A stretch of 64,000 bases of DNA from Pseudomonas sp. CC6-YY-74 (GTDB lineage Bacteria; Pseudomonadota; Gammaproteobacteria; Pseudomonadales; Pseudomonadaceae): NCBI RefSeq assembly GCF_002025205.1, contig NZ_CP019947.1, forward strand, positions 2,518,001 to 2,582,000, given 5' to 3'. The position numbers were made by a program, and so were the translations under genes. The notes beneath the pieces are model-generated. The model ran no database searches and was not told the DNA's origin. It saw nothing but the letters and a program-made list of their open reading frames with translations. Below are positions 1 to 64,000 of the stretch, piece after piece (position 1 is the first letter of the stretch; every line of letters starts with the position of its first letter).

Positions 1-2859
1 GAAACGCACGATGTGCAGGATAGGGCCGAAGTTCTCTTTCTTCAGTTCGGCGATGCCGCCGATCTCGAACGCCACCGGGGCGACGAAATGACCGTGCAGG
101 CCAGCCGGCAACGGGGTTTCGCCAATCAGTTTGCCCTCGCCCTTGAGCTGGGCGATATGCGCGTCCAGGCCGGCCTTGGCTTCGGCGTCGATCACCGGGC
201 CCACATCGCTTTCGCGCAGGTGGGTCGGGCCGACTTTCAGTTCGGCCATCGCGCCCTTGAGCAGGTCCAGCACGCGCTCGGCGATATCGGCCTGCACATA
301 GAGCACACGCAGGGCCGAGCAACGCTGGCCGGCGCTGGTGAAGGCCGACTGTACGGCATCCTTGACCACTTGTTCCGGGAGCGCGGTGGAGTCGACGATC
401 ATCGCGTTCTGCCCGCCGGTCTCGGCGATCAGTGCGGCGATCGGCCCGGCTTTCTCGGCCAGCTGACGGTTGATGATCCGCGCGGTGTCGGTGGAGCCGG
501 TGAAGCACACGCCAGCGACGCGGGCATCGCGGCAGAACACGCCACCCAGGGTGGCGCCATCGCCCGGCAGGAAGGCGATCACATCCATCGGCAGGCCGGC
601 TTCGAACATCAGTTCCAGGGCACGCGCGGCGATCAGACTGGTCTGCTCAGCCGGCTTGGCCAGCACACAGTTGCCGGCGACCAGGGCGGCGGCGATCTGG
701 CCCAGGTAGATGGCCAGCGGGAAATTCCACGGGCTGACGCAGACGAAGATGCCGCGACCTTCGTGGAACAGCTCGTTGCGCTCGCCGGTCGGGCCTTTCA
801 GCTCTTCGCGACCCAGACGCAGACGCGCCTGCTGGGCGTAGTAACGGCAGAAATCCACCGCCTCGCGCACTTCGTCGATGCCGTCCTGCATGGACTTGCC
901 GGCTTCCACGGTGCACAGCGCCATCAACTCGGCACGGTTGCTCTCGAGCAGATCGGCCAAACGCTCGAAGATGCTCGCGCGGCTATCGATGGCGGTGGCA
1001 TTCCAGCGCGGCCAGGCAGCGCTCAACCCGTCCAGCGCCTGAGCCGCCTGGGCGGCGCTGGCGAACTGGGCGGTGCCGACGACCTTGCTCAGCTCATACG
1101 GGCAGTGCACGTCCTGCGCGGTGCCAGGCAGCGACTGCCCATTGATCACCGGCGTAGCGTGCCATTGACGGTTGAGGTGCGGCTGGTAGGCGAGCTCAAG
1201 CTCAGCCAAAGAGTGCTGGATGTTCATATTGATGCCTTGGGAATTTTTCCGCGCGACACCGAACTGAGCAGGCGGAAGGGGAATTTTGTCATTACCGAGC
1301 GTTTTGAACTTGCGCAGTTGCGTCACCGGATGATCAAGAAGTGACTCAATCGGCGTACTCGGGTCAACCAGCTGGTGGACGAACGAGGAATTCGCGCCGT
1401 TCTCCAGCAAGCGGCGGACCAGGTACGGCAGCAGATCCTTGTGTGCACCGACCGGTGCATAGATGCGCACGGTCTTGCCATGCGTTTCCAACACGGTGTC
1501 GTACAGCGCATCGCCCATGCCATGCAGGCGCTGGAACTCGAACTCGCGAGGCTGCTGGTAGTCGGCGGCCATCGACAGGATGCAGCTGACGGTATGCGCG
1601 TTATGGCTGGCGAACTGTGGGTAGATCACATCACGGGTGAACTCCGACAGCAGGAAGCGCGCACAGGCCAGGTAGGACGTATCGGTGCCTTCCTTGCGGG
1701 TGAACACCGGGTAGCCGTCCAGGCCCTGGACCTGACACTGTTTGATCTCGGTGTCCCAGTAGGCGCCCTTGACCAGGCGCAGCGGCATCTTGGCACCGAG
1801 CTCCTTGCCCAACAGGGCCAGCCACACCAGCACCGGCAGGCAGCGCTTGGAGTAGGCCTGGACCACCAGGCCGAACTCGCCCCAGCCGGCGATGGCCGGG
1901 TCGCGCATGAGCTTTTCATACAGTTCCAGCGACAACTCCAGGCGGTCGGCTTCCTCGGCGTCCACCGAGATACCAACGCCCAGCTTGCGTGCACGCACGG
2001 CCAGCTCCAGCACATTGGCGAACAGCTCACTGAGCACGCGCTCGCGCTGGGCCACTTCGTAACGCGGATGCAGGGCGGACAACTTGATCGAAATCGACGG
2101 CTTCGGCCCCTTGCCCACCTGCGCCTCGGCACCGACGGTGTCGATGGCCTTGCGGTAGTCGGCCATGTACTTCTCTGCGTCGTCGGCAGTCAATGCCGCC
2201 TCGCCGAGCATGTCGAAGGAGTAGCTGTAGCCTTTTTCGCGCTCCGGGCGACCGTTCTTCAGCGCCTCGGCGATGTTGCGGCCAAGCACGAACTGCTTGC
2301 CCATCATCTTCATCGCCTGGTTCATCGCCGCACGAATGACCGGCTCGCCGGAGCGCTTGACCAGACGCCCGATGACGTTCTTCGGCCGGCCATCGGCGGC
2401 GGACGGATCAACCACCTTACCGGTCATGACCAGACCCCAGGCGGCGAAGTTGACCAGCACATTGTCGCTCTTGCCGAGGTGGCGCTCCCACTCGGCGGCG
2501 CTCAGCTTGTCGCGGATCAGCGCATCGGCGGTGGCGGCGTCAGGGACGCGCAGCAGAGCCTCGGCCAGGCACATGAGCATCAGCCCTTCCTGGGTATCGA
2601 GGCTGTACTGACGAAGCAGTGCGTCGAGGGTATCGACGGCATTGTCCCGGCCACGTACATCCTGAATCAGGCTACGGGCACCGTGGCTGATAGCCTCGAT
2701 GCCGGTTTCACCGGGGTCGGCGAGCTGCAGGAGCTCAGTGAGATAGGCTGCCTCGTCAACGCTGTAGTTGGCGCTGATGACAGGAAAAAAATCGGCGGCC
2801 TTGGCGGCCGAGATCCGGTTAAGGAACTCGTCCTGCAAGACGTGACTGGCTTTAAACAT
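1..2859 (-). CDS. putA: Bifunctional proline dehydrogenase / P5C dehydrogenase PutA, 3' end cut by window
   Basis: Oxidises proline to glutamate in two steps: an FAD proline dehydrogenase domain (about residues 90-480) followed by an NAD-dependent pyrroline-5-carboxylate (aldehyde) dehydrogenase domain. The aldehyde dehydrogenase cysteine lies in SAGQRCSALR at about residue 847. The start at 2859 (MFKASHVLQDEF) follows AGAGG nine bases upstream; an in-frame ATG at 2868 is less likely. There is no N-terminal ribbon-helix-helix segment like that of E. coli PutA, so this looks like the shorter PutA type that does not repress its own gene. 953 codons are visible; roughly 100 C-terminal residues lie outside. 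Regulation by a PruR-type activator is inferred from the AraC gene at 19.1 kb. Confidence 0.97.
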   Translation of the reverse strand, partial: MFKASHVLQDEFLNRISAAKAADFFPVISANYSVDEAAYLTELLQLADPGETGIEAISHGARSLIQDVRGRDNAVDTLDALLRQYSLDTQEGLMLMCLAEALLRVPDAATADALIRDKLSAAEWERHLGKSDNVLVNFAAWGLVMTGKVVDPSAADGRPKNVIGRLVKRSGEPVIRAAMNQAMKMMGKQFVLGRNIAEALKNGRPEREKGYSYSFDMLGEAALTADDAEKYMADYRKAIDTVGAEAQVGKGPKPSISIKLSALHPRYEVAQRERVLSELFANVLELAVRARKLGVGISVDAEEADRLELSLELYEKLMRDPAIAGWGEFGLVVQAYSKRCLPVLVWLALLGKELGAKMPLRLVKGAYWDTEIKQCQVQGLDGYPVFTRKEGTDTSYLACARFLLSEFTRDVIYPQFASHNAHTVSCILSMAADYQQPREFEFQRLHGMGDALYDTVLETHGKTVRIYAPVGAHKDLLPYLVRRLLENGANSSFVHQLVDPSTPIESLLDHPVTQLRKFKTLGNDKIPLPPAQFGVARKNSQGINMNIQHSLAELELAYQPHLNRQWHATPVINGQSLPGTAQDVHCPYELSKVVGTAQFASAAQAAQALDGLSAAWPRWNATAIDSRASIFERLADLLESNRAELMALCTVEAGKSMQDGIDEVREAVDFCRYYAQQARLRLGREELKGPTGERNELFHEGRGIFVCVSPWNFPLAIYLGQIAAALVAGNCVLAKPAEQTSLIAARALELMFEAGLPMDVIAFLPGDGATLGGVFCRDARVAGVCFTGSTDTARIINRQLAEKAGPIAALIAETGGQNAMIVDSTALPEQVVKDAVQSAFTSAGQRCSALRVLYVQADIAERVLDLLKGAMAELKVGPTHLRESDVGPVIDAEAKAGLDAHIAQLKGEGKLIGETPLPAGLHGHFVAPVAFEIGGIAELKKENFGPILHIVRF

Positions 2860-3016
2860 CACGCCCATCCTCTTAATGGAGACTGTTGTTGTAGGAACTA
2901 CTGCTAATGGGTTTAGCTCAGATGCACTGGTCTGACCATCGCGACCTGCCAAACACACACGGCAAAGAGTGGATGATGGAATTTAGTGGCATCGTCATGA
3001 CAGCTTCTTACAGAAA

Positions 3017-3047
3017 GCTCTGGAGTTTTTGCGAAAAGCTCCAGAGC
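3017..3047 (-). terminator. Inverted repeat upstream of putA, possible terminator
   Basis: GCTCTGGAG and CTCCAGAGC form a perfect 9-bp stem, extended by TTTT/AAAA pairing after one mismatch. Read on the minus strand it lies between the broken DUF2905 gene and putA and is followed by only three T residues. It could end transcription from upstream or act in the putA leader. The remaining 2860-3132 interval shows no gene. Confidence 0.4.
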
Positions 3048-3132
3048 CGGGAACTAATGGCGAACGGACGTTCGAGCTTCAGCCTATTTGAGCAGGCGCA
3101 TATCGCGCGGCTTTACCGCTGGAACAGGCCCG

Positions 3133-3338
3133 CTAGCGCCTGAACAGGCTGATCAGCAGGGTCAAACCGATGCTGACCAGCAACATCGATGTCAGCGCAA
3201 TGAATCACTTGCCGCGTGGCGACTCGATACGGATATCGCCCGGCAAGCGGCGAACCAGTGCAGCAGCCACGGCGTGAAGTGCAGTACGGCGCCGAGCAGC
3301 AACAGCGCCGCACCAATCATCATCAACCAACGCGCCAT
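3133..3338 (-). pseudogene. DUF2905 small membrane protein, broken by frameshift and stop
   Basis: Joining two reading frames gives a typical DUF2905 protein of about 68 residues: MARWLMMIGAALLLL (membrane helix), then RLPGDIRIESPRGK, then a second helix ending LLISLFRR. Two lesions are visible. One base is missing after TGGTTC, where the family has a Gly before Arg-Leu-Pro. An in-frame TGA follows GGCAAG, after which the same frame continues to the normal end (TAG at 3133-3135). The 206-bp length is one base short of 69 codons. Two independent lesions make a sequencing error less likely. The function of the family is unknown. Confidence 0.75.
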
Positions 3339-3385
3339 GCTTGTACCCCACCGCCAGCGCTGCAACCTGCAGTCTGCCGCCACAC

Positions 3386-3664
3386 TCAGGCAAACTTCTC
3401 GTCATAGGCCGTAGGGGTCATGCCGGCGCTGGCCAGGCATTCACGCAGGTGCTTGATTTCCTGCCTGCTGCACTCATTGCTGTGGTGCGGATGGTGCAGA
3501 AAGAACTCGTACTGGTTCAAGACCACGCGAAAACGCGCACCGAGAATAGGGTCGATAGTTGCACCGAGGTGATGCAGCAAAGACTCGACCTCGCGCCAGT
3601 GGACGTTGCTGGGCAACGGCCCCTGGCAAATCGAGTGCAGGAGATTCTGGTGTTTGTGGCTCAT
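3386..3664 (-). CDS. HicA-like small protein without a HicB partner
   Basis: A 92-residue protein starting MSHKHQNLL, with WREVESLLHHLGA and the histidine cluster EFFLHHPHHS, matching the small HicA-type (mRNA interferase fold) proteins often annotated in proteobacteria. The start has GAGG seven bases upstream. HicA toxins normally sit beside a HicB antitoxin; here the neighbours are the broken DUF2905 gene downstream and, after a 218-bp spacer without a visible gene, the end of a GGDEF/EAL gene. It may be a solitary, domesticated or non-toxic member. Family assignment is from motif recognition only. Confidence 0.6.
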   Translation of the reverse strand: MSHKHQNLLHSICQGPLPSNVHWREVESLLHHLGATIDPILGARFRVVLNQYEFFLHHPHHSNECSRQEIKHLRECLASAGMTPTAYDEKFA

Positions 3665-3882
3665 GGCTCGACCTCATATCGACTGCTCGGCTTTTCCTAG
3701 GATAGCGGAGTGCACAGTTGTGCTTCATAAGCCCAAGGGTCAATGGCCGGCGCCGGCAGCATCCCGCTGCCGCTCAAGCTGTACAAGAGCGGGGGCAGGA
3801 TAAGCGCTTTGCGGTTACGGCCTAGGCCTCGCAGCGCCGGCGAGGCGTACCCGAAAGATGCGCCTCAGTGCGCCTGAGACGG

Positions 3883-6534
3883 TTAAGGTGTCTCGCGGGA
3901 GTAGCCCCTTAATGATGGCGTCCATCCGGGCGGATGTTGTTGCGGGCCATTAGCGGCCTTGAATGCTCTCCAGTCGAAAGTCTGCGCGAATTGATCGGCT
4001 TGCTCTGCCGGCAGCGGGCGGGCAATCAAGTAGCCCTGCATCCAGTCACTGCCGACTCTATTCATGGTGCAGTATTGCTCGGCTGTCTCTATGCCTTCGG
4101 CAATGACCTTGAGTCCCAAGCGTTGGGCCAAGGTCATCAGGGTTTCGCAGATGGCCAAGCCTTCTTCGGTGTTCATGTCGATGATGAAACTACGGTCGAT
4201 CTTCAGCACGTCCAGCGGCAGTTGGCGCAGGTAGCTGAGCGACGAGTAGCCGGTGCCGAAATCGTCGAGGGCAATCTTCACCCCGGTCTTGCGTAACGCG
4301 TGCAGGAGCAGAATGCTGGCTTCCGGTTGTTGCATCAACATCGATTCGGTCAGTTCCAGGGTCAGGCCCGCGGGCGCTATGCCTGCCTGACGTATGGTGT
4401 TGAGCAACGTGTCGGCAAACGCCGGTTGCGTCAGTTGCTTGATCGATACATTGACGCACATGTGCTTAATCGGTGAGTCCTTGTCCTGCCATTCTTTCAG
4501 TTGCCGGCAGGCCGTTTCCAGCACCCACTGACCAACGTCCATTATCCGGCCCGACTGCTCCAGCAGGGCAATGAAATCAGCCGGATAAATCATGCCGCGG
4601 CTGGGATGCTGCCAGCGGATCAATGCCTCGACGGAATCGATGACGCCTGAGGCCAAGTTCAGCTCCGGCTGGTAGTGGAGGACGAATTGTTGTTCCGTTA
4701 GGGCCGAGTGCAAGTCGGTGAGCAACTGCAGGCGCTGGCGGGATTTGTCGTCGAATTCCTGCTGAAACACCACCGTCTGCCCACGTCCCTGGCGCTTCGC
4801 CAGGTACATTGCCGTATCGGCGCTGCGTAACAACGAGGCGCCCGTGTGGCCATGGTCCGGGTAAGCGGCGATGCCGATACTGGCATAAACGTAAATCTTG
4901 TCGGGGCCCAAGGCGATGGGCTCGTTCAGGCTCGCGTGCAGGCGTTCGGCCACGCCCATGACCTGTTCGAGGTCGGGAAGATTGGGCAGCAACACCAGAA
5001 ACTCATCGCCCCCCAGGCGGCCGACCATCGACTCGTTCTCATTCAGGGGACTGCTGCCTGGATTGCCCAAGGGGTTGTGATTATGCAGCTGCAACAGCTG
5101 GTCTGAGGCGCGCAGGCTGTGGACGAAGCGCTGCGATACCTCGATCAGCAGACTGTCGCCGACCTGGTGGCCGAGCGTGTCGTTAATTTCCTTGAAGTCA
5201 TCGAGATCGATCATCAGCACCGCGTACTGATGGTCCAGGGTCAGTTTCCGGCTCAACGAATTTGATAAGTGTTCGGCGACCAGGCGCCGATTGGGTAAGC
5301 CGGTCAGGGCGTCGTAGTTGGCCATTTGCGACAGCTCACGGGTAGACCGGCGCTGGATGGCGAAGACACGCTCCACCGCTAGCGCGAACCCGGCAATCAG
5401 CAGGCTTAACAGCGCCAGTCGCTGCCACATGTCTCTGCGGATTGGATCAATTGCCACGTTGAGGTCGGCCACCGACTTATACCGATGCAAGTGCCACGCC
5501 TCGGAGAAGGGCAACCGGATGGTTTGCTCGAGATGAATGGCCGCTTGCTGCTTACCCGTGAGGAAATCCGGCAGGTCGAGGTTGCGTCTATCCATGATGC
5601 GCACGCCGGTCTGGCGATTCTCCAGCAGGTATTCGGCGGCCGGAGTGGCGAGGTCAATCTGCTGCTGGGCCAGAAACGCGTTGTCCACAGCGGTGATGGG
5701 CAGCCTGGGCCAGCCGTTCAGGACGGCCTCCAGTACATTGGCCCGCAGCACGGCGGTCACCAGCCCTTTGAACTGTTTGTTGGCCTGATCGTAGATAGGC
5801 ACGGACAGCAGAATACCCAAGGTATCGCGCTCGTCGCCGTTGGCAATCGAGGTGTACTGGGAGTTATCACAGGTACGCAGCAGGGTTGAGCTCACCGCCG
5901 CAATGCCCTCGGGGGCGGCGCGAGGCAACTGGGGATGGTATTGCTGCAAGTAGCTGAGTTGCCGCACATATTCGGCATACTCGGCAGCTTCGTACTCTTC
6001 GGGCTCATCCTGCTCGTGAGTATTGTCTGCTTCTTGCGCGTTGGCGATTCGCTCCAGCAGCACCTGGTCAAACATCAGGAAAGGCACTTCACCCCGTTCG
6101 GGGGCGAAGCCGTCATATACCAGATACACCTCAGATACCGCGACATCGGCGGAAACGTGGTTATACAGTTGCTGGATGGTATTGGCGTCACCATCGCCGA
6201 AGTGCCCCAGCTTGACGACGTCGTCATGGATGCTGCGGCGATTGCGCGGGGCCGCGCTACGCACTGCCGGCAATAACGAGATGGTTTTGATAGTGACGTA
6301 GGTTCGCTCCAGCACCCCGGCCAGCTTTTCGGCCATGGTTTGCGCTTCAAGCCGCATCTCGTTGCGGATCTTCTGTTGGGTATTGGCGGCTATCTGCTGG
6401 GCGTCACGGTAAATGGCCAGCGCAGCGATTATCCACAGCAGCATGAAACCGGCAAGAATGACGTATTTACCCCATCCATTCATGCGCCACGTGGTGGATG
6501 CCCCCAGAGTTGCTCTGCTCGGTTTACTCGTCAT
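3883..6534 (-). CDS. Membrane-bound GGDEF/EAL protein with large periplasmic sensor region
   Basis: Predicted cyclic-di-GMP enzyme of about 883 residues. A membrane helix (around WGKYVILAGFMLLWIIAAL) and a second one (LALLSLLIAGFALAV) flank a periplasmic region of about 330 residues, probably Cache-like. The GGDEF motif (GRLGGDEFLVLL, about residue 510) and the EAL motif (SVEALIRWQHP, about residue 636) are both intact, as are LDDFGTGYSSLSYL and VLKIDRSF, so both synthesis and hydrolysis are possible. An acidic Glu/Asp-rich stretch lies in the sensor part. The start is uncertain: the chosen ATG has GGGGAG eleven bases upstream, while in-frame ATGs at 6564 and 6573 have no clear ribosome site. 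Confidence 0.92.
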   Translation of the reverse strand: MTSKPSRATLGASTTWRMNGWGKYVILAGFMLLWIIAALAIYRDAQQIAANTQQKIRNEMRLEAQTMAEKLAGVLERTYVTIKTISLLPAVRSAAPRNRRSIHDDVVKLGHFGDGDANTIQQLYNHVSADVAVSEVYLVYDGFAPERGEVPFLMFDQVLLERIANAQEADNTHEQDEPEEYEAAEYAEYVRQLSYLQQYHPQLPRAAPEGIAAVSSTLLRTCDNSQYTSIANGDERDTLGILLSVPIYDQANKQFKGLVTAVLRANVLEAVLNGWPRLPITAVDNAFLAQQQIDLATPAAEYLLENRQTGVRIMDRRNLDLPDFLTGKQQAAIHLEQTIRLPFSEAWHLHRYKSVADLNVAIDPIRRDMWQRLALLSLLIAGFALAVERVFAIQRRSTRELSQMANYDALTGLPNRRLVAEHLSNSLSRKLTLDHQYAVLMIDLDDFKEINDTLGHQVGDSLLIEVSQRFVHSLRASDQLLQLHNHNPLGNPGSSPLNENESMVGRLGGDEFLVLLPNLPDLEQVMGVAERLHASLNEPIALGPDKIYVYASIGIAAYPDHGHTGASLLRSADTAMYLAKRQGRGQTVVFQQEFDDKSRQRLQLLTDLHSALTEQQFVLHYQPELNLASGVIDSVEALIRWQHPSRGMIYPADFIALLEQSGRIMDVGQWVLETACRQLKEWQDKDSPIKHMCVNVSIKQLTQPAFADTLLNTIRQAGIAPAGLTLELTESMLMQQPEASILLLHALRKTGVKIALDDFGTGYSSLSYLRQLPLDVLKIDRSFIIDMNTEEGLAICETLMTLAQRLGLKVIAEGIETAEQYCTMNRVGSDWMQGYLIARPLPAEQADQFAQTFDWRAFKAANGPQQHPPGWTPSLRGYSRETP

Positions 6535-6828
6535 AAGCCTGGCGACTCCCCCAACTACCCGCATGTTGAACAAATCGAGTTACCGACGCTAAAGGTATAT
6601 GCCGACCTGCTCTCGCGAGCGTCTCCAGCCGCCCGGCAATGCAACCTGTTTTGCTTAGCCTAGCCGCGAGCGCAATTTTAGCGAGAGCTGCTCAGCAAGA
6701 AAGCGGCTGTATAGCTGCTTGGCGAGCATCGCGGCCCTGTAATGTCGAAACGATATCATGACGGGGGCTTGCGCTGTAACCAGGGTTAAACGTCCACACC
6801 TAGCGGGCATCAGCTGTGACGCACTTCT

Positions 6829-6856
6829 AGCCCTTTTTTCGGACAAAAAAAGGGCT
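6829..6856. terminator. Symmetrical intrinsic terminator-like hairpin
   Basis: AGCCCTTTTTT and AAAAAAGGGCT form an 11-bp perfect stem around a 6-base loop, giving A- and T-tracts suited to termination on either strand. No annotated gene ends here, so what it would terminate is unknown. Confidence 0.6.
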
Positions 6857-7103
6857 CCGAGAAGGGAACGGGTTTATTTAAAGAACAGACCGGCCGCCTC
6901 GCGTCGGTTGGTCTTTCGTGCCCTGCAGCCCCCTTTGCAGCCGCTCACAGCTGAGCTCCTGGGCACCTGGCAAAATACGCCCCTGCCCGCTAGCTGCGGC
7001 AAGCGCCAAGCCTAGCGTGCACGATGCCTTGGGGCCGTGAGTGAACCCTAGGCAATTTGCAGTGTCTGTCATCTGGGGATGGCATAACGGGCCATGAACC
7101 CCT

Positions 7104-7127
7104 CCTGGGAGAAAGGTCTCTCCCAGG
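7104..7127 (+). repeat. Perfect 9-bp hairpin upstream of the SH3-domain gene
   Basis: CCTGGGAGA and TCTCCCAGG pair perfectly around AAGGTC, about 140 bases before the start of the SH3 protein gene. No T-tract follows, so it is more likely a leader structure or binding site than a terminator. Confidence 0.5.
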
Positions 7128-7264
7128 CAAGCCTCGAGCTGCGTAGCAGTCGTGACAAAAAACGTCGCTACGGCTTGGTGGCAGGGCCTTATCAGGCTAT
7201 TGCCGGATCGCTTACCGAATGGCCATCGGAGCCATTAACTTTTCCTTTTTTATGTGAAGTCATC

Positions 7265-7951
7265 ATGTCCCTATCTCATCATCTTTTTGCACTGGTCTCT
7301 CGTCTTGCCTGCCTTGAGCTCAGCACGCAGCGCCGAGCCCTTGGCGCCGGCCTGCTCGGTGCCCTGCTCGCCGTCTGCGGCCCCGTTCATGCTGAGGAGG
7401 CCGCCGGCAATCAGCGCTGGGTCAGCGACAGCCTGAACACCTATGTACGCAGCGGCCCGACTGACGGCTATCGCATAGTCGGCACCCTGCAATCCGGGCA
7501 GAAGGTCGAGCTGATTAGCACCCAGGGCGACTACAGCCAGGTCCGCAGCGAGGCCGACAGCACCGTCTGGATTCCCAGCAGGGACCTGCAGGACATGCCC
7601 GGCCAGGCCGAGCGCTTGCCGCAACTGGAACAGCAAGTAGCCGAACTCAGCGACCAACTCAAGACCATCGACGACAACTGGAAGACCCGCACCCAGGGCC
7701 TGCAGGAAACCCTGGACTCGCGCAAGGCGTTGATCGAAGAACTGCAAGCGCACCGCAAGGCCCTCGACGTCGAGCTGACCGAGAGCCAATCGGAACTGCG
7801 CACCGCGCAAGCGCGCCTGGGCGATGAGAACAATCAGCTATTGATGCGCTACCTGATCTACGGCGCTGGCATCGCCGGTGCCGGCCTGCTCCTCGGGCTG
7901 ATCCTGCCGGCCATGACCCGCGGGCGCAAACGCAACGACCGCTGGTTCTGA
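7265..7951 (+). CDS. SH3-domain membrane protein (TIGR04211/YgiM type)
   Basis: A 228-residue envelope protein. A leader segment ends near GPVHAEEAAG, followed by a bacterial SH3 domain (RWVSDSLNTYVRSGPTDGYR through VWIPSRDL), a coiled coil of about 90 residues rich in Gln/Glu/Leu, and a C-terminal membrane helix (YGAGIAGAGLLLGLILP) ending in basic residues. This order matches the TIGR04211 family, whose function is not known. The start chosen at MSLSHHLF fits the signal segment; an upstream in-frame ATG would add 57 residues of unlikely composition. It is a single gene, followed by about 520 bases with no intact gene. Confidence 0.85.
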   Translation: MSLSHHLFALVSRLACLELSTQRRALGAGLLGALLAVCGPVHAEEAAGNQRWVSDSLNTYVRSGPTDGYRIVGTLQSGQKVELISTQGDYSQVRSEADSTVWIPSRDLQDMPGQAERLPQLEQQVAELSDQLKTIDDNWKTRTQGLQETLDSRKALIEELQAHRKALDVELTESQSELRTAQARLGDENNQLLMRYLIYGAGIAGAGLLLGLILPAMTRGRKRNDRWF

Positions 7952-8114
7952 ACCGCCGCTGGGCTGCGCAGCGGCCTGGCGCGTCTGCAGGCGACAACTT
8001 GCAGCCAAACGATTTGTCGCAGTTTTCGCTGGCCGAACAGCGGTGGTCGCCGCCGCGGGCTATCGCTGCACGGCGCGGGGATGGCCAGGAAGAGGGGATG
8101 CCGGCGTACTCGAT

Positions 8115-8266
8115 AAACACCGCCTGGGTCGCCGCGACGGCGCCCTGTATGCCGATGCCGACGTAATCGCCCTCGACGACCAGCCTACGCGGGCGCCCAC
8201 AACCCCGCGTGACAACCGCCGATCGTCGCAGACCGCCAGCGCGGCCGGGTGCTGCGGCGCCACCTG
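8115..8266 (-). pseudogene. Possible remnant of an AMP-binding (adenylation) domain
   Basis: On the minus strand one frame (8266-8210) reads QVAPQHPAALAVCDDRRLS, and another (8171-8115) reads GDYVGIGIQGAVAATQAVF. Together they resemble the N-terminal part of acyl-CoA synthetases and NRPS adenylation domains (HPDALAV.. then GD.V.I.. ), with a frame change and a shortened linker between them. No start, ribosome site or catalytic core motif remains. The match rests on two short segments and could be chance in GC-rich DNA. Confidence 0.25.
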
Positions 8267-8468
8267 CGGCAGCCGCAACACCCTCGACCAAGGGCCGCGT
8301 CGCTCAACCTGCCCTGATCCGCAGATGGACACCCCCTGACCCGCAAGCCGGACGCCCGCTAACCCGCGAATGGTCGGACTATCGAAGCCGCCTTATCACT
8401 TATAAGAACGGCAAGAGAGCGGTTGCCTTGGTGCATCGACAGCCACGTTGAACATCGCCGGCTCTCTA

Positions 8469-8483
8469 TGGCATCACTCTTGC
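8469..8483 (+). promoter_or_regulatory. Sigma54-type promoter for the chemoreceptor-NIT-EAL operon
   Basis: TGGCATCACTCTTGC contains the -24 GG (8470-8471) and -12 GC (8482-8483) separated by exactly ten bases, close to the sigma54 consensus TGGCAC-N5-TTGC. The predicted RNA start is near 8495. No enhancer-binding site could be assigned. Short matches of this kind occur by chance, but the position before a terminated leader and an operon supports it. Confidence 0.6.
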
Positions 8484-8494
8484 CTAGTATTTAT

Positions 8495-8601
8495 CGCTAC
8501 CCGATATAACTGACAGATCACATCCGCAGGATTCGCTCCTGCAAGGCAAAGGCGCCTGAACCCGCTGCGGCTATTTCGCAGAGGCTTCAGGCGCTTTTTT
8601 T
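8495..8601 (+). ncRNA. Candidate sigma54-dependent small RNA or attenuating leader
   Basis: The segment from the predicted sigma54 start to the terminator T-run is about 107 bases. It contains hairpin GCAGGA-TTCGC-TCCTGC (8526-8542) and then a two-tier terminator hairpin. It has no open frame of note and does not match 6S, RsmY/Z or Crc-binding RNAs (no repeated AANAANAA). It could be a free small RNA or a leader whose terminator is bypassed to express the operon that starts 28 bases after the T-run. Confidence 0.5.
8552..8601 (+). terminator. Rho-independent terminator in front of the chemoreceptor gene
   Basis: GCGCCTGAA and TTCAGGCGC form a 9-bp stem enclosing an inner CTGCG/CGCAG stem and are followed by seven T residues. 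It stops only 27 bases before the ATG at 8629, so it either ends a separate upstream RNA or attenuates the operon. Confidence 0.8.
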
Positions 8602-8628
8602 GCGCTACCGCATTGGAGATTCAGGCAC

Positions 8629-9762
8629 ATGAAGTGGCTTACCTACCCTGCGTTCTTGCTGCTGCGCGAACTGGGCATCGTCGGCATTATCCGCACGCTG
8701 CTGGCGATTACTTTGGCCGGCGCCGCCATTGCGCTGTTTGCGCCGACCCTGCCAACAGGCCCGCTGTGGGCAGTCCTGGCCTACCTGGCCATTGCCAGCC
8801 TGTGGTTGCTGCGGCAGGAGATCGGGCAGTTGCAACGCTACTGTGAAGACGCCGCCCAGCATGGCGCCCAGGAGCCCGTCAGCGCTAGCGAGTGGCAGCT
8901 ACTGCAGCCAGTTAGCCGCGGCTTCCAGCAGTGGTTGAACCGCGAGCAACGGCAACAACAGCTGTTGCAGCAGCGCCTGGATGAAATCTCCCACTCCTCT
9001 CACGAGCTTGAGCAAAGCGCGGCACTGGTGACCCGCAATGCCGAAGGGCAAAGCCAATCGGCCACTGTCGCGGCAGCCGCGGTGGAACAATTGAATGTGA
9101 GCATTGTGCAGGTGGCGGCGCTGGCCGATGAGTCGCGTCAGACCAGCGTGATGGCCAGCGAACAGCTGGCCGATGGCATCGAGCAGCTCACCAATTTGGT
9201 GCAGCAGGTGTCCGAGATGGCGCAGCAAGCCATCACCACCAACGAGCTGATCCAGCGACTGAACAGCAACTCGCGCACCATCAATGAAATGTCCGGCACC
9301 ATCCGCGGGATTGCCGCACAAACCAACTTGCTCGCCCTGAATGCCGCCATCGAAGCGGCCCGCGCCGGTGAGAGCGGCCGTGGCTTCGCCGTAGTGGCCG
9401 ATGAAGTGCGCCGCCTGGCCTTGCACAGCCAGGAATCGGCGGCCGAAATCAGCCGCAACATCGAATCGGTGCAACAGCACATCCAGAATGCCACGGTCCA
9501 GGTGTCCGACCTGACTAATCTGGCGCATCGCAGCGCGCACAGCTCCGAAGCGGTGCGCAGCCTGCTCGATCAGGTGCAGCAGCGCACCCTGCAATTGACC
9601 GAGCAGGTCGACCAAGTGGCGGTCAGCACCGAACAGCAGGGCAAGGCTGTTGCGGAAATCGCCGAACTGGCCGACCGCGTCCGTCAAGGCAATGCCGACA
9701 ACCTGCTGGCTGCCGATCAGGCGCGCACCATCGCCCACCATCTGGCTCATCTGACAGGATAA
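8629..9762 (+). CDS. Methyl-accepting chemotaxis-type signalling protein lacking a ligand domain
   Basis: A 377-residue protein with two membrane helices joined by a very short loop in the first 65 residues, then a coiled-coil linker and a full cytoplasmic chemoreceptor signalling domain. The highly conserved hairpin tip reads [20 protein letters not shown] and is followed by [15 protein letters not shown]. No periplasmic sensing domain exists, so input probably comes from a partner. The next gene, 5 bases downstream, encodes a membrane NIT-like sensor and is the obvious candidate. The start has GGAG nine bases upstream. Expression from the sigma54-type promoter at 8469 is inferred. Confidence 0.92.
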
Positions 9763-9767
9763 TCAGC

Positions 9768-10622
9768 ATGAATGGATTCCCCGGTCTCCCCTTCCAGCTC
9801 GCTGGCGCCGCCACCCTGGTCATAACGACCCTGCTGTTCTACGGCCTGCACCGACGCCTGCAGCGGCACAGGCGCCAGCATATGCAGTTGAACATTCGTC
9901 AGCTGGCCTTGTTGCGCGCACTGATCTCCGGGTTTCAGCGTCATCGCGGCCTGAGCAATGGCGTGCTCTGTGGCGATGCCAGCCTGAGTCAGGATCTTGC
10001 TGCCGCACGCCAGGGGCTGGACCAGCATATCCGCGCGGCCGAGGAGCTCGACAGCTCGCACCGGGACGCCTGGAATAGCCTTATCGATCACTGGTCACGG
10101 ATGCGCGAAGGGCGCAGTAGCGACCGGGCGAACAATCTGACCCAGCATCACCTGATCATTCGCAACAGCATCTTTCTGATGGAGGATGTGGCCAGCGAAA
10201 TCGATCTGAGCGAGGGCCGTGCCGAGCTGAGTTACCTGCCCTGCATCTGGCGCGAGGTGGTCCAGGCGGCAGAGTGGGCGGGCCAGGCGCGCGCCCTCGG
10301 CACCGGCATCGCGGCGGCCGGCCAGAGCAGTGCCGAGCAGCGCGTGCGGATGCGTTTTCTCTACCAGAAGATCGAGCTGCTGGCCGGCACGGCCTTTGCC
10401 ACCCTGCAGCGCCATGCCACCGAACACCCGCAGGCCAACGGGTTGCGCCTGGAGCATCGCGAACAGGTGGTGGCGGATTTTCTGCGCTGCATAAAACAGG
10501 AACTGCTCGGCCAGGAACAACCCGTAATTGCCGCCAAGACCTACTTCCAACGCGCTAGCCAAGCCATCGACGAACTGCTGGCCCTGGTCGATGCGGCGCT
10601 GGCTCAGCTACAGCCCCGCTAA
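9768..10622 (+). CDS. Membrane-anchored NIT-like (nitrate/nitrite sensing) protein
   Basis: A 284-residue protein with one N-terminal membrane helix (LAGAATLVITTLLFYGL) followed by an all-helical region. ALLRALISGFQRHRGLSNG matches the first NIT motif (QxERGLS-like) and AGQARALGTGIAAAG the second ARALG-type motif. NIT domains are known or proposed to sense nitrate and nitrite. No output domain is fused, which is unusual: the protein sits between a chemoreceptor without a ligand domain and an EAL protein, and may act as the shared sensor. With a single N-terminal helix the orientation could place the domain on either side of the membrane. A paralogue lies at 20128-20844. Confidence 0.7.
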   Translation: MNGFPGLPFQLAGAATLVITTLLFYGLHRRLQRHRRQHMQLNIRQLALLRALISGFQRHRGLSNGVLCGDASLSQDLAAARQGLDQHIRAAEELDSSHRDAWNSLIDHWSRMREGRSSDRANNLTQHHLIIRNSIFLMEDVASEIDLSEGRAELSYLPCIWREVVQAAEWAGQARALGTGIAAAGQSSAEQRVRMRFLYQKIELLAGTAFATLQRHATEHPQANGLRLEHREQVVADFLRCIKQELLGQEQPVIAAKTYFQRASQAIDELLALVDAALAQLQPR

Positions 10623-10632
10623 GGAATTGCAG

Positions 10633-11910
10633 ATGCTCAATACCGTCCAGCCGCTGAACTACGACCAGCCAGCACCCGTACGCCGGCCAGCCCCCGGCCA
10701 GCTGACTGACCCCATGCTTGCCACCGGCTATCGCGGCCTGTCACTGAGCAGCCATTTCCAGCCCATTTTCAGTATCGCGCACGGCCGGGCGGTGGGCTAC
10801 GAAGGGCTAATTCGCGCCCAGCATGCCGATGGCACAGCCGAGCCGCCGGCAACCCTGCTGGCGATGCCGAGCAATGGCCGGGAAAGCCTGGAGCTGGACC
10901 GCACCTGCCGAACCCTGCATGTGCACAATTTTGCGCGCCAGGCCACGGGGCAGGCCTGGCTGTTTCTCAACTTGAACTCGCAGTACCTGGTCAGCGAACA
11001 ACCGGACATTGGTTTTACCCGCAATCTGCTGCAGGCAAGCGGCATTGCCGCGCATCGGCTGGTGATCGAAATCATTGAAAGTGAAGTCAGCGATCATGCC
11101 CAGTTGAAGCGCTTCATCAGCCATTTTCGCCAGCTCGGCTGCCTGATCGCCATCGATGACTTCGGCGCCGGGCATTCCAACTTCGACCGCATCTGGGACC
11201 TGGAACCCGACATCGTCAAGATCGACCGCCGCCTGATTCAGGATGCCGGTACTTCCCGTCGAGTGGAGCGGATTCTCACCGGCATGGTCAGCTTGCTGCA
11301 TGAGGCTGGCAGCCTGGTGGTAGTGGAAGGCGTGGAAAGTGAACACGAAGCCCTGGTGGCGATTGCGGCCAATGCCGACATGATCCAGGGCTTCTATTTC
11401 GCCAAACCACAGGCCCGCATCAACGCCGAGCAAAGCTTTGTGACTACCTTCGACAGCCTGCTGCGCGGCCAGCAGTGGCAAACCGTCAAACGCAGCGCCG
11501 ACTTGCAGCACTATGTGCGCGAAATAGAAGGCCTGTTTCACCAGGCCGTGGCGCATTTTGCCGCCAACCAGCAGTTTGACCACAGCTGCGGCGTACTCTT
11601 CAGCGACCCGCGCACGGTGCGCTGTTATCTGCTCAATGAGGCCGGTTATCAGGTCTCGCGCAATGTCTATGCCCCGCACTACCAGCAGCAGATGAATGCG
11701 CGATTTGCCCCTCTATTGTGTGGCGACAACGCCAACTGGTCGCACAAGCACTACCACTACCGGGCGCTGAAGCAACCGGGAGTCATTCAGGTCAGCCGGC
11801 CCTATCTGTCGGTCGCCGATTCACGCATGTGCATCACGGTCTCGCAGACCGTCAAGGTCGGCGGCACGCTCTATGTCTTCTGCTGTGACCTGGACTGGCA
11901 GGAACAGTGA
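10633..11910 (+). CDS. EAL-domain phosphodiesterase with C-terminal YkuI_C/PAS-like sensor domain
   Basis: A 425-residue soluble protein. The EAL domain spans about residues 30-275: the EAL triplet is EGL (YEGLIRAQH, Glu57), with LNLN, IEIIESEV, AIDDFGAGHSNFDRIW, IVKIDRRLI and VVEGVESE, so the metal and catalytic residues appear to be kept and cyclic-di-GMP hydrolysis is likely. The last 130 residues form a separate domain resembling the YkuI_C (PDC-like) sensor found after EAL domains. The start at MLNTVQPLN has AAGGAA seven bases upstream and lies 10 bases after the NIT gene, so the three genes form one operon. Confidence 0.88.
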   Translation: MLNTVQPLNYDQPAPVRRPAPGQLTDPMLATGYRGLSLSSHFQPIFSIAHGRAVGYEGLIRAQHADGTAEPPATLLAMPSNGRESLELDRTCRTLHVHNFARQATGQAWLFLNLNSQYLVSEQPDIGFTRNLLQASGIAAHRLVIEIIESEVSDHAQLKRFISHFRQLGCLIAIDDFGAGHSNFDRIWDLEPDIVKIDRRLIQDAGTSRRVERILTGMVSLLHEAGSLVVVEGVESEHEALVAIAANADMIQGFYFAKPQARINAEQSFVTTFDSLLRGQQWQTVKRSADLQHYVREIEGLFHQAVAHFAANQQFDHSCGVLFSDPRTVRCYLLNEAGYQVSRNVYAPHYQQQMNARFAPLLCGDNANWSHKHYHYRALKQPGVIQVSRPYLSVADSRMCITVSQTVKVGGTLYVFCCDLDWQEQ

Positions 11911-12027
11911 GGAGATCCGCCCAGAGGGCGAAGCGAGTCGGATGATCTGAGCGTGCTTGATAACCTGAGCGAATCGGTGATTCACCTGACGAGCCCGTAT
12001 TGACCTGCAAGCCCCCTGCTCGCTTCG

Positions 12028-12801
12028 TCAGCTCAGGGCTGAATGCCGTCGCCGCGCTTCGGCGGGAACATAGAACAGCAGGCGATCGGTTTCTTTCTTG
12101 ACCACGGCGTAACACTCGCAACTCAGCTGCTCGAGTTTGCATCGATCCAGCACCCTGATATGCCCGCGGCTGTATTCGATCACGCCAAGCTTCTGCAACT
12201 TGCCGGCGGCCTCGGTAACCCCTTCGCGGCGCACACCAAGCATGTTGGCGATCAGTTCCTGGGTCATGGTCAACTGGTCGCCGGGTAGGCGATCCAGCGA
12301 CAACAGCAGCCAGCGGCACAGTTGCTGGTCAATCGAATGGTGTCGGTTGCACACGGCCGTCTGCGCCATTTGCGTCAGCAGCGCCTGGGTATAGCGCAAC
12401 ATGAGGTGCAACATCTCGCCATGGCGGTTGACCTCATCCTTGAACTGCCTGCCTGGCAAGCGGAAGGCATAGCCGGCGCTCTGCACGATCGCCCTGCTCG
12501 GGGTGCTTTCGCCGCCCATGAACACGGCGATGCCGATCAGGCCTTCATTGCCCACCACAGAAATCTCCGCCGACGCGCCGTCTTCCATCACATAGAGCAA
12601 CGAGACGATGGCGTCGATCGGAAAATAGACGTGGCGCAAGGCGTCCCCGGATTCATACACGACCTTGCCGAGCGGCAAGGGGATCAACTCGAGGTTCACC
12701 AGCAGGCGCTGCTGCACATCGGCCGGCAAGGCCGCCAGAAGGTGGTTCTGTTGCGGCGTGGGCATCGTGGACATAGCTGCCACCGTTCGATTGAAGACCA
12801 T
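12028..12801 (-). CDS. Crp/Fnr-family transcription regulator
   Basis: A regulator of about 257 residues with an N-terminal cyclic-nucleotide-binding-like beta barrel (LGKVVYESGDALRHVYFP, ISVVGNEGLIGIAVFMGG) and a C-terminal winged helix (LTMTQELIANMLGVRREGVT) resembling HTH_Crp. The cysteines needed for an Fnr iron-sulfur cluster are not arranged at the N-terminus, and the cAMP-binding arginine motif is not obvious, so the ligand is unknown. The start is ambiguous: 12801 has AAGGG eight bases upstream, while relatives usually start near MSTMPTPQQ (12774). It is convergent with the EAL gene. Confidence 0.88.
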   Translation of the reverse strand: MVFNRTVAAMSTMPTPQQNHLLAALPADVQQRLLVNLELIPLPLGKVVYESGDALRHVYFPIDAIVSLLYVMEDGASAEISVVGNEGLIGIAVFMGGESTPSRAIVQSAGYAFRLPGRQFKDEVNRHGEMLHLMLRYTQALLTQMAQTAVCNRHHSIDQQLCRWLLLSLDRLPGDQLTMTQELIANMLGVRREGVTEAAGKLQKLGVIEYSRGHIRVLDRCKLEQLSCECYAVVKKETDRLLFYVPAEARRRHSALS

Positions 12802-13042
12802 GGGAAATACCCTTCCCCACCACACAGGATAGCCCCAGGTCGTCCTGCCTGCGTACGTTTACGCACAGAAAGGAGCACTGGGGGCACTGGCGAATGCCCG
12901 CGTCCAGGCGCCGAGGTTCGGCTGCCCGCAGGAAAAACCTGATGAATGGCAGGCGACCACGATTTATCCGCGCCGTACTGCCGCGAAGAGCGTGACCGCC
13001 CATCCCTGTACTGTCAGCCGACGGTGAATGGCCCCACTCGGT

Positions 13043-14383
<1,341 letters not shown>

Positions 14384-14617
14384 GGGACTGCCCTCGATTG
14401 ACCGTGCTCATACGGTCACTCACTGAAATTTGGCAGCACTCTAGCAGCAGCAAACGCACCGCAATAGAGCGAAATGTCGCCTTTATGAACCTATATGGTA
14501 CGAAGACATAAATTATGCGTTGAGCCATAAGCACGACTCAGGACAAATCATCGTTTGGCTGGGGTGTTGATCCTGCTCGGCGCCGGAGCAGGGTCAGCTT
14601 TGCAGAACCGATGCCCG

Positions 14618-15037
14618 CTAGCGCTCGATCACCTGGCCGCGCATGGGTGCCAGGCGCGCCAACAGGCGGTTCTGCGCCGGCGTGGCGATGCCTTCGGCGT
14701 CCATCGCGTCTTGCAGGTTTTCCACCAGCGCATTGAAATCGCTGCGAGTGAGATTCTGCCCCTTGTGGCTGTCTTGCATGCTGTCACCAGTGTAGGTGCA
14801 GGGGCCGCCGGCCTCGACGCAAAGCTGTTCGACCAGCTTGTCGCGCAGACGCACGATGTCGATATTCTCGAAGTGGCGGACGATGCGCTGGTCCCTGGCG
14901 ATATTGAGCAGCATGCCTTCGACGATACGGGTGATGCCCGGCTGTTCGCCCAAGGCGCGGTACAGGCTGTCATCGGTTAGCGCGCGCTGGGCGCAGGCGG
15001 CCAGGCTCAACACCAGGACCAGCAGCACAATGCGCAT
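14618..15037 (-). CDS. Group I truncated hemoglobin predicted as a lipoprotein
   Basis: A 139-residue protein with a lipoprotein signal (lipobox LAAC, Cys15) followed by a truncated globin. GGPCTYTGDSMQDSHKG contains the proximal histidine (His91), aligning with the VHQG histidine of mycobacterial trHbN, and SLYRALGEQPGI is the N-terminal globin helix. Such globins bind O2 or NO; a membrane-anchored periplasmic location is unusual and suggests sensing or detoxifying gas outside the cytoplasm. It is the last gene of a four-gene operon, starting 2 bases after the DUF3034 gene. Confidence 0.88.
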   Translation of the reverse strand: MRIVLLVLVLSLAACAQRALTDDSLYRALGEQPGITRIVEGMLLNIARDQRIVRHFENIDIVRLRDKLVEQLCVEAGGPCTYTGDSMQDSHKGQNLTRSDFNALVENLQDAMDAEGIATPAQNRLLARLAPMRGQVIER

Positions 15038-15039
15038 TG

Positions 15040-15900
15040 CTAGAAGCTCCCCTGCACGGACAGGTAAGTAGCGTTCTGGTTATCCAGACTGGCGATCTCG
15101 CCGAGGCGCGCGTAGGCCAGCACCACCGCCAGGTGTTTGTTGGGAAAGTAGCCGAGGAACAGGTCGGCCCAATCACTTTCACCCGCGAAGCTGAGGTTGT
15201 CCGGTTTCTCGCGGTATTCGATACCGAGCGCCCAATGGCGGTCGAACAGTACGGCGACCGAGCCCTCCTTGAGCAGCGAGTGCCGGTCGCGGCGGTCGCC
15301 GCCGAAGCCGAGCAGACCCAGTTCGTTGGCCCGGCTGTAGCGCAGGCCGCCGTTGAGCAGCAGGTTGTAGCCGAAGGCGCCGCCGAGAATCAGCCGACTG
15401 GCGCTGAGGTAGCCTTCGGTGTCTGCGCTGCGCTGGGCGCCGACCAGGCTGGGGATGAGAAAATCCTTCTGCCGCTTGTGCTGGACACCAAGCGATAGCT
15501 GGGGCAATTGCCCGTAGATCAGGTCGCCGAACAGCCGCAACTTCACCCCGAAGATGTCCTGACTCAGGCTGTTCTGCGGCAGATTGAGACCACGCGCCAG
15601 GTTGCCCAGGTCGAAGCGCTGGCGCGCATAGGATAATTCCATACGGTTGTCGAACGACGCCGCCACACCCGTCACATCCAGGCGGTAGTCAGGCGTTTCC
15701 ACTCGGGTGGCGAACACATCGGCGCCCCACTCACCCCGTTCGCCATAACCGGACAACAGCGCCCACGGGGTGATGCCGCCACCCGCCGCCCCTTCCAGGC
15801 TGCTCGCCCCGCCGGTGGCCAGCAGGCGGCCCTGGTCGGCAACCGCCAGGCTTGAACACAGACTGAATAACCCCACGCCAAGCCATTGTGAGTACGGCAT
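15040..15900 (-). CDS. DUF3034 outer-membrane-like protein
   Basis: A 286-residue exported protein with a signal peptide ending near SLAVADQ. It starts with the family-typical Gly-rich segment GRLLATGGASSLEGAAGGG and continues with alternating aromatic/polar strands ending ATYLSVQGSF, as expected for a beta-barrel with a terminal Phe. DUF3034 has no established function. It lies 4 bases after the EAL gene and 2 bases before the globin gene, so all are co-transcribed; an outer-membrane role for the globin/cupredoxin system is inferred only from that. Confidence 0.85.
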   Translation of the reverse strand: MPYSQWLGVGLFSLCSSLAVADQGRLLATGGASSLEGAAGGGITPWALLSGYGERGEWGADVFATRVETPDYRLDVTGVAASFDNRMELSYARQRFDLGNLARGLNLPQNSLSQDIFGVKLRLFGDLIYGQLPQLSLGVQHKRQKDFLIPSLVGAQRSADTEGYLSASRLILGGAFGYNLLLNGGLRYSRANELGLLGFGGDRRDRHSLLKEGSVAVLFDRHWALGIEYREKPDNLSFAGESDWADLFLGYFPNKHLAVVLAYARLGEIASLDNQNATYLSVQGSF

Positions 15901-15904
15901 AGCC

Positions 15905-18247
15905 TCAAGACACCTTCAACGCGGCAGTCGGCAACGGCAGAGCGACCCAGGCCTCGAAGGCCTCGGCCGGCAGCGGCCGGCTGATCAGGTAGCCCTGGGC
16001 GCAGTCACATTTCCAGCGTTCGAGCAAACGCAGGCTGCAGGCCAACTCGACCCCCTCGGCAACCACCTTGAGGCCCAGGCTGTGGCTCATTTCGATGGTC
16101 GAGCGGACAATCACGGCGTCTTCGCTGGCCTCATCCAGGTCAAGGATAAAGGACTGGTCGATTTTCAACTCCTGCACCGGCATGCGTTTGAGCTGGGCCA
16201 GCGAGGAATAGCCCGTGCCGAAATCGTCCACCGATAGGCTGATGCCGAGGTCGCGCAAACCGTGCAGCACTTGCAGCGCCAGCGTGGGGTTGAGCATCAC
16301 CCCGCTTTCGGTAATCTCGAAAATCAGTTGCTCGGCCGGCACCTGGTAGCGCCGCAACAACTGGCCGACGCGCACAGGCAGCTTGGGGTCGACCAGGTCC
16401 TCGGTGGAGATATTCAGTGACAGCTGCACGCGCAGGCCGCGGCCATTCCACGCCTGCAACTGCCGCAGAGCCTCTTCAATCACCCAGGCGGTAAGGCTCT
16501 GGATACTGCCGGTACGCTCGGCCAGGGGGATGAATTCGCCTGGCGAAATCATCCCCAGCTGCGGGTGCTGCCAGCGCAGCAGGGCTTCGGCCTGGCGCAC
16601 TTTGCCGGTAGCGATATCCAGCTTGGGTTGGTAATGCAGCAGCAGTTCGGCGTTGTCGGGGGCCAGGCGCAGGTCGCGGATCAGGCGAATCTGCCGCTGG
16701 TGTACGGCGTCGCGGCCGCGTTCGTACATCAGCAGGCGACCAGGCAGCTGCGCGGCGTCCTGCATGGCGATACTGGCGCGGCGCAACAGGTCATCCGCGG
16801 TTTCGCCATCGGCCGGGTAGGCGGCGATGCCGACACAGCAATCCAGGACGACCTCCTGATTGCCGATGCGCAAGGGCTGGCTGAGTAATTGCTGCAAGCG
16901 GTCGCCGACCACAATGGCACTGTCGCCGTCGCTGTTTTCCAGCAACAGCAGTAACTCGCTGGTCATCAACTGAGCCAGGCTGTCGCCGGGGCGCAGGCTG
17001 TCTTGCAGACGCTGACTGAGTTGCTGCAAGGCCAGATCGCTGGCGCCCGGCCCACAGCTGTCGTTGACCGCACGCAAGTTGCCTACGCCCACATACAGCA
17101 GCGCCGTTGGCCGTCCGGCGGCAATCGCACTGCCGAGCCGCTCCTGCGCCAGGGTGCGGTTGGGCAGACCGGTCAGCGCATCATGCAGGGCGTTATGTGC
17201 CAGTTGTCGCTCACGCTCGGCAAGGCCCAGCTGCATGGTGTGAAACGCCTTGGCCAAGCTGCCCAGCTCATCGTTGCGGTGCAGTTCGAGGGGCATCTGG
17301 TAATCACCCTGGCCCACCCGCTCGGCCACAGCCGCCAGGCGCTGTACCGGCTTTGATATATTGCGCGCCAGCAACAAGGCACCACCCAACGCGGCCAGCA
17401 GTGCGGCCATGGCGATCAACAGAATATTGCGATCGAGTGGGGCAAAGGCCTGCTGCGCCTGGGTCATGGATTTATGCAACAAGGCCTGGACCTCAAAGCC
17501 ATCGCCACTGGCGAGCACCAGGCGTTGATCGAGGTAGCGCTCTTCGCCGATCATCATCGGATCGTTAGCAGCGGCTGGCTCAATCGCCATGTCGTTCCTC
17601 AGCAACGCCTGCGTCGAGGCTGGCAAGGTACTGACCCAGATCGCCGGCAGACCCTCCTGACTGGCAATCAGGGTCAGCTCGAGCAGGGTCAGTTCGCGCA
17701 GCTCGCGAGCGAATGCCTGGTCCACCTCGAAGCCCATCATCACTCGCGCGATCGGTAGAGGGGCATTGACCGTGGCTTGCACCAACAGGTAGATGCTGTC
17801 GCCGATCGGCATCAGGAAAATCTGCACACCTGCGCGCTGCTGCGCCATCACCTGGGCACTCAGACGTGCGGCGGTCTGCCCGCTGATGCGCCGGTCGGTG
17901 CTTACTTCAAGAGTGCCATCGAGGCCGAGCATCATCACCGCGCTGGCATTGATCCGTGCGCCATGGTTGGCCAGCGCCGAGCGAATGGTTTCGCTATCGC
18001 CGCTGGTCACCGCCGCCTTGAAGCCAAAGTCGGCGGCCAGCACCTGCACCGCGTCGCGCAATTGCCGACCGCGCACATCCAGCAGTTGTTCGAAGACCCG
18101 CGTACCGACATCCAACTGCTCGCGGGCCTGGCTGCGCACGGCCACATTGGTGGCGGCCTGCACGGCGAAATACAGCGCGCCGACCACCACCAGCATCAGC
18201 AGGATCAACACACTGGCGATGCGCGCCTGAAAACTACGGGGCAGCAT
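15905..18247 (-). CDS. Membrane sensor with HAMP, degenerate GGDEF and intact EAL domain
   Basis: A 780-residue predicted cyclic-di-GMP phosphodiesterase. Two membrane helices (VLILLMLVVVGALYFAV and LLIAMAALLAALGGALLL) flank a double-Cache-like periplasmic domain; a HAMP linker (ISKPVQRLAAVAERVGQGDY) follows. The GGDEF signature is replaced by MTSELLLLLE (about residue 430), so diguanylate cyclase activity is not expected, while the EAL motif (QAEALLRWQHP, Glu554), FEITES, VDDFGTGYSSL and LKIDQSF are intact. The start MLPRSFQ overlaps the end of the cupredoxin gene by 14 bases; MPSRKRS at 18271 is an alternative. Confidence 0.92.
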   Translation of the reverse strand: MLPRSFQARIASVLILLMLVVVGALYFAVQAATNVAVRSQAREQLDVGTRVFEQLLDVRGRQLRDAVQVLAADFGFKAAVTSGDSETIRSALANHGARINASAVMMLGLDGTLEVSTDRRISGQTAARLSAQVMAQQRAGVQIFLMPIGDSIYLLVQATVNAPLPIARVMMGFEVDQAFARELRELTLLELTLIASQEGLPAIWVSTLPASTQALLRNDMAIEPAAANDPMMIGEERYLDQRLVLASGDGFEVQALLHKSMTQAQQAFAPLDRNILLIAMAALLAALGGALLLARNISKPVQRLAAVAERVGQGDYQMPLELHRNDELGSLAKAFHTMQLGLAERERQLAHNALHDALTGLPNRTLAQERLGSAIAAGRPTALLYVGVGNLRAVNDSCGPGASDLALQQLSQRLQDSLRPGDSLAQLMTSELLLLLENSDGDSAIVVGDRLQQLLSQPLRIGNQEVVLDCCVGIAAYPADGETADDLLRRASIAMQDAAQLPGRLLMYERGRDAVHQRQIRLIRDLRLAPDNAELLLHYQPKLDIATGKVRQAEALLRWQHPQLGMISPGEFIPLAERTGSIQSLTAWVIEEALRQLQAWNGRGLRVQLSLNISTEDLVDPKLPVRVGQLLRRYQVPAEQLIFEITESGVMLNPTLALQVLHGLRDLGISLSVDDFGTGYSSLAQLKRMPVQELKIDQSFILDLDEASEDAVIVRSTIEMSHSLGLKVVAEGVELACSLRLLERWKCDCAQGYLISRPLPAEAFEAWVALPLPTAALKVS

Positions 18248-18926
18248 CACGCTGCGCTTTCTTGAAGGCATCGCCAAAGGCACTCGCTGGCGCCTGCGGC
18301 GAAGCGACAACGGCGGACGCCTGCATGGCCAGGGTAAAGCGCTGCAGGGTTTGCTGTGCGCCGAGCACCAGCGTGCCTGCAGCTTGCGGCAGCCTGTCGG
18401 GGGCCTGCGGGTGCCACAGGCTGACGGCGTAATTGCCAACCGGCAAGCCATCGAGCTGCACCCTGCCCTGGGCATCGCTCACGGCGAACCAGGGGTCGTC
18501 GGTGACATAGACATAGCCGACCATCCAGTCATGGATATTGCAGCCGAGCACCACCGCACCGGACTTGTCGAACAGCACCGGTTCGCTGGGTGTGCCCTGG
18601 TACAGGCGCAGCTCGAACTTCTTGGCCGGCGAGAAGGAATAGACGTGGTGGCGAATATTGTCGCTGTTGGGGAAGGCCACCTCGGTACCGCTGCGCACCA
18701 CCAGCACGTTTGGCACGAACTGCTTGGCCTGCTGGTCCATCAGCGCCGGCACCGGCTCGGCCTCCGCGCCCAAGGGCCCGCGCAAGGTCAACACCGCACC
18801 CGCCAACGGCTGGCCCTGGGCATCGACCAGCTCGGCATTCAGGCTGGCGGCCCAGAGCACTGGGCTTATAGAGCAGAGCAGGCCAAGCAAGGCAACGCGT
18901 GATAGCTCGAAGAAAAATCTGCTCAT
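18234..18926 (-). CDS. Periplasmic cupredoxin-like (methylamine utilization-type) protein
   Basis: A 230-residue exported protein with a signal peptide ending near VLWAA. The core is a cupredoxin: TEVAFPNSDNIRHHVYSF supplies a histidine (His93 or His94) and VVLGCNIHDWMVGYVYV supplies Cys129, His132 and Met135, the classic type 1 copper ligand set. A carboxypeptidase-regulatory-like beta domain (AQGRVQLDGLPVGNYAVSLW) follows. Such proteins are commonly annotated as methylamine utilization proteins, though no methylamine genes are here. It is the first gene of the operon leading to the EAL protein, DUF3034 and the globin, so it may feed a copper or redox signal to the EAL sensor. Confidence 0.85.
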   Translation of the reverse strand: MSRFFFELSRVALLGLLCSISPVLWAASLNAELVDAQGQPLAGAVLTLRGPLGAEAEPVPALMDQQAKQFVPNVLVVRSGTEVAFPNSDNIRHHVYSFSPAKKFELRLYQGTPSEPVLFDKSGAVVLGCNIHDWMVGYVYVTDDPWFAVSDAQGRVQLDGLPVGNYAVSLWHPQAPDRLPQAAGTLVLGAQQTLQRFTLAMQASAVVASPQAPASAFGDAFKKAQRDAAP

Positions 18927-19083
18927 TCAGCTCGCTCATGTTCGGTGCAATCCGCACCTCGATAGGAATACTCGCCGCCCTGGCAACTCCATAGTTTGAA
19001 TGTTGACAAGACTAGCCGGGCGCGCGCAGAAGATCACGCGTTAGCGTTGGATAAACCCTGGGGAGCGCTATCGAACTAAGCGA

Positions 19084-19836
19084 TTATTGGGCGCCGCGCA
19101 AACGCTTGGGGGTCAGTCCGAGATAGCGGCGCATGGCCGTGGTCAACGCGCTCTGGCTGGAGAAGCCGCATTCTTCGGCGATGCGGATCAACGGCAGAGC
19201 GCTCTCGCGCAACAGCCGGGAGGCACTGTCGAGACGGGTCTTCAGCAGGTATTGATGGGGGGTCAGGCCGACGCTGTCCTTGAACTGCGCATGAAAATGG
19301 CTCGGACTGAGGCAGGCAACCTGGGCCAGCTCGGCGACGCTGATGCGCCGCGCCAGGTGCTCGAGGATGTAACCGTCCAGCCGCTCCAGATTAAGCGCAC
19401 CCGGCACCCGAGCAGATTGTTCGCCGAACAGGCGCAGGTGTAGCGCACGTAGCAGCACGCCACCGAGGGCGCGCGCCAGCAGTGGGTCGCTGCCGTAACG
19501 TTCCAATTCGGCCCCGGCGTAGCTCAGCAGGTTCTGGAAGTCGGCATCCAGTTGCGGGTAACGCGGCGTCTCGAACAGATGGGTAAGCAGGGCCAGGTCT
19601 TCACTGGAGGTGCCCTGTTCATCCAGATCGATGATCAGCATGCGGTTGTCACCCATGCCGGCGAACTGGTGATCGGCATCGCCCGGCACCAGGCAGGCGC
19701 GCATGCGACACACCTCGCCGCCCCGGCCGTTGACCTCGAACTCCGCACGGCCGGTCAGCGACAGCACCAACTGGTGGTGATCGTGGGTGTGTTCATGGGC
19801 CTGGTCATCCAGGCGCAGCAGGCGCGCTTTGAGCAT
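19084..19836 (-). CDS. pruR: AraC-family regulator, probably PruR (proline utilization)
   Basis: A 250-residue regulator with an N-terminal cupin-like domain (HDHHQLVLSLTGRAEF) and a C-terminal pair of AraC helix-turn-helix motifs (ISVAELAQVACLSPSHFHAQF and IRIAEECGFSSQSALTTAMRRY). In P. aeruginosa PAO1 the proline activator gene pruR lies next to the second lon gene and close to putA; here the regulator is next to the same lon/icp pair but putA is 16 kb away. The PruR name rests on that remembered gene order and on family, so it is tentative. The start at MLKARLLRL is preferred over an ATG 33 bases upstream. Confidence 0.7.
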   Translation of the reverse strand: MLKARLLRLDDQAHEHTHDHHQLVLSLTGRAEFEVNGRGGEVCRMRACLVPGDADHQFAGMGDNRMLIIDLDEQGTSSEDLALLTHLFETPRYPQLDADFQNLLSYAGAELERYGSDPLLARALGGVLLRALHLRLFGEQSARVPGALNLERLDGYILEHLARRISVAELAQVACLSPSHFHAQFKDSVGLTPHQYLLKTRLDSASRLLRESALPLIRIAEECGFSSQSALTTAMRRYLGLTPKRLRGAQ

Positions 19837-20127
19837 TACAACGACAATTCCGCAGAGGAGTACTGGCACTTTAACCAGTTGTGCAGGCTGCCGTCATCCC
19901 CAGCGACCGGCGGCAGGGAAGTATCCAGCCAACCCTCCTGGAGCAAGCCAGCAGCATCGCCCTCCGACGCACCAAAACAGCCAGGCAGATCGGCCCGCGC
20001 ACAACAACGGCGCAGCTCTCGACGCCGACGGCCGCGTAAACCCAGCGCCAGGGCAGGTTTGCAGCAACTGGCAGGAGAGTTGCTAGCACTCCCCTGACGC
20101 ACTTTGTGCCCATCCAGGACTCGCCAA

Positions 20128-20844
20128 ATGGAACTCAGCATTGCCCTGGCCTTGGCCGCGGGCCTGTTTCTGCTCGGTCAGTGGCTCAGCCAACGCGCCT
20201 CTCGACGCCACCGGCAGGCCCTTGGCCAACTGCAAAGCGCCACCCTGCTGCGCACGCTTGAACTGTTGCAGACCTTGCAGAAGCATCGCGGCCTGGGGGC
20301 GCAGCAGGACATCGTCAGCGTCAGCCAGCGCAATGCCCTGGCCCGTCAGCTCGACCAGCTCTGGCTGAACTGGCCAGGCCCCAGCCTGCAACTGGCGCCA
20401 CTGCAGCAGGACTGGCCGCAACTGCGGCGCAATCCAGCCGACTTCGAGGCCCACAGCCGCATGATCGAAGCCCTGCTGACGGTCATCGCGCAACTCGAGG
20501 AGCGCCTGAGCCGGCACGCCGTGCCCGTACGGCATGACCTGGGACCGGCATTGCGCCACCTGGAGGACCTGGCGCGCCTGCGCGGCCTGGCGATGCGCGC
20601 GGCCAACTACCGCCGCTGCCCAGAGGGTCTGCACATGCAGATCCGCCTGCTCTGCCAGCACCTCGACGACCCCGCCCACCCGGAACCCCTGCACAGCCTG
20701 CTGCAACGCCTGCAGCGGGAGCTAATAGACGCCACCCATGTTGGCCTGACGCCCAACGACTACTTTGCCCTGCTCACCCCGCTGATCGACGCTCGCCTGG
20801 CGGACTTGCGCCATGCTCTCGAGCGCCGCATTGCACCCACCTGA
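20128..20844 (+). CDS. Second NIT-like membrane protein
   Basis: A 238-residue protein with an N-terminal membrane helix (IALALAAGLFLLGQWL) and an all-helical domain. ATLLRTLELLQTLQKHRGLG and LEDLARLRGLAMRAANY mirror the two motifs of the NIT-like protein at 9768-10622, which also has one helix and no output domain. The ATG at 20128 has AGGA nine bases upstream. It lies 57 bases before the lon gene in the same direction and is divergent from the AraC regulator across a 290-bp spacer with no gene. The sensed molecule is unknown. Confidence 0.65.
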   Translation: MELSIALALAAGLFLLGQWLSQRASRRHRQALGQLQSATLLRTLELLQTLQKHRGLGAQQDIVSVSQRNALARQLDQLWLNWPGPSLQLAPLQQDWPQLRRNPADFEAHSRMIEALLTVIAQLEERLSRHAVPVRHDLGPALRHLEDLARLRGLAMRAANYRRCPEGLHMQIRLLCQHLDDPAHPEPLHSLLQRLQRELIDATHVGLTPNDYFALLTPLIDARLADLRHALERRIAPT

Positions 20845-20901
20845 TTGAAATGCGTCAGGCGTTGCCCCATGTAGCACTTAACGTGCAACTACAGGTGCCG
20901 C

Positions 20902-23322
20902 ATGAACGAGCCACAGGACATTGAAATCCTCGCAGAACAAGCCCGCGAAACTGACCAGGACAGTCAGAGCAGCCAGAGCAGCCAGGCCCTGGCGCTGCCC
21001 GATCAGCAATTACCGGACAAGCTGTATGTGATCCCGATTCACAACCGCCCGTTCTTCCCCGCCCAGGTGCTGCCGGTAATCGTCAACCAGGACCCCTGGG
21101 GCAAGACCCTGGAGCGCGTAGCCAATACCGCGCACAAATGCCTGGCGCTGTTCTACATGGACAACCCGCCGACTGAGGGCGCCAGCTTCGACCCCGACAA
21201 CTTGCCCGAGCACGGCACCCTGGTGCGCGTACACCACACCACTGAGGAAGGCGGCAAACTGCAGTTCGTCGCCCAGGGCATGACCCGCGTGCGCATCCGC
21301 GGCTGGCTTAGCCGCAAGCCGCCTTACCTGGCGGAAGTCGAATACCCGAAAAGCTCGCCCGACCCACGCGATGAGGTCAAGGCCTACGGCATGGCGCTGA
21401 TCAATGCGATCAAGGAGCTATTGCCACTCAACCCGCTGTACAGCGAAGAACTGAAGAACTACCTGAACCGCTTCAGCCCCAACGACCCCTCGCCGCTGAC
21501 CGATTTCGCCGCCGCCCTGACCAGTGCGCCCGGCAACGAGTTGCAGGAAGTACTGGATACCGTGCCGATGCTCAAGCGCATGGAGAAGGTCCTGCCACTG
21601 CTGCGCAAGGAAGTGGAAGTCGGCCGCTTGCAGAAAGAACTGTCGGCGGAGGTCAATCGCAAGATCGGCCATCACCAGCGCGAGTTCTTCCTCAAGGAAC
21701 AGTTGAAAATCATCCAGCAGGAACTGGGCCTGAGCAAGGACGACCGCAGCGCCGACGTCGAACAGTTCGAGCAGCGCCTGGCAGGCAAGACCCTGCCCGA
21801 GCAGGCCCGCAAACGTATCGACGAAGAACTCCACAAGTTGTCGATTCTGGAAACCGGCTCACCGGAGTACGCGGTCACCCGTAACTACCTGGACTGGGCC
21901 ACCGTGCTGCCCTGGGGCGTTTTCGGCAAGGACAAGCTCGACCTCAAGCGCGCGCGCCAGGTGCTCGACCAGCACCACGCCGGGATGGACGACATCAAGC
22001 AACGGATCACCGAGTTTCTGGCCGTCGGCGCCTTCAAGGGCGAGATCGCCGGCTCCATCGTGTTGCTGGTCGGCCCGCCCGGCGTGGGCAAAACCAGCAT
22101 TGGCAAGTCCATCGCCGAATCCCTCGGCCGACCGTTCTATCGCTTCAGCGTCGGCGGCATGCGCGACGAGGCGGAGATCAAGGGCCACCGCCGCACCTAC
22201 ATCGGCGCCCTGCCCGGCAAACTGGTGCAGGCGCTGAAAGAAGTCGAAGTGATGAACCCGGTGATCATGCTCGACGAGATCGACAAGCTCAGCAGCAGCT
22301 ACCAGGGCGATCCGGGTTCGGCACTGCTGGAGACCCTCGACCCGGAGCAGAATGTCGAATTCCTCGACCATTACCTGGACCTGCGCCTGGACCTGTCCAA
22401 GGTGCTGTTCATCTGCACCGCCAACACCCTCGACTCGATTCCCGGCCCCCTGCTCGACCGCATGGAGGTAATCCGCCTGTCCGGCTACATCACCGAGGAA
22501 AAAATGGCCATTGCCAAGCGCCATCTGTGGCCCAAGCAGTTGGCCAAGGCCGGCGTACCCAAGAATCGCCTGGCCATCAGCGATGCCGCCTTGAAGGCCG
22601 TGATCGAGGGCTACGCCCGGGAAGCCGGCGTACGCCAGCTGGAAAAACAGCTCGGCAAACTGGTGCGCAAGGCGGTGGTCAAATTGCTCGACGACCCCGA
22701 GCGCAGGATCAAGATCGGCCCCAAGGAGCTGGAGGCCTCCCTCGGCATGCCGCTGTTTCGCCGCGAGCAGGTGCTTTCCGGCGTCGGCGTGCTCACCGGC
22801 CTGGCCTGGACCAGTATGGGCGGCGTGACCCTACCCATCGAGGCGACGCGCATCCATACCCTCAATCGCGGCTTCAAACTCACCGGCCAGCTCGGCGAGG
22901 TGATGAAGGAATCGGCGGAGATCGCCCACAGCTACATCAGCTCGCACCTCAAGCAGTTCGGCGGCGACCCGAGCTTCTTCGACCAGGCCTTCGTCCACCT
23001 GCATGTCCCCGAAGGCGCCACACCCAAGGATGGCCCCAGCGCCGGGGTGACCATGGCCAGCGCCCTGCTCTCGATCGCACGCAACCAGGCGCCGAAAAAA
23101 GGCGTGGCGATGACCGGCGAACTGACCCTCACCGGCCAGGTCCTACCGATTGGCGGGGTGCGCGAAAAAGTCATCGCCGCGCGCCGGCAGAAGATCTTCG
23201 AGCTGATCCTGCCGGAAGCCAACCGTGGCTCCTACGAGGAACTGCCGGACTACCTCAAACAAGGCCTGACCGTGCACTTCGCCAAACGCTACAGCGATGT
23301 GGCCAAGGTGCTGTTCGACTAG
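20902..23322 (+). CDS. Second Lon-type ATP-dependent protease
   Basis: An 806-residue cytoplasmic protease with a Lon N-terminal domain, a AAA+ domain (Walker A GPPGVGKT at about 391-398; Walker B VIMLDEIDK) and a C-terminal protease domain with the Ser-Lys pair (KDGPSAGVTMAS, Ser713; GVREKVIAAR, Lys756). The first 35 residues are Gln/Ser-rich low-complexity sequence (SQSSQSSQ). It resembles the accessory Lon of P. aeruginosa (PA0779, called AsrA and linked to heat-shock control) rather than housekeeping Lon, because the icp gene follows it as in PAO1. It may form a transcript with the upstream NIT-like gene. Confidence 0.93.
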   Translation: MNEPQDIEILAEQARETDQDSQSSQSSQALALPDQQLPDKLYVIPIHNRPFFPAQVLPVIVNQDPWGKTLERVANTAHKCLALFYMDNPPTEGASFDPDNLPEHGTLVRVHHTTEEGGKLQFVAQGMTRVRIRGWLSRKPPYLAEVEYPKSSPDPRDEVKAYGMALINAIKELLPLNPLYSEELKNYLNRFSPNDPSPLTDFAAALTSAPGNELQEVLDTVPMLKRMEKVLPLLRKEVEVGRLQKELSAEVNRKIGHHQREFFLKEQLKIIQQELGLSKDDRSADVEQFEQRLAGKTLPEQARKRIDEELHKLSILETGSPEYAVTRNYLDWATVLPWGVFGKDKLDLKRARQVLDQHHAGMDDIKQRITEFLAVGAFKGEIAGSIVLLVGPPGVGKTSIGKSIAESLGRPFYRFSVGGMRDEAEIKGHRRTYIGALPGKLVQALKEVEVMNPVIMLDEIDKLSSSYQGDPGSALLETLDPEQNVEFLDHYLDLRLDLSKVLFICTANTLDSIPGPLLDRMEVIRLSGYITEEKMAIAKRHLWPKQLAKAGVPKNRLAISDAALKAVIEGYAREAGVRQLEKQLGKLVRKAVVKLLDDPERRIKIGPKELEASLGMPLFRREQVLSGVGVLTGLAWTSMGGVTLPIEATRIHTLNRGFKLTGQLGEVMKESAEIAHSYISSHLKQFGGDPSFFDQAFVHLHVPEGATPKDGPSAGVTMASALLSIARNQAPKKGVAMTGELTLTGQVLPIGGVREKVIAARRQKIFELILPEANRGSYEELPDYLKQGLTVHFAKRYSDVAKVLFD

Positions 23323-23329
23323 CGCACCT

Positions 23330-23359
23330 GTAGACCCTAGGTTCATAGGCGAGGTCTAC
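23330..23359 (+). terminator. Hairpin after the lon gene
   Basis: GTAGACC and GGTCTAC form a 7-bp perfect stem with a 16-base loop just after the lon stop codon. There is no T-tract, so it may be a weak terminator or a processing site before icp. Confidence 0.4.
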
Positions 23360-23526
23360 GACATCGGACGGATAAGCCCCGACGCAACCCGCAATGGCGC
23401 TGACTGCGGATTGCGGGTTGCGCCGGCCCTATCTATTCAGGCGGGCGACAAAAGCCCTCGGCGGCTTACGCCTTGCCCTGCACAGCGGCTATGCTGGCAG
23501 GCGTTTGCCGACCACAGGAGTTCACC

Positions 23527-23919
23527 ATGCCCACCGCCCACCGCCTGCTACTGCCGCTCGGCCTCGCCCTGTTGAGCGCCTGCGCCAGCCAACCCAGCAG
23601 CCAGACTGTGCAACAGCAAAGCCAGTGTCCGCTGCGCCTGCACAGCGGCCAATATGTGATCCTGACCCTGCCGAGCAACCCCACCACCGGTTTTCGCTGG
23701 GTCTTGCGTGATGCTGCCAGCAACCTGCTCGACAGCCTCGGCCCGGAGGTCTACAGCAACCCGGAAGACGCCGGGCTGGTCGGCAGTGCCGGCCAATCGA
23801 CCTGGCGCTTCCAGGCCAAACAGGCAGGCGAAGGCCACCTGCTGTTGACCTATCAGCGGCCGTGGGAAAGCGAAGTCGCCCCGGCAAAAACCTTCGATTG
23901 TTCGATCAGAGTCAAATAA
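23527..23919 (+). CDS. icp: Chagasin-type inhibitor of cysteine peptidase, lipoprotein
   Basis: A 130-residue lipoprotein (lipobox ending LSAC, Cys19) with the three chagasin/I42 inhibitor loops: NPTTGFRW, the Gly-rich loop around GSAGQSTWRFQA, and YQRPWE. Proteins of this family block papain-like (clan CA) cysteine peptidases. Anchoring in the envelope suggests protection against foreign or self cysteine peptidases in the periplasm. AGGAG six bases before ATG fixes the start. The same lon-icp neighbourhood is remembered from PAO1 (PA0779-PA0778). Confidence 0.9.
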   Translation: MPTAHRLLLPLGLALLSACASQPSSQTVQQQSQCPLRLHSGQYVILTLPSNPTTGFRWVLRDAASNLLDSLGPEVYSNPEDAGLVGSAGQSTWRFQAKQAGEGHLLLTYQRPWESEVAPAKTFDCSIRVK

Positions 23920-24078
23920 ATCCACGCCACTGTCCTGCCAAGCCGTAACGCCCTAGCCACCGGTCCTCGACAAGATTGGCGGTAAGCCCACGCAGTGGAC
24001 GTTGCGCGTGCGGCGCAAGCAGAACCCGGTTTAATCGGCTATAGCCAATAGACGGGTTCTAATTGCGAGGGAAACCAC

Positions 24079-24651
24079 ATGACGCGGTTCTGGCGTGAAG
24101 CAGTAGTGGTCGTAGCGCTATTCGGCCTGAGTGGATGCGGCAGCCTTTTACCCAGCGAACGAGCCGAAGTGCAGTCACCATTCATCGATTACCTCGATGC
24201 GGAAATGCGCTACTCCCAGGCCATCAACGGCATGACCAGTCGCGCCGAGCTGTTCTCACTGGGGTTTGACCCGCTGGCCCAGGGCAACGGCAGAATGCTC
24301 TCGTTCATCGATGTGCGCTTGATGTTCGTGCAGCCGAATATCCCCATCACCTACTTGCCGGACGGCCTGGTGCAATGCCTGGAAGCCAAGGACCGCTGCA
24401 TCGGCTATTCCTTCGAATTCACCAAGACCGATACCCAGCGGGTCGGCAGTTTCTGGGCCGACGTGCTCAACTTCCGCAAGCAGCGGGCGCTGCAGGGCTG
24501 GTCGTTCCGCGCGGTGTTCGTGCTGGTCGACAACACCCTGGTGCACAAGGTCAGCAATGGCGAACCGAACATCCGCCGCCTCGAGGTCAAGCGCAACCCG
24601 CTGGGACCGTTGCAGGGCGCCGGCGAATACTTTTCCGATCAATTGAAGTGA
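24079..24651 (+). CDS. Lipoprotein of unknown function
   Basis: A 190-residue lipoprotein: short basic N-terminus, hydrophobic stretch and lipobox LSGC (Cys20). After it come a predicted helical segment (FIDYLDAEMRYSQAINGMTS) and a mixed alpha/beta region containing two cysteines close together (VQCLEAKDRCIGYSFEF) that may form a disulfide. No family was recognised with confidence. GAGGGAAA precedes the ATG. It is a single gene with convergent neighbours; a hairpin at 24761-24787 lies between it and the flavoprotein gene. Confidence 0.75.
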   Translation: MTRFWREAVVVVALFGLSGCGSLLPSERAEVQSPFIDYLDAEMRYSQAINGMTSRAELFSLGFDPLAQGNGRMLSFIDVRLMFVQPNIPITYLPDGLVQCLEAKDRCIGYSFEFTKTDTQRVGSFWADVLNFRKQRALQGWSFRAVFVLVDNTLVHKVSNGEPNIRRLEVKRNPLGPLQGAGEYFSDQLK

Positions 24652-24760
24652 GGCGCCTGACTGCCCGACAGGGAAGCCATACTCCAGCTGGAGACACCTG
24701 CGTCCGAGCTGCACCGCACAGGCTGGATCGTTCCTGTAATGCGGTGAATCGCAGCAGACC

Positions 24761-24787
24761 AACGGGCCCGGACATCCCAGGCCCGTT
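24761..24787. terminator. Inverted repeat between convergent genes
   Basis: AACGGGCC and GGCCCGTT form a perfect 8-bp stem around 11 bases, between the ends of the lipoprotein gene and the flavoprotein gene. It suits a shared bidirectional terminator, but there is no T-tract on either side. Confidence 0.45.
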
Positions 24788-24805
24788 ACGGCCGCTAGCA
24801 ACTGG

Positions 24806-26068
24806 CTAAGCGAAGCTATCGCTGAGCAAGTTGATCAGCCAACCCGGCCCTTCCTCCTCACGAATATCCTTGGTCGGCTCGGGTGCCTCTGCCGATGAAC
24901 TCGCGACCATACTCATACTGGCGGCGTCGAACGAATAGGTCGTAGTCGTCCAGCTTGCCGTCCTCCGGGTGATCGGCGGGAACGCCGCGGCGGTAGTTTT
25001 TGGCGCGGGGTCCGGTGCTAGGCCGGCGAGATCGCGCAAAATTGCGTCCACGCAGACCTTGGCCTGCGAGTTGGCCATATGCCCGGACTTGGCCTGCCCC
25101 GTCGACTGCGAATCACCCAGAATGTGCACGTTCGCCTCAGGGGTCAGCGTACTCGCATAGTTCAGCGGATTGACCGGGGCGAACTTGCTGCCGTCCGGCA
25201 CAAGGCCGCTGTCGAACAACAACTGCCCGGCCTTCTGCGCCGGAATCAGGTTGATCACCTCCGCCGTCACCGAGCTGGCCATGCCGTCACGGGTGATATC
25301 GAGCCGTCGGTTCAGGGCATCCGCCGCGTTGACCGTCACATTCGGCACATACTCGACTATGTCGCGGTAGACCCCGGTGAAGGCCGCAGTGAAGGTACGG
25401 TTCATACCGGCAATGGCGGCATTGGCATCGAGGATCAGGATCTTCGCGCCGGGCTTATTGCGGCGGAAGTAGTCGGCTACCACGGTAGCCCGCTCATAGG
25501 GTGCTGTATGCGCACGAAACGGGGTCTTCGGAATCGCGATGACGAAGGTGCCGTCGTTTGTCATGGCCATCAGTTGCTCTTGCAACAGAGTGGTCTGCGC
25601 CCCGGCAATCCAGGCATGCGGCATCACGTTGAAATCGTGACCGGATACCGGCTCGAAGTCGATGCCCGGCGCCAGGATCACATGCTCGTAATCCAGGGTC
25701 GCGCCGCTGGCCAGATTGACCCGCTTGTTGTCCGCGTCGATTGAAACGGCCGGCTCGGCCACCAGCTCCACGCCATACTTGTCACGCAGCGCGGCAAATG
25801 GTTTGGTCAGCTTGCCAATGGGCGTCTCGCCGGTGAGCACCAGGTTGCTGCCGACACAGGAAACATGCGCAGTCGCCGGGTCGACCAGGGTCACCTGCAG
25901 GTCAGGACCGAACAGACGCAGGTACTTGGCCGCAGTGGCACCGGCGAAGCCGCCGCCGATCACCACCACGCGCGCGCCGCTGGCAGCATGCAATGAGAAG
26001 GGTAAGGTCGCGAGCGCCAGGCCGCCTCCGCAAACCTGGATAAACTTACGACGATTCAAGCTATTCAT
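24806..26068 (-). CDS. Flavocytochrome c flavoprotein subunit (FccB-like) lacking the redox cysteines
   Basis: A 420-residue FAD protein with a twin-arginine-type signal (NRRKFIQVCGGG), Rossmann motif VVVIGGGFAGATAAKYL and the C-terminal WLINLLSDSFA, matching the flavoprotein of flavocytochrome c sulfide dehydrogenase. The FAD-linking cysteine is kept (HVSCVGSN, Cys71). The two cysteines that form the sulfide-oxidising disulfide in the Allochromatium enzyme are absent: PFRAHTAPYERA has Ala186 where PFRCPPGPYERA has Cys, and TRRTASWTTTTYSF has none where NTCYSIL has Cys. So the electron donor is probably not sulfide. It lies 28 bases after the cytochrome gene. Confidence 0.85.
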   Translation of the reverse strand: MNSLNRRKFIQVCGGGLALATLPFSLHAASGARVVVIGGGFAGATAAKYLRLFGPDLQVTLVDPATAHVSCVGSNLVLTGETPIGKLTKPFAALRDKYGVELVAEPAVSIDADNKRVNLASGATLDYEHVILAPGIDFEPVSGHDFNVMPHAWIAGAQTTLLQEQLMAMTNDGTFVIAIPKTPFRAHTAPYERATVVADYFRRNKPGAKILILDANAAIAGMNRTFTAAFTGVYRDIVEYVPNVTVNAADALNRRLDITRDGMASSVTAEVINLIPAQKAGQLLFDSGLVPDGSKFAPVNPLNYASTLTPEANVHILGDSQSTGQAKSGHMANSQAKVCVDAILRDLAGLAPDPAPKTTAAAFPPITRRTASWTTTTYSFDAASMSMVASSSAEAPEPTKDIREEEGPGWLINLLSDSFA

Positions 26069-26096
26069 GATTTATCCTCCAGTCGCTGGTTGCGGA

Positions 26097-26480
26097 TCAG
26101 TCATCATCACGATCGTCATGATCATCGTCATCGTCATGATCGTCGTCATCGCCATTACCTCCCGTTCGGCCGAGGTAATCGGCGATCAGGCGCAACTCGG
26201 CGTCGCTGTATGCCTTGGCTTGCTGATTCATCACCGTGACCTTGCGCGAGGCTTTCATTTCCAACAGCTCCTCGAGCAGATCCTCCGCGCTTTCATCATC
26301 GATACTGTCAATTTCGCTTTGCGACTTGCCGTTGGTGCCGTGGCACTGGAAACATTGCGTCGCCAGCAGGCGACCGCTCGGCGGCTCGGCCGCCGGATCG
26401 CTGTGTTCGGCAGCCCATGCAGGCGCACTGCCCGCCGCGAGCAGGGTGAAGGCTATGAGTGGAGTGGTTAAGTGTTTCAC
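26097..26480 (-). CDS. Small c-type cytochrome with Asp/His-rich tail (FccA-like)
   Basis: A 127-residue periplasmic cytochrome: signal peptide ending AWAAE, heme motif CFQCH (43-47) and a probable axial Met in VTVMNQQAKAYSDAEL (Met84), as in cytochrome subunits of flavocytochrome c. It has one heme, not two. The last 17 residues are almost only Asp and His (DDDDHDDDDDHDDRDDD), a possible metal-binding or charged docking tail encoded by a GAT/CAT-type simple repeat. The start is a GTG with AGGAGG eight bases upstream. It is the first gene of the pair; the 341-bp spacer to cmoA shows no other gene. Confidence 0.88.
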   Translation of the reverse strand: MKHLTTPLIAFTLLAAGSAPAWAAEHSDPAAEPPSGRLLATQCFQCHGTNGKSQSEIDSIDDESAEDLLEELLEMKASRKVTVMNQQAKAYSDAELRLIADYLGRTGGNGDDDDHDDDDDHDDRDDD

Positions 26481-26821
26481 CGTCTGACCCTCCTAAGAGT
26501 TGATCTGCTTGAAATACGGTGAACCTTGGCGCAGAAGAAGCCCTCACATCAGTTGATGAGCTACGGGTCGGATGCGCCTTTCCATGGTGGGGATACTGCA
26601 CAGGGGTTAGACCGCTAGCGAAAATTGATTGTTCCAGAATCAAACGCGCCAACCCTGGCCTTTCGTCTGAAACTGTATAGGACCAAGGTCTTATTTCCGG
26701 CTCGACTTACCTGCATGCGACATCCCCTCTGCATCTTTTATCGGTTCGACAAAACCTCAGGGTTTGGCCAACGCTTCTTCTTGGGTAAAATGCCCGCCGT
26801 AGCCCCCTCCTTGGAATCTCC

Positions 26822-27565
26822 GTGCGCCAGCCCCCCGACCGTCTCTTCGCCCAGCCCCTTGCCCAGGTACCAGACTTCGCCTTCAACGAGGACGTGGTGC
26901 GGGTGTTCCCGGACATGATCAAGCGCTCGGTGCCCGGTTACCCGACCATCGTCGAGAACATCGGCGTACTCGCCGGCCAGTTCGCCCAGCCGCACAGCGT
27001 GCTCTACGACCTCGGCAGCTCCCTCGGCGCGGTGACCCAGGCCCTGCGTCGCCACGTACAGGTCGAAGACTGCCGGGTCATCGCGGTGGACAATTCCAGT
27101 GCCATGGTCGAGCGCTGCCGCGAATACCTGCATGCCCAGGACTCGATGTTCCAGGAGCTGTTGCCGGTCGAGGTGATCGAGGCCGATATTCTCAGCCTGG
27201 AGTTCCAGCCGACCTCGCTGGTGGCGCTGAATTTCACCCTGCAATTCGTCCAGCCAGAACAGCGCCTGACCCTGCTTGGCCGGATTCGCCAAGCCCTGCT
27301 GCCCGGCGGCGCCTTGATCCTCTCGGAGAAACTGCGCTTCGAAGATGCCGAGCAACATCAGCTGCTCGGCGACCTGCACATTGCCTTCAAGCGCGCCAAC
27401 GGCTACAGCGAACTGGAAATCGCCCAGAAACGCAGCGCCATCGAAAAGGTCATGCTGCCAGACAGCCTGGAGCAACACCGCGAACGCCTGCTGGCCGCCG
27501 GTTTCAGCAAGGTGGTGCCCTGGTTCCAGTGCCTCAACTTCACTTCATTGATTGCCCTGCCATGA
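26822..27565 (+). CDS. cmoA: Carboxy-S-adenosyl-L-methionine synthase CmoA
   Basis: Converts SAM and prephenate to carboxy-SAM, the donor for making 5-carboxymethoxyuridine at wobble position 34 of tRNAs. The 247-residue protein has the SAM site [16 protein letters not shown], the [12 protein letters not shown] segment and NFTLQFV, all typical. The start is GTG (MRQPPDRLF) with GGAA upstream. The stop overlaps the cmoB start by four bases (ATGA), showing translational coupling. Confidence 0.96.
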
Positions 27566-28530
27566 TCAACCGCCTCGACCTCGATGCCCTGCAAGCTGCG
27601 CTGGCGGGCACCCCACTGCAAGACTGGGCAGCCGGTCTGCCCGGACAGATCGACGCCAAACTGGCCATCGGCCATGGTGACCTGCAGCGCTGGTACGGCG
27701 CCGTTCAGGCCTTGCCTGCGCTGAACGTCGAACAACTGGAGCTGTTGACTGCCTTCACCTTCGGCGGCGCCTGTGATGACAGCACCCGCGCCGAACTGCA
27801 AAGCGCGCTGCAAGGGTTGATCCCCTGGCGCAAAGGCCCTTTCGAGCTGTTCGGCGTGCATGTGGACACGGAATGGCGCTCGGACTGGAAGTGGCAGCGC
27901 GTGGCGCCCTACCTCGACCTGACCGGCAAGCGTGTGCTGGATGTCGGTTGCGGTAACGGCTACTACATGTGGCGCATGCTCGGGGCCGGCGCCGACAGCG
28001 TGGTCGGCATCGACCCCAACTGGCTGTTCCTCTGCCAGTTCCTGGCGATCAAGCATTACCTGCCCAAGCTGGCAGCCTGGCACCTGCCGCTGGCCTTCGA
28101 AGAACTGCCGGGCAAGCTGCAAGGCTTCGACACGGTGTTTTCCATGGGCGTGCTCTATCACCGGCGCTCACCGATCGATCACTTGCTGGACTTGAAGGAC
28201 TGCCTGGTCAAGGGCGGCGAACTGGTCTTGGAAACCCTGGTGGTGGAAGGTGATGCTCAGCAGGTGCTGATACCCGAAGACCGCTACGCGCAGATGCGCA
28301 ACGTCTGGTTCCTGCCCTCGGTACCGGCCCTGGAACTGTGGCTGCGCCGCGCCGGCTTCGTCGATGTGCGCTGCGTGGACGTCAACACCACCTCGGTGCA
28401 GGAGCAGCGCGCGACCGAGTGGATGCGCTTCCAGTCGCTGCCGGAATTCCTCGACCCGGCCGACCACAGCCGCACCCTCGAAGGCCTGCCGGCACCGACC
28501 CGCGCCGTACTGATTGCCCGCAAGCCGTGA
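27562..28530 (+). CDS. cmoB: tRNA U34 carboxymethyltransferase CmoB
   Basis: Transfers the carboxymethyl group from carboxy-SAM to 5-hydroxyuridine at position 34 of tRNA. The 322-residue protein shows [20 protein letters not shown], the SAM motif [15 protein letters not shown] and [15 protein letters not shown], as in E. coli CmoB. The ATG at 27562 overlaps the cmoA stop codon, which decides the start over an in-frame ATG 33 bases upstream. The pair forms a two-gene operon ending at the inverted repeat at 28578. Confidence 0.97.
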
Positions 28531-28577
28531 TTGGCGGCGTTCATTCGTACCGGGGGCGGGCTGAATCATTCAAGTCG

Positions 28578-28615
28578 TAGGGTGGACTCAGGAGCGCAGC
28601 GAACAGTCCACCCTA
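28578..28615. repeat. GTAGGGTGG-type intergenic inverted repeat
   Basis: TAGGGTGGACT and AGTCCACCCTA form an 11-bp perfect palindrome with a 16-base loop between the convergent cmoB and pdxJ genes. It resembles the element family at 61378-61442 that starts with the same GTAGGGTGG. Such elements are common between Pseudomonas genes and can end transcription from both sides. Confidence 0.6.
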
Positions 28616-28677
28616 ACCAGCAGCAACGGTGTACTGCTTCGCGAGTACGCCCCACCGCGTCAGTCCACATCCATCAG

Positions 28678-29421
28678 CTAGCGATTGGCTGCCGCAACGA
28701 TCAACTGCTTCATCTCCGCTACCGCCTGCTTGAAACCGACGAACAGGGCATGCGCGACCAGGGCATGGCCGATGTTCAGTTCGTTGATCCCGGCAATCGC
28801 CGCCACCGCCTCGACGTTGTGGTAATGCAGGCCGTGGCCGGCATTGACGATCAGGCCATGGGCCAGGCCGCAGGCAACGCCGTCGCGAATCCGCGCCAAC
28901 TCCCTGGCTGTTTCGGCCGGCGTAGTGGCATCGGCATAACGCCCAGTATGCAACTCGATCGCTGGGGCACCGACGCGCTTCGAGGCGTCGATCTGCCGTG
29001 GGTCCGGGTCGATGAACAGCGAGACTTCGCAGCCGATCCTGCTCAGGCGCTCAACCGCGGCGCGAATCCGCGCCTCTTGCCCGGCCACGTCCAGGCCACC
29101 CTCGGTGGTCAACTCCTGGCGGGTTTCCGGCACCAGGCAGACGTGCTCGGGACGAATGCTTTCGGCGAAGGCGAGCATCTCTTCGGTGACGCCCATTTCG
29201 AAGTTCATGCGCGTCTGCATGACCTCCCTGAGCACCCGCACATCGCGCTCCTGGATGTGTCGACGGTCTTCGCGCAGGTGCACGGTGATGCCGTCTGCGC
29301 CCGCCTCTTCGGCGTCCAGCGCGGCCTTGACCGGATCCGGGTAACGGGTACCGCGGGCCTGGCGCAGGGTCGCCACATGGTCGATGTTCACACCTAGCAG
29401 AATACGGTTAGCGTCAGTCAC
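28678..29421 (-). CDS. pdxJ: Pyridoxine 5'-phosphate synthase PdxJ
   Basis: Condenses 1-deoxyxylulose 5-phosphate with 3-amino-2-oxopropyl phosphate in vitamin B6 synthesis. The 247-residue TIM barrel has [42 protein letters not shown] and [14 protein letters not shown], all family signatures. Its start overlaps the end of recO by eight bases, placing it last in the rnc-era-recO-pdxJ transcript. The two genes are often linked in gamma-proteobacteria. Confidence 0.98.
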
Positions 29422-30112
29422 GTGGTGGCTCCTTGAGCGTCATGAAGAGTTCGCGGCTGACCAGTGGTCGACCGCCTAGATGGGGCGCCAGGGCTTGGCG
29501 CATCAGGCGCTTGGCCGCGGCCAGAGCGCCCGGAGCAGTCCAGTCGGCCTCGGCCATGGCCAGTAACTCACTGCCATGGAACACGCCTGGCTGCAACTGG
29601 CCGACTGCTTCCAGGCCAGCATCGGCCTGCAGGCGATAGAGGCCCGCCGCGACGATTGGCTGGCCAAGCCGATCCTCATTGAGGGCGAAACCATAGCCCA
29701 GCTCATCGAGCAAACGCCATTCAAAAGAACGCAGCAAGGGCTCCAGCGCCCGGCCCTGGGCCAGCGCCTGGACGGTCAGGGCGTAGTGTTCGAAAGTCGC
29801 CGGGTGCGGGTCTTGCTCCGGCAGCAGGCGGATCAGCAGTTCGTTCAGATAAAGACCACTGAACAGGGCCTGGCCGTGCAGCAGATTGGGGATACCGGCG
29901 GCCTCGAGACGGCTGACGGTCTTCAGCTCACCGCGCCCGCGCAATTCCACTTCCAGCGGCACGAAAGGACGCGCCAGGGTACCGGCCTTGCCCCGCGCGC
30001 CACGCAATACCGCACGCAGACGGCCTTGCGGGGTGAGGAAGTCCACCAGCGCACTGCTCTCGCGGTAAGCACGGCTGTGCAAAACATAGGCTGGCTGGCT
30101 GACCGGGAGCAT
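29414..30112 (-). CDS. recO: DNA repair protein RecO
   Basis: Helps RecR load RecA onto SSB-coated single-stranded DNA in the RecFOR pathway. The 232-residue protein has an N-terminal OB-fold ([33 protein letters not shown]) and a helical C-terminal part ([30 protein letters not shown]). It follows era by 50 bases and overlaps pdxJ by eight bases, so it belongs to the conserved RNase III operon. Confidence 0.97.
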
Positions 30113-30162
30113 GGCGGGTGTTTACTCGGCATGGCGGGCGCAAGGCTGCGCCCGCGTGCAGC

Positions 30163-31065
30163 TCAAATGTTGTCGTAACCCAGCGAACGCAAGGCGCGCT
30201 CATCGTCCGACCAACCACCTTTGACTTTGACCCAGAGGTTGAGCATGACCTTGGAGTCGAACATCACCTCCATGTCCTTGCGCGCATCCTGGCCGATGCG
30301 CTTGATCCGCTCGCCCTTGTCGCCAATGATGATTTTCTTCTGACCGTCGCGCTCGACCAGAATCAGCGCATGGATATGCAGAATCCGCCCGTCGCGCTTG
30401 AACTCTTCGATTTCCACGGTGATCTGGTACGGCAGCTCGGCGCCCAGTTGGCGCATGATTTTCTCGCGCACCAGTTCGGCGGCGAAGAAACGGCTGGAGC
30501 GGTCGGTGACCTGATCTTCCGGGAAGAAGTGCACACCCTCGGGCAGGCGCTCACCCACCAGTTTTTCCAGGGTATCGAGGTTATGCCCGTGCTGGGCGGA
30601 GACCGGGACTATCTCGGCGTTGGGCAACTGGGTCGCCAGCCACTCGAGATGCGGCATCAGATCGGCCTTGTCTTCGAGGCGGTCGGTCTTGTTGATCGCC
30701 AGGATCACCGGCCCCTGCACGTACTGTATACGCTCCAGGACCAGTTGGTCCTCGTCGGTCCAGCGGGTACGGTCGACCACAAAGATCACCACGTCGACAT
30801 CTTTCAGCGCCGACGAGGCATTCTTGTTCATATAGCGATTGAGGGCTTTTTCGTTGTTCTTGTGCAGGCCAGGGGTATCCACATAGATCGCCTGCACAGT
30901 GCCTTCGGTCTTGATCCCGAGCATGTTGTGCCGGGTGGTCTGTGGCTTGCGCGAGGTGATCGCCAGCTTCTGCCCGAGGATGTGGTTGAGCAGGGTCGAC
31001 TTACCCACGTTGGGCCGGCCAACAATGGCGACATAGCCACAGCGTGTAACGGGTGTATCAGTCAT
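30163..31065 (-). CDS. era: GTPase Era
   Basis: Essential GTPase that binds the 3' end of 16S rRNA and assists 30S subunit assembly. The 300-residue protein has [18 protein letters not shown] and NKTD nucleotide motifs and a C-terminal KH domain ([20 protein letters not shown]). The start at [12 protein letters not shown] overlaps the rnc stop by eight bases; in-frame ATGs at 31071 and 31089 would extend the N-terminus without family support. It is translationally coupled to rnc. Confidence 0.98.
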
Positions 31066-31747
31066 GACCATTCTCCACACCCAGGGCAATCAAGGCGGCG
31101 GCTGCAGCGACCTGTTCGGCGATGCGACGGCTGGCACCCTGGCCCAGGGTTTTGTCATTCAGTAAGGAAATCTGGCATTCGACGACGAATGTCCGGCAAT
31201 GCGGATCGCCCTGGATATCCACCACGTCATAGCGCGGCAACTCGCAGGCACGCGATTGCAGAAACTCCTGCAAACGGGTTTTCGGATCCTTGTTGGTATC
31301 GACCAGAGTCAAACTTTCCAGTTCATTGGTCAGCCAGGCGACCACGCGCTCGCGCGCGGCGTCCATCCCGGCATCCAGGTAGATGGCGCCGATCAGCGCT
31401 TCGAGGGCATCGGCGAGAATCGATTCACGGCGGAAGCCGCCACTTTTCAACTCGCCCGAACCGAGCCGCAGGTAGTCACCCAGATTAAAACCGCGGGCCA
31501 GGATGGCCAGGGTCTCGCCCTTGACCAGGCGCGCGCGCAAACGCGACAACTGCCCTTCGCGGGCCTGGGGGAAGCGCTGGAACAGCACCTCGCCGGCGAC
31601 GAAGTTGAGGATGGCATCACCGAGGAATTCCAGGCGCTCATTGTTGAGCCCGGCAAAACTGCGGTGGGTCAGCGCCAGCACCATCAGGTCCTGATCTTTG
31701 AAGGTATAGCCGAGCTGACGCTCGAGACGAGCTAACGAAGCACTCAC
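31058..31747 (-). CDS. rnc: Ribonuclease III
   Basis: Cleaves double-stranded RNA, including the 30S rRNA precursor. The 229-residue protein carries the signature [15 protein letters not shown] with the catalytic acidic residues, [12 protein letters not shown], and a C-terminal dsRNA-binding domain ([13 protein letters not shown] to [18 protein letters not shown]). The start is GTG (GTGAGT) overlapping the TGA of the upstream DUF4845 gene by four bases, a clear case of coupled translation. Confidence 0.98.
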
Positions 31748-32121
31748 GGCATGCGCACGCGATATTCTTTGTCGAACCGCACCACCAGATCGAGGTTCTC
31801 GATCAGTGGCTCGCGCTTTTCATACTTCAGATGCGCACGAAACTCGTTGTTCTCGATTTTCACTTTCAACGCGTCTTTCAGATTCAGGTCGCGAATGCTG
31901 TTGATCTCCATGCCCTTGCTAACATGGCCATAGAAAGCGCCGATCGTGCGGATATCCATGGTTTGATCCGTCTCCACCGAGGTGATGATTTTTTCCATCG
32001 ACATATAGTCGAGGTAATGTGGCAGCATCTTGAATGCCGTGCTGGCGAAGAACGCCACAACCGCCAGTACCATCAACCAGCTCAGTATCGACAAGCCTTT
32101 CTGCGACCGTGCAAATGTCAT
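31744..32121 (-). CDS. DUF4845 membrane protein
   Basis: A 125-residue protein with one N-terminal membrane helix ([23 protein letters not shown]) preceded by a pilin-like basic start, then a soluble domain ([29 protein letters not shown]). It is the small conserved gene between lepB and rnc in pseudomonads (remembered as PA0769 in PAO1). Function is unknown. GGGG lies six bases before the ATG at 32121; a TTG twelve bases upstream is less likely. It overlaps rnc by four bases. Confidence 0.9.
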
Positions 32122-32219
32122 GTTTGCCCCCAAGTTCGACCAATGTGAGTGCTCAGCGAGCCAAGACTATATATAGCCGGCGGCGCCGTAATGAACAGCA
32201 CCGCAAAAAACGCGAAACG

Positions 32220-33074
32220 TCAGTGAATCAAACCGACGCGAGAGAAATTCGGCAGATTGTGTAGTTTCGGGTCAGGCCAGCTCATCCAGATGGCGAACGC
32301 TTTGCCGACGATATTCTGATCCGGCACCATGCCCAGTAACGGTTGGGGAATGGCCGGATCGTTCCAGTAACGACTGTCATTGGAGTTGTCGCGGTTGTCG
32401 CCCATCATGAAGTAATACCCTTGCGGCACCACCCACTCGCGCCCTGGCTCGGCCCGATAACGATTCATTTCCTTGCGAATCAGGTGCTCGGCCTCACCCA
32501 GCTGCTCCCCATAGAGGGCCACGCTACCGAGACTGCCTGGCTCTTCGCCGAGCAATTGCTGGGCTACCAGCTGATCGTTGAGGAACAGGCGCTTGTCAGT
32601 GGTGTAACGAATACGATCGCCAGCCAAACCCACCACGCGCTTGATGTAGTTGATGTTCGGGTCGCTCGGGTAACGAAACACCATGACATCGCCGCGCTGC
32701 GGGTCATCCACGTCAATGACCTTGATATCCAGCACCGGCAGGCGAATGCCGTAGGCGAACTTGTTGACCAGAATGAAATCACCCACTTCCAGGGTTGGTT
32801 TCATCGAACCGGACGGGATCTGGAACGGCTCGACCAGAAAGGAACGCAGCACCAGCACGATCGCCAGCACCGGGAAGAACGATTTACCGTACTCCACCAG
32901 CAATGGCTCTTTGTTCAGGCGTTCGACTACGGCCTCGTCAGGCTGGTTGACCTGGCCCTGGTAATTACCAATAGCCGTACGGCGGCGCGGGGCCAGAAAG
33001 ATCAAATCGAACAGCGCCAACGCACCACAAACGGCGACAGCGATTACCAGCAACAGCGGGAAATTTAGCGACAT
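32220..33074 (-). CDS. lepB: Signal peptidase I
   Basis: Removes signal peptides from exported proteins at the periplasmic face of the inner membrane. The 284-residue protein has two N-terminal membrane segments, the catalytic serine in IPSGSMKPTL (Ser90) and the general-base lysine in NINYIKRVVGLAGDRI (Lys145), the same positions as in E. coli. GDNRDNSNDSRYW is the box E motif. It starts 5 bases after lepA and probably shares its transcript. Confidence 0.98.
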   Translation of the reverse strand: MSLNFPLLLVIAVAVCGALALFDLIFLAPRRRTAIGNYQGQVNQPDEAVVERLNKEPLLVEYGKSFFPVLAIVLVLRSFLVEPFQIPSGSMKPTLEVGDFILVNKFAYGIRLPVLDIKVIDVDDPQRGDVMVFRYPSDPNINYIKRVVGLAGDRIRYTTDKRLFLNDQLVAQQLLGEEPGSLGSVALYGEQLGEAEHLIRKEMNRYRAEPGREWVVPQGYYFMMGDNRDNSNDSRYWNDPAIPQPLLGMVPDQNIVGKAFAIWMSWPDPKLHNLPNFSRVGLIH

Positions 33075-33079
33075 AGGAT

Positions 33080-34879
33080 CTAACTATCCAACCTGAGCAC
33101 AGCAAGGAAGGCTTCTTGTGGAATTTCCACGTTACCGACCTGCTTCATCCTTTTCTTACCGGCCTTCTGCTTTTCCAGCAATTTGCGTTTACGGCTCACG
33201 TCACCACCGTAACACTTGGCCAGCACGTTCTTTCTGAGCGCCTTGACAGTAGTTCGCGCGACAATCTGCCCGCCAATGGCGGCCTGGATTGCCACATCAA
33301 ACATCTGCCGAGGAATCAGCTCTTTCATCTTCTCGGTCAACGCACGACCTTTGTAGTGTGCGTTGTCACGGTGCACGATCAACGCCAGGGCGTCGACTTT
33401 TTCAGTGTTGATCAACACGTCAAGCTTGACCAGATTAGCCGACTGATAACGATCGAAGTGGTAGTCCAGCGAAGCATAGCCACGACTGGTCGACTTCAGG
33501 CGGTCGAAGAAATCCAGGACCACTTCGTTCATCGGCAGGTCATAGGTCACTTGTACCTGGGAACCGAGAAACAGCATGTCGTGCTGTATGCCACGCTTCT
33601 CGATACACAGGGTGATGACATTACCCAGATGTTCCTGTGGCACCAGGATATTGGCCCGCACGATCGGCTCACGCATGTCTTCGATAGTCGACGGATCAGG
33701 CAGCTTGGACGGGTTATCGATGTAAACCGTTTCACCCGTCTTCAGCAGCAACTCGAAAATAACCGTCGGGGCAGTGGTAATCAGATCCAGGTCGTACTCG
33801 CGCTCCAGGCGCTCCTGGATGATTTCCATATGCAACATACCGAGGAAACCGCAGCGGAAGCCGAAGCCCAAGGCATCGGAGCTTTCCGGGGTGTACTGCA
33901 AGGATGAGTCGTTCAGCGTGAGTTTTTGCAGGGCTTCGCGAAAATCCTCGAAGTCATCCGAGCTAACCGGGAACAGGCCGGCATAGACCTGCGGTTGTAT
34001 GCGCTTGAAGCCGGGCAACATGTCGACGTCGGGGGTAGAACTCAAGGTCAGGGTATCGCCCACTGGCGCACCGAAAATGTCCTTGATACCGGCAATGATG
34101 AAGCCCACTTCACCGGCCTTGAGGTCAACCGTGGCGCTGTGCTTGGGGTTGAATACGCCAACGCTGTCGACCAGGTGAATCTTGCCGGTGGATTTCACCA
34201 GCACCTTGTCACCTTTCTTGATCCGCCCATGACGCACGCGCACCAGGGAAACCACCCCCAGGTAGTTGTCGAACCAGGAGTCGATGATCAACGCCTGCAA
34301 GGGCGCCTCGATATCGCCGGTCGGCGCGGGAATGGTGTGCACCAGGCGCTCGAGCACTTCGTCGACACCCAGGCCGGTCTTGGCACTGCAGGTCACGGCA
34401 TCGGTGGCGTCGATGCCGATGATTTTCTCGATTTCTTCCTTGACCCGATCCGGGTCGGCCTGCGGCAGGTCGATCTTGTTCAACACCGGCATGACTTCGA
34501 GGCCTTGCTCGATGGCGGTGTAGCAGTTGGCGACCGATTGCGCCTCGACACCCTGACCGGCATCGACCACCAGCAACGCACCTTCACAGGCCGCCAGGGA
34601 ACGACTGACCTCATAGGTAAAGTCGACGTGACCGGGCGTGTCGATGAAGTTCAGCTGGTAGGTCTTGCCGTCGCGCGCCTTGTAATACAGGGTCACGCTA
34701 TGAGCCTTGATGGTAATCCCGCGCTCACGCTCAAGGTCCATGGAATCCAGGACCTGGGCTTCCATTTCACGATCGGCCAGGCCACCACACATCTGGATAA
34801 AACGATCGGCCAGGGTGGACTTGCCGTGATCGATGTGGGCGATGATGGAGAAATTGCGGATATGACTTAGGTCACTCAC
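33080..34879 (-). CDS. lepA: Elongation factor 4 (LepA)
   Basis: Ribosome-associated GTPase affecting translation initiation and elongation under stress. The 599-residue protein starts [22 protein letters not shown] with the P-loop, followed by [31 protein letters not shown] and the C-terminal LepA-specific domain ([16 protein letters not shown]). It heads the lepA-lepB pair. A 20-bp hairpin separates it from the upstream mucD gene. Confidence 0.98.
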
Positions 34880-34977
34880 AGGACAACACTCGAAAAGGTC
34901 GCAGGCGGCAGCCCGCCGAAAATAGCCGTGAAGTGTACCCGATTGGCGCCGCAGCCGTCACGCCCAGGCACCAATAG

Positions 34978-35023
34978 GCAGACATGAACAAGGGCGACCG
35001 AAATCGCCCTTGCTCATGTCTGC
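34978..35023 (-). terminator. Long 20-bp hairpin between mucD and lepA
   Basis: On the minus strand GCAGACATGAGCAAGGGCGA pairs with TCGCCCTTGTTCATGTCTGC around TTTCGG, with a single G-U pair. It lies 77 bases after the mucD stop. A T-tract is missing, so full termination is uncertain; it may protect the algU-mucD mRNA or reduce readthrough into lepA. Confidence 0.6.
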
Positions 35024-35099
35024 TTGTCGCACTCAGCGTTGCATCAAGTCCGGGGCAGCGCATTAGCGGCGCAGAGGCAGCCGGTAATCCGTACCGAGC

Positions 35100-36527
35100 T
35101 CACTCCGCCAACTTGAAGGTAATGAAGCTGGCGCGCCCCTGGCGCAGCACGCGCATTGAGACAGAGCGGTTTTTCGGCAGCGCCTTGGCCACCCGGGTAA
35201 AGGTTTTCGCCGAGTCGATGGCCTGATTATTCAAATGGGTGATCACATCACCCGGACGCAAGCCAATCAGAGCCGCGGGGCCGTCAAGCACTTCGGTGAT
35301 CACCACACCGCCTTTCAAATCGAGGCCTTTCTGCTGTTCGACCGTCAACTCGACCACCTTGACGCCGAGTCGATTACTGCTGCGCTCCACCCCAGGCCCA
35401 GCCGCGCCGCCCAAGGTTTCGCCGTCTTCCGGCAAAGCACCAATAGTCAACTTGAGCTTCTGCCGCGCGCCGTCACGCACCACATCCAGCTCAGCCTTGC
35501 TACCTGGCTTCAGGCGCCCCACCAGATGCGGCAGATCCCCCGACATGACGATCGGCGCGTCATTTATGCTGAGAATTACATCACCAACCTGCAAGCCACC
35601 CTTGGCTGCAGGACCACCTTCCAGCACCTGGGCAACCAGCGCACCTGCCGGTTTATCCAGACCGAATGACTCGGCCAGGTCCTTGTTCACTTCCTGAATC
35701 ACCACGCCCAACCAGCCGCGACTGACCTTGCCATCGACCTTCAGCTGCTCGACCACTTCCAGGGCAACGCTCATTGGAATGGCGAAGGACAAGCCCATGA
35801 AGCCGCCGGAACGGGTGAATATCTGCGAATTGATACCCACCACTTCACCCGCCAGGTTGAACAGCGGGCCACCAGAGTTACCCGGATTGATCGCCACATC
35901 GGTCTGGATGAACGGTACATAGCTTTCATTCGGCAGACTGCGCCCCTTGGCGCTGACGATACCGGCGGTCACCGAATGATCGAAGCCGAAGGGCGAGCCG
36001 ATGGCCAGCACCCATTCGCCGACTTTCAGATCCTCGGATTTGCCCAGCCTGACCGTCGGCAGATTCTCGCCCTCGATCTTGAGTAGGGCCACATCGCTAC
36101 GCGGATCGGCACCAATCAGCTTGGCTTCCAGCTCACTGCGATCAGGCAGACGCACGATGATTTCATCGGCACCGGCGATCACATGGTTGTTGGTCAGCAC
36201 ATAACCATCGGCGGAGATAATGAAGCCGGAACCCAGCGATTGCGCCTCACGCTGGCGACCACCGTTTGGCGTGCGCGGAACCCGAGGGATATTGCGTTCG
36301 AAGAACTCGCGGAAGATCGGAGGCAGGCCTTCAAGATCGGGGATCGCCAATTCGCCAGCGTCCGCCACACGCTCCGGCATTTTCTGCCGAGTGCTGATGT
36401 TGACTACCGCTGGCGCAGCCTCTTCGACCAACTCGGTAAAGTCCGGCAAGCTTGCCTGGACAACCACCGCCTGCCCCAAGAGCAGTAAAGCGAGCAAGGC
36501 AGAGAAAGACGATTTCAGGCTAGGCAT
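35100..36527 (-). CDS. mucD: Periplasmic DegP/HtrA-type serine protease MucD
   Basis: Degrades or refolds damaged envelope proteins and restrains AlgU activation. The 475-residue protein has a signal peptide ending VVVQAS, a trypsin-like domain with His115 (LTNNHVIAGA), Asp145 (PRSDVALLK) and Ser218 (NPGNSGGPLF), and two PDZ domains. The start MPSLKSS has GGGAG ten bases upstream; an ATG 18 bases earlier is less likely. It is the last gene of the algU operon. Confidence 0.97.
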   Translation of the reverse strand: MPSLKSSFSALLALLLLGQAVVVQASLPDFTELVEEAAPAVVNISTRQKMPERVADAGELAIPDLEGLPPIFREFFERNIPRVPRTPNGGRQREAQSLGSGFIISADGYVLTNNHVIAGADEIIVRLPDRSELEAKLIGADPRSDVALLKIEGENLPTVRLGKSEDLKVGEWVLAIGSPFGFDHSVTAGIVSAKGRSLPNESYVPFIQTDVAINPGNSGGPLFNLAGEVVGINSQIFTRSGGFMGLSFAIPMSVALEVVEQLKVDGKVSRGWLGVVIQEVNKDLAESFGLDKPAGALVAQVLEGGPAAKGGLQVGDVILSINDAPIVMSGDLPHLVGRLKPGSKAELDVVRDGARQKLKLTIGALPEDGETLGGAAGPGVERSSNRLGVKVVELTVEQQKGLDLKGGVVITEVLDGPAALIGLRPGDVITHLNNQAIDSAKTFTRVAKALPKNRSVSMRVLRQGRASFITFKLAE

Positions 36528-36563
36528 CGATATACAACTCCCCATCGAAAACGAGCAAAAAGC

Positions 36564-37019
36564 TCAAAACGCTGCAGCAGATCCGGCGAGCAAAGCACGC
36601 AAGACAACCGGTTGCAATGCCGGATCATCGGCCGTGCGACTGCTGTGCCAGCGCACCGCCAACCAGGCCACGAACAAGCCGACAAAGGCAGACAGGATCA
36701 CCAAAGGCTCACTCAAGGTCAGCTGTTCGGCCAGCAATGCCGCGCTGAACAAGCCGATCAAAGGCAGCAGATAGACCAGTAACGAGCCGCGCACCAGCAA
36801 TTCCTCGCGCACGCCAATCACCACTGCATCACCCACGCTCAACTGCAGCTCACAGAGCGCTCGAACATAGCCCATACGCCCACTGGCGCCCAACTTGTCG
36901 AGCACGCCATGACCGCAACCAGCGCTCACCGAGCAGCTGGAACAGGTGCTTTTACGCATGGTCTCGACCCAGACAGCGCCCGGCTCGACAGCCACGACTC
37001 GCCCCTGTTCCTCGATCAT
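36564..37019 (-). CDS. mucC: RseC-family protein MucC
   Basis: A 151-residue inner membrane protein with an N-terminal cysteine cluster (STCSSCSVSAGCGHG) that may bind an iron-sulfur cluster, and two membrane helices (LLVYLLPLIGLFSAALLAE and LVILSAFVGLFVAWLAV). In E. coli RseC is linked to SoxR reduction through the Rsx complex; MucC has a mild effect on alginate control. It overlaps mucB by four bases (ATGA) and precedes mucD. Confidence 0.95.
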   Translation of the reverse strand: MIEEQGRVVAVEPGAVWVETMRKSTCSSCSVSAGCGHGVLDKLGASGRMGYVRALCELQLSVGDAVVIGVREELLVRGSLLVYLLPLIGLFSAALLAEQLTLSEPLVILSAFVGLFVAWLAVRWHSSRTADDPALQPVVLRALLAGSAAAF

Positions 37020-37969
37020 TGTATAGCCTGCCCCTCTATGGCGCGCATCGACAAGGCGACGCGCTCCGCAGTGCCCAGCGGAATTTCACCGACCACCGTC
37101 ACCATCACATCGCCATCAGCGGTCGTCAGACGCCGCGAAACCGCTGCAGTCGGGCCAATCTGACTGCGCGCATCTTCGGCCATGACACCATGCAAGGGCT
37201 CAACGAACACCGAAAAACGCGCCAAGCCGTCGAAATAAACCAGGCTGGCGACTTGCTCATCGGTAGCTTCGTTGCGACGTTCGGCCACCCGACTCAAGGT
37301 GAAACCTGGCGGCAACCAGTCGGAACGCCAGGCCTCGACAACCTCAGCTGCCGCCTTGCTGGCGGTTACCGGCTGACAACCTGCTCCAGACTGCAGTTCC
37401 TGGTCAGTAGGCAACGTGGCAACATCGAGTTGGGTGAACTGAAAGCGTTCGAGCAACTGCCCCTTGTCATTCAGTAACAGGGACTTCAACGGCAGAGCGC
37501 TTTCCTGATCCAGATGCAACTCAACGCCATAGCGGTGCTGGTCGCGCGGCGACAGTGCCAGCACCACAGCCGCACGCCCCGCCACACGCGACTTGCCGAT
37601 GACCCGCAGATCATAAGACTCAAGCAGTCGCTGGCTACTCAGGTCGTGCGCCGACCACGCCTGATAGTCATCGACCTGGCCGACCAAGGCACCGCTGACG
37701 CATTGGGTGCGGCCATCGACACGCAGCACTTCCTGCGCCACCCCATCCAACTGCAATAATCGCTCACGCACCACGCCAGCCTCATCCACCCGATGCCAAA
37801 TACGGTGGGTAGAGAAGCTGCCGTTACGCTCATAAACGAATGTGCCTTGAAAGCTTTGGCTTTGGCCAGCATCAGCCATTCGCCCAAGCCAATCTTGCGT
37901 CTCGGCAGCGACAGCAGGGAATGCAAGCCAACTACCGAACAACAAAGAGATGACGGGAATAAAGCGCAT
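37016..37969 (-). CDS. mucB: Periplasmic anti-sigma regulator MucB
   Basis: Binds the periplasmic part of MucA and shields it from AlgW cleavage, and senses lipopolysaccharide signals (RseB family). The 317-residue protein has a signal peptide ending FPAVAAE, a lipoprotein-like N-terminal domain (SFQGTFVYERNGSFSTHRI) and a smaller C-terminal domain (WLPPGFTLSRVAERRNEATD). It starts eight bases after the mucA stop and overlaps mucC. Confidence 0.97.
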   Translation of the reverse strand: MRFIPVISLLFGSWLAFPAVAAETQDWLGRMADAGQSQSFQGTFVYERNGSFSTHRIWHRVDEAGVVRERLLQLDGVAQEVLRVDGRTQCVSGALVGQVDDYQAWSAHDLSSQRLLESYDLRVIGKSRVAGRAAVVLALSPRDQHRYGVELHLDQESALPLKSLLLNDKGQLLERFQFTQLDVATLPTDQELQSGAGCQPVTASKAAAEVVEAWRSDWLPPGFTLSRVAERRNEATDEQVASLVYFDGLARFSVFVEPLHGVMAEDARSQIGPTAAVSRRLTTADGDVMVTVVGEIPLGTAERVALSMRAIEGQAIQ

Positions 37970-37977
37970 GCGCCTCC

Positions 37978-38571
37978 TTAGCGGCTTTCCAGACTTGCAG
38001 CGCGAGCATAAGGCAGCGCGCTTTCATTGGCATTCATGGCAGCTTGCTGAGCATGCTGGCGCAAATAATCCGGCAGACGCTTGTCATGCCAGCCGGGCGT
38101 GCCCTCACTGGCAGGTTCAGCCGCACCTTGTTGCTCTCCCGCAGTACTGAAACCCGCCAGCATGGCTGGGCCTTGCGCTTGAGGAGCGCTCATGGCCGGC
38201 TGAGCAGCCTGCTGCGCCAATTGTGTACTGGCAACTTCATCCTGATTGTACAAGCGCACACCAGCCAGCACGGCAACCGTAACAGAAGCGGCTACGGCAA
38301 AACGACCAACTGAACGCCACGGGCCGCGAACGACGGTCTTGCTCTGCACCGGCAAGGCTTCGTCGGCCAGCGCCGCAGACACAGCAGCCGCAATATCCAG
38401 ACGCGGCTCCAGCAGCTCATTGTGCATCACTGCACGAGCAACCTGATAACGCGACCAAGTTGCACGCAATTCGGCATCGTCGCTCGCACTGAGCACGCGC
38501 CGCAGTTCCATTTCGTCCGCTTCGTTATCCATCACTGCGGACAGCGATTCCTGCAGGGCTTCACGACTCAT
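37978..38571 (-). CDS. mucA: Anti-sigma factor MucA (intact)
   Basis: Inner membrane anti-sigma factor that sequesters AlgU. The 197-residue protein has an N-terminal AlgU-binding domain (MSREALQESLSAVMDNEADE, WSRYQVARAVMH), one membrane helix at about 88-107 (GRFAVAASVTVAVLAGV) and a periplasmic tail that MucB covers. It is full length with no frameshift, so the strain is not a mucA-type mucoid mutant. The gene lies 30 bases after algU. Confidence 0.97.
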   Translation of the reverse strand: MSREALQESLSAVMDNEADEMELRRVLSASDDAELRATWSRYQVARAVMHNELLEPRLDIAAAVSAALADEALPVQSKTVVRGPWRSVGRFAVAASVTVAVLAGVRLYNQDEVASTQLAQQAAQPAMSAPQAQGPAMLAGFSTAGEQQGAAEPASEGTPGWHDKRLPDYLRQHAQQAAMNANESALPYARAASLESR

Positions 38572-38601
38572 GGCGTTCCTCTCTTGGCTGTCGCCGCTGT
38601 C

Positions 38602-39183
38602 TTAACTTTCCTGCAACAGAGGTTGCAAGGATTTATCTACGGCCTCACGAGCCCGAAAAATTCGCGATCGCACAGTACCGACTGGACACTGCATGACGCT
38701 CGCAATGTCCTCGTAACTCAGACCATCAAATTCGCGCAAGGTTAGGGCGGTGCGCAAATCCTCTGGTAATTGCTGGATGGCCCGATGCACGGTGGCTTCG
38801 ATTTCATCCCGCAGCAACGCTCGCTCTGGCGACTCGATATCCTTGAGGGCGTGATCGCCATCATAGAATTCCGCATCCTCAGCACTGACATCGCTCTCTG
38901 GCGGCCGCCGACCGCGCGACACCAGATGATTCTTCGCCGTATTGATGGCAATGCGGTACAGCCACGTATAGAACGCACTGTCACCGCGAAAATTCCCCAG
39001 CGCTCGGTAAGCCTTGATGAAAGCTTCCTGCGCCACGTCTTGCGCTTCATGGGTGTCATGCACGAAACGCACGATCAACCCAAGAATCTTGTGCTGGTAT
39101 TTCAACACCAACAAATCGAATGCACGCTTGTCACCACGCTGCACGCGTTCGACCAACTGCTGATCTTCTTCCTGAGCTAGCAT
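38602..39183 (-). CDS. algU: Extracytoplasmic stress sigma factor AlgU (RpoE/sigma22)
   Basis: Directs transcription of alginate, envelope-stress and its own operon. The 193-residue length equals that of P. aeruginosa AlgU. Region 2 (DKRAFDLLVLKYQHKILGLI, FRGDSAFYTWLYRIAINTAK) and region 4 (LTLREFDGLSYEDIASVMQC, GTVRSRIFRAREAV) are complete. The ATG at 39183 has GAGGAG five bases upstream, which decides the start over an in-frame GTG. An AlgU-type promoter lies 59 bases upstream, so the gene is probably autoregulated. Confidence 0.98.
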   Translation of the reverse strand: MLAQEEDQQLVERVQRGDKRAFDLLVLKYQHKILGLIVRFVHDTHEAQDVAQEAFIKAYRALGNFRGDSAFYTWLYRIAINTAKNHLVSRGRRPPESDVSAEDAEFYDGDHALKDIESPERALLRDEIEATVHRAIQQLPEDLRTALTLREFDGLSYEDIASVMQCPVGTVRSRIFRAREAVDKSLQPLLQES

Positions 39184-39241
39184 CAACACTCCTCATTGAG
39201 TCCGAAGGAGTGCGCCGCCAACCAATCAATCGACTTGCCAA

Positions 39242-39269
39242 GATAGACCCGGACGTTGCGCAAAAGTTC
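39242..39269 (-). promoter_or_regulatory. AlgU-dependent promoter of the algU-muc operon
   Basis: On the minus strand GAACTT (39269-39264), a 16-base spacer and TCTATC (39247-39242) match the AlgU/sigma-E consensus GAACTT-N16/17-TCtga. It sits 59 bases before the algU start codon and fits the known autoregulated promoter of this operon. Confidence 0.85.
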
Positions 39270-39562
39270 TCCCCTCCAAACAAGCTTCCTGCAGAACGCT
39301 TTATGTCCTGCACGGAGTGACGCAGCAACGCCCTGTAAGCCCTGCCGCGCAAATAATCTTAGACCACTCATCTGCCGGCGATTGAAAGCCGTTGAAAGCC
39401 TTCAACGCACCCCCGTCAAATAAGCGCTGTCCTCTACGGGCGACCCTTTATGGAACCTGAAAGACTAAGAAAGTTCCCCAGTACCACAGTAGGTCATAAG
39501 CCGGCTATTGTGCCGCCCGCCCCCTCTATATACTAGGGGCCGCTTACTTGCGGAATCACGAC

Positions 39563-41179
39563 ATGAGCCAACACTACCAACACGACGTTCTGGTCATCGG
39601 CAGCGGGGCCGCCGGCCTGACCCTGGCGCTGACCCTGCCCGAGCACCTGCGTATTGCCGTGCTGAGCAAGGGCAATCTGGCCAATGGCTCGACTTACTGG
39701 GCCCAAGGTGGCGTGGCAGCAGTGCTGGACGACATGGATACCGTCGAGTCACATGTCGACGACACCCTCAATTCCGGTGCCGGCCTGTGTCGCGAAGAGG
39801 CGGTGCGCTTCACCGTGGAGCACAGCCGCGAAGCGATTCAATGGCTGATCGACCAGGGCGTGCCCTTCACCCGCGACGATCAGACTGCCCGCGAAGACGG
39901 CGGCTTTGAATTTCACCTGACCCGCGAAGGCGGTCACAGCCATCGACGCATCATCCACGCCGCCGACGCAACCGGCGCGGCGATCTTCAAGACCCTGCTC
40001 GAGCAGGCCAAGCTGCGGGCCAACATCGAAATGCTCGAGCAGCACGTGGCGGTTGACCTGATAACCGCCCGCAAACTCGATCTGGCTGGCGAACGCTGCC
40101 TGGGCGCTTATGTGCTCAATCGTGCCAGCGGCGAGGTTGACACCTATGGCGCGCGCTTCGTCATCCTCGCCACCGGCGGCGCAGCCAAGGTATACCTGTA
40201 CACCAGCAACCCGGATGGCGCCTGCGGCGACGGCATCGCCATGGCCTGGCGCGCCGGCTGCCGGGTCGGCAACCTGGAGTTCAACCAGTTCCACCCGACC
40301 TGCCTGTACCACCCGCAGGCCAAAAGCTTTCTGGTCACCGAAGCCCTGCGCGGCGAAGGCGCGCTGCTCAAACTGCCCAATGGTCAACGTTTCATGCAGC
40401 GCTTCGATGCCCGCGCCGAACTGGCCCCACGCGACATCGTAGCCCGCGCCATCGACCACGAGATGAAGCGCCTCGGCGTGGATTGCGTGTACCTGGACAT
40501 CAGCCACAAGCCGGCCGATTTCATCAAAACGCACTTCCCCACCGTCTATGAGCGCTGCCTCGACTTTGGCATCGACATCACCCGCGAGCCGATCCCGGTC
40601 GTGCCGGCCGCGCACTACACCTGCGGCGGCGTGGTCGTCGACCAGAGCGGACACACCGATGTACCGGGCCTGTACGCCATTGGTGAAACCAGTTTTACCG
40701 GCTTGCACGGTGCCAATCGTATGGCCAGCAACTCGCTGCTGGAATGCTTCGTCTACGCCCGCTCGGCGGCGGCCGACATCATGCAGAAACTGGATGAGGT
40801 GAGTGCGCCGAGCAACCTGCCGACCTGGGATGCCAGCCAGGTGACCGACTCGGATGAAGACGTGATCATCGCGCACAACTGGGATGAACTGCGGCGCTTC
40901 ATGTGGGACTACGTCGGCATCGTGCGCACCAACAAGCGCCTGCAGCGCGCCGAACATCGGGTGCGCTTGTTACTGGATGAAATCGACGAGTTCTACAGTA
41001 ACTACAAGGTCAGCCGCGACCTGATCGAGCTCAGAAACCTGGCGCAGGTGGCCGAACTGATGATCCGTTCGGCCATGCAGCGCAAGGAGTCTCGCGGCCT
41101 GCACTACACCCTGGACTACCCGCAGCAGTTGCCCGTGGCCAAAGACACTATTCTGCGGCCACCCATCTACGGCGACTGA
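39563..41179 (+). CDS. nadB: L-aspartate oxidase
   Basis: Oxidises aspartate to iminoaspartate, the first step of NAD synthesis, using FAD. The 538-residue protein has the FAD motif [42 protein letters not shown] and the active-site region [10 protein letters not shown] and [13 protein letters not shown]. The ATG at 39563 is preferred over an in-frame ATG 15 bases upstream. It is divergent from algU; the 379-bp spacer holds both promoters. Its end overlaps the end of ygfX tail to tail by 32 bases. Confidence 0.98.
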
Positions 41180-41600
41180 ATTTCAGGCGCACACGCAAGC
41201 GCCTGTGCATATCCCGCGGCATGCCATCATGCGGGATGCACAGGCCGCGCACCCGGCGCTCGCCCGCCAGACTAAAGCGCAGCACCACGACCAACGGCAA
41301 CGCCAGACTGTCGGGGCGCAACTGGATTGCCTGCCAGCCGCCAGCAGTACTCCACAGCTGCCAACCATCGGCCGTGCAACGCAGCCCGCCGAACGCCTGC
41401 GGCGCACTCAGCAGGATATGCCGCGGCAATACCCAGGCGGCATGCCCCAGACACAGGACGACGCCCAGCGACAGCGCCCACAGCGGCATCGCGACAAGCG
41501 ACAAGCTGAGCAGCGCTAGCGCCTGTACCAAGCCGTAGAGCAGCAGCAAGCGCCGCGACGGCTGCCAGCGGCACTCGAAGCTGTCACTTGGGCTGGACAC
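41148..41600 (-). CDS. ygfX: YgfX-type membrane protein (SdhE partner)
   Basis: A 150-residue inner membrane protein with two helices ([20 protein letters not shown] and [20 protein letters not shown]) followed by a soluble domain ([21 protein letters not shown]). The gene overlaps sdhE by 17 bases, as in E. coli where YgfX (CptA) forms a pair with SdhE. Its exact role is debated (proposed toxin-antitoxin or respiratory assembly). The 3' end overlaps the 3' end of nadB on the other strand. Confidence 0.85.
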
Positions 41601-41838
41601 GGTCCAGAATCATGCGAACCATGCGCTGCAGGTCGGCATCTTCAGACTCGCCTCGCTGCATGAACCAACCGAACATATCCTGATCTTCACACTCGAGCAG
41701 CTTGCGGTAACGCTCGCGATCTTCGGCATCGAGGGTTGGATAAACCTCCTTGACGAATGGCACCAGCAGTACATCCAGCTCCAGCATGCCGCGACGGCTG
41801 TGCCAGTAAAGGCGATTGAGTTCTGTCGAATCGACCAT
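41584..41838 (-). CDS. sdhE: FAD assembly factor SdhE
   Basis: An 84-residue protein that promotes covalent attachment of FAD to succinate dehydrogenase. It has the conserved RGM-E motif ([19 protein letters not shown]) and the [19 protein letters not shown] segment ending [15 protein letters not shown] eight bases before the ATG at 41838 fixes the start; a longer in-frame reading would add 40 residues unlike the family. It is divergent from ygfZ and coupled with ygfX. Confidence 0.95.
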
Positions 41839-42053
41839 GGGGCGGTTCCTTGATAGAGCCTGGCAGGGATAAAGCGGCGCAGTATAACAGTCAGCCACAA
41901 GACGGGTGGCCGCCCCCTGCAAGCCAATCCTGGACGGTTCGAACCAAGCCCTACTCAAGCTATTTCTCGGCTTTTACGCAAAGCCTGTAGCTTGAGACTT
42001 GTGGCTGCTTTTATGATGACGCCCTCACTTTCATCCAGCGATTGTTTATCCCT

Positions 42054-42995
42054 ATGGCCGATTCCGCGTTTTTCTCCACTCTCAGCCACGAAGGCATTCT
42101 CGCCGTTCGCGGTCCTGATGCGAGCAAACTCCTCCAGGGCCAACTGACTTGCAACCTCAACTACCTGAGCGATGTCAGCTCCAGCCTCGGTGCGCGCTGC
42201 ACCCCGAAAGGCCGCATGCTGTCGAGCTTCCGGATTGTCAGCGTGGCCGACGGCTTCCTGCTGGCAATGGCCAGCGAGCTGGTCGAGCCGCAACTGCTCG
42301 ACTTGCAGAAATACGCGGCATTCAGCAAGTCCAAGCTGATCGACGAAAGCGCTGCCTGGGTACGTTTCGGCCTGCATGACGGCGACGCCGCGCTGGCCGG
42401 CCTCGGCCTCGACCTGCCCCGCCACGCCGACAGCGTGGCGCGGGCCATCGACCTGCTGGCGCTGCGCCTGAGCGACGGCCGCGCCGAACTCTGGGCACCA
42501 GCGGCCCAGCACGACAGCCTGCACGCCCACCTGGCTGCACAGCTGGCGCACGCCCCACTGAATCAATGGCTGCTGGCCCAGGTGCGCGCCGGCATCGGCC
42601 AGGTGCTGGGCTCCACTCGCGAGCTGTTCATCCCGCAAATGCTCAATCTGCAGGCATTGGGCGCTGTCAGTTTCAAGAAGGGCTGCTACACCGGCCAGGA
42701 AATCGTCGCGCGCATGCAGTACCTCGGCAAACTCAAGCGCCGCCTGTATCGCCTGGCAGTGGACGGCGAGCAACTACCCGCGCCGGCACTCGAACTGTTT
42801 ACCCCCGAGCGCAACGCCAGCGTCGGTGAAGTGGTGCTGGCCGCGCAAAGCGACAGCGGCTTCGAGCTGCTCGCCGTATTGTTGGAGGACGCGGTCAGCG
42901 ACGGACGCATTCACCTCGGTACGCCGCACGGCCTGCCGCTCAGACTGCTGGACCTGCCCTACACCCTGGACAGCAACCTCGAAATCCAGCGCTAA
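42054..42995 (+). CDS. ygfZ: Folate-binding Fe-S/tRNA-modification protein YgfZ
   Basis: Folate-dependent protein supporting iron-sulfur enzymes such as MiaB. The 313-residue protein resembles the glycine-cleavage T protein fold: GILAVRGPDASKLLQGQLT at the N-terminus and the signature KKGCYTGQEIVARMQYLGKL with the conserved cysteine (Cys211). The start MADSAFF is preferred over an ATG 12 bases upstream. It is followed 41 bases later by the HDOD gene on the same strand. Confidence 0.95.
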   Translation: MADSAFFSTLSHEGILAVRGPDASKLLQGQLTCNLNYLSDVSSSLGARCTPKGRMLSSFRIVSVADGFLLAMASELVEPQLLDLQKYAAFSKSKLIDESAAWVRFGLHDGDAALAGLGLDLPRHADSVARAIDLLALRLSDGRAELWAPAAQHDSLHAHLAAQLAHAPLNQWLLAQVRAGIGQVLGSTRELFIPQMLNLQALGAVSFKKGCYTGQEIVARMQYLGKLKRRLYRLAVDGEQLPAPALELFTPERNASVGEVVLAAQSDSGFELLAVLLEDAVSDGRIHLGTPHGLPLRLLDLPYTLDSNLEIQR

Positions 42996-43036
42996 CCACA
43001 CTGCACCTGCAGCCGATTACCGAAGAGATCTGCCCC

Positions 43037-43873
43037 ATGAGCAAACTTGCCGAAAAAGTCCAACAGGAACTGATCAAGGCCATCGACAACGATGATCTGG
43101 TACTGCCTACCCTGCCGGAAGTCGCATTGAAAGTCCGTGAAGCGGCAGAAAACCCGGACATCGGCATTCCGCAGATCAGCAAGGTAATCGGCAACGATGC
43201 GGCGCTGACCGCCCGCATCATCAAGGTGGTGAACAGCCCATTGCTGCGCACCACCAAGGCAATCACCGACCTGCAGATGGCCGTCAGCCGCCTGGGCATC
43301 AACTACACCTGCAACCTGGCCACCGGTTTGGCGATGGAGCAGATGTTCCAGGCCACCTCGGACGTGGTCGACCGCAAAATGCGTGAAGTCTGGAACAAAA
43401 GCACGGAAATCGCCGGCATCTGTCACGTGCTGTGCAAGCACTACACCCGCTTGATGCCGGACCAGGCGACCCTGGCCGGTCTGGTGCACCAGATTGGCGT
43501 GCTGCCGATCCTCACTTACGCCGAGGACCACAACGAACTGCTGTCCGACTCGATCAGTCTCAACCATGTGATCGAGCAAATTCATCCAATTATCGGTGAC
43601 AAGATTCTGCGCACCTGGGACTTCCCGGAACTGATCGCCATGGTGCCGAGCCAGCATCTGGACTTCACCCGCGACAGCGCCAAGGTCGACTACGTCGACA
43701 TCGTCCAGGTCGCCATCCTGCAGAGCTACCTGGGCAGCCAACATCCCTACACCCAGCTGGACTGGAGCCAAATCCCGGCATTCAGCAAGCTCGGCCTGGA
43801 CCCGAACCAGAACATGAATGACGACGAAGATCTCTCCGCGGCCATGGAAGCGGCCATGGGCATGCTGCAGTAA
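43037..43873 (+). CDS. HDOD-domain signalling protein
   Basis: A 278-residue protein made almost entirely of one HDOD domain (LPTLPEVALKVREAAENPD, ISKVIGNDAALTARIIKVVN, AVSRLGINYTCNLATGLAM, LVHQIGVLPILTYAEDHNE). HDOD proteins lack the HD metal site and usually act as non-enzymatic signalling or scaffold modules. No second domain is attached. It probably shares a transcript with ygfZ and ends at a perfect 18-bp stem-loop. In PAO1 the same gene order is remembered (PA0759-PA0758). Confidence 0.92.
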   Translation: MSKLAEKVQQELIKAIDNDDLVLPTLPEVALKVREAAENPDIGIPQISKVIGNDAALTARIIKVVNSPLLRTTKAITDLQMAVSRLGINYTCNLATGLAMEQMFQATSDVVDRKMREVWNKSTEIAGICHVLCKHYTRLMPDQATLAGLVHQIGVLPILTYAEDHNELLSDSISLNHVIEQIHPIIGDKILRTWDFPELIAMVPSQHLDFTRDSAKVDYVDIVQVAILQSYLGSQHPYTQLDWSQIPAFSKLGLDPNQNMNDDEDLSAAMEAAMGMLQ

Positions 43874-43875
43874 AG

Positions 43876-43919
43876 CGCAAGCCTATGCGGCGGCCTGCTC
43901 GCCGCCGCATAGGCTTGCG
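43876..43919. terminator. Perfect 18-bp inverted repeat between convergent genes
   Basis: CGCAAGCCTATGCGGCGG and CCGCCGCATAGGCTTGCG pair without mismatch around CCTGCTCG, filling the space between the ends of the HDOD and tctE genes. A T-tract is missing, but its position suggests a bidirectional transcription end. Confidence 0.7.
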
Positions 43920-43931
43920 ATAGCGAATTGA

Positions 43932-45323
43932 TCAGGCGTCCTCGAGCAGAAACTCCACCCGCACCAGCAACCCCTGCGGCTGTACCTGATGCAGGCTGAT
44001 GCGCGCCTGATGGGCGCGGCAAATCTCGCCAACGATGGCCAGGCCCAGGCCGCTGCCAGCCCCCTGTGCGCTGCGCCGATAGAAGCGTTCGAAGACCCTT
44101 TCGTGATCGTCCTCAGGGATCCCCGGGCCATCGTCCTGAACCTCGAGGATGCCTGGTGCCAGCACCCGCAGGATCACGTTGCCACCGGCCGGGGTATGCG
44201 CCAGGGCGTTATCCACCAGGTTGCACAACAGCTCGTTGAGCAGGGTCGGCTCGCCGCGCAGCCACACCGGCTGCTCGGCCTCCAGCGCCAGGGCGATACC
44301 GCGCGCATGGGCCAGGGGTGCCAGCGCCAGGCCCAGCTCACGGGCCAACTGGCTGAGATCGAGACGGTGCGCGCCGCCCTCGGCAATCGCCCGCGCCCCG
44401 CTTTCGATGCGCGCCAGCGAGAGCAGTTGGTTGGCCAGCTGGGTCAGGCGGTCGGTGTTCTGCGCTGCCTCTTCCAGGGTGCTGCGCCAGGCGGCCGGCT
44501 CCTGCGCGCGCAGACCCAGTTCGACCCGCGCCTTGAGCGCCGCCAAGGGCGTGCGCAATTCATGAGCGGCATCGGCGATAAATTGCGACTGGCGCTCGAA
44601 CAGGCCACGCAGACGGTCATTGAACTGGTTCAAGGCATTCACCAACGGGCGTAGCTCACGCGGCAGTTCGGCATCTGCCAGCGGGCGCAGATCGTCGCTG
44701 GCGCGTGCGGCCACGGTGCGCCGCAACAGTTCCAGGGGGCGCAACGCGGCGCTCACCGCCAGCCACACCAGCAGCAATGCGCTGAACGCCAGCAAGCCCA
44801 TGCGCCACAGCGTGCCGACCAGCAATTCACGGATCATGCGCTCGCGCGCGCCCAGGGTCTCCGCCACGCGAATCTCGGCGATGCCATTGAGCAGTGGCTC
44901 GCTGACCGGTTGCAGCAGGCTGACCATGCGTACGCCCTGGTTGCGGTAGGTGCCATCGTAGAAATGCGCCAGTGCCGGGTAATCGTCGGTGCGCGGGGTG
45001 CCGGGAGGCGCAGCCGGCAGATCGTCGTAGCCGGAGACCAACTCCCCGCGCAGATCCAGCACCTGGTAGTAGATGCGTCCGGCGCTGTCGTAGGCGAAGG
45101 TATCCAGGGCGACATAGGGCACGTTGGCCTTGAGCCTGCCATCGTCGGTGTACAGACCCTGGGCAATCGCCCGCGCCGACGCCAGCAAGGTGCGGTCATA
45201 GGCGGTGTCGGCGGCGCGCCGGGCACTCCAGTAGGCACTCAAACTGCTGACGAGCAGGGTCAGCGCCAGCAACAACGCCAGACGCCGTAGCAGCCGCCCG
45301 CGCAGGCTACCGACTTCAGCCAC
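43932..45323 (-). CDS. tctE: Sensor histidine kinase TctE
   Basis: Membrane kinase pairing with TctD to control tricarboxylate uptake. The 463-residue protein has two membrane helices (LALLLALTLLVSSLSAYW, about 15-32; MGLLAFSALLLVWLAVSAAL, about 175-194), a periplasmic sensor of about 140 residues, the phosphoacceptor His254 (FIADAAHELRTPLAAL) and ATPase boxes NELLCNLVDNALAHTP, DDGPGIPEDD and GSGLGLAIV. The GTG start at 45323 has GGAGG six bases upstream and lies 16 bases after the tctD stop. Confidence 0.93.
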   Translation of the reverse strand: MAEVGSLRGRLLRRLALLLALTLLVSSLSAYWSARRAADTAYDRTLLASARAIAQGLYTDDGRLKANVPYVALDTFAYDSAGRIYYQVLDLRGELVSGYDDLPAAPPGTPRTDDYPALAHFYDGTYRNQGVRMVSLLQPVSEPLLNGIAEIRVAETLGARERMIRELLVGTLWRMGLLAFSALLLVWLAVSAALRPLELLRRTVAARASDDLRPLADAELPRELRPLVNALNQFNDRLRGLFERQSQFIADAAHELRTPLAALKARVELGLRAQEPAAWRSTLEEAAQNTDRLTQLANQLLSLARIESGARAIAEGGAHRLDLSQLARELGLALAPLAHARGIALALEAEQPVWLRGEPTLLNELLCNLVDNALAHTPAGGNVILRVLAPGILEVQDDGPGIPEDDHERVFERFYRRSAQGAGSGLGLAIVGEICRAHQARISLHQVQPQGLLVRVEFLLEDA

Positions 45324-45339
45324 CCCGCGCCTCCAGCCC

Positions 45340-46011
45340 TTAGTCACCGACCGCCTCCAACAAATAACCCAGGCCACGGAAAGTAACGATGCGCACGCCG
45401 CTGCCCTCGAGCTTCTTGCGCAGGCGATGGACGTAGATCTCGATGGAGACGGCGCTGGCCTCCTCGTCCAGGCCAAACACCTGGGCGGCCAGTTGCTCCT
45501 TGCTCATCACCCGCCCTGGCCGGGCAATCATGGCCTCCAGCACCGCCTGCTCGCGGGCGGTCAGGCTGAGGCTTGCACCCCGCGCACTGAAGCGCCGGGT
45601 CGCCAGGTCGTAGACCAGTTCGCCACAGCGCTGCTGCTGCTCGCCGCCCAGCACACTGCGTCGTAGCAGTGCCTTGACCCGCGCCTCTAGTTCACTCAGC
45701 TCGAAAGGTTTGGCCAGGTAATCGTCGGCACCGAGGTTGAGCCCATGCACCCGATCCCTGACCTCACCACGGGCGGTCAGCATCAGTACTGGCAAGGTTT
45801 TTCCGCGTGCGCGCAGACGCGCCAGCACCTGGAAACCATCGAGGCGCGGCAAGCCGATATCGAGTATCGCCAGGGCGTACTCCTCGCTGGCCAGGGCCAG
45901 GTCGGCGGCCACTCCGTCGTGCAGCACATCCACCGTCCAGCCGCCGCTTTTCAGGGCCTGGGCCACGCTCGCCGCCAGCTGCGGATGGTCTTCGACCAGC
46001 AGAATTCGCAC
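45340..46011 (-). CDS. tctD: Response regulator TctD (OmpR family)
   Basis: DNA-binding regulator of the tricarboxylate porin and transporter genes. The 223-residue protein has a receiver domain (VRILLVEDHP, phosphoacceptor Asp51 in AILDIGLPRLDGF, Lys in LAKPFEL) and a winged-helix output domain (SLTAREQAVLEAMIARPG, SVEIYVHR-like SIEIYVHRLRKKL). The start is GTG at 46011 with GGAGG five bases upstream. It is divergent from opdH, and the direct repeats at 46219-46240 are its likely binding site. Confidence 0.94.
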   Translation of the reverse strand: MRILLVEDHPQLAASVAQALKSGGWTVDVLHDGVAADLALASEEYALAILDIGLPRLDGFQVLARLRARGKTLPVLMLTARGEVRDRVHGLNLGADDYLAKPFELSELEARVKALLRRSVLGGEQQQRCGELVYDLATRRFSARGASLSLTAREQAVLEAMIARPGRVMSKEQLAAQVFGLDEEASAVSIEIYVHRLRKKLEGSGVRIVTFRGLGYLLEAVGD

Positions 46012-46188
46012 CGCCACCTCCCTCCAGAATCGAGTCAGACAATCGCTACCGACCACGCCGTCCGTGGCGCAGTTTACAGACGCGAGGCGCCCTGTGAATG
46101 GTCTAAATGCTGGCGCACAGTCGCCGCAAAAAAACTTTGTGGCCTGCCATCCCTGGCGCCCACCCTGCGGGCCGTCGCAGGCGACGTC

Positions 46189-46211
46189 CAAAAACGCTCC
46201 AGGCGTTTTTG
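46189..46211. terminator. A/T-flanked hairpin between tctD and opdH
   Basis: CAAAAACGC and GCGTTTTTG form a 9-bp perfect stem with a 5-base loop. It sits directly beside the direct repeats in the divergent promoter region, so it could insulate the two promoters or be part of the control region rather than end a gene. Confidence 0.4.
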
Positions 46212-46218
46212 TCAGCGC

Positions 46219-46240
46219 TGAAAGCTTGGTGAAAGCTTGA
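46219..46240 (+). promoter_or_regulatory. Tandem direct repeat, probable TctD operator for opdH-tctCBA
   Basis: TGAAAGCTTGG is followed immediately by TGAAAGCTTGA: ten of eleven bases identical with an 11-base period. OmpR/PhoB-type regulators bind as head-to-tail dimers to such repeats, and the site lies between divergent tctD and opdH, 94 bases before the opdH start. The assignment to TctD is inference. Confidence 0.65.
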
Positions 46241-46333
46241 CCTCATAGGATCAGTCCCAGGTGGCTCGATCCACCTACCTGAACGGACCGCACAGTGGTG
46301 TGCAGCCGTGACAAAAACAACAATGGAGACCAC

Positions 46334-47602
46334 ATGATGCCGTTCGCATCCCGTCAGGCCCCGCTGCCTGCGCACCTGCTTAGCCTAGCCGTAACCGCCG
46401 CACTGCTCGCTCCTGCCGCCCAGGCCGCGTTTGTCGACGACAGCAAAGCCAGCCTGAGCATGACCAATATCTACCTGAACCGTGATTTCCGCGAAGGCAC
46501 TGGCCAGAACAAGCGCGAAGAATGGGGCCAGGGCTTTCTCCTCGACATCCAGTCCGGCTACACCGAAGGTACTGTCGGCTTTGGCCTCGACGCCCTGGGC
46601 ATGCTCGGCGTCAAGCTCGACTCCGGCGGCGGGCGTACCGGCACCGACCTGTTGCCGGTCCAGGACGACGGCGGCACTCCGGACCAGTTCAGCCGCCTGG
46701 GCCTGACCGCCAAGGTCAAGGTCTCCAGCACCGAACTGCGCTACGGCTCGCATGTGCCCGAACTACCGGTGGTCAAGGCCAGCGACAGCCGCCTGCTGCC
46801 CCAGGTTTTCGAAGGCGGCCTGCTGACCTCCTCTGAACTGGAGGGCCTGACCTTCACCGGCGGGCGCCTGGACAAGGTCATCGACCGTGCTTCAACCAAC
46901 TCCGAAGATCTGGTGCTCAACAGCAAGAACAAGCGCTACGCCGGCGGCATCACTGCCGACCACCTGGACCTGGCCGGTCTCGATTACCAGTTCAGCAAGG
47001 GTCTGAGCGGGCGCTATTTCCATGCCGAGCTGGACGACATCTACCGGCAGAACTTCTTCAACCTGCTCGCCAGCTATCCAATGGGCGGTGGCACCCTGGC
47101 CGCCGATCTGCGCCTGATGCTCAGCGACGACACGGGCGCGGCCAACGCCGGCAAGGTCGATAACCGCGCGTTGAACGGCGTGCTCAGCTACGCCCACAGT
47201 GGCCACAAGCTCAGCCTGGCCTACCAGAAAATGAGCGGTGACACCGGCTATGCCTATCTCGACGGCAGCGATCCCTACCTGGTCAACTTCGTCCAGATCA
47301 ACGACTTCGCCAACGCCGACGAACGCTCCTGGCAGGCCCGCTACGACTACAACTTCGCCGCACTTGGGTTGCCCGGCCTGAGCTTTCTCACCCGCTACGT
47401 CAGCGGCGACGATGCGCGCATCGCTGGCAGCACTGCCACCGGTAGCGAATGGGAACGCGACATCGAACTCAAGTACGTGGTGCAGAGCGGCCCGGCGAAG
47501 AACCTCTATGTGCGCCTGCGCAACGCCAACTTCCGTTCCGACTTCGCCCGCGATGCAACCGAAAACCGCGTGATCGTCGGCTACACACTGCCGATCTGGT
47601 AA
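46334..47602 (+). CDS. opdH: Outer membrane porin OpdH (OprD family), tricarboxylate uptake
   Basis: An 18-stranded OprD-type channel; in P. aeruginosa OpdH admits cis-aconitate and related tricarboxylates and is controlled by TctDE. The 422-residue protein has a signal peptide ending APAAQAA, the family start FVDDSKASLSMTNIYLNRDF and WGQGFLLDIQSGYTEGTVGF, and a C-terminal aromatic residue (YTLPIW). GGAG precedes the double ATG at 46334/46337. The tctC gene follows after 29 bases. Confidence 0.95.
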   Translation: MMPFASRQAPLPAHLLSLAVTAALLAPAAQAAFVDDSKASLSMTNIYLNRDFREGTGQNKREEWGQGFLLDIQSGYTEGTVGFGLDALGMLGVKLDSGGGRTGTDLLPVQDDGGTPDQFSRLGLTAKVKVSSTELRYGSHVPELPVVKASDSRLLPQVFEGGLLTSSELEGLTFTGGRLDKVIDRASTNSEDLVLNSKNKRYAGGITADHLDLAGLDYQFSKGLSGRYFHAELDDIYRQNFFNLLASYPMGGGTLAADLRLMLSDDTGAANAGKVDNRALNGVLSYAHSGHKLSLAYQKMSGDTGYAYLDGSDPYLVNFVQINDFANADERSWQARYDYNFAALGLPGLSFLTRYVSGDDARIAGSTATGSEWERDIELKYVVQSGPAKNLYVRLRNANFRSDFARDATENRVIVGYTLPIW

Positions 47603-47631
47603 CCCACAATAACAATCGAGAGGAACCAACC

Positions 47632-48612
47632 ATGAAAACTGCCTTTACCCGCCTCGCCCTGGCCACCGCCTGCCTGGCTTTCGCCGGCCAACTGTTGGCC
47701 GCAGAACCCAAGCGCCCCGAGTGCATCGCCCCGGCCAAGCCCGGCGGCGGCTTCGACCTGACCTGCAAGCTGGCCCAGAGCGGCTTGAAGGACAGCGGCC
47801 TGCTGAAAGCACCGATGCGCGTCACCTACATGCCCGGTGGAGTCGGCGCGGTGGCCTACAACGCGGTGATCGCCCAGCGCGCCGATGATCCAGGCACGAT
47901 TGTCGCCTTCTCCAGCGGCTCCCTGCTCAACCTGGCCCAGGGCAAGTTCGGCCGTTACGACGAAACCGGCGTGCGCTGGCTGGCGGCGGTGGGCACCGAC
48001 TACGGCGCCATCACCGTGCGCGCCGACTCGCCCTACCAGACGCTCAACGACCTGGTCGAAGCGCTGAAGAAAGACCCATCGAGCATCGTCTTCGGCGCGG
48101 GCGCCACCATCGGTGGCCAGGACTGGATGCAGACCGCATTGATCGCCCGCCTGGCCGGCATCGATCCGAAGAACCTGCGCTACGTCGCCTTCGAAGGCGG
48201 CGGCGAAACCCTTACCGCCATGCTCGGCGGCCACGTGCAGGTGACCAGCAGCGGTCTGGGCGAAGTCACCCCGCAACTGGAAGCGAAGAAGGTACGTATC
48301 CTCGCGGTACTCGCCGACGAGCGCCTGCCAGGCAAGCTGGCCGATATCCCCACGGCCAAGGAACAGGGCTACGACATCAGCTGGCCGGTGATCCGCGGCT
48401 TCTATGTCGGCCCAGAGGTCAGCGACGAGCAGTACGACTGGTGGAAACAGCAGTTCGACACCCTGCTTGCCAGCGAGGACTTCGCCAAGCTGCGTGAGCA
48501 ACGCGACCTGCTGCCGCTGTCGGTGACTGGCGACGAACTGCAAGCCCTGGTCTTCAAGCAGGTTGAAGACTACAAGGTGCTGGCCGATGCCTTCGGTCTG
48601 ATGCGCGAGTAA
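47632..48612 (+). CDS. tctC: Tricarboxylate-binding periplasmic protein TctC
   Basis: Solute-binding component of the tripartite tricarboxylate transporter. The 326-residue protein has a signal peptide ending GQLLAAE, CIAPAKPGGGFDLTCKLAQ (ligand loop with two cysteines likely disulfide-linked) and PGGVGAVAYNAV, typical of the TctC/Bug family. The ATG at 47632 has GAGAGGAA upstream. A strong stem-loop follows the gene, which may keep binding-protein mRNA more abundant than that of the membrane subunits. Confidence 0.96.
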   Translation: MKTAFTRLALATACLAFAGQLLAAEPKRPECIAPAKPGGGFDLTCKLAQSGLKDSGLLKAPMRVTYMPGGVGAVAYNAVIAQRADDPGTIVAFSSGSLLNLAQGKFGRYDETGVRWLAAVGTDYGAITVRADSPYQTLNDLVEALKKDPSSIVFGAGATIGGQDWMQTALIARLAGIDPKNLRYVAFEGGGETLTAMLGGHVQVTSSGLGEVTPQLEAKKVRILAVLADERLPGKLADIPTAKEQGYDISWPVIRGFYVGPEVSDEQYDWWKQQFDTLLASEDFAKLREQRDLLPLSVTGDELQALVFKQVEDYKVLADAFGLMRE

Positions 48613-48627
48613 CGCGCCGGCACGCTC

Positions 48628-48656
48628 GGTCAGGCAGCCCTGGGGCTGCTCTGACC
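48628..48656 (+). repeat. Intercistronic stem-loop between tctC and tctB
   Basis: GGTCAG pairs with CTGACC and CAGCCC with GGGCTG, separated by a small bulge and a 2-base loop. There is no T-tract. Stem-loops after binding-protein genes often stabilise the upstream mRNA; that role here is inferred. Confidence 0.5.
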
Positions 48657-48714
48657 GGCGCCCGCAATCGAGCGTGATGCGTTCAACTCTGTACCTTTTC
48701 ACGAGACTACCGCC

Positions 48715-49158
48715 ATGTACGTCCGCCTGTTCGCTGCGATCTGGCTGCTTTTCTGCGCCGGCCTCGCCGTTGTTGCCTGGGGTTTCCAGGCGCCCTTCGC
48801 CTACGACCCGGTCGGCCCCCGCGCCTACCCCCTACTGCTGCTGGCCTTGATGGCCGCTGGCTCGCTGTGGCTGCTGGTCAAACCCGGTTTACTCGAGCAG
48901 AAGCTGGACAGCTCCAGCGCCTTGCGCTCGCTGCTGTGCATGCTGACGCTACTGGCCTACGCCCTGCTGTTCGAACCCCTGGGGTTCATCATTAGCACCG
49001 CCCTGTGCACCTTCGCCCTCGGCCTGCTGTTCACTGGCCGCCTGCTGCCCTGCGCCATAAGCGGTGTGCTGATGGGCGCGCTGCTCTACGGTTTATTCGA
49101 TTACCTGCTGGACGTGCCGCTGCCGCTGGGCCTGTTCGAAGCCTTTGTGGAGATCTGA
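48715..49158 (+). CDS. tctB: Tripartite tricarboxylate transporter small membrane subunit TctB
   Basis: A 147-residue protein with four predicted membrane helices, including IWLLFCAGLAVVAWGF, AYPLLLLALMAAGSLWLLV and LGFIISTALCTFALGLLF. The sequence YDPVGPRAYPLLL is the usual TctB segment after helix one. It is followed two bases later by tctA and works with TctA as the membrane part of the transporter. Confidence 0.94.
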   Translation: MYVRLFAAIWLLFCAGLAVVAWGFQAPFAYDPVGPRAYPLLLLALMAAGSLWLLVKPGLLEQKLDSSSALRSLLCMLTLLAYALLFEPLGFIISTALCTFALGLLFTGRLLPCAISGVLMGALLYGLFDYLLDVPLPLGLFEAFVEI

Positions 49159-49160
49159 AC

Positions 49161-50669
49161 ATGGAAACGCTGAATTTCTTGATGCAGGGCTTCGAGGTCG
49201 CCACCCGGCCGGAAAACCTGCTGGTGGCGCTGTTCGGCGCCTTCGTCGGCACCATCGTCGGCCTGCTGCCGGGCCTGGGCCCGATCAACGGCGTGGCCCT
49301 GCTGCTGCCGCTGGCCTTCGCCCTCGGCCTGCCGCCGGAAACCGCCCTGATCCTGCTGGCCGCCGTGTACCTCGGTTGCGAATACGGCGGACGTATCTCG
49401 GCCATCCTGCTCAACGTGCCAGGTGATGCGGCGGCGGTGATGACCACCCTCGACGGCTACCCGCTGGCGCGCCAGGGCAAGGCCGGGATCGCCCTGTCAC
49501 TGTCGGCGGTCAGCTCCTTTATCGGTAGCATCATCGCCACCTGCGGCGTGGTGCTGTTCGCCCCACTGCTGGCGAAATGGGCGGTGGCCTTCGGCCCGGC
49601 TGAGTATTTCGTGCTGATGATCTTCGCCATCGCCTGCCTCGGCGGTATGGTCGGCGACAAACCGGTGAAGACCCTGATGGCGGCACTGATCGGCCTGGCC
49701 CTGGCCACCGTCGGCGTGGACTCGACCACCGGGGTGTACCGCTTCACCTTCGGCAGCGTCAGCCTGTCCGACGGCATCCAGTTCGTCATCGTGGTGATCG
49801 GCTTCTTCAGCGTCAGCGAAGTGCTGTTGATGCTGGAAAAAACCCACAGTGGGCAGAAGGCGGTGAAGACCAGCGGCCGGCTATTGTTCAACTTCAAGGA
49901 ATTCTGCTTCACCTTCTGGACCATGGTGCGCAGCTCGGTTGCCGGCTTTGTCATCGGCGTGCTGCCGGGCGCCGGCGCGACTATCGCCAGCGCCATGACC
50001 TACATGAGCGAGAAGCGTATGGCCGGCGCCAGCGGCACCTTCGGCGAAGGCGACCTGCGCGGCCTGGCCGCGCCGGAAGCGGCCAACAACGCCTCGGCCT
50101 GCGGTTCGCTGATCCCCATGCTGACCCTCGGCGTCCCGGGTTCGGGCACCACCGCGGTGATGATCGGCGCCCTGACCCTGTACAACATCACGCCCGGCCC
50201 GCTGTTGTTCGAACAGCAACCGGATGTGGTGTGGGGCCTGATCGCCTCGCTGTTCATCTGCAACGTGCTCCTGCTGGTGATGAACATCCCCCTGGTCGGC
50301 CTGTTCGCGCGCATGCTCAGCGTCCCCAACTGGGTGCTGGTGCCGGCGATCACCGCGATCAGCATGGTCGGCGTCTATGCAGTACACAGCACCACCTTCG
50401 ACCTGGTGCTGATGATCGGCCTCGGCGTATTCGGCTACATTTTGCGCAAACTGGACTTCCCGCTGTCGTCACTGATCCTCGGCTTCGTCCTCGGTGAGTT
50501 GATGGAAGACAACCTGCGCCGCGCCCTGTCGATTTCGGCCGGCGACCTCAACATCCTCTGGAGCAGCCCGATCAGCCTGTGCCTGTGGGCGCTCACCGCG
50601 CTGATGCTGGTGATGCCAGCCCTGCGCTGGTGGCGTGCGCGACGCGTCTCTCAGCTAGCCAATGCTTGA
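49161..50669 (+). CDS. tctA: Tripartite tricarboxylate transporter large membrane subunit TctA
   Basis: Sodium- or proton-driven permease of 502 residues with about 12 membrane helices. Family motifs are visible: GTIVGLLPGLGPINGVALLL, YLGCEYGGRISAILLNVPG, VLPGAGATIASAMTY and LTLGVPGSGTTAVMIGAL. The ATG at 49161 is three codons after the tctB stop and is the only start that fits the family. The gene overlaps the AbrB-type gene by eight bases. Confidence 0.97.
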   Translation: METLNFLMQGFEVATRPENLLVALFGAFVGTIVGLLPGLGPINGVALLLPLAFALGLPPETALILLAAVYLGCEYGGRISAILLNVPGDAAAVMTTLDGYPLARQGKAGIALSLSAVSSFIGSIIATCGVVLFAPLLAKWAVAFGPAEYFVLMIFAIACLGGMVGDKPVKTLMAALIGLALATVGVDSTTGVYRFTFGSVSLSDGIQFVIVVIGFFSVSEVLLMLEKTHSGQKAVKTSGRLLFNFKEFCFTFWTMVRSSVAGFVIGVLPGAGATIASAMTYMSEKRMAGASGTFGEGDLRGLAAPEAANNASACGSLIPMLTLGVPGSGTTAVMIGALTLYNITPGPLLFEQQPDVVWGLIASLFICNVLLLVMNIPLVGLFARMLSVPNWVLVPAITAISMVGVYAVHSTTFDLVLMIGLGVFGYILRKLDFPLSSLILGFVLGELMEDNLRRALSISAGDLNILWSSPISLCLWALTALMLVMPALRWWRARRVSQLANA

Positions 50670-51693
50670 TCTCTGCGCCCTGGCCCAGTGGCGGCGCTAC
50701 TGGGCCACTGCGCTGATCGGTCTGATCGGCGGCTACCTGGCCAGCCTGATCGGCTGGCCTTTGCCGTGGATCATCGGCTCGTTGCTGGCGGTCATCGCGG
50801 CACGCTGCAGCGGTTGGCTGGTCACGGAAATCCCCGGTGGCCGACAAACCGGACAATGGCTGGTCGCCAGCGCCATCGGCCTGCACTTCACCAGCGAGGT
50901 GATGGGCGAGTTGCTCGGTCATTTCGGCGTAATCCTGGTTGGCGCCCTGGTGACCCTGCTGCTCAGCCTGTTCGGTATCGCGCTGTTGCGCCGCTCCGGG
51001 GTCGACCGCGCCACCGCGTTCTTTTCCAGCATGCCGGGGGGTGCCAGCGAAATGGTCAACCTGGCGCAACGCCACGATGCCCAGGTCGCCCGCGTTGCCG
51101 CGGCGCACAGCCTGCGTCTGTTGCTGGTGGTGCTACTGATTCCGGCCATCTTCACCTGGAGCCTGCCACCCATCGAACCGCCGGCGGCTGCGCCGGTGAG
51201 CTGGCCCTGGCTGGCCGCACTGTTACCCGGCGGCGCGCTGCTGGCCTTGCTGTGGAAAAGGCTCAAACAACCCAACCCCTGGATGCTCGGGCCGCTGACG
51301 GTGTGCGCCGTCGCCAGCGTCAGCTTCGACCTGCACATCGGTTTGCCGAACGGACTCGGCCAAGTCGGTCAGTGGCTGATCGGCTGCGCCCTGGGCTGCC
51401 ACTTCGACCGCGCTTTCTTTCGCAACGCACCGGGCTTTCTCGCGCGCATTCTGCTGTTCAGCCTGCTCGCCATGCTCAGCGCCGCGCTGCTGGCCAACGG
51501 CCTCGGCTGGCTGGCCAGCGAAGACCAGCCCTCGCTGATGCTCGGCATGATGCCCGGCGGCATCACCGAGCTGTGCCTGACCGCCGAAGCCCTGCACCTG
51601 TCGGTAGCGCTGGTCACCGCGCTGCAGGTGCTGCGCCTGTTTCTGGTGATGTTCCTGGCCGAGCCATTGTTCAGGTTGTGGCAACGCCGCTAG
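50662..51693 (+). CDS. AbrB-family membrane transport/regulatory protein
   Basis: A 343-residue protein with 9-10 membrane helices built from two repeats of the AbrB duplication domain. The repeat motif appears as SSMPGGASEMVNLA in the first half and GMMPGGITELCLTAEAL in the second, and PLPWIIGSLL is matched by PNPWMLGPLTV. Function is unproven: E. coli AbrB was proposed to regulate gene expression, and others are annotated as transporters. Overlap with tctA by eight bases shows co-transcription with the tricarboxylate uptake genes. Confidence 0.9.
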   Translation: MLDLCALAQWRRYWATALIGLIGGYLASLIGWPLPWIIGSLLAVIAARCSGWLVTEIPGGRQTGQWLVASAIGLHFTSEVMGELLGHFGVILVGALVTLLLSLFGIALLRRSGVDRATAFFSSMPGGASEMVNLAQRHDAQVARVAAAHSLRLLLVVLLIPAIFTWSLPPIEPPAAAPVSWPWLAALLPGGALLALLWKRLKQPNPWMLGPLTVCAVASVSFDLHIGLPNGLGQVGQWLIGCALGCHFDRAFFRNAPGFLARILLFSLLAMLSAALLANGLGWLASEDQPSLMLGMMPGGITELCLTAEALHLSVALVTALQVLRLFLVMFLAEPLFRLWQRR

Positions 51694-51713
51694 CGAATAT
51701 GTCGACCACGTGT

Positions 51714-51739
51714 AGCCCGCCTCGCGCGGGCTGTTTTTT
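51714..51739 (+). terminator. Rho-independent terminator of the tct operon
   Basis: AGCCCGC and GCGGGCT form a 7-bp GC-rich stem with a 5-base loop, followed by GTTTTTT. It lies 21 bases after the AbrB-family stop codon and ends the opdH-tctCBA transcript. Confidence 0.85.
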
Positions 51740-51869
51740 AGCGAATATTTTTAACGCCACAGCACTTGCCCGAGCGCGCTAACCTTTGAGGTTGTGCAAG
51801 CCATCGCGCGGCCGTTTCCAGGCATTGCTGCGCACGCGCCGATAGATCACCCCCGCCGAGGCAAACCGC

Positions 51870-52766
51870 ATGATTCTGCCGCGCTGGCCCCACCTGAAAA
51901 GCCCGCTTCTGCTGATCGCCCTCAGCGTGCTGCTGGCCGCCTGTAGCCGGGTCGACCTGGCCTATCGCAACCTCGACTGGCTGATCCCCTGGCAGCTCAA
52001 CGCTTACCTGAACCTGAACCCTGCACAGAAAACCTGGTTCATGCCGCGCCTGCAGGCCCACCTGGAGTGGCACTGCAGCAGCGAGCTAGCGCGGTATATC
52101 GATTGGCTGCAAGGCACTGAAGGTCTGCTCGCACAGGCGCACCCCAGCGCCGCCCAACTGAGCGAGCAGTTCGCCGAGTTGGATCTGGCGCTCAAGCGCA
52201 TCACGGGCGAAATCACGCCGACCGCCATTGCGCTGCTGCGAAGTCTCAACCCCAGCCAAGTTGCCGACCTGTATGCCGCGCTCGATGCAGACAACCGCGA
52301 GGATCGTCAGGAATTTCTCGAGCCGCCGCTGGCGAGCCAGATCAGCCAACGCGCCACGCGCATGCACAAGCGCCTGCGCCCCTGGTTTGGCCGGTTGAAT
52401 GACGCGCAACAGGCGCGTATCGCTCAGTGGGCGCAGGCGGCGGGCGAGCAGAATCGGCTGTGGCTGGACAACCGCATGCACTGGCAAACCGAATTTCGCG
52501 CCGCTGTCGATGCACGGCGCAGTGCCGACTTCCCCGCACGCCTGACGCGCTTGCTGCAGCAACGCGAGTCCTTCCATGACGCCCGCTACCGCGCGGCCTA
52601 CTCTCACTCACGGCAAGCGCTGGCCGAGCTGTTCAGCGACCTGCTCGCTAGCGCCGAGCGCAAACAGCGCGAACACCTGACGGCGCGCCTGCACGAGCTG
52701 CGTCACGACCTTGCCCGGCAGCTCTGTGCCGCTCCCGTTACAGTTCGGGCAGGCGCCAGTCGATAG
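51870..52766 (+). CDS. DUF6279 lipoprotein
   Basis: A 298-residue predicted outer or inner membrane lipoprotein (lipobox LLAAC, Cys25) with the family start [20 protein letters not shown] followed by mostly helical sequence. Proteins of this kind are widespread in Pseudomonas; no function is established. Its last 29 bases overlap the end of ung on the opposite strand. Confidence 0.87.
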
Positions 52767-53430
52767 GCGGCATGCCGTGCTGTACGAGGAACTTGTTGCA
52801 GCGGCTGAAGTGACCGTTGCCAATAAACCCGCGGTGGGCCGACAGCGGCGAGGGATGCGGCGAACACAGCACCAGGTGTTTGCTCGGGTCGATCAGGCGC
52901 GTCTTGCTCTGCGCATGCTTGCCCCACAACAGAAAGACCAGGTGTGGACAATGACCACTGACCACCTCGATCACCCGGTCGGTAAATACCCCCCAGCCCT
53001 TGTCCGCATGGGAGCCGGCAATGCCGCGCTCGACCGTCAGCGAGGTGTTGAGCAACAGCACGCCTTGCTCGGCCCAATGCTGCAAGCAGCCATGGCCGGC
53101 GATGTCGATATTCAGGTCGCGCTTCAATTCCTTGTAGATATTCAACAGCGACGGCGGCGTGGCGACCCCCGGTTGCACCGAGAAGCACAGGCCATGGGCC
53201 TGCTCCGGGCCGTGATAGGGATCCTGGCCGATGATCATCACCTTGACCCGCTCCAGCGGAGTGGAGTTGAGCGCATTGAAGATCAGCGCACCGGGCGGAT
53301 AGACCTCCTTGCCGGCGGCTTTCTCCTGGCGCAGGAAGTCGGCCAGCGCCTGCATATAGGGCTGGGCGAACTCCTCGCGCAGGGCCTCTTTCCAGCCCGC
53401 GTCGAGCTTGATGTTATCGGCGGAGGTCAT
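52738..53430 (-). CDS. ung: Uracil-DNA glycosylase
   Basis: Removes uracil from DNA to start base-excision repair. The 230-residue protein has the water-activating motif [18 protein letters not shown], the [11 protein letters not shown] segment and the C-terminal [18 protein letters not shown] with the catalytic histidine. The start [17 protein letters not shown] fits the family; an ATG 18 bases upstream is weaker. It is divergent from the thioesterase gene. Confidence 0.97.
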
Positions 53431-53591
53431 GCCTGATTCCCGAGTCAACGAATTGAAGCCGGCACGCTAGAGAAGCCTCACAGGCAAGTCAAGGCGCAGA
53501 CGAATAGACCCTTATCATCCACCTGGATGCAGATGGCGACAGCCCGGCAGGCAGTCGAAACTGGGACAACCAACCCAGAGGAGCACCCCAG

Positions 53592-54005
53592 ATGGACAAC
53601 CCCATCGGCATCAGCCGTGAGCGCCTGGAGCAGGCCCTGGAACACTCCGCCTTTGCCAAGTTGCTCGGCGCCGAACTGCTGGACTTTGCCCCTGGCAAGG
53701 TCAGCCTGCAGCTGCACAGTCGCCCGGAACTCAGCCAGCACCACGGTTACACCCATGGCGCGGTGGTCGGTTTTATGATCGACAGCGGTTGCGCCTGGGC
53801 TGCCGCCTCGCTGGTGGGCGACGTAGTCACCAGCGAATACAAGGTCAACCTGCTGGCCCCGGCCATCGGCGACAAGCTGATCTGCCGCAGCGAGGTGATC
53901 AAGGCCGGCAAACGCCAGGCGGTATGCCGCGCCGATGTGTTTGCCGTCAACCACGGCGAGGAGAAGATCATCGCCACCGGCCTGGCGACCATCGCGCGGG
54001 TGTAG
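53592..54005 (+). CDS. PaaI-family hotdog thioesterase
   Basis: A 137-residue single hotdog-fold protein: AKLLGAELLDFAPGKVSLQL, the active-site helix HHGYTHGAVVGFMIDSGCAW and TSEYKVNLLAPAIGDKL, typical of PaaI-type acyl-CoA thioesterases. AGGAG lies eight bases before the ATG. Substrate is unknown. It stands alone between ung and the AraC-family regulator; a link to the downstream valine genes is possible but only by proximity. Confidence 0.92.
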   Translation: MDNPIGISRERLEQALEHSAFAKLLGAELLDFAPGKVSLQLHSRPELSQHHGYTHGAVVGFMIDSGCAWAAASLVGDVVTSEYKVNLLAPAIGDKLICRSEVIKAGKRQAVCRADVFAVNHGEEKIIATGLATIARV

Positions 54006-54042
54006 AAGACGCTGCGTTCGCGGTCGGCCGCCGCACAAACTC

Positions 54043-54924
54043 TCAGCCCTGATGCAACGCCCGGTAATGACTGGGCGCCATGCCCACCACGTTGCGAAAC
54101 AGCCGCGAGAAGTAGTAGACGTCCTCGTAGCCCAACTGTTCGGCGACCTGGCGGATACCCTGCTGGCCTTCGTCGAGCAGGCGGCAGGCGTGGGCCATTT
54201 TCAGCTGGATGAACGCCTGGATAGGCGCATGGCCGGTCAGCGCGCGGTAGGTCTTGGCGAAGTGAAAACGCGACAACTTGAACTGCGCCGCCAGTTCATC
54301 GAGGTTGAGCGAGCCGTGCAGGTGGGCGCGCATCACCGCCTGCACCGCATCGACATCCAGCACCCGCCCCGATTTCAACTTGGCCCGCGCCGGCAGCACC
54401 GCCAGGGAGGCCAGCAGCGCCTGCAGCTGGTGGGCGGCATAGATGAAGTGCGCCAGGTTCAGGCCCTGCTTGCGCAGACTGAGCAGTGCATCGAAGTCGG
54501 CGAGCAGGCGCGGTTGTACGCCGATGCGCCAGATCGGCCCCTTGCCCAACGGGCGCAAGAACTCCGCCACCAGCTCGCCATCGAAGTGCACCCAGTACAG
54601 CGTCCAGGGTTTGCCGAGATCCGCGCCATAGGCGTGGGGAATGCCCTTGGGCAACAGCAGCAGATCGCCACCAGCGACAGCGATTCGTCCATCCCCAGAC
54701 TCCAGCCAGCCCTGCCCGGCACGGCAATAGATCAGCAGGTAATCGTCCGGAAGCGGCCGCTGCATGCGGTGTCCGCCCGCGTCTGGATAGAACCCCAGGG
54801 CCAGCGGATAGCAGCTAGAGGCCAGTGGATGGTGACTCAGGATGCGCCGCAGGCGCGGCGGCGTGATAAAGCGCACGCCGTTGGCCGGTAATGGCCAGTT
54901 CGATGTTTCAATTCGAGCGTTCAT
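54043..54924 (-). CDS. AraC/XylS-family regulator, MmsR-like
   Basis: A 293-residue regulator with an N-terminal cupin-type domain (DDYLLIYCRAGQGWLESGD, LLLLPKGIPHAYGAD) and two C-terminal helix-turn-helix motifs (LNLDELAAQFKLSRFHFAKTY and IRQVAEQLGYEDVYYFSRLF). It is divergent from the aldehyde dehydrogenase gene across a 129-bp spacer. MmsR of P. aeruginosa is an AraC-type activator of mmsAB for valine breakdown; the same family and location support a similar role here, which is inference. Confidence 0.88.
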   Translation of the reverse strand: MNARIETSNWPLPANGVRFITPPRLRRILSHHPLASSCYPLALGFYPDAGGHRMQRPLPDDYLLIYCRAGQGWLESGDGRIAVAGGDLLLLPKGIPHAYGADLGKPWTLYWVHFDGELVAEFLRPLGKGPIWRIGVQPRLLADFDALLSLRKQGLNLAHFIYAAHQLQALLASLAVLPARAKLKSGRVLDVDAVQAVMRAHLHGSLNLDELAAQFKLSRFHFAKTYRALTGHAPIQAFIQLKMAHACRLLDEGQQGIRQVAEQLGYEDVYYFSRLFRNVVGMAPSHYRALHQG

Positions 54925-55053
54925 CTGCCCTCCAACAACTCAATGCCAAGATCGTCCATCCATTGCCCAAGATCGTCAATCCACAAGCGCGCTTGATCCG
55001 GCTATAACACTAAGAGCACTAGGATCTGTCGCTGGGCCAAGGTGGAGAACGTG

Positions 55054-56562
55054 ATGAGCAAGGCACTCCCGCAGTTGATCGAAGGCGAATGGCGCGAAAG
55101 CCGTACCCGCGAATTCATCGAAGTCACCGACCCGGCGACCCAGCAAGTGCTGGCCCTGGCGCCCAAGGCCACCGCCGAAGAAATCGAGGCGGCAATCGCC
55201 AGCGCCAAGGCGGCCTTTCTGACTTGGCGCGCAGTGCCGGTGTCCGAGCGCGCACGGCTGATGCTGCGTTATCAGCACCTGCTCAAGGAACACCACGACG
55301 AACTGGCGGAAATCCTCGCCAGGGAAACCGGCAAGACCCTGGCCGATGCCAAGGGCGATATCTGGCGCGGCATCGAGGTGGTCGAACAGGCGGCCAATAT
55401 CGCCAGCCTGATGATGGGCGAGACCATGGAGAACGTGGCCACGGGCATCGATACCGCCAGCTGGATTCAGCCGCTCGGCGTCTGCGTCGGCATCACCCCG
55501 TTCAACTTCCCGGCCATGATTCCGCTGTGGATGTTTCCCCTGGCCATCGCCGCCGGCAACACCTTTATCCTCAAGCCGTCCGAACAGGACCCCATGACCC
55601 CCAACCGTCTGGCCGAGCTGTTTATCGAGGCCGGTGCGCCCAAGGGCGTGCTGCAGGTGCTGCATGGAGCCCGCGAGGTGGTCGACAGCCTGCTCACTCA
55701 CCCGGATATCCGCGCCATCTCCTTCGTCGGCTCGGTGTCGGTCGGCCAGCACATCTACCGCACCGGCACTGCCCACCTCAAGCGCGTGCAGGCCTTCGCC
55801 GGGGCCAAGAACCATATGGTGATCATGCCCGACGCCAATAAGCAGCAGGTGCTGAGCAACCTGGTCGGCGCCAGTTGCGGCGCGGCCGGGCAGCGCTGCA
55901 TGGCGATCAGCGTGGCGGTGTTCGTCGGTGAGTCGCAGCAGTGGATCGGGGAGCTGCAGGCGCAGATGGCCGACCTGCAACCCGGCTACTGGACCGACGG
56001 CCATGCGGCGTTCGGTCCGTTGATCAGCCAGCAGGCCAAGCAACGGGTGCTGCGTTTGATCGCCGAGGGCAAGGCGGAAGGCGCCGAATGCCTGCTCGAC
56101 GGTTCGCACTGTGCGGTCGAGGGCTACCCCAACGGCAACTGGCTGGGCCCGACCCTGTTCCGTGGGGTGACAACCAAGATGGGCCTGTACCGCGAGGAAA
56201 TCTTCGGCCCGGTGCTGGTGTGCATGGCAGTCGACTCCCTGGAACAGGCTATCGAACTGGTCAACGCCAGCCCCTATGGCAATGGCACCTCGATCTTCAC
56301 CCGTTCCGGTGGCGCGGCGCGGCATTACCAGCACGCGGTGGAAGTCGGCCAGGTCGGGATCAACGTACCGGTGCCGGTGCCGCTGCCGTTCTTCTCCTTC
56401 ACCGGCTGGAAAGGCTCGTTCTATGGCGACCTGCACGCCTACGGCAAACAGGCCGTACGTTTCTACAGCGAGACCAAGACCGTCACCAGCCGCTGGTTCG
56501 ATGAAGACGCCGTGGCCGCCGGAGCGCCGGCCGGAGCGAACATGACTATTCAGTTGAAATGA
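55054..56562 (+). CDS. mmsA: CoA-acylating methylmalonate-semialdehyde dehydrogenase (MmsA family)
   Basis: Converts methylmalonate semialdehyde to propionyl-CoA, the last step of valine breakdown. The 502-residue protein has the catalytic cysteine in [11 protein letters not shown] (Cys282), and Asn in [12 protein letters not shown] where ordinary aldehyde dehydrogenases have the general-base Glu, as expected for the CoA-dependent type. The start [13 protein letters not shown] has GGAG six bases upstream. It heads the valine gene set. Confidence 0.94.
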
Positions 56563-56581
56563 GAACGGCTTAACAATGTCG

Positions 56582-56723
56582 ACAGGCCACTGAAAAACGT
56601 AGCGAGCGATAGCTAGGGCCGTACCCGTTCCCTACGGGTAACGGCATTTCCCACATCCATGTGGGTCATAAGGCGAAACGCAGCATGGCGCGCGCAGCCC
56701 GCAGTAGTTTTTCAGGGGCCTGT
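56582..56723. mobile_element. 142-bp MITE-like element with terminal inverted repeats
   Basis: ACAGGCCACTGAAAAAC and GTTTTTCAGGGGCCTGT are inverted with 16 of 17 bases matching, 142 bp end to end. Inside are two further hairpins, CCGTACCCGT/ACGGGTAACGG and CCCACAT/ATGTGGG. It holds no gene and interrupts the spacing between the dehydrogenase and binding-protein genes. No target duplication is evident. A miniature transposable element is the best guess; a large structured RNA element is an alternative. Confidence 0.5.
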
Positions 56724-56806
56724 TAGACCAATAGACGATCTCGGCAATTAGTCTAAGGGCGTAAAAAGTCCTCCTGGTTCCGACAATAAGAACAAGGAAA
56801 GCTGCC

Positions 56807-58054
56807 ATGCAACGACTGACTGCCGCCTTGGCCCTTTGGGCTGGATTAACCGCCTGTGCGCAGGCCGCCGAGCCGATCACCCTCGGCCTCAATTACCCGC
56901 GCACCGGCCCCTATAAGGAAGAAGGATTGGCCCAGATGCGCGGCGCCTTGCTGGCCATCGACGAGCTCAACGCCAAGGGCGGCGTGCTCGGCCGCTCGTT
57001 GCGCCTGTCCAGCCGCGATACCGCCTCGCGCCCGGCGAAAGCCGTGCGCAATGTCGACAAGCTGGCCAGTGAGGGCGCGGCCATGCTGTTCGGCGGCTCC
57101 TCCAGCGCGGTGGCCATCGCTTCCGGCCAGCGCGCGGCGACCCATGGCCTGCTGTATTTCGGCACCCTCACCTATTCCAACGACACCACCGGCAAAGATG
57201 CCCACCGTTACCTGTTCCGCGAGTGCAACAACGCCTGGATGAGCGCCCGAGTGCTCGGCCAGTACCTGAGCAAGCACCTGCCGGACAAGCGCTATTTCTA
57301 CGTGACCTCCGACTACACCTGGGGCCATACCACGGAAAGCTCGCTACGCCAGACCACCGGCAGCACGGATACCGGCAAACACCCCGGGCTCAAGGTGCCC
57401 TTCCCCGGCGCGCGCCTGGCCGATTACCTGGATGTGCTGCACCAGGCTGCGGCGAGCGATGCCGAGGTACTGACACTGGTGTTGTTCGGCGAGGATCTGG
57501 TGCGCGCCATGCGCATCGCCAAGGATCTCGGCCTGACCGAACGCATGCAGATAGTCGCGCCCAACCTGACCCAGAGCATCATCGAGCAAGCCGGCCCCGG
57601 CCTGATGCAAGGTGTGCTCGGCACCGAGCCATGGACCTGGCGCGTGCCTAAACTGGAGAAGTCCGCCCAGGGTGAAGCCTTCGTCAACGCCTTCAGCCAG
57701 CGTTATGCGATGTACCCGTCCAGCTCCGCTGCCTCGGCCTACAGCATCGTCTATCAGTGGGCCGACGCCGCGCAGCGGGCCAAGAGCCTGGACAGCGAGG
57801 CCTTGATCAAGGCCCTGGAAGGTCACCGTTACCAGCTACTCAAGGGCCCGCAAGAGTGGCGCGCCTTCGATCACCAGAACTTGCAGACGGTGTATGCCGT
57901 CAAAGTCAAAGCCCGCGCCGAAGTGCTCAAGGATCCGCTGAAACAGGATTACTTTGAAATCGTCGACCGTCTCGACGCCGACCAGGTGGCGCCCAGCCTG
58001 GCCGAATGGCAGTCTGATAGACGTGCCGCCGGGCAACCCCTGACCCTGCAATGA
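56807..58054 (+). CDS. Branched-chain amino acid/amide-type ABC substrate-binding protein
   Basis: A 415-residue periplasmic binding protein of the LivJ/LivK type (Peripla_BP): ITLGLNYPRTGPYKEEG, LAIDELNAKGGVLGRSL and AMLFGGSSSAVAIASGQRA, TLTYSNDTTGKD. The signal ends near CAQAAE; LTAC at residues 14-17 could instead be a lipobox. No permease or ATPase gene is nearby, so it either serves a distant transporter or acts as a sensor component. It lies seven bases before the acyl-CoA dehydrogenase gene, within the valine set. Confidence 0.88.
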   Translation: MQRLTAALALWAGLTACAQAAEPITLGLNYPRTGPYKEEGLAQMRGALLAIDELNAKGGVLGRSLRLSSRDTASRPAKAVRNVDKLASEGAAMLFGGSSSAVAIASGQRAATHGLLYFGTLTYSNDTTGKDAHRYLFRECNNAWMSARVLGQYLSKHLPDKRYFYVTSDYTWGHTTESSLRQTTGSTDTGKHPGLKVPFPGARLADYLDVLHQAAASDAEVLTLVLFGEDLVRAMRIAKDLGLTERMQIVAPNLTQSIIEQAGPGLMQGVLGTEPWTWRVPKLEKSAQGEAFVNAFSQRYAMYPSSSAASAYSIVYQWADAAQRAKSLDSEALIKALEGHRYQLLKGPQEWRAFDHQNLQTVYAVKVKARAEVLKDPLKQDYFEIVDRLDADQVAPSLAEWQSDRRAAGQPLTLQ

Positions 58055-58060
58055 GGACTT

Positions 58061-59227
58061 ATGGATTTCGAACTCAGCGATGAACAACGCCTGCTGGTCG
58101 ACAGCGCCCGCGCTTTTGCCAGCCGCGAACTGGCGCCCCATGCCGCCGACTGGGACCGCGACCACCACTTCCCGGTGGACGTTATCAAGCAGGCCGCCGA
58201 ACAGGGCTACCTGGCCCTGTACATCAAGGAAGACGACGGCGGCCTGGGCCTGTCACGGCTGTCCGCCGCGCTGATTTTCGAGCAACTGGCCGCCGGCTGC
58301 GTCGCCACCACGGCCTTTCTCACCATCCACAACATGGCGACCTGGATGCTCGCCTCCTTTGCCGACCAGGCGCTGAAAGACACCTGGCTCGCGCGCCTGG
58401 TCAGCGGCGAACTGCTCGCCTCCTACTGCCTGACCGAGCCGGATGCCGGTTCCGACGCCGCCCACCTGCGTACCCGCGCCAGACGTGACGGTGACGACTA
58501 CCTGATCGACGGCAGCAAGTGCTTTATCTCCGGCGCCGGTTCGACCGACGTGCTGATCGTCATGGCACGTAGTGGTGAGGACAGCGGCGCCAAGGGCATT
58601 TCCTGCTTCCTGGTGCCGGCCGACGCCGCCGGGGTGAAATACGGCCGCAACGAACTGAAGATGGGCTGGCGCGCCCAGCCGACCCGCACCATCAGCTTCG
58701 AAGGCGTGCGCATCCCCGCCGGCAACCGCATCGGCCCCGAGGGCCAGGGCTTCGTCTACGCCATGCAGGGCCTGGACGGCGGCCGTATCAACATCGCCAG
58801 TTGCTCGCTCGGCGCGGCCCAGGCGGCGCTGGAACAATCGCTGCGCTACGTCGAACAACGCAAACAGTTCGGCAAACCGCTGAGCGAGTTCCAGGCCCTG
58901 CAATTCAAGCTGGCCGACATGCTCACCGACCTCACGGCCAGCCGGCAGATGGTGCGCCTGGCCGCGCACAAGCTGGATCGGCAGCACGGCGAGGCCAGCC
59001 TGTACTGCGCCATGGCCAAGCGCTTCGCCACCGATCAGTGTTTTACCCTGTGCAACGATGCGTTGCAGCTGCATGGCGGCTACGGTTATCTAAACGACTA
59101 CCCACTGGAACGCTGGGTCCGCGACAGCCGCGTGCACCAGATCCTCGAGGGCACCAACGAAATCATGCGGGTGATCATCGCCCGCCGCCTGCTCGAGCAG
59201 GGCGGCATGCTCGATCGCCTGCTGTAA
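58061..59227 (+). CDS. Acyl-CoA dehydrogenase, probably isobutyryl-CoA dehydrogenase
   Basis: FAD enzyme that oxidises isobutyryl-CoA to methacrylyl-CoA in valine breakdown. The 388-residue protein has the family motifs SYCLTEPDAGSDAAHL and DALQLHGGYGYLNDYPLERW, and the catalytic glutamate in ILEGTNEIMRVI. Context decides the substrate: it is followed by hydratase, hydrolase and hydroxyisobutyrate dehydrogenase genes, the exact order of the pathway. Three stem-loops follow the gene. Confidence 0.93.
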   Translation: MDFELSDEQRLLVDSARAFASRELAPHAADWDRDHHFPVDVIKQAAEQGYLALYIKEDDGGLGLSRLSAALIFEQLAAGCVATTAFLTIHNMATWMLASFADQALKDTWLARLVSGELLASYCLTEPDAGSDAAHLRTRARRDGDDYLIDGSKCFISGAGSTDVLIVMARSGEDSGAKGISCFLVPADAAGVKYGRNELKMGWRAQPTRTISFEGVRIPAGNRIGPEGQGFVYAMQGLDGGRINIASCSLGAAQAALEQSLRYVEQRKQFGKPLSEFQALQFKLADMLTDLTASRQMVRLAAHKLDRQHGEASLYCAMAKRFATDQCFTLCNDALQLHGGYGYLNDYPLERWVRDSRVHQILEGTNEIMRVIIARRLLEQGGMLDRLL

Positions 59228-59240
59228 GGTTTAACTTGAT

Positions 59241-59350
59241 CGTTCCCACGCTCCGCGTGGGAACGCCGCCCCGGACGCTCCGCGTCCTGACACGGGGCAA
59301 GCGGGACGCAGAGCGTCCCAGGCTGGGTGCCCACGCAGAGCGCGGGCACC
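59241..59350. repeat. Three adjacent palindromes of a Pseudomonas-type intergenic repeat
   Basis: Three perfect hairpins in a row: CGTTCCCACG/CGTGGGAACG (59241-59265), GGGACGC/GCGTCCC (59303-59319) and GGTGCCC/GGGCACC (59326-59350). The first is a very common extragenic palindrome in pseudomonads. They sit inside an operon, between the acyl-CoA dehydrogenase and hydratase genes, and could limit readthrough or protect mRNA ends. Confidence 0.75.
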
Positions 59351-59374
59351 ATCGGAATAGAAACGAGGACACTT

Positions 59375-60193
59375 ATGAGCCACGCCATCGAACCCTACCA
59401 CCCCGGTCTATTCGACCTGACTCACAAGATCACCGTGGAAAAGCACGGCCACACCGCGCTGATCACCATCAACCACCCGCCGGCCAACACCTGGGACCGC
59501 GACTCGCTGATCGGCCTCAAGCAACTGATCGAGCACCTCAACCACGACGACGACATCTACGCCCTGGTGGTGACCGGCCAGGGCGGCAAGTTCTTCAGCG
59601 CCGGCGCCGATCTCAACCTGTTCGCCGATGGCGACAAGGCCCGCGCGCGGGAAATGGCCCGGCGCTTCGGCGAAGCCTTCGAGGCGCTGCGCGATTTTCG
59701 CGGTGTGTCGATCGCCGCGATCAACGGCTACGCCATGGGTGGCGGCCTGGAGTGCGCGCTGGCCTGCGACCTGCGCATCGCCGAACGCCAGGCGCAGATG
59801 GCCCTGCCGGAAGCCGCGGTAGGCCTACTGCCCTGTGCCGGCGGCACCCAAAACCTGGCCTGGCTGGTCGGTGAAGGCTGGGCCAAGCGCATGATCCTCT
59901 GTGGCGAGCGCATCGACGCCGAAACCGCCCTGCGCATCGGCCTGGTCGAACAACTGGTCGACAGCGGCGAAGCGCGCGGCCATGCCCTGCTGCTGGCGGC
60001 CAAAGTCGCGCGGCAGAGCCCGGTGGCGGTACGCACCATCAAACCGCTGATCCAGGGCGCCCGCGCACGCAGCCCGAGCACTTGGCTGAGCGAGGAACGC
60101 GAGCGCTTCATCGACCTGTTCGACGCCGACGATACCCGCGAAGGGGTGAACGCCTTCCTGGAAAAACGCGCGCCACAGTGGCGCAATAAATAA
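59375..60193 (+). CDS. Enoyl-CoA hydratase (methacrylyl-CoA hydration)
   Basis: Adds water to methacrylyl-CoA to give 3-hydroxyisobutyryl-CoA. The 272-residue crotonase-fold protein has ALITINHPPANTWDRDSL, GKFFSAGADLNLF (oxyanion hole) and GYAMGGGLECALACDLRIAE, with ALPEAAVGLLPCAGGTQNL. The ATG at 59375 has GAGG seven bases upstream and follows the palindrome cluster. Reaction assigned by pathway context. Confidence 0.92.
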   Translation: MSHAIEPYHPGLFDLTHKITVEKHGHTALITINHPPANTWDRDSLIGLKQLIEHLNHDDDIYALVVTGQGGKFFSAGADLNLFADGDKARAREMARRFGEAFEALRDFRGVSIAAINGYAMGGGLECALACDLRIAERQAQMALPEAAVGLLPCAGGTQNLAWLVGEGWAKRMILCGERIDAETALRIGLVEQLVDSGEARGHALLLAAKVARQSPVAVRTIKPLIQGARARSPSTWLSEERERFIDLFDADDTREGVNAFLEKRAPQWRNK

Positions 60194-60237
60194 GCCCATT
60201 CCCCGAGCGTGCGCCGTGCGCACCAGGAACCCGCGAC

Positions 60238-61341
60238 ATGAACGTGATTTTCGAAGAACACCACAGCCTGCATGGCTTTCGGATCGGCATCGCCAGCCTG
60301 GATGCAGAAAAAAGCCTGAACGCCCTGACCTTGCCGATGATCGAGGCATTGGATGCAAAACTCGCGGCCTGGGCGGATGACCCGACCATCGCCTGCGTGC
60401 TGCTGCGTGGCAACGGTGCCAAAGCCTTCTGCGCCGGCGGTGACGTGGTGCAACTGGCGCAGCAGTGCCGCGAACACCCCGGCGAAGTACCGCCTCTGGC
60501 GCGGCGCTTCTTCGCCGACGAATACCGTCTCGACCATCGTCTTCATACCTACCCGAAACCCTTGATCTGCTGGGCCCACGGCCATGTGCTGGGCGGCGGC
60601 ATGGGCCTGATGCAGGGCGCCGGAGTGCGCATCGTCACCCCGAGCAGTCGCCTGGGTATGCCGGAAATCAATATCGGCCTGTATCCGGATGTCGGCGGCA
60701 GCTGGTTCCTCGCCCGCCTGCCGGGCAAGCTCGGCCTGTTCCTCGGCCTCACCGCCAGCAGCATCAACGCCCGCGACGCCCTGGACCTGGACCTGGCCGA
60801 CCGTTTCCTGCTCGACGAGCAACAAGACGCCCTGATCGAAGGGCTGGTGCAGCTGAACTGGCTGGAACAACCACAATTGCAACTGCACAGCCTGCTCAAG
60901 GCCCTGCAGCACGAGGCCCTCGGTGAACTGCCGGAAGCCCAATGGCTACCGCGCCGCGAACGCATCGACGAGGTGCTCGACCAGGCTGACCTGCCCACCG
61001 CCTGGCGCGCCCTCACCGCCCTGCACAACAACAGCGACCTGCTGCTGGCGCGCGCAGCCAAGACCCTGGCCGGCGGCTGCCCGCTGAGCGCGCATCTGGT
61101 CTGGCAGCAAATCGCTCGCGCCCGCCACCTGTCAGTAGCCCAGGTATTCCAGATGGAGTACGCCATGAGCCTGAATTGCTGCCGCCACCCGGAACTCCCC
61201 GAAGGTGTGCGCGCGCGCCTGATCGACAAGGACCAAACACCCCACTGGCACTGGCCGGATGTGGCCAGCATCCCCGCAGAGGTGATCGAGTCGCACTTCG
61301 AGGCCACATGGGAAGGCGAGCATCCGCTGGCGGATCTGTAA
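60238..61341 (+). CDS. 3-hydroxyisobutyryl-CoA hydrolase family protein
   Basis: Releases free 3-hydroxyisobutyrate from its CoA ester in valine breakdown. The 367-residue crotonase-superfamily protein has GAKAFCAGGDVVQLAQQ, HGHVLGGGMGLMQGAGVRI and MPEINIGLYPDVGGSWFLAR, plus the longer C-terminal part typical of the hydrolase subgroup. Position between the hydratase and mmsB genes supports this rather than a second hydratase. Confidence 0.9.
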   Translation: MNVIFEEHHSLHGFRIGIASLDAEKSLNALTLPMIEALDAKLAAWADDPTIACVLLRGNGAKAFCAGGDVVQLAQQCREHPGEVPPLARRFFADEYRLDHRLHTYPKPLICWAHGHVLGGGMGLMQGAGVRIVTPSSRLGMPEINIGLYPDVGGSWFLARLPGKLGLFLGLTASSINARDALDLDLADRFLLDEQQDALIEGLVQLNWLEQPQLQLHSLLKALQHEALGELPEAQWLPRRERIDEVLDQADLPTAWRALTALHNNSDLLLARAAKTLAGGCPLSAHLVWQQIARARHLSVAQVFQMEYAMSLNCCRHPELPEGVRARLIDKDQTPHWHWPDVASIPAEVIESHFEATWEGEHPLADL

Positions 61342-61377
61342 CCAGCTTTAGGGTGCGCCGTGCGCATCGGACCGTAG

Positions 61378-61442
61378 GGTGGGTTAGGCGCATGGCACGC
61401 TGCATCGGTCACATACGCTTATTGATTGCGCCGTAACCCACC
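61378..61442. repeat. GGTGGGTTA-type intergenic inverted repeat
   Basis: GGTGGGTTAGGCGC and GCGCCGTAACCCACC pair with one extra base, around a 36-base loop. It starts with the same GTAGGGTGG sequence as the element at 28570. It lies between the hydrolase and mmsB genes with no open frame; such elements are frequent in Pseudomonas spacers. Confidence 0.6.
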
Positions 61443-61539
61443 AGCGCGACCCAACCCGACAGCATGGGTATCGCTATGCTCAACCCATCCTACGCCCCGC
61501 AGCACAACCAAACGGGCGTTCCAGATAAGGAGCATAACC

Positions 61540-62424
61540 ATGACAACGATCGCCTTTATCGGCCTCGGCCATATGGGCCTGCCCATGGCCCGCAACCTGC
61601 TCAAGGCCGGCTTCACGCTCAACGTCTTCGACCTGGTGCAAGCGGCCATCGACGAACTGGCCAAGGAAGGGGCGCACGCCGCGAGCAGTGCCAGCGACGC
61701 CGTACAAGGCGCCGACGTGGTGATCAGCATGCTGCCGGCCAGCCGGCATGTCGAAGGCCTGTACCTGGGCGACGGCGGCCTGCTCAAGGCGCTCAAGCCC
61801 GCCACCCTGGTCCTGGAGTGCTCGACCATCGCCCCGGAGTCTGCGCGCCAGGTGCATAAGGCGGCGGCCGAGCGTGGCCTGGAGATGCTCGACGCACCGG
61901 TTTCCGGCGGTACCGCCGGCGCCGCCGCCGGTACCCTGACCTTCATGATCGGCGGCCAGGCCAGCACCCTGGAAAAAGCCCGCCCAGTCTTCACTGCCAT
62001 GGGCAGCAACATCTTCCACGCCGGTCCCGATGGCGCCGGCCAGGTGGCCAAGGTGTGCAACAACCAGGTCCTGGCGGTGCAGATGATCGCTACCGCCGAA
62101 GCCATGGCCCTGGGCGTGGCCAACGGCCTGGAGCCAGCCGTGCTGGCCGAGATCATGCGCCAGAGCTCCGGTGGCAACTGGACCCTGGAAAAATACAACC
62201 CCTGGCCCGGCGTGATGGAAAACGCCCCGGCATCCAAAGGCTATTCCGGTGGATTCATGGCCGAACTGATGGCCAAGGACCTCGGCCTGGCCCAGGAAGC
62301 CGCGCAACACAGCGGCAGCAGCACACCGATGGGCGCCCTGGCCCTGCAGCTGTATCGCCTGTTGCTCAAGCAAGGCAAGGGCCAGCAGGATTTCTCGGTG
62401 GTGCAGCAATTGTTCGTCGAATAA
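61540..62424 (+). CDS. mmsB: 3-hydroxyisobutyrate dehydrogenase MmsB
   Basis: Oxidises 3-hydroxyisobutyrate to methylmalonate semialdehyde with NAD. The 294-residue protein has the Rossmann motif IAFIGLGHMGLPMARNLLKA, the substrate motif DAPVSGGTAGAAAGTLT and the catalytic lysine in GAGQVAKVCNNQ. AAGGAG eight bases before the ATG gives a clear start; a longer in-frame reading through the repeat is rejected. Its product is the substrate of the MmsA enzyme at 55054. Confidence 0.96.
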   Translation: MTTIAFIGLGHMGLPMARNLLKAGFTLNVFDLVQAAIDELAKEGAHAASSASDAVQGADVVISMLPASRHVEGLYLGDGGLLKALKPATLVLECSTIAPESARQVHKAAAERGLEMLDAPVSGGTAGAAAGTLTFMIGGQASTLEKARPVFTAMGSNIFHAGPDGAGQVAKVCNNQVLAVQMIATAEAMALGVANGLEPAVLAEIMRQSSGGNWTLEKYNPWPGVMENAPASKGYSGGFMAELMAKDLGLAQEAAQHSGSSTPMGALALQLYRLLLKQGKGQQDFSVVQQLFVE

Positions 62425-62501
62425 GCGCAAAGCCAACGGCAGGTTGCACCCGCCCTACTGGCTATTTGTCGAGTAACGCAGGGCTGCGGATCGCAGCTCG
62501 T

Positions 62502-62568
62502 GTAGCCGGATGTAATCCGGGGAGAGGTTCGCGCCTACTACACCGTTCCCGGATTGCATCCGGGCTAC
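62502..62568. repeat. GTAGCCCGGAT-type inverted repeat
   Basis: GTAGCCGGATGTAATCCGGG and CCCGGATTGCATCCGGGCTAC are near-perfect inverted copies separated by 26 bases. The same GTAGCCCGGATGCAATCCGGG unit is a common extragenic element in pseudomonads. Confidence 0.7.
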
Positions 62569-62582
62569 GATCTGCAGATAGC

Positions 62583-62610
62583 AAAAAGCCGCAAATACCT
62601 GCGGCTTTTT
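62583..62610. terminator. Bidirectional rho-independent terminator
   Basis: AAAAAGCCGCA and TGCGGCTTTTT pair perfectly around AATACC, giving a T-tract on both strands. It ends the mmsB transcript and, from the other side, the HlyD-type gene. Confidence 0.9.
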
Positions 62611-62629
62611 CATCTACCCATAGCTCCGA

Positions 62630-64000
62630 TCAGCGCTCGCGCAACGCCTCCGCGCGGGCACGGATGATCGGTTTGAGCAGGTAGCTGAGCACGCTTTTCT
62701 TGCCGGTGATGATGTCTACCGAGGCGACCATGCCGGGAATGATCAGCAACGGATGCTCTTCGCTGCCCAGGTGGCTCCTGTTGGTGCGCAATTTGATCAC
62801 GTAGAAGCTGTTGCCATCGTCGTCGGTCACGGTGTCGGCGCCAATCTGCTCCAGCTCGGCCTTGAGCCCACCGTAGATGGTGTAGTCATAGGCGGTGAAC
62901 TTGACCATGGCCTCCTGCCCCGGATGGAGGAAGGCAATATCCTGCGGACGGATGCGCGCCTCCACCAGCAGGTTCTCGCCCAGCGGCACGATCTCCACCA
63001 GGTCGCTGCCCGGCTGAATCACTCCACCGATGGTGTTGACCAGCAGCAGCTTGACGATACCGCGCACGGGTGAGGTGACCAGGGTGCGATTGACCCGATC
63101 TTCCAGCGCCTTGCCGGTCGACTGGATCTTGCTCAGATCGGTGCGCGCCTCATTCAACTGGGTCAGCGCATCGCTGCGAAAACGCCCGCGGGTCTCGTCG
63201 ATCTTGCGCTCTGCTTCCTTGATCGCGGCCTCGGCACGCGGCATCGCCAGGGTGGTGGCCTGCAACTGGCCGCGACTCTCCACCTCGGCACGCTTCAAAC
63301 GCAGCACTTCAACCGGGGAAATCGCGCCTTCGGCCACCAGTGGCTCGGACATGCGAATTTCCTGGCGCAACAGCTCCAGGCTGTTGCGAAACTGGTTCTG
63401 CTTGGAAGCAAACTCGCGCAATTCCTGGCGGCGCTGAAGCAACTGCTGTTCCAGTCCGGCGACCTCGTCCAGCAGTTGCTGGCGCCGGCTGTTGAACAAC
63501 TGTTCCTCGTTCTCGGCCTGACGCGGCACCTTCTCGCGTACTTCGGCGACAATTACCAGTTCACGATCCTGTATTTCCGCACTGAGGCGTTCGACCCGCA
63601 GCAGCAGGGCCAGGCGGTCGGCCTCGGTCTCACCGACGTTGGAAGCAAAACGCGTGTCATCCAGACGCAGCAGCGGATCGCCGATATTGACGATCTGCCC
63701 CTCGCGGACAAACAGTTCGGAAACGATACCGCCTTCCAAGTTCTGGATTTTCTGCAACCGTGAGAATGGAATCGCCTTGCCATCGCCACGGGTGACCTCG
63801 TCGACCACGGCGAAATGCGCCCACAGCAAACAGAAGGCAACGAAGGCGATCAAGCCCCAGATGGTCAGGCGAATGATCCTGGGCGCATCCTCGATCAGCG
63901 CCTTGCTGACTTCCGGCAGCGGCTCGTCGCCCATGGCGTCATGACTGCCGAAGTAAGACGCAAGAGCCTGACGCAGACCTTTTGACGGTGGTTTAACTGA
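62630..64000 (-). CDS. HlyD/LapC-family type I secretion membrane fusion protein, 5' end cut by window
   Basis: Periplasmic adaptor linking an inner-membrane ABC exporter to TolC in type I secretion. Visible features: inner membrane helix (IIRLTIWGLIAFVAFCLLWA), lipoyl-like segment (QKIQNLEGGIVSELFVREGQ), a long coiled coil with LLDEVAGLEQQLLQRRQELR, and SPVRGIVKLLLVNTIGGVIQPG in the C-terminal part. The frame stays open through the window edge with sensible sequence (GLRQALASYF), so the ATG at 63934 is probably internal and the start lies outside. An adhesin or toxin exporter is expected beyond the edge. Confidence 0.93.
   Translation of the reverse strand, partial: SVKPPSKGLRQALASYFGSHDAMGDEPLPEVSKALIEDAPRIIRLTIWGLIAFVAFCLLWAHFAVVDEVTRGDGKAIPFSRLQKIQNLEGGIVSELFVREGQIVNIGDPLLRLDDTRFASNVGETEADRLALLLRVERLSAEIQDRELVIVAEVREKVPRQAENEEQLFNSRRQQLLDEVAGLEQQLLQRRQELREFASKQNQFRNSLELLRQEIRMSEPLVAEGAISPVEVLRLKRAEVESRGQLQATTLAMPRAEAAIKEAERKIDETRGRFRSDALTQLNEARTDLSKIQSTGKALEDRVNRTLVTSPVRGIVKLLLVNTIGGVIQPGSDLVEIVPLGENLLVEARIRPQDIAFLHPGQEAMVKFTAYDYTIYGGLKAELEQIGADTVTDDDGNSFYVIKLRTNRSHLGSEEHPLLIIPGMVASVDIITGKKSVLSYLLKPIIRARAEALRER

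Follow-up and report, generated by a model that had tools for sequence, protein, structure and literature searches.

This locus raises the question of how three signalling genes that lie head to tail work together when one of them looks like a chemoreceptor without a sensor and the next like a sensor without an output. In the window, i.e. the whole 64,000-nucleotide stretch of Pseudomonas sp. CC6-YY-74 DNA that we analysed, the + strand encodes an MCP-type transducer of 377 aa (8629..9762), a stand-alone, putatively membrane-anchored NIT protein of 284 aa (9768..10622) and a predicted EAL c-di-GMP phosphodiesterase of 425 aa with a conserved C-terminal domain (10633..11910). The original prediction had described the three genes as tightly linked, the chemoreceptor as lacking a sensor and the NIT-like protein as lacking an output domain. 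All of this was borne out by the ORF calls, with gaps of 5 bases (MCP/NIT) and 10 bases (NIT/EAL), and by Pfam: the transducer matches MCPsignal (6.7e-34) and neither HAMP nor a ligand domain, the second protein matches NIT (PF08376) alone, and the third matches EAL (2.6e-52). The start of the EAL gene was taken to be the ATG at 10633, with which the alignment of its relatives agrees; the longest EAL frame begins with a TTG at 10528, within the NIT gene. The reading that we prefer, to which we assign a probability of roughly 60%, is a nitrate-regulon operon for a bipartite NIT-MCP chemoreceptor, joined in most close relatives by a c-di-GMP phosphodiesterase.

Computation shows the MCP and NIT genes to be a pair. 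They are adjacent in all 19 close loci (Pseudomonas and Marinomonas), with a gap of 5 bases in 18 of these and 4 bases in one, and the flanking genes differ among many of the loci. The EAL gene is found in 12 of the 19 (two copies are broken) and is absent in 7. The pair recurs in distant genera, where 13 of 16 stand-alone NIT genes lie directly after an MCP gene; one more is followed by an ANTAR gene within a nitrate-transport cluster, and the remaining two adjoin neither an MCP nor an ANTAR gene. The conserved unit is the MCP-NIT pair rather than the trio that had originally been proposed.

These counts depend on how the loci were treated. Among the close loci, L002, L003, L004 and L006, whose contigs are as long as those of L012, L014, L020 and L022, were taken as the same as these and counted once; L016, a near copy of L015, was omitted from alignments A1 and A2 and from the tree, and L024, which has frameshifts, was omitted from the alignments. 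Among the distant genomes, NIT matches in long frames were classed as fused by frame length, and the 16 do not include L041/L160, L047 and L159, apparently broken frames of longer proteins. The MCP of L156 was missed by tblastn and recognised by reading the translation. L157 and L158, which are among the 16, have no Pfam NIT match and may be poor members; 7 of the 10 distant stand-alone candidates that were scanned score below the PF08376 cut-off.

Where the EAL gene is present, it could be a partner in signalling or a neighbour under the same control. If the NIT protein contacted both the MCP and the EAL protein, one anion signal would drive CheA as well as c-di-GMP hydrolysis. The tight spacing of most trios speaks for such three-way signalling, as does the distribution of the EAL family (E <= 1e-60) in the genus, where it occurs in 5 of 149 genomes, all of which carry the pair. 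Such absences hold at the depth of the genome profile searches, which scored some candidates per genome (e.g. 11 for the genus and 4 for the phylum). We nevertheless regard three-way signalling as clearly unlikely: the pair stands without an EAL gene in 7 of the 19 close loci, no EAL match was found in the ~1.5 kb fetched beside 13 distant pairs, and the EAL protein has a conserved C-terminal domain of its own. An EAL orthologue in G308 (56% over 397 aa) lies between nrtABC-like genes and narK, in a nitrate-transport cluster with no MCP among the nine genes scanned, and co-regulation by itself accounts for the linkage.

The history of the EAL gene can be read in two ways. In the tree of 17 loci, those without the gene are nested among those with it, which suggests that they arose by EAL loss; because several nodes have support below 70 and the outgroup L025 has no EAL gene, the gene may equally well have been gained once L025 had split off. 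The trio as an ancestral unit was rejected on this same tree, with its weak nodes and its outgroup without the gene. In the phylum the family is common (43 of 398 genomes at E <= 1e-95). The search for distant relatives matched 15 genomes, one of them this genome, and ten were inspected: nitrate genes lie near only two (G308 and G174) and not near the other eight, so the family was dropped as a general nitrate marker. NarG exceeds the cut-off in only 9 of the 14 genomes that carry the pair and was likewise uninformative as a predictor.

The EAL protein is predicted to be an active enzyme. E57, E146, D175, D176, K196, E232 and Q252 are invariant in 6/6 aligned sequences; we take these to be the metal-binding and catalytic EAL residues, and infer catalysis. 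Among PDB sequences, the family profile matches YkuI best (2bas, 1.3e-21), an EAL protein with a C-terminal domain, and the aligned profile positions, 41-349, reach beyond the EAL domain. This agrees in part with the YkuI_C-type sensor that had been proposed for this protein; unlike in YkuI, the C-terminal domain is not recognised by Pfam (no match at E up to 10), and the gene is linked to a chemoreceptor pair. With a pLDDT of 51, its AlphaFold model was not used.

For the middle protein, the structure prediction (pLDDT 90.5) upheld the proposed NIT-type helical bundle. PF08376 scores 41.3 bits (E 3.1e-10), above its cut-off of 24.9. With the model as query, NasR gave the sole Foldseek matches below 1e-3 (E 2.7e-4 and 4.2e-4; next 0.033), and it also leads the structure comparison (Z 21.2; next Z 14.1); by computation, then, the protein has the same NIT fold as NasR, a NIT-ANTAR protein. 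We did not count as relatives the NarQ, PilJ and McpS domains, helical bundles that stand below NasR in the VIA list (Z 11-13). By sequence, NasR was not found in PDB searches with the protein alone or with alignment A1, and appeared at E 0.0019 when the NIT profile included distant members. NCBIfam offers no name for the protein.

What the bundle senses is a separate matter. H59, R60, G61 and R175 are invariant in 20 NIT domains, stand-alone and fused, and R60 and R175 align with the arginines of the ERG and GQER motifs of NasR, whereas the NasR pocket glutamate E175, named in PMC7496416, aligns with A174 here. According to the accessible part of PMC6381276, nitrate and nitrite both failed to bind to the NIT domain of PA4520, and therefore 'NIT' by itself does not mean nitrate. 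Both the missing glutamate and the PA4520 result would fit a system in which nitrate governs expression only, with a NIT domain that senses another nitrogen oxide, an unrelated anion or no ligand. We consider this somewhat unlikely, given that both aligned arginines are invariant, that a nitrate-type leader lies upstream (see below), and that PacN of Pectobacterium mediates nitrate chemotaxis according to papers that cite a study on NIT chemoreceptors.

The fused NIT-MCP receptors, PA4520 and PacN among them, resemble the pair in that a NIT domain feeds an MCP signalling domain. They differ in being one polypeptide, with the NIT domain between two membrane helices and a charge bias that points to the periplasm: in all 9 fused proteins, the net charge is positive or zero ahead of the first helix and negative or zero behind it. 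All 32 stand-alone NIT proteins encoded next to an MCP or ANTAR gene show 0-1 K/R ahead of this helix and 3-7 within the 20 residues that follow it. From this charge bias around the first helix, the stand-alone NIT domain is predicted to face the cytosol, opposite to the fused receptors. In the NIT tree the stand-alone domains lie apart from the fused ones except for the long branch L156; many nodes are weak.

The transducer itself resembles an ordinary MCP in its signalling part. Of the 25 other MCP matches of the genome, 22 can be aligned with its signalling hairpin free of indels (L063, which lacks the tip motif, was dropped from the alignment, and L078 and L079 are short). Pfam gives no HAMP in the transducer; the corresponding region aligns with the HAMP positions of other MCPs. 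The N-terminal membrane hairpin consists of one helix above the hydropathy threshold and a second recognised by inspection; two helices are found by hydropathy in the MCPs of the distant pairs L026, L029, L030, L032, L034 and L036. In P. aeruginosa, the MCP-like BdlA and the phosphodiesterase DipA reportedly act in one pathway, and on this precedent the MCP could be a dispersal-type regulator that works with the EAL enzyme and does not steer flagella. Such a role appears quite improbable, since the signalling tip and length match those of the genome's other MCPs and pairs without EAL are common.

A receptor divided between two chains has a precedent. To judge from the accessible parts of PMC2628428 and PMC12442639, CetA/CetB of Campylobacter jejuni and CetBA2 of Magnetospirillum gryphiswaldense likewise combine adjacent genes, a sensorless membrane transducer with a separate sensor protein, and intracellular sensing. 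In CetB the sensor is a PAS protein with FAD in the cytoplasm; here it would be a NIT bundle anchored in the membrane, with a c-di-GMP enzyme and a nitrate-type leader in addition. Because NIT replaces PAS with FAD, we do not class the pair as a member of CetAB and say only that it would work like one.

The nitrate connection that had been suggested gained independent regulatory evidence from the DNA upstream of the MCP gene, where a nitrate-type leader matches the one that precedes nirB in this genome. New here is a conserved leader that consists of a sigma-54-like site, an A1/G4 mini-hairpin and an overlapping terminator, all on the + strand. The site TGGCAT-N5-TTGC (GG-N10-GC) at 8469..8483 matches the sigma-54 consensus; exact matches number 1 in the window versus 0.60 expected, which alone is not significant, and, as a raw count, 16/16 other close loci that were checked have a site with >=9/11 consensus positions ahead of their MCP gene. 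No convincing sigma-28-type promoter was seen before the MCP gene (the loose pattern gave 91 matches versus 44 expected), and a sigma-70 scan gave 0 sites.

Hairpin A (8526..8542; stem GCAGG/CCTGC) folds in the window and in L017, L015 and L023, with a compensatory change in L023. It is followed by a P2-type mini-hairpin, AGGC-AAAGGC-GCCT (8544..8557), whose A1/G4 hexaloop reads A-A-N-G-G-C in 17/17 aligned leaders, position 3 alone varying. Overlapping it is an intrinsic terminator with the stem GCGCCTGAA/TTCAGGCGC and then T7 (8552..8601), with z values between -5.0 and -6.3 in four leaders after trimming; the simple terminator scan allows loops of 3-8 and therefore does not list it. An A1/G4 mini-hairpin overlapping a terminator occurs once in the window (both strands) and 0 times in 20 simulated 64-kb sequences. 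Rfam gave nothing near the gathering score.

The ANTAR target rule, as given in the accessible part of PMC3369931, calls for P1 and P2 mini-hairpins with a hexaloop that has A at position 1 and G at position 4, P2 overlapping the terminator. Hairpin A lies at the P1 position and has a 7-base loop with a variable position 1, not the canonical A1/G4 hexaloop, and for this reason we say that the leader may work like an ANTAR target and do not class it as one. The overlap of the A1/G4 mini-hairpin with the terminator resembles NasS-NasT antitermination, and the single ANTAR protein of this genome is NasT-like, encoded beside an NMT1_2 (NasS-like) gene. All 14 pair genomes have at least one ANTAR protein, which is not discriminating, as pair genomes alone were sampled. 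Unlike in NasR, the predicted output of the NIT protein is chemotaxis, and antitermination appears as control of the operon.

The leader element is present in 17 of the 19 close loci, the exceptions being L024 and L025; L025 fails the strict script, and the same P2 hairpin is visible there by eye. No match was found at the distant pairs. In 1.05 Mb fetched afterwards, the element occurs in only four other places: two lie ahead of nirB-type genes of this genome, a third ahead of an NrtA-like gene, and the fourth has no gene, the loci scanned being a biased sample. The nirB leader carries the same A1/G4 loop and has a terminator of its own. A looser scan, which accepts A1/G4 mini-hairpins ahead of any T-run, also picks up several hairpins in the nas region that are due to chance; the strict script, which asks for overlap with the terminator stem, keeps the nirB element alone there and drops the narK leader. 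One might see in this strong intrinsic terminator, with no sigma-70 site found, merely the end of the upstream gene and no attenuator. We think this very improbable, as the terminator stays with the pair across different flanks, the A1/G4 loop is kept, and the nirB leader of the same genome matches it.

Under the preferred reading of a nitrate-regulon operon, the sigma-54 promoter would start transcription under nitrogen control, and with nitrate absent the leader terminator would end it. Once nitrate or nitrite is present, NasS would release the ANTAR protein NasT, which would hold the P1/P2 hairpins and allow read-through. A single N-terminal helix would anchor the NIT protein, whose sensor bundle, in the cytosol, would bind a small anion via R60 and R175 (nitrate or nitrite being the likeliest) and would hand the change on to the neighbouring MCP with its membrane hairpin, normal signalling tip and no sensor. 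At the same time, the EAL enzyme would lower c-di-GMP, so that swimming is favoured. Several findings speak against this reading: the 7-base loop of hairpin A, the NarG count, the PA4520 result and the alanine in place of the NasR pocket glutamate, the eight distant EAL relatives that lack nitrate genes nearby and the commonness of the EAL family in the phylum, the lack of a leader match at the distant pairs, and the two distant stand-alone NIT genes that have no MCP neighbour.

A wider reading, which we offer tentatively and think rather unlikely, is that the pair belongs to an unnamed, widespread class of split chemoreceptors in which a cytosolic NIT domain on its own chain serves navigation by internal nitrate, and which in Pseudomonas is nitrate-induced via NasT antitermination and has its signal in common with a dedicated c-di-GMP phosphodiesterase. 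The bipartite chemoreceptors found in the accessible parts of the literature are PAS-based, and our literature search found none based on NIT. A NIT-based bipartite receptor, present in several distant genomes and often under the Pfam cut-off, would account for some of the MCPs without a ligand domain, and it would reopen the question of what NIT domains sense. It would also provide a chemoreceptor operon in which control by nitrate antitermination can be tested directly and, if the wider reading is true, the operon ties nitrate supply, taxis and the decision to swim or settle together.

The three consecutive plus-strand genes at 8629-11910 of the window are separated by gaps of 5 and 10 bases. 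In the first (8629-9762), Pfam detects an MCP signalling domain but no ligand domain, and in the second (9768-10622) a NIT domain with no output domain, while the third (10633-11910) encodes an EAL protein with an additional C-terminal domain. The original prediction that the signalling parts are split over three tightly linked genes is therefore upheld. The NIT protein is the sole PF08376 match in this 5.04 Mb genome, whose named relatives are Pseudomonas and Marinomonas, and the MCP is one of its 26 PF00015 matches. The signalling part of the MCP can be aligned indel-free with 22 of the 25 others (the remaining three comprise one that was left out and two short ones), so the protein could plausibly enter the same arrays as the other MCPs. 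One PF00015 match, at C1:4,727,071, contains a TAG and is possibly a broken chemoreceptor gene or fragment. Near the trio, translations of two long minus-strand frames (3883-6573 and 15905-18475) contain GGDEF- and EAL-like motifs.

Conservation was followed in 19 distinct close loci: 17 came from scanning 84,980 species, each represented by one genome, and the other two are that of the window itself and L005, from a genus sample. In all 19 the MCP gene lies directly 5' of the NIT gene, the two being 5 bases apart in 18 loci and 4 in one. The EAL gene follows the pair in only 12, so that the conserved unit is the pair rather than the trio. No EAL match was found in the other seven (P. sp. FEN, P. 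batumici, P. mangrovi, three Marinomonas and P. sp. WN033). Among the 12, the EAL gene of L021 has an in-frame stop, and that of P. sp. Ant30-3 (L024) has a frameshift, with the MCP and NIT genes broken too; with no leader found either, this is a decaying copy or reflects assembly errors. In P. benzenivorans (L018), about 200 extra bases separate the leader terminator from the MCP gene (4563-4800), and the NIT-EAL spacing is 191 bases. In the genus sample of 149 genomes, a close NIT (at least 75% identity) occurs in six, a seventh match reaching only 23%, and the EAL family (E ≤ 1e-60) occurs in five, each of them among those six. Flanking genes are common to some loci and different in many. 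Two Marinomonas pairs cluster together in the tree (support 99) and, with L025 as root, sit among Pseudomonas loci (next node 69), which suggests transfer.

The middle protein had been proposed to be a NIT-type helical bundle, and structure prediction agrees. The model is good (pLDDT 90.5, pTM 0.84); its only Foldseek matches below 1e-3 are NasR chains, and VIA-align places NasR first (Z 21.2 over 253 residues, rmsd 4.4; next entry 14.1). Because helix 1 is unbroken from residue 7 to 67, the membrane anchor is modelled as running on into the sensor bundle. Across 20 stand-alone and fused NIT domains (the latter from NIT-MCP receptors on a single polypeptide), H59, R60, G61, G69, W109, H127, R175 and F260 are invariant; R60 and R175 line up with NasR arginines, those of the ERG motif and of GQER respectively. 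NasR E175 and R176 are named as predicted pocket residues in a 2020 paper (PMC7496416), and the trio protein has Ala in place of E175. Stand-alone NITs beside an MCP or ANTAR gene (18 close, 14 distant) have 0-1 K/R before helix 1 and 3-7 in the 20 residues past it, so by the positive-inside rule their NIT domain should be cytosolic; in nine fused receptors, the charge pattern is reversed. A 27-domain NIT tree, with many weak nodes, places stand-alone domains apart from fused ones, except for L156, on a long branch.

The pairing extends to distant relatives. Among 369 genomes of the class, a profile of close NITs matched 22; a broader one matched 53 of 398 genomes from the phylum. Sixteen matches were taken as stand-alone (nine class, seven phylum). 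An MCP gene without a ligand domain lies directly 5' of 13 of them: L026, L027, L029, L030, L032, L033, L034 and L036 from the class, and L128, L129, L131, L132 and L156 from the phylum, the L156 MCP being identified from its translation. The L028 NIT gene overlaps a receiver-ANTAR gene by 4 bases, and this pair is a split NasR; its NIT domain scores 18.0 bits, under the Pfam cut-off, and the cluster contains ntrCD and narK (above cut-off), molybdopterin oxidoreductase and ntrB-like matches (below cut-off), an NMT1_2 (NrtA-like) gene and an EAL gene. L157 and L158 have neither an MCP nor an ANTAR partner and no Pfam NIT match. Just three of ten stand-alone candidates scanned (L128, L129, L030) exceed the Pfam cut-off, which may be why the pairs went unnoticed. 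The split NasR lies in G308 (L082, 6134-7614), where its NIT gene encodes a membrane protein and the cluster with the EAL gene is of nrtABC-like/narK type. Many other NIT domains sit in frames of ~800-1170 aa (L130, L133-L143 and others), mostly of phylum family f207.

DNA alignment of 11 loci revealed a conserved block 5' of the MCP gene, consisting of a TGGCAY-N5-TTGC site (sigma-54-like), a hairpin, an AGGC-AANGGC-GCCT mini-hairpin and a terminator with T7. The 3' arm of the mini-hairpin is the beginning of the strong terminator, whose T7 ends 27 bases 5' of the MCP start codon. Folding z-scores are -4.1 for the window leader (117 bases) and -5.0 to -6.3 for four trimmed leaders. ANTAR targets, as outlined in PMC3369931, comprise two mini-hairpins with hexaloops bearing A1 and G4, the second overlapping a terminator. 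The second leader hairpin follows this rule, overlap included, and in 17 aligned leaders its A1 and G4 are invariant and position 3 is variable. The first hairpin has a loop of 7 bases, so the motif is incomplete.

A script for the hairpin-terminator arrangement found this leader as the single element on both window strands and none in 20 simulated sequences. When 16 other close loci were tested, 15 had the element, L025 being the exception. In 1.05 Mb of collected loci, it occurs in 17 of 19 close loci (not L024 or L025) and at four other places, in a sample biased by how these were collected (L162 and L164 by a similar pattern, L192 by ANTAR search, L175 for nas genes). Two of the four precede nirB-type genes of this genome: nirB itself, with the identical loop AAAGGC (L175), and a second gene, cut by the locus end (567 bits vs 578; L162). 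The third is in G069, 5' of an NMT1_2 (NrtA-like) gene (L192), and the fourth, L164, has no gene behind it. The second nirB-type gene, with its ANTAR-like leader, lies at C1:343,477, separate from the main narK-nirB-nasA region. Inspected by eye, the leaders of this genome's nirB and narK show A1/G4 hairpins of both P1 and P2 type as well as GG-N10-GC sites; under the strict script, the narK leader does not pass. The genome's one ANTAR protein has a receiver domain and lies beside an NMT1_2 gene, which is the NasT-NasS arrangement. Work on Paracoccus (PMC3795266) describes binding of NasT to the nasA leader and dissociation of NasS-NasT on nitrate or nitrite; its reference list names nirB-operon antitermination in P. 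aeruginosa.

The EAL protein has a G308 orthologue (56% identical across 397 residues that take in the C-terminal domain) encoded between ntrCD and narK genes, and a G174 relative (42%) with ANTAR, NarK-like and NrtA-like matches nearby. Eight other relatives (35-41%) have no such matches within 6-11 kb on each side. With relatives at E ≤ 1e-95 in 43 of 398 phylum genomes, the family is general, its nitrate tie being seen, among the relatives inspected, only in the branch nearest the window. Directly 3' of the G174 relative, in a nitrate-type cluster (L099, 9902-11392), is a GGDEF-matching protein whose N-terminus resembles a NarX/PilJ sensor by eye.

The nitrate link has three separate supports: the NIT fold, in which both aligned arginines are kept; the leader; and the presence of an EAL orthologue within a nitrate cluster. 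Two points weigh against it, the atypical first hairpin and a NIT domain that, according to PMC6381276, does not bind nitrate. Gene adjacency across large distances and existing fused NIT-MCP receptors suggest that the NIT protein signals to the MCP. For NIT-to-EAL signalling, part of the single nitrate/nitrite-type input originally envisaged, gene linkage is the sole pointer. We found no literature on NIT-domain bipartite chemoreceptors or NIT-sensing operons, although a 2023 NIT-chemoreceptor paper could already mention stand-alone NITs. CetAB provides a precedent for a bipartite receptor (PMC2628428 and PMC12442639); the layout is alike and the working would be, but we do not count the pair as a family member since its sensor is NIT rather than PAS. 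The best-supported reading is that of a nitrate-regulon operon encoding a bipartite receptor that would work like CetA/CetB.
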